Source of the DNA: a candidate division KSB1 bacterium
Lineage (GTDB): Bacteria > Zhuqueibacterota > JdFR-76 > DREG01
Direction of reading: 5' to 3'
NCBI GenBank assembly: GCA_022566355.1
Contig: JADFJB010000129.1
Coordinates: 1 to 12,536, forward strand
DNA length: 12,536 nucleotides
Part shown: positions 1 through 12,536 of the stretch, one piece after another
Layout of the letters: the number at the start of each line of letters is the position of its first letter
How positions within the stretch are numbered: position 1 is the first letter of the stretch
The notes under the pieces: model-generated
What the model was told of the DNA's origin: nothing
Databases searched by the model: none
What the model saw: the letters and a program-made list of their open reading frames with translations, nothing else
Program-made: the position numbers and the translations under genes

Positions 1-2
1 TG

Positions 3-131
3 CCATACCACCCCAAGGGTCTCATCCCCAACTCGCCCATGGTCTGGGGACCACAGCCGTACAAAGGCCTGATTTTCTTCTCAGATTTTGATAGCGGTTT
101 GTGGGCAGTAAAGTTGGTGGATGAGGAGTAG
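3..131 (+). CDS. C-terminal end of LVIVD-repeat-like secreted protein (5' truncated by window)
   Basis: The first 43 codons in this frame are open and end at TAG 129-131. They give a 42-residue tail containing IPNSPMVWGPQPYKG followed by LIFFSDFDSGLWAVKL. The pattern 'NSPMVWG...KGLIFFSD..SGLW.VKL' is what I recognise as the last blade of LVIVD-repeat (choice-of-anchor-B-like) beta-propeller proteins, which are secreted and of mostly unknown function in environmental bacteria. The start, any signal peptide and the other repeats lie upstream of the window. No clear hairpin-plus-T-run terminator follows the stop. Family assignment comes from a short tail only, so it is moderate; the reading frame itself is clear from the sustained homology-like pattern. 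Confidence 0.6.
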   Translation, partial: PYHPKGLIPNSPMVWGPQPYKGLIFFSDFDSGLWAVKLVDEE

Positions 132-648
132 GCAGAAGCAACCTGTTGGAATTCTAGTGGGGTTAGATTAAGAGCTTAACACAAACATCAGCCGCAAGAC
201 TTAAGCGCACCAAAGCTGGGAATCCAAAAAAAACTATTGAGATAGCACACAAGCTAACCCATTGAAAAACTGCTCTTTGTCGGCTGAATGTGTTGTTAGT
301 TAGGGGTTTGAGAAAAACCATTCTATTAAACTTCTGTCTTTTTGACCCAATTGTCTCAATACTCAGCAGGGTTCGACATCTTGATGAGTTTACAATTTGG
401 TACAGTGAGCATAATAATTTGGCCACTGTTCGCGACCAAGCCTGCCATTAACAGCCAAGCCATTACCAGTCCACCATCTTTATCCCTGAGAGAAGACATT
501 GTGGCATTCGTTTGGAGTCGTCAGTACGATACCTACAAAGATCACACTTACCTTCATAGATTGAGGGGAAATTATCATCATAGGGCAGAAAGATTTTTTG
601 TGCTCAGTGCCGGACCGGTTCACCCATAGCACATGATCGAATGAATCT
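132..648. other. 517-bp gap without a recognisable gene
   Basis: Several 60-95-codon open frames exist on both strands here, but they overlap each other, lack good ribosome binding sites and give no family I recognise, so I do not call a gene. The stretch holds an attC-like imperfect inverted repeat (separate entry) and a small hairpin, GGTTT at 305-309 with AAACC at 315-319. It could be remains of a decayed cassette or gene. Confidence 0.5.
175..299. repeat. attC-like imperfect inverted repeat (integron recombination site?)
   Basis: The left arm 175-194 begins CTTAACA and ends TCAGCCG. The right arm 281-299 begins CGGCTGA and ends TGTTAG. Outer TAACA/TGTTA and inner TCAGCCG/CGGCTGA pair, with poorly matching bases between and a spacer of about 86 bp. 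This mimics attC architecture: R boxes of type RYYYAAC (GCTTAAC at 174-180 fits) and GTTRRRY, inner L boxes with GCCG/CGGC, and a total length near 125-130 bp. The right R box (GTTAGTT at 295-301, or GTTAGGG at 299-305) does not fit the consensus exactly. No integrase or second site is visible, so it may be coincidence. Confidence 0.25.
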
Positions 649-1278
649 CTATTTAGTATTTTCATTAAGCCAACTAACTATATTCTGAATAATATCTCTC
701 GTCTGACTGAGAAGTTCTTTCGCAGTTTTTTTCTGAGCAGCTTTCTGCTTTTCATTTTTAATAAAATCAGAGGGTTCCTCGTGATGTATTTTCTTTACAA
801 AACTCTCTTTCTTTTTTGATGAAAGGACACTTACATTGTAATGCACAGTGATGTCCAATTTCAGAGGAGGCTTGTCAAAATAGTTGCGTTTGTATTTTTT
901 ATGTTCATATAAATCTCGGTAAGTGACAATCCGAATATCATAATCCATTCCTGTATCAACATCTTTTATTGTCTGTCCTTTTTTAAGAGTGATCTTTGTT
1001 ACATTGTATCCAGCTTTTTCAAGTGCGGAGGGGAGAAGTATTTCAGTTCCACAAGAGTCATTCTCTATTTGTAAAAGTTTTAAATCAAGTTCCTCCATAT
1101 CGATACTGGCAGACGCAAGCAGACCATCCATAGCCAGCCCGGATATCTTTGGTTCCTCTTGAAAAATAACTACCTTGAACTGTTTTGGTTTTTCCTGAGA
1201 ATGGATATTACCTATATAACAGAAAAAGAGTATTGCTAACGGAAGGGTGTTTAGGAAAGCTATAGATAGTTTCCTCAC
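649..1278 (-). CDS. Secreted protein of unknown function
   Basis: I do not recognise this family. I chose the GTG at 1278 because it gives a textbook signal peptide: basic MRKLS, a hydrophobic core to about residue 23 and a likely cleavage around the IHS/Q at 25-28. The open frame continues upstream to a TTG at 1413, but that extension runs through a palindromic AT-rich repeat and reads as noncoding. No Shine-Dalgarno is evident before the GTG, so the start is uncertain. The mature protein (about 182 residues) has a mixed alpha/beta middle with Asp- and Tyr-rich segments (DVDTGMDYDIRI). The C-terminal third is Lys-rich and helical, possibly amphipathic. One Cys is present in the middle. It sits alone, 249 bp downstream of the mazF stop, and need not be in that operon. 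It is probably periplasmic or surface-associated. Confidence 0.6.
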   Translation of the reverse strand: MRKLSIAFLNTLPLAILFFCYIGNIHSQEKPKQFKVVIFQEEPKISGLAMDGLLASASIDMEELDLKLLQIENDSCGTEILLPSALEKAGYNVTKITLKKGQTIKDVDTGMDYDIRIVTYRDLYEHKKYKRNYFDKPPLKLDITVHYNVSVLSSKKKESFVKKIHHEEPSDFIKNEKQKAAQKKTAKELLSQTRDIIQNIVSWLNENTK

Positions 1279-1382
1279 TAATTGGTTTTTGAGATTTTGA
1301 ATAATCTGGTACCATGTTAAACTCCCAACTAAACCAGTAATTGAAAAATTGTAGTGTGAGGTTATGGAAAAGTCAAGGAAAA

Positions 1383-1401
1383 CATTATTCAATGAATAAT
1401 G
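1383..1401. promoter_or_regulatory. Perfect 9-bp-arm palindrome upstream of the secreted-protein gene
   Basis: CATTATTCA and TGAATAATG form exact inverted arms around one A. They are followed at once by AT-rich direct repeats (CAATTAA twice, 1404-1417) and flanking ATCAA (1402-1406) / TTGAT (1421-1425). The site lies about 105 bp upstream of the chosen GTG of the minus-strand gene and 127 bp beyond the mazF stop. It could be an operator, a transcript hairpin, or an AT-rich repeat. Nothing decides between these. Confidence 0.3.
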
Positions 1402-1527
1402 ATCAATTAACAATTAACAGTTGATTTTCCTTGATGGAACTGGTTTATTGGGCTCAGCTAGGTTTAGGAGCCTTAGTCAGGCGTAAAAACTTTCTATGAA
1501 CCAAAAAGATAATTCCGGCATTTCGTC

Positions 1528-1857
1528 CTATTCTAGGATTTCAACTATTTTCTTTATAACTAACTTCGTTTTTGCTTTCCTGAGTTGACCTATTTTGTAT
1601 AGAACAATACTCTTGTCAGCGGTAAAGATGCGATTAGGTCGAACGTTGCTTGCCTGTTTTAGAGAACCAGTCTCGAAGTCAGAATTCTCCAGAAGAATTG
1701 CATAAGAATCACGTACTTTTTGACTGGTTATTTGGCAAAGAATGAGGTCATCTCCGCTTAGCGCAGCGACTATCAGTGCAGGCCTTCTTTTGGCATGTGT
1801 TAGATCTGAGAAAGGAAATGGAATGACTACAACATCATCTTTCACAAATGTTGCCAC
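1528..1857 (-). CDS. MazF/PemK-family endoribonuclease toxin
   Basis: The 109-residue product has the length and N-terminal signature of PemK/MazF toxins. It starts VKDDVVVIPFPFSDLT and continues KRRPALIVA at about residues 23-31, the loop and strand that shape the RNA-binding groove, followed by LILCQITSQ at about 38-46. Family members are sequence-specific mRNA interferases neutralised by a small antitoxin. The start ATG lies inside the 3' end of the upstream antitoxin gene (16-nt overlap), which fits translational coupling. No stop or frameshift interrupts it, unlike the other toxin genes of this window, so this module appears intact. It is likely autoregulated with its antitoxin. Confidence in the family is high; RNA specificity cannot be read from sequence. 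Confidence 0.88.
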   Translation of the reverse strand: MATFVKDDVVVIPFPFSDLTHAKRRPALIVAALSGDDLILCQITSQKVRDSYAILLENSDFETGSLKQASNVRPNRIFTADKSIVLYKIGQLRKAKTKLVIKKIVEILE

Positions 1858-2036
1858 GCTTCATCTTCCTCCGGACGTAGCCAGTCTTTTTTTAGCGAGG
1901 ATTCGCTTGCAGTGGTGATTTGAAACTTATTCGTATCATTTTTATATTTTAAGAATTTGATGAAATCCAAAACTTCTTCGATAAGGTTTTCAGGTACTTG
2001 CTCGATCTCTCGTAGAAGGATTTCCTTTGGACTCAT
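1842..2036 (-). CDS. DUF2281-type antitoxin partner of MazF
   Basis: This 64-residue protein starts with an acidic helical segment (MSPKEILLREIEQVPENL, then EEVLDFIKFLKYK) and ends with KDWLRPEEDEAW. That layout is typical of DUF2281 antitoxin-like proteins found before PemK/MazF or PIN toxins. The N-terminal part probably dimerises. The acidic, Trp-containing C-terminus is the expected toxin-blocking tail. A Shine-Dalgarno AGGAG sits about 9 nt before ATG 2036. The gene overlaps the toxin start by 16 nt, with antitoxin first, as expected if antitoxin must be made in excess. Confidence 0.82.
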   Translation of the reverse strand: MSPKEILLREIEQVPENLIEEVLDFIKFLKYKNDTNKFQITTASESSLKKDWLRPEEDEAWQHL

Positions 2037-2291
2037 AAGTTAATACTCCTTTAATATTATTCTTAAGAACCAACCGCATGTAAAATACAAAGAAAAACAA
2101 GAAAAATCAAAAACAATTTTGGACACAGTTCAAATTTCAATGATCGATGATCAATTGATTATTCTTGATGAAACTGTTTTATCGTGCCCAACTATGATAT
2201 GGGGACCTCTTTCGCGTCAGGTAGATGCATTGTTAGCTGCCGCAGTGCAACTGCAACCAATGCAGAGCCGCACTTATCGCTATGAATACAT
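2037..2291. other. Intergenic region, no gene supported
   Basis: This probably holds the minus-strand promoter of the antitoxin-toxin pair (AT-rich near 2040-2120). A 60-codon plus-strand frame at 2119-2301 starts with TTG, has no ribosome binding site and gives no recognisable family. Near 2228-2264 there is a nested inverted repeat: outer GCATTG/CAATGC and inner GCAGT/ACTGC. Confidence 0.4.
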
Positions 2292-2555
2292 TCAAACTTG
2301 AACGGCTTTCTTGTTATTCGGATGGCTGTGATGTATGCAGAGCAGTCCATCGATCGAAAGGTCTTCATCAATCAATAGCCAATGAATTCCATATCCGGAA
2401 GGCGAAATCTCATATTTTTGTCTTTCATTCTCTGAAGCATTAGCCAATTTATCAGATGTAGATGAAAGTTTAAATTTGTGTTCTTGCCCGTCAATTTTGA
2501 TTCTAATTTTGTTTCCCTTAAATTGGATATTTTCTATTTCAAGATGTTTCTTCAT
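2292..2555 (-). CDS. DUF2442 domain protein
   Basis: The product has 87 residues. Residues about 8-30 form the paired strands seen in DUF2442 (IQFKGNKIRIKIDGQEHKF). The second half contains the family pattern of an Asn/Glu-rich helix (ANASENERQKYEI) followed by GYGIHWLLIDEDLSIDGLL, matching the usual 'G.GIHWp.iDEDlSveGLL'. DUF2442 proteins commonly sit directly next to DUF4160 proteins and the pair is suspected to act as a toxin-antitoxin-like module; biochemical function is not established. Here the ATG overlaps the terminal TGA (ATGA, 2552-2555) of a broken DUF4160-like frame just upstream, so the two were co-translated. The DUF2442 gene itself is uninterrupted. Confidence 0.8.
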   Translation of the reverse strand: MKKHLEIENIQFKGNKIRIKIDGQEHKFKLSSTSDKLANASENERQKYEISPSGYGIHWLLIDEDLSIDGLLCIHHSHPNNKKAVQV

Positions 2556-2728
2556 TTCTTGTATTTCTTCTGAAATTTATTTCATTCTTCTTCAATATGT
2601 TCAAAATATTCAAAGATAATTTTCTTAACCTGTCGTTTATCCTTGTTGTTCAAATTGTAACTGTAAGCTCCGTCGACATTAAAGGTATAAAAGAACCGAT
2701 GCAAAGTTTTGGACAGATTAATTGCTAG
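2552..2728 (-). pseudogene. DUF4160-like remnant with in-frame TGA, partner of DUF2442
   Basis: Reading upstream from the ATGA junction gives an open frame whose C-terminus is KKIIFEYFEHIEEE, then TGA at 2584-2582, then NKFQKKYKK and the true stop at 2554-2552. DUF4160 proteins typically end '..IIeEh.e.leekWnef', so the TGA sits exactly where a Trp (TGG) is expected; a single G-to-A change explains it. Upstream the frame closes at TAG 2731-2729. The conserved N-terminal DUF4160 part is missing, replaced by the end of the small antitoxin-like gene, which overlaps by 4 nt. I infer a gene fragment with 5' deletion plus a nonsense mutation. Identification rests on the C-terminal helix and the DUF2442 neighbour, so it is moderate. 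Confidence 0.5.
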
Positions 2729-2898
2729 CTAACAGATTTATTTAAACGGTGTTTAGGTCCAGGATTATAAATTGTACGCTTTGATTTATGTTCACGTTTC
2801 CGCAGAGCTTCAACCATTCTCTTGAGATCATTCCCATATTTCTCGGCATATTCTTTGCGATGGCGACGTACTTCTTCAACAATTGGATCTTCAATCAT
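2725..2898 (-). CDS. Small antitoxin-like protein paired with PIN toxin
   Basis: This 57-residue ORF starts ATG 2898, directly after the TGA of the PIN gene (TGAATG), with a strong GGAGGAG Shine-Dalgarno inside the PIN 3' end. The sequence begins MIEDPIVEEVRRHRKEYAEKYGNDL and is rich in Arg, Lys and Glu. The pattern 'DPIVEEVR..R...A.kf..Dl..m...l' is the small protein I associate with PIN/VapC toxins of the 'ADALHIA...DYLLTWN.KHI' type. It is therefore probably the cognate antitoxin, although direct proof for the family is limited. It remains open although its toxin partner is broken. It is followed by the DUF4160-like remnant. Confidence 0.7.
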   Translation of the reverse strand: MIEDPIVEEVRRHRKEYAEKYGNDLKRMVEALRKREHKSKRTIYNPGPKHRLNKSVS

Positions 2899-3372
2899 TC
2901 AAACTCCTCCCAGTTCATCTAGCGAACAAATTTGTGGACAAATAAGCCCAAAAGACTTAACAACTTCGGTTATAGTTGATTTCATTTCAGCATTGTTGAT
3001 ATGTTTAAAGTTCCAAGTAAGAAGATAATCAGCTCCCTGGGCAACCGCTATACCAATATGTAGTGCATCAGCTTCACTGCCAACTGGAATAGCACCTTTA
3101 TTCAAAAGTAATTCTGCCAATTCTGTTGCTTCATCTGAAATAGCAAGGCTTGGTATGTCTTCAATAAACGCCAATCGACTTTGACCTTCCAAAGAATCGC
3201 CTCGGCTAATTTCTTCTTCTACCAATGCTGAAAGTCGTAGATCAAACCGTTGCACGATATTTATTCCACCAATCATGAGAAATTGCCTGTCGACCGGCAA
3301 TCACTACATCTCGGCTTGGTCGAGATGCTAAATAACGATAACAGACGATTCAATGTAAACGACAGATTTCAA
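2899..3372 (-). pseudogene. PIN-domain (VapC-like) toxin gene with two frameshifts
   Basis: The 3' part (about 2899-3246) is open and carries the PIN core: ALVEEEISRGD, ADALHIGIAVAQGADYLLTW and NFKHINNAEM, including acidic residues expected in the RNase site. The conserved N-terminus is present but scattered over frames. From TTG 3372, KSVVYIESSVI reads to 3337. A frame change at 3335-3336 (one base missing) then gives YLASRPSRDVVIAG and AISHDWWNKYRAT. A second change near 3247 leads into FDLRLSALV. Joined, these give a normal-length (about 157 aa) PIN toxin in family order. The intact downstream frame alone lacks the first catalytic acid (the Glu of YIESS). This indicates an inactivated toxin; assembly error is the alternative. 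TTG may replace an original ATG. Confidence 0.78.
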
Positions 3373-3426
3373 TATTCAAATTCCGATAAGGACTCTTTTA
3401 TCTAATTGTTATTAAAATTATCATTT

Positions 3427-3469
3427 TTTGTAATATACAAATTTAACAAACAATTTTGTAATTCGCAAA
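3427..3469. promoter_or_regulatory. Two related 15-bp elements spaced 28 bp (possible operators)
   Basis: TTTGTAATATACAAA (3427-3441) is a perfect dyad, TTTGTA/TACAAA around ATA. The related TTTGTAATTCGCAAA (3455-3469) matches it at 12 of 15 positions. Two copies about 2.7 helical turns apart in a divergent intergenic region resemble paired operator half-sites. The region is very AT-rich, so chance remains possible. Confidence 0.3.
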
Positions 3470-3565
3470 GAGATATTTAGTATGATTTTGTATGACATTT
3501 TGTTCAGAGTTTATGAATTTACTTTTGAATCCTTGTTTGGCTGGTAAATTAGATACTCCTTACTA

Positions 3566-3579
3566 TTAGTTTAAACTAA
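3566..3579. promoter_or_regulatory. 14-bp perfect palindrome TTAGTTTAAACTAA
   Basis: This is an exact, spacerless dyad about 80 bp before the start codon of the zinc protease gene. Its position fits an operator or a 5'-UTR element. There is no independent evidence for a binding protein. Confidence 0.3.
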
Positions 3580-3659
3580 AAAATGAACACACCTTTTTAA
3601 CTTGCATCAAATATTTTCCATCCTTACATTTTTTTAACCTCATAAAAATGGAGATACCC

Positions 3660-6116
3660 ATGAAAAAATTAGCTGCTTTAGTTGTAATGCTTCTTGCTGT
3701 GCCGGTTTTTAGCGGTTATGCCCAAAAAACAAAAACTGTCACCACCATCCCGGAAAAAACCAAAAACATGCAAAAGTATGAAGGCTATTTCACGTTTTAC
3801 TGGGATGAAACAGAGGGTAAAATCTGGCTGGAGATAGACAAATGGGAGACTGAATTTTTATATGTTAATTCACTGCCGGTTGGATTAGGCTCAAACGATA
3901 TCGGCCTGGACCGCGGACAACTCGGTGGACGACGCATTGTCAAATTTCAAAGAATCGGTCCCAAAGTATTGATGGTTCAGCCCAATTATTCTTATCGCGC
4001 GATCAGTGATGATGAAGATGAAAAGCTGGCGGTGGAACAAGCATTCGCCCAATCGATTATTTGGGGGTTTAAGGTCGAGGCTGTGGAAAAGAGCAACGTT
4101 CTTGTGGATGCTACCTCTTTTTATTTGCGCGATGCCCATAATGTCATCGGCCGTTTGAAAAATAGACGGCAAGGAAATTATAAGTTAGATCAATCTCGTT
4201 CAGCCATTTATCTACCTAGAACCAGGGCTTTTCCAAAAAATATCGAAGTGGAAGCAACCCTCACCTTCACTGGCGATTCGCCCGGTAACTGGCTTCGTTC
4301 AGTAACACCCACGGCACAATCTGCAACCGTTCGCCAGCATCACTCCTTCATCCAATTACCGGATGATAATTACAAGCCGCGCGCCTTCGATCCCCGCGCC
4401 GGCTATGGCAGTTCCAGCTATATGGATTATGCAACTCCTATCGAGGAGCCGATCCGAAAGCGGTTTATCCGCCGCCATCGCTTGCAAAAGAAAAACCCCA
4501 ACGCAGCGGTAAGCGAAGCGGTGGAACCCATCGTTTATTATGTCGATCGCGGCACGCCGGAACCCATCCGTTCGGCCTTGATCGAAGGTGCTAGCTGGTG
4601 GAACCAGGCGTTCGAATCTGCCGGTTACAAAGATGCTTTCCAGGTAAAGGTGATGCCGGCCGGCGCTGACCCCATGGATGTTCGCTATAATTTGATCCAA
4701 TGGGTGCATCGCTCTACCCGCGGTTGGTCGTACGGCTCCAGCGTTTCGGATCCGCGCACCGGTGAAATCATCAAGGGACATGTTTCATTGGGCTCCCTGC
4801 GTGTTCGTCAGGATTTCCTGATCGCCGCCGGCTTAATGGCGCCTTATGAAGACGGCAAACCGCTTTCCGATAAAATGAAGCAGATGGCGTTGGCGCGGTT
4901 GCGCCAGCTTTCCGCTCACGAAGTAGGCCATACACTTGGACTTTCCCATAATTTTGCAGCGAGTGTTTCGAACCGTGCTTCGGTGATGGATTATCCACAT
5001 CCGTTGGTAAAACTCGATGGAAACGGCAACATCGATCTTTCCGATGCTTATGATACCAGCATTGGTGCCTGGGACAAAGTAACTATTCAATATGGCTACC
5101 AGGATTTTCCCGATGGTACGGACGAACGGAATGGCTTAGATGATATTCTGCGTAAATCATTTAAAGATGGATTGATCTTTATTTCCGATTCAGATGCACG
5201 ACCAGCTGGCGGCGCTCATCCGATTGCTCATTTATGGGACAATAATCACAATGCGTCGCAAGAACTGGAAAGAGTACTCCAGGTTCGCAAAGTGGCGTTG
5301 CAGCGATTTTCAGATCACAATATTCCAGTGGGAGCGCCCATGACAACCCTGGAAGAAGTTCTGGTGCCGGTATATCTGTTTCACCGTTACCAACTGGAAG
5401 CCACCGCCAAAGTGCTGGGTGGTTTGTACTACACTTATGCATTGCGAGGCGACGGACAAAAGGTACTGGAAATGATTTCAGCGAAGGAACAACGTAAAGC
5501 GTTGGATGCACTGCTGAAAACCCTGGATCCGGAAACTTTAACGCTGCCGGAAAATATCCTGTCTCTCATTCCACCGCGCAGTCCTGGTTATGGCCGGCAC
5601 CGGGAAGTATTTAATATTCGAACAAGCCCCTCTTTCGATCCATTAGCAGCTGCTGAATCTGCTGCAAATATGACCGCAACGATGATCCTCAACTCCAACC
5701 GTGCGGCAAGACTAATTGAATTCCATGCCCGGGACAATCAATATCCAGATTTTTCCGAAGTGGTCGACCGGCTTATTGCAGCTACCTGGAAAGCGCCCAG
5801 GCAGAAAGGTTTAAAAGCAGAAGTTCAGCGAGTAGTGGATTCGGTCATTTTACACACAATGATGTCATTGACGGCAAACGATCGAGCCTCTAACCAAGTA
5901 CGTGCTGTTGCTTTCCAAAAGTTGGTTGATTTAAAATCCTGGCTGGATGCCAATAGTAGTTCGGTTGGTGACAGCGGTCAAAAGGCACACATGCTTTATG
6001 CGATGGCGGAAATCAAGAAATTTCTGGAAGATCCGGCAAAGTTTGATATTCCACAGCCGTTGCAACCACCTCCAGGTTCACCCATTGGAATGGATTGTGC
6101 AATTGGAATGATGTGA
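3660..6116 (+). CDS. Secreted metzincin-type zinc metalloprotease (DUF5117/DUF4953 family)
   Basis: The product has 818 residues from ATG 3660, preferred over ATG 3648 because GGAG at 3650-3653 is a well-spaced ribosome binding site and MKKLAALVVMLLAVPVF begins a clear signal peptide, with cleavage likely after GYA (residue 21). The N-terminal third (about 30-270) is the beta-rich DUF5117 region. The catalytic part (about 290-520) carries HEVGHTLGLSH with His420, Glu421, His424 and His430, the metzincin zinc site HExxHxxGxxH. A Met-turn follows (SVMDYP, Met443). The C-terminal region (about 540-800) is helical and ends in a Pro-rich tail (PPPGSPIGM). It is probably a periplasmic or secreted endopeptidase; natural substrates for this family are unknown. 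Its codons look more GC-rich than those of flanking genes, and no lesion was seen. It is transcribed alone. Confidence 0.9.
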   Translation: MKKLAALVVMLLAVPVFSGYAQKTKTVTTIPEKTKNMQKYEGYFTFYWDETEGKIWLEIDKWETEFLYVNSLPVGLGSNDIGLDRGQLGGRRIVKFQRIGPKVLMVQPNYSYRAISDDEDEKLAVEQAFAQSIIWGFKVEAVEKSNVLVDATSFYLRDAHNVIGRLKNRRQGNYKLDQSRSAIYLPRTRAFPKNIEVEATLTFTGDSPGNWLRSVTPTAQSATVRQHHSFIQLPDDNYKPRAFDPRAGYGSSSYMDYATPIEEPIRKRFIRRHRLQKKNPNAAVSEAVEPIVYYVDRGTPEPIRSALIEGASWWNQAFESAGYKDAFQVKVMPAGADPMDVRYNLIQWVHRSTRGWSYGSSVSDPRTGEIIKGHVSLGSLRVRQDFLIAAGLMAPYEDGKPLSDKMKQMALARLRQLSAHEVGHTLGLSHNFAASVSNRASVMDYPHPLVKLDGNGNIDLSDAYDTSIGAWDKVTIQYGYQDFPDGTDERNGLDDILRKSFKDGLIFISDSDARPAGGAHPIAHLWDNNHNASQELERVLQVRKVALQRFSDHNIPVGAPMTTLEEVLVPVYLFHRYQLEATAKVLGGLYYTYALRGDGQKVLEMISAKEQRKALDALLKTLDPETLTLPENILSLIPPRSPGYGRHREVFNIRTSPSFDPLAAAESAANMTATMILNSNRAARLIEFHARDNQYPDFSEVVDRLIAATWKAPRQKGLKAEVQRVVDSVILHTMMSLTANDRASNQVRAVAFQKLVDLKSWLDANSSSVGDSGQKAHMLYAMAEIKKFLEDPAKFDIPQPLQPPPGSPIGMDCAIGMM

Positions 6117-6132
6117 AAAGGAGTAACAGAGT

Positions 6133-6155
6133 GACACAGGCACAAAGGCACAAAG
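6133..6155. repeat. Solo 8-nt-periodic repeat end (GACACAGG, CACAAAGG, CACAAAG)
   Basis: Directly after the protease stop, three imperfect 8-nt units follow each other. The same AAAGnCnC periodicity forms the arms of the hairpin repeat at 8441-8576. No inverted partner is found nearby, so this looks like a leftover arm of such an element. Confidence 0.4.
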
Positions 6156-6234
6156 TAAAATATTTACATAACTTGTCATTCCCAAATGTTTATGAGTGTA
6201 CTCTAGTTTATCAATAATTGAAGGAACAATCACC

Positions 6235-7326
6235 ATGTTTAGCTCCAAAAAAGTTCATCTATTCGTGGGAACACATAAAGGAGCATTTATATTTAACAGT
6301 GATCCAGATCGCAAAAAATAGGAGTTACAAGGTCCTTTTCACCGGGGAGTTGACGTACACCACATATTTTGCGATACAAGAAATGAGCCCACCATTTATG
6401 CCAGTATTAATTCTGATATCTGGGGCCCAACAGTTCGCTACAGCACTAACATGGGTGAAACCTGGACTGAAGCGGAGCAGGATGTACGTTTCGAGGAGGG
6501 ATCGGATCGGAAAGTAAAACGAGTGTGGTGTGCTATTCCGGGTGGTGATAATCATCCGGGAGTGCTCTATGCCGGAGTCGATCCCGGCGCATTGTTCAAA
6601 ACCGAGGATGGCGGCAAGAACTGGTCTGAATTAAAAGGACTCAGCCATCACTCCACTCGCGAAAAATGGTTTCCTGGTAAGGGAGGCTTGATGGTTCACA
6701 GTATTTGCCCTCATCCTAGCGATTCGCAAAAAATACATGTCGGAATTTCCGCTGCAGGAACATTTTATAGCGAAGACAGCGGCGAGTCCTGGCAGCCCCG
6801 GAATAAAGGAGTTCTGGTAGATTTCTTGCCGGATAAATTCCCGGAAGTGGGGCAGTGTGTACATCACATGGAAAGTCATCCAGGTAAGCCAGAAGTGTTA
6901 TATCAGCAAAACCATTGCGGATGTTATCGTAGCGACAATGGCGGCGAAGAATGGATCGACATTAATGAAGGATTGCCGTCCCGGTTTGGATTTCCGTTGT
7001 TGATCCATCCTCATGATCCGGACACAATCTACGTTATTCCGGAAGAAGGGCCTGAATTTCGCTGCCCGGTTAATGGTGAACTGGCGGTCTACCGCAGCCG
7101 TAATCGCGGTGAAAACTGGCAAAAGCTAACCAATGGATTTCCGCAGAAGAATGCCTTTTTGAACATCTACCGTCATGCCATGTGCGCCGATGACTGTGAT
7201 GCGGCTGGAATTTATTTTGGTACCAGCACCGGACAAATCTTATACAGTCTCAATGATGGTGATTCCTGGGATATGCTGGCCAATTGGCTGCCGCCGGTGT
7301 TTTCTGTGAATGCTGTGGCTCTATAG
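6235..7326 (+). pseudogene. Asp-box (BNR/sialidase-like) repeat protein interrupted by TAG at codon 29
   Basis: From ATG 6235, with AAGGA about 9 nt upstream, the frame reads MFSSKKVHLFVGTHKGAFIF...DRKK, meets TAG at 6319-6321, then continues in the same frame (ELQGPFHRGVDVHHIF) to the stop at 7326. The full length would be 363 residues. Relatives have Trp at this place (DRK.W), so one TGG-to-TAG change explains the break. At least six Asp boxes (SxDxGxxW-like) are visible: STNMGETW, TEDGGKNW, SEDSGESW, SDNGGEEW, SRNRGENW and SLNDGDSW, the turns of a beta-propeller. Similar proteins are annotated as sialidase or VPS10-like, but no sialidase catalytic residues are evident and no signal peptide is seen. 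Reinitiation at ATG 6451 could give a 291-residue product missing the first blade. Suppression of the TAG cannot be excluded. Confidence 0.8.
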
Positions 7327-7680
7327 TTCGACAGGATCAACATGATAACCCGGATTAAAAAAGAGTAACCTACGTTGATTATTTTATGAATCCGAAACAG
7401 TAGATGCACAAAAGAATATTTATGTTGCAGACTTTGGCAATCGAGTTATTCGCAAAATTCATTCAAAGGGAACTTGACCACCGCCTTAAAAACATTTCAA
7501 TATGTCTAGATTTTGTGTGAAACAATTGGAAAGGTCTAAGTTACAAAAGTATCCCATCAAAATATGATAAAATGAGTGTCTATCCAGCCAATACTTCCTT
7601 CCCACAAATTAAAAAAAATTGTTTGTTCGCGAGAGAAATTATAACTTTACTCGAAACATGAAAACTCAAAAAATTAAATT
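7327..7680. other. 354-bp gap holding an NHL-repeat scrap and AT-rich leader
   Basis: Apart from the NHL fragment at 7379-7477, I see no coding sequence. The 3' part (7560-7680) is strongly AT-rich and should carry the promoter of the HEPN/MNT pair. TTGTTTG near 7619 followed by TATAAC is a weak candidate. Confidence 0.4.
7379..7477 (+). pseudogene. NHL-repeat protein fragment
   Basis: A 32-codon open stretch bounded by stops encodes VDAQKNIYVADFGNRVIRKI followed by HSKGT and TGA. This is one nearly perfect NHL blade ('D..GNiYVADtgNhrIRKI...G'). No start codon with a ribosome binding site precedes it and no further blade follows in any frame I checked. It is therefore a relic of a larger beta-propeller gene, lying immediately downstream of another propeller pseudogene. 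Confidence 0.6.
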
Positions 7681-8073
7681 ATGGAAAAAACTGATTTACT
7701 AGAATATTGGATTAATAGTTCTAATAGAGATTTTACAACTTTGGAGCATTTATTCGAAAAAGGGGATTATCACTGGGCTTTATTTATTGGGCATCTGGTT
7801 ATTGAAAAGCTGCTAAAAGCTTATTATGTAAAACATATTGATAACCAACCGCCATTTACTCACAATTTATTATTTCTTGCCGAAAAATCAAAACTACAAT
7901 TAAGTGAAACACAAAAAGATAACCTGGTAACAATAACTGCTTTTAATATTCGCACAAGATATGATGATTACAAATTAGCTTTTTATTAAACCTGTACTAA
8001 AGAATATACAGAAGAATGGATTAACAAAATTGCAGGATTAAGAAAATGGATCAAAGAGTTGCTATTAAAATAG
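7681..8073 (+). pseudogene. HEPN-domain toxin gene with premature TAA
   Basis: The frame from ATG 7681 encodes a HEPN protein of PF05168 type. Helix 1 includes SSNRDFTTLEHLFEKGDYHWAL, then GHLVIEKLLKAYYV at about 37-50, and the RTRYDDYKLAFY motif region at 91-102. Translation stops at TAA 7987-7989 after 102 residues. The same frame continues with TCTKEYTEEWINKIAGLRKW and IKELLLK to TAG 8071-8073. Relatives read 'YDDYKL.FY..CTKEYTE.....I..LR.WI', so the stop replaces a Gln or Lys codon. The full product would be 130 residues and its 3' end overlaps the MNT start by 28 nt, the usual HEPN/MNT arrangement. HEPN members of such pairs are RNase toxins. Loss of the last helix probably inactivates it; a functional 102-aa product is the alternative. 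No Shine-Dalgarno is evident. Confidence 0.78.
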
Positions 8074-8354
8074 CGGAAAAATATGTTAACTACTTAAGAA
8101 ATAATAAATTCACTGTCCAAAAAGCCTATTTATTTGGTTCTTACGTTAGTGGTAAATATAATGAAGATAGCGATATTGATTTGGCAATAGTTATGGATAC
8201 ACTGCCTAACAGTTTTACTACCCAAGTAGAATTGATGAAAATAAGTCGAAAATTTGATACAAGAATTGAGCCTCACCCATTTGAAGAATCAGATTTCAAT
8301 ACTACGAATCCATTTGCGAATGAAATTCTTAAAAATGGTATCCGGATTACTTGA
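8046..8354 (+). CDS. MNT-family nucleotidyltransferase (antitoxin of HEPN/MNT pair)
   Basis: This 102-residue protein has the minimal nucleotidyltransferase signature GSx10DxD: LFGSYVSGKYNEDSDIDLAIV, with Gly31-Ser32, Asp43 and Asp45. It also has the family's C-terminal DTRIEPHPFEESDF. MNT proteins can AMPylate and silence the HEPN RNase partner encoded beside them, and this gene starts inside the (original) 3' end of the HEPN gene. All catalytic residues are retained and there is no interruption, in contrast to its partner. The antitoxin may therefore persist without a functional toxin, or act on HEPN toxins encoded elsewhere. Confidence 0.88.
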   Translation: MDQRVAIKIAEKYVNYLRNNKFTVQKAYLFGSYVSGKYNEDSDIDLAIVMDTLPNSFTTQVELMKISRKFDTRIEPHPFEESDFNTTNPFANEILKNGIRIT

Positions 8355-8700
8355 GAATTCATGATCCCGAATTTAATGGTGATATTGAAGATTGCCAGGG
8401 AAGAAATCATGCAAAAAGGGATTAACCTGGATAATTTATAGCCGCCAAGACTCAAAGACACAAAGCTTTAAAAAATAAAGGTTAAGAAAGATTGATTTTT
8501 TATATTGACCGAAAATTGGTTCATAGTAATCTTCTTTATAACTTTAATATTCTTAGTGACTTAGAGTCTTTGTGGCAAAAATTCATGAATAGTGCGGGTT
8601 AATTATTTTAAGTCCAAATATTGACCTCAATTCTTTTGATTATTGAATGTCCTAGACAAAATATGGCCCATGATTTTCCTGATTAATGGGATAACAACGA
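8355..8700. other. 346-bp gap dominated by a hairpin repeat
   Basis: It holds the 136-bp inverted repeat at 8441-8576. A 26-codon frame (8361-8441, MIPNLMVILKIAREEIMQKG...) ends at the repeat's edge but has no recognisable family or ribosome binding site. The last 120 bp presumably carry the promoter of the downstream DUF922 gene. Confidence 0.4.
8441..8576. repeat. MITE-like hairpin with 8-nt-periodic arms
   Basis: The left arm 8441-8465 begins GCCGCCAAGACTC and the right arm 8552-8576 ends GAGTCTTTGTGGC. As inverted arms they match at 20 of 25 positions. Each arm is an imperfect array of 8-nt units (AAGACTCA, AAGACACA and so on). Pairing partly continues inward (GAAAGATT against GAAGATT). 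Similar 'CAAAGACG'-type hairpins are scattered in genomes of many uncultured bacteria; their mobilising enzyme is unknown to me. There is no obvious target duplication. Confidence 0.6.
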
Positions 8701-9408
8701 ATGAAACGCAATCATGAAATCGTAGCAATAAAACAAGTCATTTTATTTTTATCATTCCCGATTCTATCATTCAATTTGTCGTACCTTCCAATTTCGGAAA
8801 ACAATAAACAAATTCCTTCAATTCAATCCAATGAACCTATTGTGATTATAACTGTTGACCAAAAAGCCCCTGGTGACGGAATTAAGGTGAGTTCAATAAA
8901 CGACGGCGGAATTTCTGCAAATTGCAGCTATCATGAGATCCTTGAAATATTCAAAATAAAAGCCAGGAAAAGTGGCGCCAATATTATAAAAATAACAGAA
9001 CATAAACTTCCTGTTTCCGGAAACAGTTGCGATAGGATGAAAGCGGATTTATACAAGGTTGAAGATTTCAGGAAATATGAAACGGAAATACATTGGAGCC
9101 GGGATCGCAAACTAAAATGGGAAGATTTTAAAGCAATTGCACCGCCGGATTCGTTCAAAAATATTGCCGCCATAACCTACTGCGGAATAGGATATCATTC
9201 TAATAGAGTTCTACTATCTGCTCCAGCCAAAATTTGGGTTACGAATATCTTTAACTGTAATAAATCCTGGGTTAGAGAAAACCACAAAAACCCTGGTGTT
9301 TTGGATCATGAACAGCTCCATTTCGACTTGAGCGAAATTTATGCTCGTAAGATGAGAAAATCATTTCAAGAATCAAATTTAACAACAATGAGTCAACAAA
9401 CTGAATAA
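8701..9408 (+). CDS. DUF922-type secreted zinc protease, C-terminus apparently short
   Basis: The product has 235 residues. The N-terminus MKRNHEIVAIKQVILFLSF is signal-peptide-like. A middle segment at about 75-125 (KARKSGANIIKITEHKLP... DRMKADLYKV) is typical of the domain preceding DUF922 in Bacteroidota-like proteins. The DUF922 part runs from HWSRDRKLKWEDFKA (about 131-145) through AAITYCGIGY to LDHEQLHFDLSEIYARK, which holds the zinc motif HEQLH (His203, Glu204, His207). Relatives continue roughly 50-60 residues beyond this motif with another helix pair and an 'E.nHGLn'-like segment that may hold further active-site residues. Here the protein ends 28 residues after His207 (NLTTMSQQTE). 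I infer a C-terminal truncation. No frame downstream restores the missing part. The start lacks a clear Shine-Dalgarno. Confidence 0.75.
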   Translation: MKRNHEIVAIKQVILFLSFPILSFNLSYLPISENNKQIPSIQSNEPIVIITVDQKAPGDGIKVSSINDGGISANCSYHEILEIFKIKARKSGANIIKITEHKLPVSGNSCDRMKADLYKVEDFRKYETEIHWSRDRKLKWEDFKAIAPPDSFKNIAAITYCGIGYHSNRVLLSAPAKIWVTNIFNCNKSWVRENHKNPGVLDHEQLHFDLSEIYARKMRKSFQESNLTTMSQQTE

Positions 9409-9602
9409 ATCAAAAATAAATGTCCATCAAAATGAATCCCGCTTCATCCTCCGGTAAAATCCATTGATCATCTGAATTCAACCATTTGTCGGTAACCTGC
9501 AAACTTCAAAATTTTCTTTCCGTACTACTTCTCAAATTGAATCCTAACAACCTTTACTTGAATGACAATGTTTGTGAAATTTGATTAGGAAGGAAAAAAC
9601 CA

Positions 9603-10487
9603 ATGGCAAATTTGGAAACTCAAACTCAAACTTCAGGTTCCGCCGCTTCCAGGTTTTGGCAGCGTTTACCTATCTTAATCCGGGCCATATTGCTGGGATT
9701 TTTTGTCAATACAATTGGGGTCGGAGCCTGGGTAACTATTTTGACTATTGTACCAGGGCCATGGTCTATGTTTTTAATGCTTGGGATATTATGGTTATAT
9801 TGGAAGTATTTTAGTGGCAACTGGTGGCCTAAAACCACTGCAGACTCAAGGAGAAATAATTTTCGAGCTGTAAAATTGTCGCCAGAGGTTTGGAAGTGGG
9901 GTCTGGCGGCTGCATTACTTTTTGTGGTTGTTTTTCAATCCGGGCTTGTGGTAACCTTCCGAATCATCGAATTTCCAGCAGAAGCTTTTAAATTGGAATA
10001 TAATTTCGATGCGATACCACTTTGGGCAGCCTGGGTGGGAATTGTGATGGCATCTTTAGTGGCGGGTATCTGTGAAGAGACCGGCTTTCGAGGATACATG
10101 CAGGTTCCTTTGGAAAGACGTTATGGTCCTGTGGTTGGAATTTCGATTGTTTCAACTGTATTTCTGCTTGCACATCTCCACCAGGCATGGGCCGGGCCAA
10201 TGCTCTTCCATATTTTTGCAGCCAGCGCAATGATGGGAATCCTGGCCTATACGTCCGGTTCTCTATTACCTGGTATAATTGCCCATACGATTTTGGATAT
10301 ATTCAATTTCTCATATTGGTGGTCGGATGTTGCCGGCAAATTTGAAAAACGCCCGATTGCCGAGACAGGAGTTGACCTCCATTTTATGGTCTGGATTTTA
10401 ATTTGCGGGGTTTCTATCGTCCTGTTTTTTTCGTCTACACGAAAAATTCAAACTGCTCGTCAGCAAACGTTAAGGGGCGAAATCTGA
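9603..10487 (+). CDS. CPBP-family intramembrane metalloprotease
   Basis: The product has 294 residues and several hydrophobic segments (about 25-70, 98-120, 140-157, 176-191, 198-235 and 260-278), so it is polytopic in the inner membrane. The CPBP (CAAX protease/bacteriocin-processing, formerly Abi) motifs are complete. EETGFR gives Glu158, Glu159 and Arg163. FLLAH gives Phe187 and His191. HTILD gives His228 and Asp232. Members of this glutamate-type intramembrane protease family cleave prenylated or membrane-bound substrates, or act in peptide processing and stress signalling; the substrate here is unknown. ATG 9603 follows a strong AGGAAGG. No bacteriocin genes are nearby, so context gives no specific role. 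It converges with the outer-membrane gene, with a 38-bp gap containing the small palindrome CCAAAATTTGG. Confidence 0.9.
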   Translation: MANLETQTQTSGSAASRFWQRLPILIRAILLGFFVNTIGVGAWVTILTIVPGPWSMFLMLGILWLYWKYFSGNWWPKTTADSRRNNFRAVKLSPEVWKWGLAAALLFVVVFQSGLVVTFRIIEFPAEAFKLEYNFDAIPLWAAWVGIVMASLVAGICEETGFRGYMQVPLERRYGPVVGISIVSTVFLLAHLHQAWAGPMLFHIFAASAMMGILAYTSGSLLPGIIAHTILDIFNFSYWWSDVAGKFEKRPIAETGVDLHFMVWILICGVSIVLFFSSTRKIQTARQQTLRGEI

Positions 10488-10525
10488 TTTTCAAAACATA
10501 AACCAAAATTTGGCTTCTTAGCGGA

Positions 10526-11707
10526 CTATGGATAGGGAATAGCACCCTTCTGAATCAGACTGGAAGCCCTGTTCGCTTGGGCGCTTTGCGGATGGTGTTC
10601 TATAAGCTCCTTAAATTTCTTGGCCGCATTACCCCCCTCTCCCATTTTAAGATAGCATCGTCCGGCCATGAATAATGCGTAATCAAACTTGTTAGAAGCA
10701 GAGAAATTACCGACATTCTCAAAAGCCGTGGCTGCGAGTTTATATTCATTCAAGGCAAAATGACATTCTCCGATCCAATAAACAAAATTACTCGCCAGGC
10801 GGTGTTCGGGATACTTTTCATAGAGATTTTCAAAATCTTCGATAGCTTCATGATAATTTTTCGCTTTAAATTTATTAAGCGCTGCATAATACTTTTGTCT
10901 TGCCAATTGTGATTCTAATCCGCTGATATTACTATCTAGTTCTGCTAACTGAGTCTTAACTTCTTCAATTCGAATAGTTTTCTCCTGGATTTCTATCTCG
11001 ATGCTTTCTAATTGTAAATGTAATTTTTCCAGGTCCTGGTATACATCGTTTTGGGCGATGTCTTTTGCCCGGGAAAAATCTATTTTAGGTATTTCAGCAA
11101 TAATTCTGTATTTTTGTTCACTGTCTTTTTTCTCGAATTCCTTCTTTCCTTTACCTAAATGATAGTTTATCCCGGATTGTATGCTGAAATATCCATCTTT
11201 TAATCCTCCAGCCACACCGTTAAACCAATCTTCGCTGGTATATCTATAATCTGCAGTGGAGAGAAGAGAGAATTTTGAATTCAATACAACATTTATCCCA
11301 AAACCTCCTGAAACAAAAACTCCACTAAACAAGGAAGAGTGATGACCCGGAAAATCAATAAGACCTAGTCCGGCTGTTATAAATCGATCATTTTTCGAAC
11401 CGGAAAGAGAAAACATACCTGTCACTTCCACCGGGATCATAGAAGTTTCAAAAGAAACCTTTCTAAGTACGCTCTTTATTTGTCCATATCCCGCCTGAAA
11501 TTTTAAAGCAAGCTTTGGGGACATTTGATAGAGATAGTATAAACCAACATTGGGCATGAACCTGGAGGCTGAAATCGGAATATCGGAATAATCACCAAAG
11601 AAAAGGTTTGTTCCCAGGTTAAATCCAATTCCGTGATGAGTTTGTTGGGAGCTTACATTTCCTGCTGCAAGCAACAAAACTATTGAGATAGCGATTAGCT
11701 TCTTCAT
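10526..11707 (-). CDS. Outer-membrane beta-barrel protein fused to coiled coil and YbgF/CpoB-like TPR
   Basis: The product has 393 residues from ATG 11707, chosen over upstream starts because AGGAGAG precedes it and MKKLIAISIVLLLAAGNVSSQ is a signal peptide (cleavage near residues 20-21). Residues about 22-185 alternate polar and hydrophobic residues with Gly and aromatic girdles (GIGFNLGTNLFFG, MPNVGLYYLYQ, FVSGGFGINVVL, SGINYHLGKG), fitting an 8-stranded OmpX/OmpW-size barrel. A Lys/Glu linker follows. A coiled coil spans about 222-270 (LEKLHLQLESIEIEIQEKTI). Three TPR-like helix pairs lie at about 272-385 (YYAALNKFKAKNYHEAIEDF, YWIGECHFALNEYKLAATAF, ALFMAGRCYLKMGEGGNAAK), of the YbgF/CpoB type. 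The C-terminal part would face the periplasm and could link the outer membrane to Tol-Pal or peptidoglycan functions. This domain order is unusual; OmpA-like domains are commoner after such barrels. Confidence 0.8.
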   Translation of the reverse strand: MKKLIAISIVLLLAAGNVSSQQTHHGIGFNLGTNLFFGDYSDIPISASRFMPNVGLYYLYQMSPKLALKFQAGYGQIKSVLRKVSFETSMIPVEVTGMFSLSGSKNDRFITAGLGLIDFPGHHSSLFSGVFVSGGFGINVVLNSKFSLLSTADYRYTSEDWFNGVAGGLKDGYFSIQSGINYHLGKGKKEFEKKDSEQKYRIIAEIPKIDFSRAKDIAQNDVYQDLEKLHLQLESIEIEIQEKTIRIEEVKTQLAELDSNISGLESQLARQKYYAALNKFKAKNYHEAIEDFENLYEKYPEHRLASNFVYWIGECHFALNEYKLAATAFENVGNFSASNKFDYALFMAGRCYLKMGEGGNAAKKFKELIEHHPQSAQANRASSLIQKGAIPYP

Positions 11708-11946
11708 AAATATAACTCTCCTGGCCCCTGCCACTTTTTTTTGATCCAAACAAAATTTCAATATTATATTCAAAAACACTCACTAATTATTAATAATCGA
11801 CATTTGACTATAAATTAAATATCGGTAATGTATATGATTCTGATTATATAAATTTATAGCATGACAATATATAAAGAAATGTTTTTCCATTGTAACCATG
11901 AAATCCATCAATATGTAAAAAGCAATATTGATGTAAAGACAAAAAT

Positions 11947-12297
11947 ATGAAAAAAAAGAAAATACTGATTGTCGAAGATTCATGGACGACTCTTATCAGT
12001 TTAAAAATTTGTCTCGAATTTGCAGGATACGATATATACACAGCAATGGATGGTGAAGCCGGTTTGAAAATGGCAAGATCTTTAAAACCGGATTTGATTT
12101 TACTCGATATTATAATGCCAAAAATTGATGGGTTTTCCGTATGCCAGTCACTGAAATTCGATAAAGAATATGAAAATATTCCAGTGATCCTCCTTTCTGT
12201 AAAAAATGAAACCAAAGACAAAAAAGTTGGAAGGGAAGTTGGTGCTGATGCTTATCTTGCTAAGCCATTCGATGCTAAAGTGCTAATTAGTGTTTGA
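11947..12297 (+). pseudogene. Response-regulator receiver domain, 3' end interrupted by MITE
   Basis: The frame encodes a CheY-like receiver: KKILIVEDS with acidic Glu10/Asp11, LILLDIIMPKIDG with phospho-acceptor Asp54, VILLSVK with Ser84, and LAKPF with Lys106. After residue 115 (LIS) it enters a MITE, whose terminal repeat supplies Val and the TGA at 12295-12297, so only 116 residues are made. The original frame resumes after the MITE at 12464. Five receiver helices need about 118-120 residues, so the truncated product might still fold as a single-domain receiver, but whatever followed is cut off. No histidine kinase is in the window. The 5' region 11783-11946 is very AT-rich; TTGACT near 11805 with TAATGT 16 nt on is a weak promoter candidate. 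Confidence 0.85.
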
Positions 12298-12463
12298 CCG
12301 AAAACTCTTTGCCCATACCACTCATTGTCATTTCGAGTGAATGCGAGAAATCTTATAAGTTTCTATAATTCTAATATGTTAGCATCCTTTTATGAAAAAG
12401 ATTTCTCCTCCGCTTCGCTCCGTCGAAATGACAAATGCCTAGTTTTCGTTCAGACACTAATTA
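12284..12463. mobile_element. 168-bp MITE (12290-12457) flanked by TAATTA target duplications
   Basis: Terminal inverted repeats are GTGTTTGACCGAAAACT (12290-12306) and AGTTTTCGTTCAGACAC (12441-12457), 15 of 17 matching. Flanking TAATTA occurs at 12284-12289 and 12458-12463. Internal inverted pairs follow: TGTCATTTCGA (12326-12336) with TCGAAATGACA (12423-12433), and GAGAAATCTT (12345-12354) with AAGATTTCTC (12398-12407). There is no ORF of its own. The 'GTCATTTCGA..GAAATCTT' hairpin core is a widespread non-autonomous repeat type. Since TAATTA is itself palindromic, the exact duplication length could be shorter, with longer terminal repeats. The insertion lies in the response-regulator coding region. 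Confidence 0.85.
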
Positions 12464-12536
12464 GTAAGGTAGATGAACTAACCAGCAAAACTAAAGCTGC
12501 AAAGCCTGTCAAATTTATAAGCCTAAATCCATATAA
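12464..12536 (+). pseudogene. Displaced 3' continuation of the response-regulator gene
   Basis: Removing the MITE plus one TAATTA joins ...KVLIS to KVDELTSKTKAAKPVKFI and SLNPY, open to the window end. KVLISKVDEL is a normal end for receiver helix 5 and its linker. The remainder lies outside the window, so the nature of any output domain is unknown. This piece has no start codon of its own with a ribosome binding site. Confidence 0.75.

Follow-up and report, generated by a model that had tools for sequence, protein, structure and literature searches.

A MITE with ISNCY-type ends that was very probably inserted recently into a response-regulator gene of a candidate division KSB1 bacterium

Bacterial MITEs such as MITEAba12 (PMC6382973) are short, non-autonomous, multicopy elements with terminal inverted repeats and target duplications. 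The element analysed here shares these properties. The ends and the target of the present set are different, and the set is further distinguished by ends common to many phyla and by an exchangeable hairpin core. A likeness to insertion sequences of the ISNCY NF033593 type lies in the GTGTCTGAACGAAAA terminal inverted repeats adjoining TANNTA, although the present element measures 168 bp, is non-coding and has an interior unrelated to the transposase gene. The IS1202/ISAjo2 family is comparable in having formerly belonged to the ISNCY group (PMC10132070). Its short-TSD members possess 3-5 bp duplications, TGT..ACA ends and a TnsB-like transposase, and membership under the definition in PMC10132070 was rejected due to the 6 bp TANNTA duplication and the GTGT..ACAC ends of our element. 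The REP/BIME palindromes of RAYT transposases resemble it in the paired small hairpins of the core, whereas its ends and duplication are of the DDE type.

The window, i.e. the whole stretch of 12,536 nucleotides that was analysed, carries within its last 590 bases a receiver ORF interrupted by this element. Elsewhere in the window, inspection revealed a pair of small ORFs resembling a PemK/MazF-type toxin and its antitoxin (1528-2036, minus strand) and neighbouring ORFs resembling a HEPN/MNT nucleotidyltransferase pair (7681-8354, plus strand).

With a probability of roughly 0.92 we regard positions 12290-12457 as a non-autonomous MITE whose ends are those of insertion sequences of the ISNCY class (NCBIfam NF033593), recently inserted by means of a transposase acting in trans. 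The features are the following:

11947..12297, plus strand: truncated response-regulator receiver ORF, 116 aa, its final codon and stop provided by the MITE
12284..12289, no strand: left target-site duplication TAATTA (6-bp TANNTA rule, 17 own and 81 foreign copies)
12290..12457, no strand: MITE with ISNCY-type ends, 168 bp
12290..12306, plus strand: left terminal inverted repeat GTGTTTGACCGAAAACT
12325..12336, plus strand: hairpin core, left outer arm TTGTCATTTCGA
12345..12354, plus strand: hairpin core, left inner arm GAGAAATCTT
12398..12407, minus strand: hairpin core, right inner arm AAGATTTCTC
12408..12422, no strand: loop block (approximate limits), in place of which the nearest copy (C68) has a longer block
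12423..12434, minus strand: hairpin core, right outer arm TCGAAATGACAA
12441..12457, minus strand: right terminal inverted repeat AGTTTTCGTTCAGACAC
12458..12463, no strand: right target-site duplication TAATTA (repeat analysis; TANNTA rule)
12464..12536, plus strand: detached 3' part of the receiver gene (what remains of helix 5, then the C-terminal tail), with no stop codon before the contig ends

The 168-bp element with 15/17-bp repeats described in an earlier note on this DNA was recovered at the same coordinates by repeat analysis. The direct repeat CTAATTAGT is found at 12283-12291 and 12457-12465 with a spacing of 174, the inverted arms 12284-12306 and 12441-12463 show a complementarity of 91%, and the terminal repeats proper pair at 15/17 positions. 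Its length, its terminal inverted repeats and the lack of a transposase ORF characterise the segment as a MITE. Single-strand folding gave a z of -9.05, none of 200 shuffles being as good. Neither Rfam, at gathering score, nor the phage and plasmid collections searched yielded a match to the element, and in the literature searched neither TANNTA nor the motif sequences gave anything relevant.

The truncated ORF matches Pfam Response_reg (E 7.7e-25) and ends, as previously claimed, at a TGA in the first bases of the element, so that the C-terminus of the protein reads LISV*. Helix 5 is thereby interrupted half way, and its second half and the C-terminal tail are lost from the protein. Joining position 12289 to 12464 results in 138 open codons running to the end of contig JADFJB010000129.1 at 12536, which leaves the natural stop of the gene outside the view, and the rejoined sequence is the same whichever TAATTA copy is deleted. 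The restoration of the frame by removal of 174 bp was corroborated by intact homologues: the rejoined protein can be aligned with continuous receivers at seven places, with no gap at the junction. Six of these lie in other genomes, with identities of 58% for G001:C291, 55% for G002:C11 and 46-56% for the homologues of G003, G004, G005 and G006. The seventh is a paralogue in the same genome (G000:C68; 64% identity), and a further paralogue (G000:C78) reaches 59%. None of the homologues compared contains the inserted segment or ends at LIS, two of the findings which the earlier note had named as refuting its reading. The function of the regulator was presumably lost or altered, a loss which may have been tolerated because close paralogues exist in the same genome.

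An alternative is that the shortened receiver has been co-opted as a functional product, with the hairpin marking the end of the transcript or stabilising it. The insertion lies downstream of the phosphoacceptor region DLILLDIIMP and of the KPF motif with its lysine, both of which are indeed kept in the 116-aa protein, and the hairpin is strong. However, taking into account that helix 5 is broken half way, that the gene part beyond the element has kept an open, undecayed frame, in line with a recent hit, and that the element has no Rfam match at gathering score, this scenario seems improbable.

The MITE reading is further supported by the copies of the element, whose counts were derived from sequence searches. 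In its own genome (G000; 4.62 Mb, 213 contigs, 98.5% complete) the segment has 50 BLAST matches, and facing pairs of the end sequence are numerous, about 18 of them forming paired elements with near-matching duplications. These elements are 125-270 bp long with varied interiors and ends common to all. As the earlier note had left to be checked by BLASTn, the ends GTGTYTGAMCGAAAA and a 6-bp TANNTA are common to other genomic copies, the ends being found in the approximately 18 own-genome copies and in 81 from other species among the matches listed. Comparison of the flanks revealed identical 6-bp repeats in 9/17 own and 50/81 foreign copies among the matches listed, and no identical repeats of length 3, 5 or 7 in these 17 and 81 copies. 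When only elements closed by TANNTA were counted, 67/72 had identical repeats (126 end matches listed from other species). The target duplication is therefore exactly 6 bp of the pattern TANNTA with free middle bases; the TAATTA-like target proposed previously applies to this site and is more exactly TANNTA over the copies. As a control, the backward pattern gave 0 matches versus 42 in G000 and 89 in G002 for the real pattern. A MITE of the IS630/Tc1-mariner type with a 2-bp TA duplication was rejected, since all six bases match in the 50/81 and 9/17 copies.

The closest copy (G000:C68:13440, L002) matches at 165/168 positions and, apart from a swapped loop block, differs by one substitution only. 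Together with the perfect duplication and the undecayed 3' part of the gene, this near-identity supports a recent insertion, as had been supposed.

At 16 of the 18 paired own copies the rejoined site lacks a spanning ORF of at least 100 codons; such an ORF was detected only at the window copy and at the L053 copy, both insertions lying toward the 3' end of the ORF. The window copy, being intragenic, is thus an exception among the 18. The second ISNCY-type MITE copy (L053:94-252) apparently lies close to the 3' terminus of a different long ORF, which encodes 410 aa on the minus strand once joined. Two own-genome contigs start inside elements with ISNCY-type ends (L019:1-126 and L023:1-300), as would be expected if multicopy elements had collapsed where the assembly breaks.

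The search for a transposase with GTGTYTGA-type terminal repeats, suggested in the earlier note, led to a partner in other genomes. A scan of GTDB species with TANNTAGTGTCTGAACGAAAA returned at least 115 stretches, in records including Deltaproteobacteria/Desulfobacteraceae, KSB1, Calditrichaceae, Planctomycetota, Scalindua, Brocadia, Nitrosomonas, Bacteroidetes, SAR324 and others. Full-length elements, about 1.86-1.89 kb in size, were identified in two of these stretches, L160 (Brocadia) and L078 (Bacteroidetes bin). Each encodes a transposase of about 490 aa, which NF033593 (ISNCY family) matches with 433 and 495 bits, respectively, at an NCBIfam cut-off of 325 bits. The two transposases share an identity of 40%, which indicates that they diverged while the ends were conserved: GTGTCTGAACGAAAAC is present at both ends of the L160 element, and one end in L078 is identical. 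Ends of the GTGTCTGAACGAAAA type thus bound NF033593 transposase genes in L160 and L078, and variant ends do so in G002 and G056. In G002, a genome of the same family with 89 MITE ends, the NF033593 gene (534.7 bits) is flanked by GTGCCTGAACGGAAA ends adjoining TANNTA. The transposases probably belong to what would be named the ISDol1 group.

In four full-length elements examined (L160:874-2744, L078:2887-4780, L176:1227-3135 and L177:1289-3093), several of which sit on short contigs, TANNTA is present on either side but, unlike in the MITEs, the middle bases are unequal, with chimeric assembly as a possible cause. These full-length elements thus lack clean duplications of their own, a point that counts against the proposed explanation. 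An apparent element of 925 bp in L154 was discarded, as it consists of two adjacent MITE ends; the MITE at that place measures 145 bp.

The NF033593 profile gave no match in the own assembly G000. Multicopy insertion sequences are frequently absent from such assemblies, and the assembly may lack the autonomous partner for this reason. The missing match also bears on the idea that the MITE acts as a reversible switch, its frequent precise excision restoring the regulator and causing phase variation. Such a switch would agree with the exact reconstruction of the site, the intact joined frame and the young age of the insertion, and the earlier note had already spoken of precise excision, of which the reconstructable pre-insertion site holds and an excised form was not seen. 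However, neither an excised form nor an empty-site contig was found, the own assembly is without the transposase, and in bacteria excision seldom restores a site exactly. A switch is accordingly very unlikely.

For the insertion we propose the following steps, the observed basis of which comprises the ends, the duplication, the copies, the target rule, the intact homologues and the association of the ends with NF033593 elsewhere. A transposase of the NF033593 class would recognise the GTGTYTGAMCGAAAA ends in trans and cut a TANNTA target with a 6-bp stagger; the element would be joined to the cut site, and repair would leave the TANNTA direct repeat. One copy would in this way have entered the 3' part of a receiver gene with paralogues, the protein ending after 116 residues as a result. 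The mover would have been a transposase formerly present in the lineage or one lost in the assembly.

The hairpin core requires separate consideration. According to the earlier note, the ends of the GTCATTTCGA/GAAATCTT hairpin family are fixed by this insertion. This did not hold, since in this genome most such hairpins are located in AACTTCTGAAAAAT-ended elements. In a census of TGTCATTTCGA in the own genome, GTGTYTGA ends were recorded at 8 loci and AACTTCTGAAAAAT ends in 22 rows, a few of these being second readings of one locus; 8 had neither kind of end. The long loop block GCGGAGTTTATCCTGAGCGCAGCCGAAGGGCT is present in elements with either end type, and short loops resembling that of the window element also occur in the AACTTCTGAAAAAT-ended family. 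In other species the core GTCATT[T/G/C]C was detected at 36/126 listed ISNCY-type ends, 26-39 bp from the end, and the hairpin is missing from many elements with GTGTYTGA ends, the interiors of which are unrelated. The second family, with AACTTCTGAAAAAT ends and the GTCATTTCGA core, is the more numerous in G000 (e.g. L287:220-392, L288, L289, L282).

These data could be taken to mean that the GTCATTTCGA/GAAATCTT hairpin itself is the mobile unit, REP/BIME-like and moved by a RAYT-type Y1 transposase, with the GTGTYTGA ends being incidental; both halves are small ATTTC..GAAAT hairpins, and the own genome also has cores that are not bounded by GTGTYTGA ends. The target duplication, however, adjoins the GTGT ends and not the hairpin, which largely refutes this explanation for the window insertion, and the same duplications are found at elements with the same ends and unrelated interiors. 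Furthermore, the GTCATTNCGA core was present at none of the 21 Y1_Tnp matches whose flanks were retrieved from seven genomes, and RAYT-associated REP/BIME was rejected. A hairpin moving as its own unit is thus hardly credible here.

Instead, the occurrence of the same core within unrelated ends, and of the same ends without the core, shows the core to be exchangeable, with a history separate from that of the ends. That the GTCATT[T/G/C]CGA hairpin is an independent module that repeatedly enters, or is exchanged between, MITEs of unrelated ends, within one genome and across phyla, for example by gene conversion or nested insertion, is a tentative suggestion to which we give somewhat less than even odds.

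The event as such is ordinary in kind, namely a known type of MITE insertion into one of several similar signalling genes. Its value lies in a clean and recent insertion, which fixes the ends and the target of an ISNCY-type MITE set with near-identical ends in many phyla and connects this set with a family of transposases still classed as 'not characterised yet'. Given the separate histories of core and ends, it also cautions against using the internal hairpin to name repeat families, and it is the modular hairpin alone that merits a second look by a specialist.
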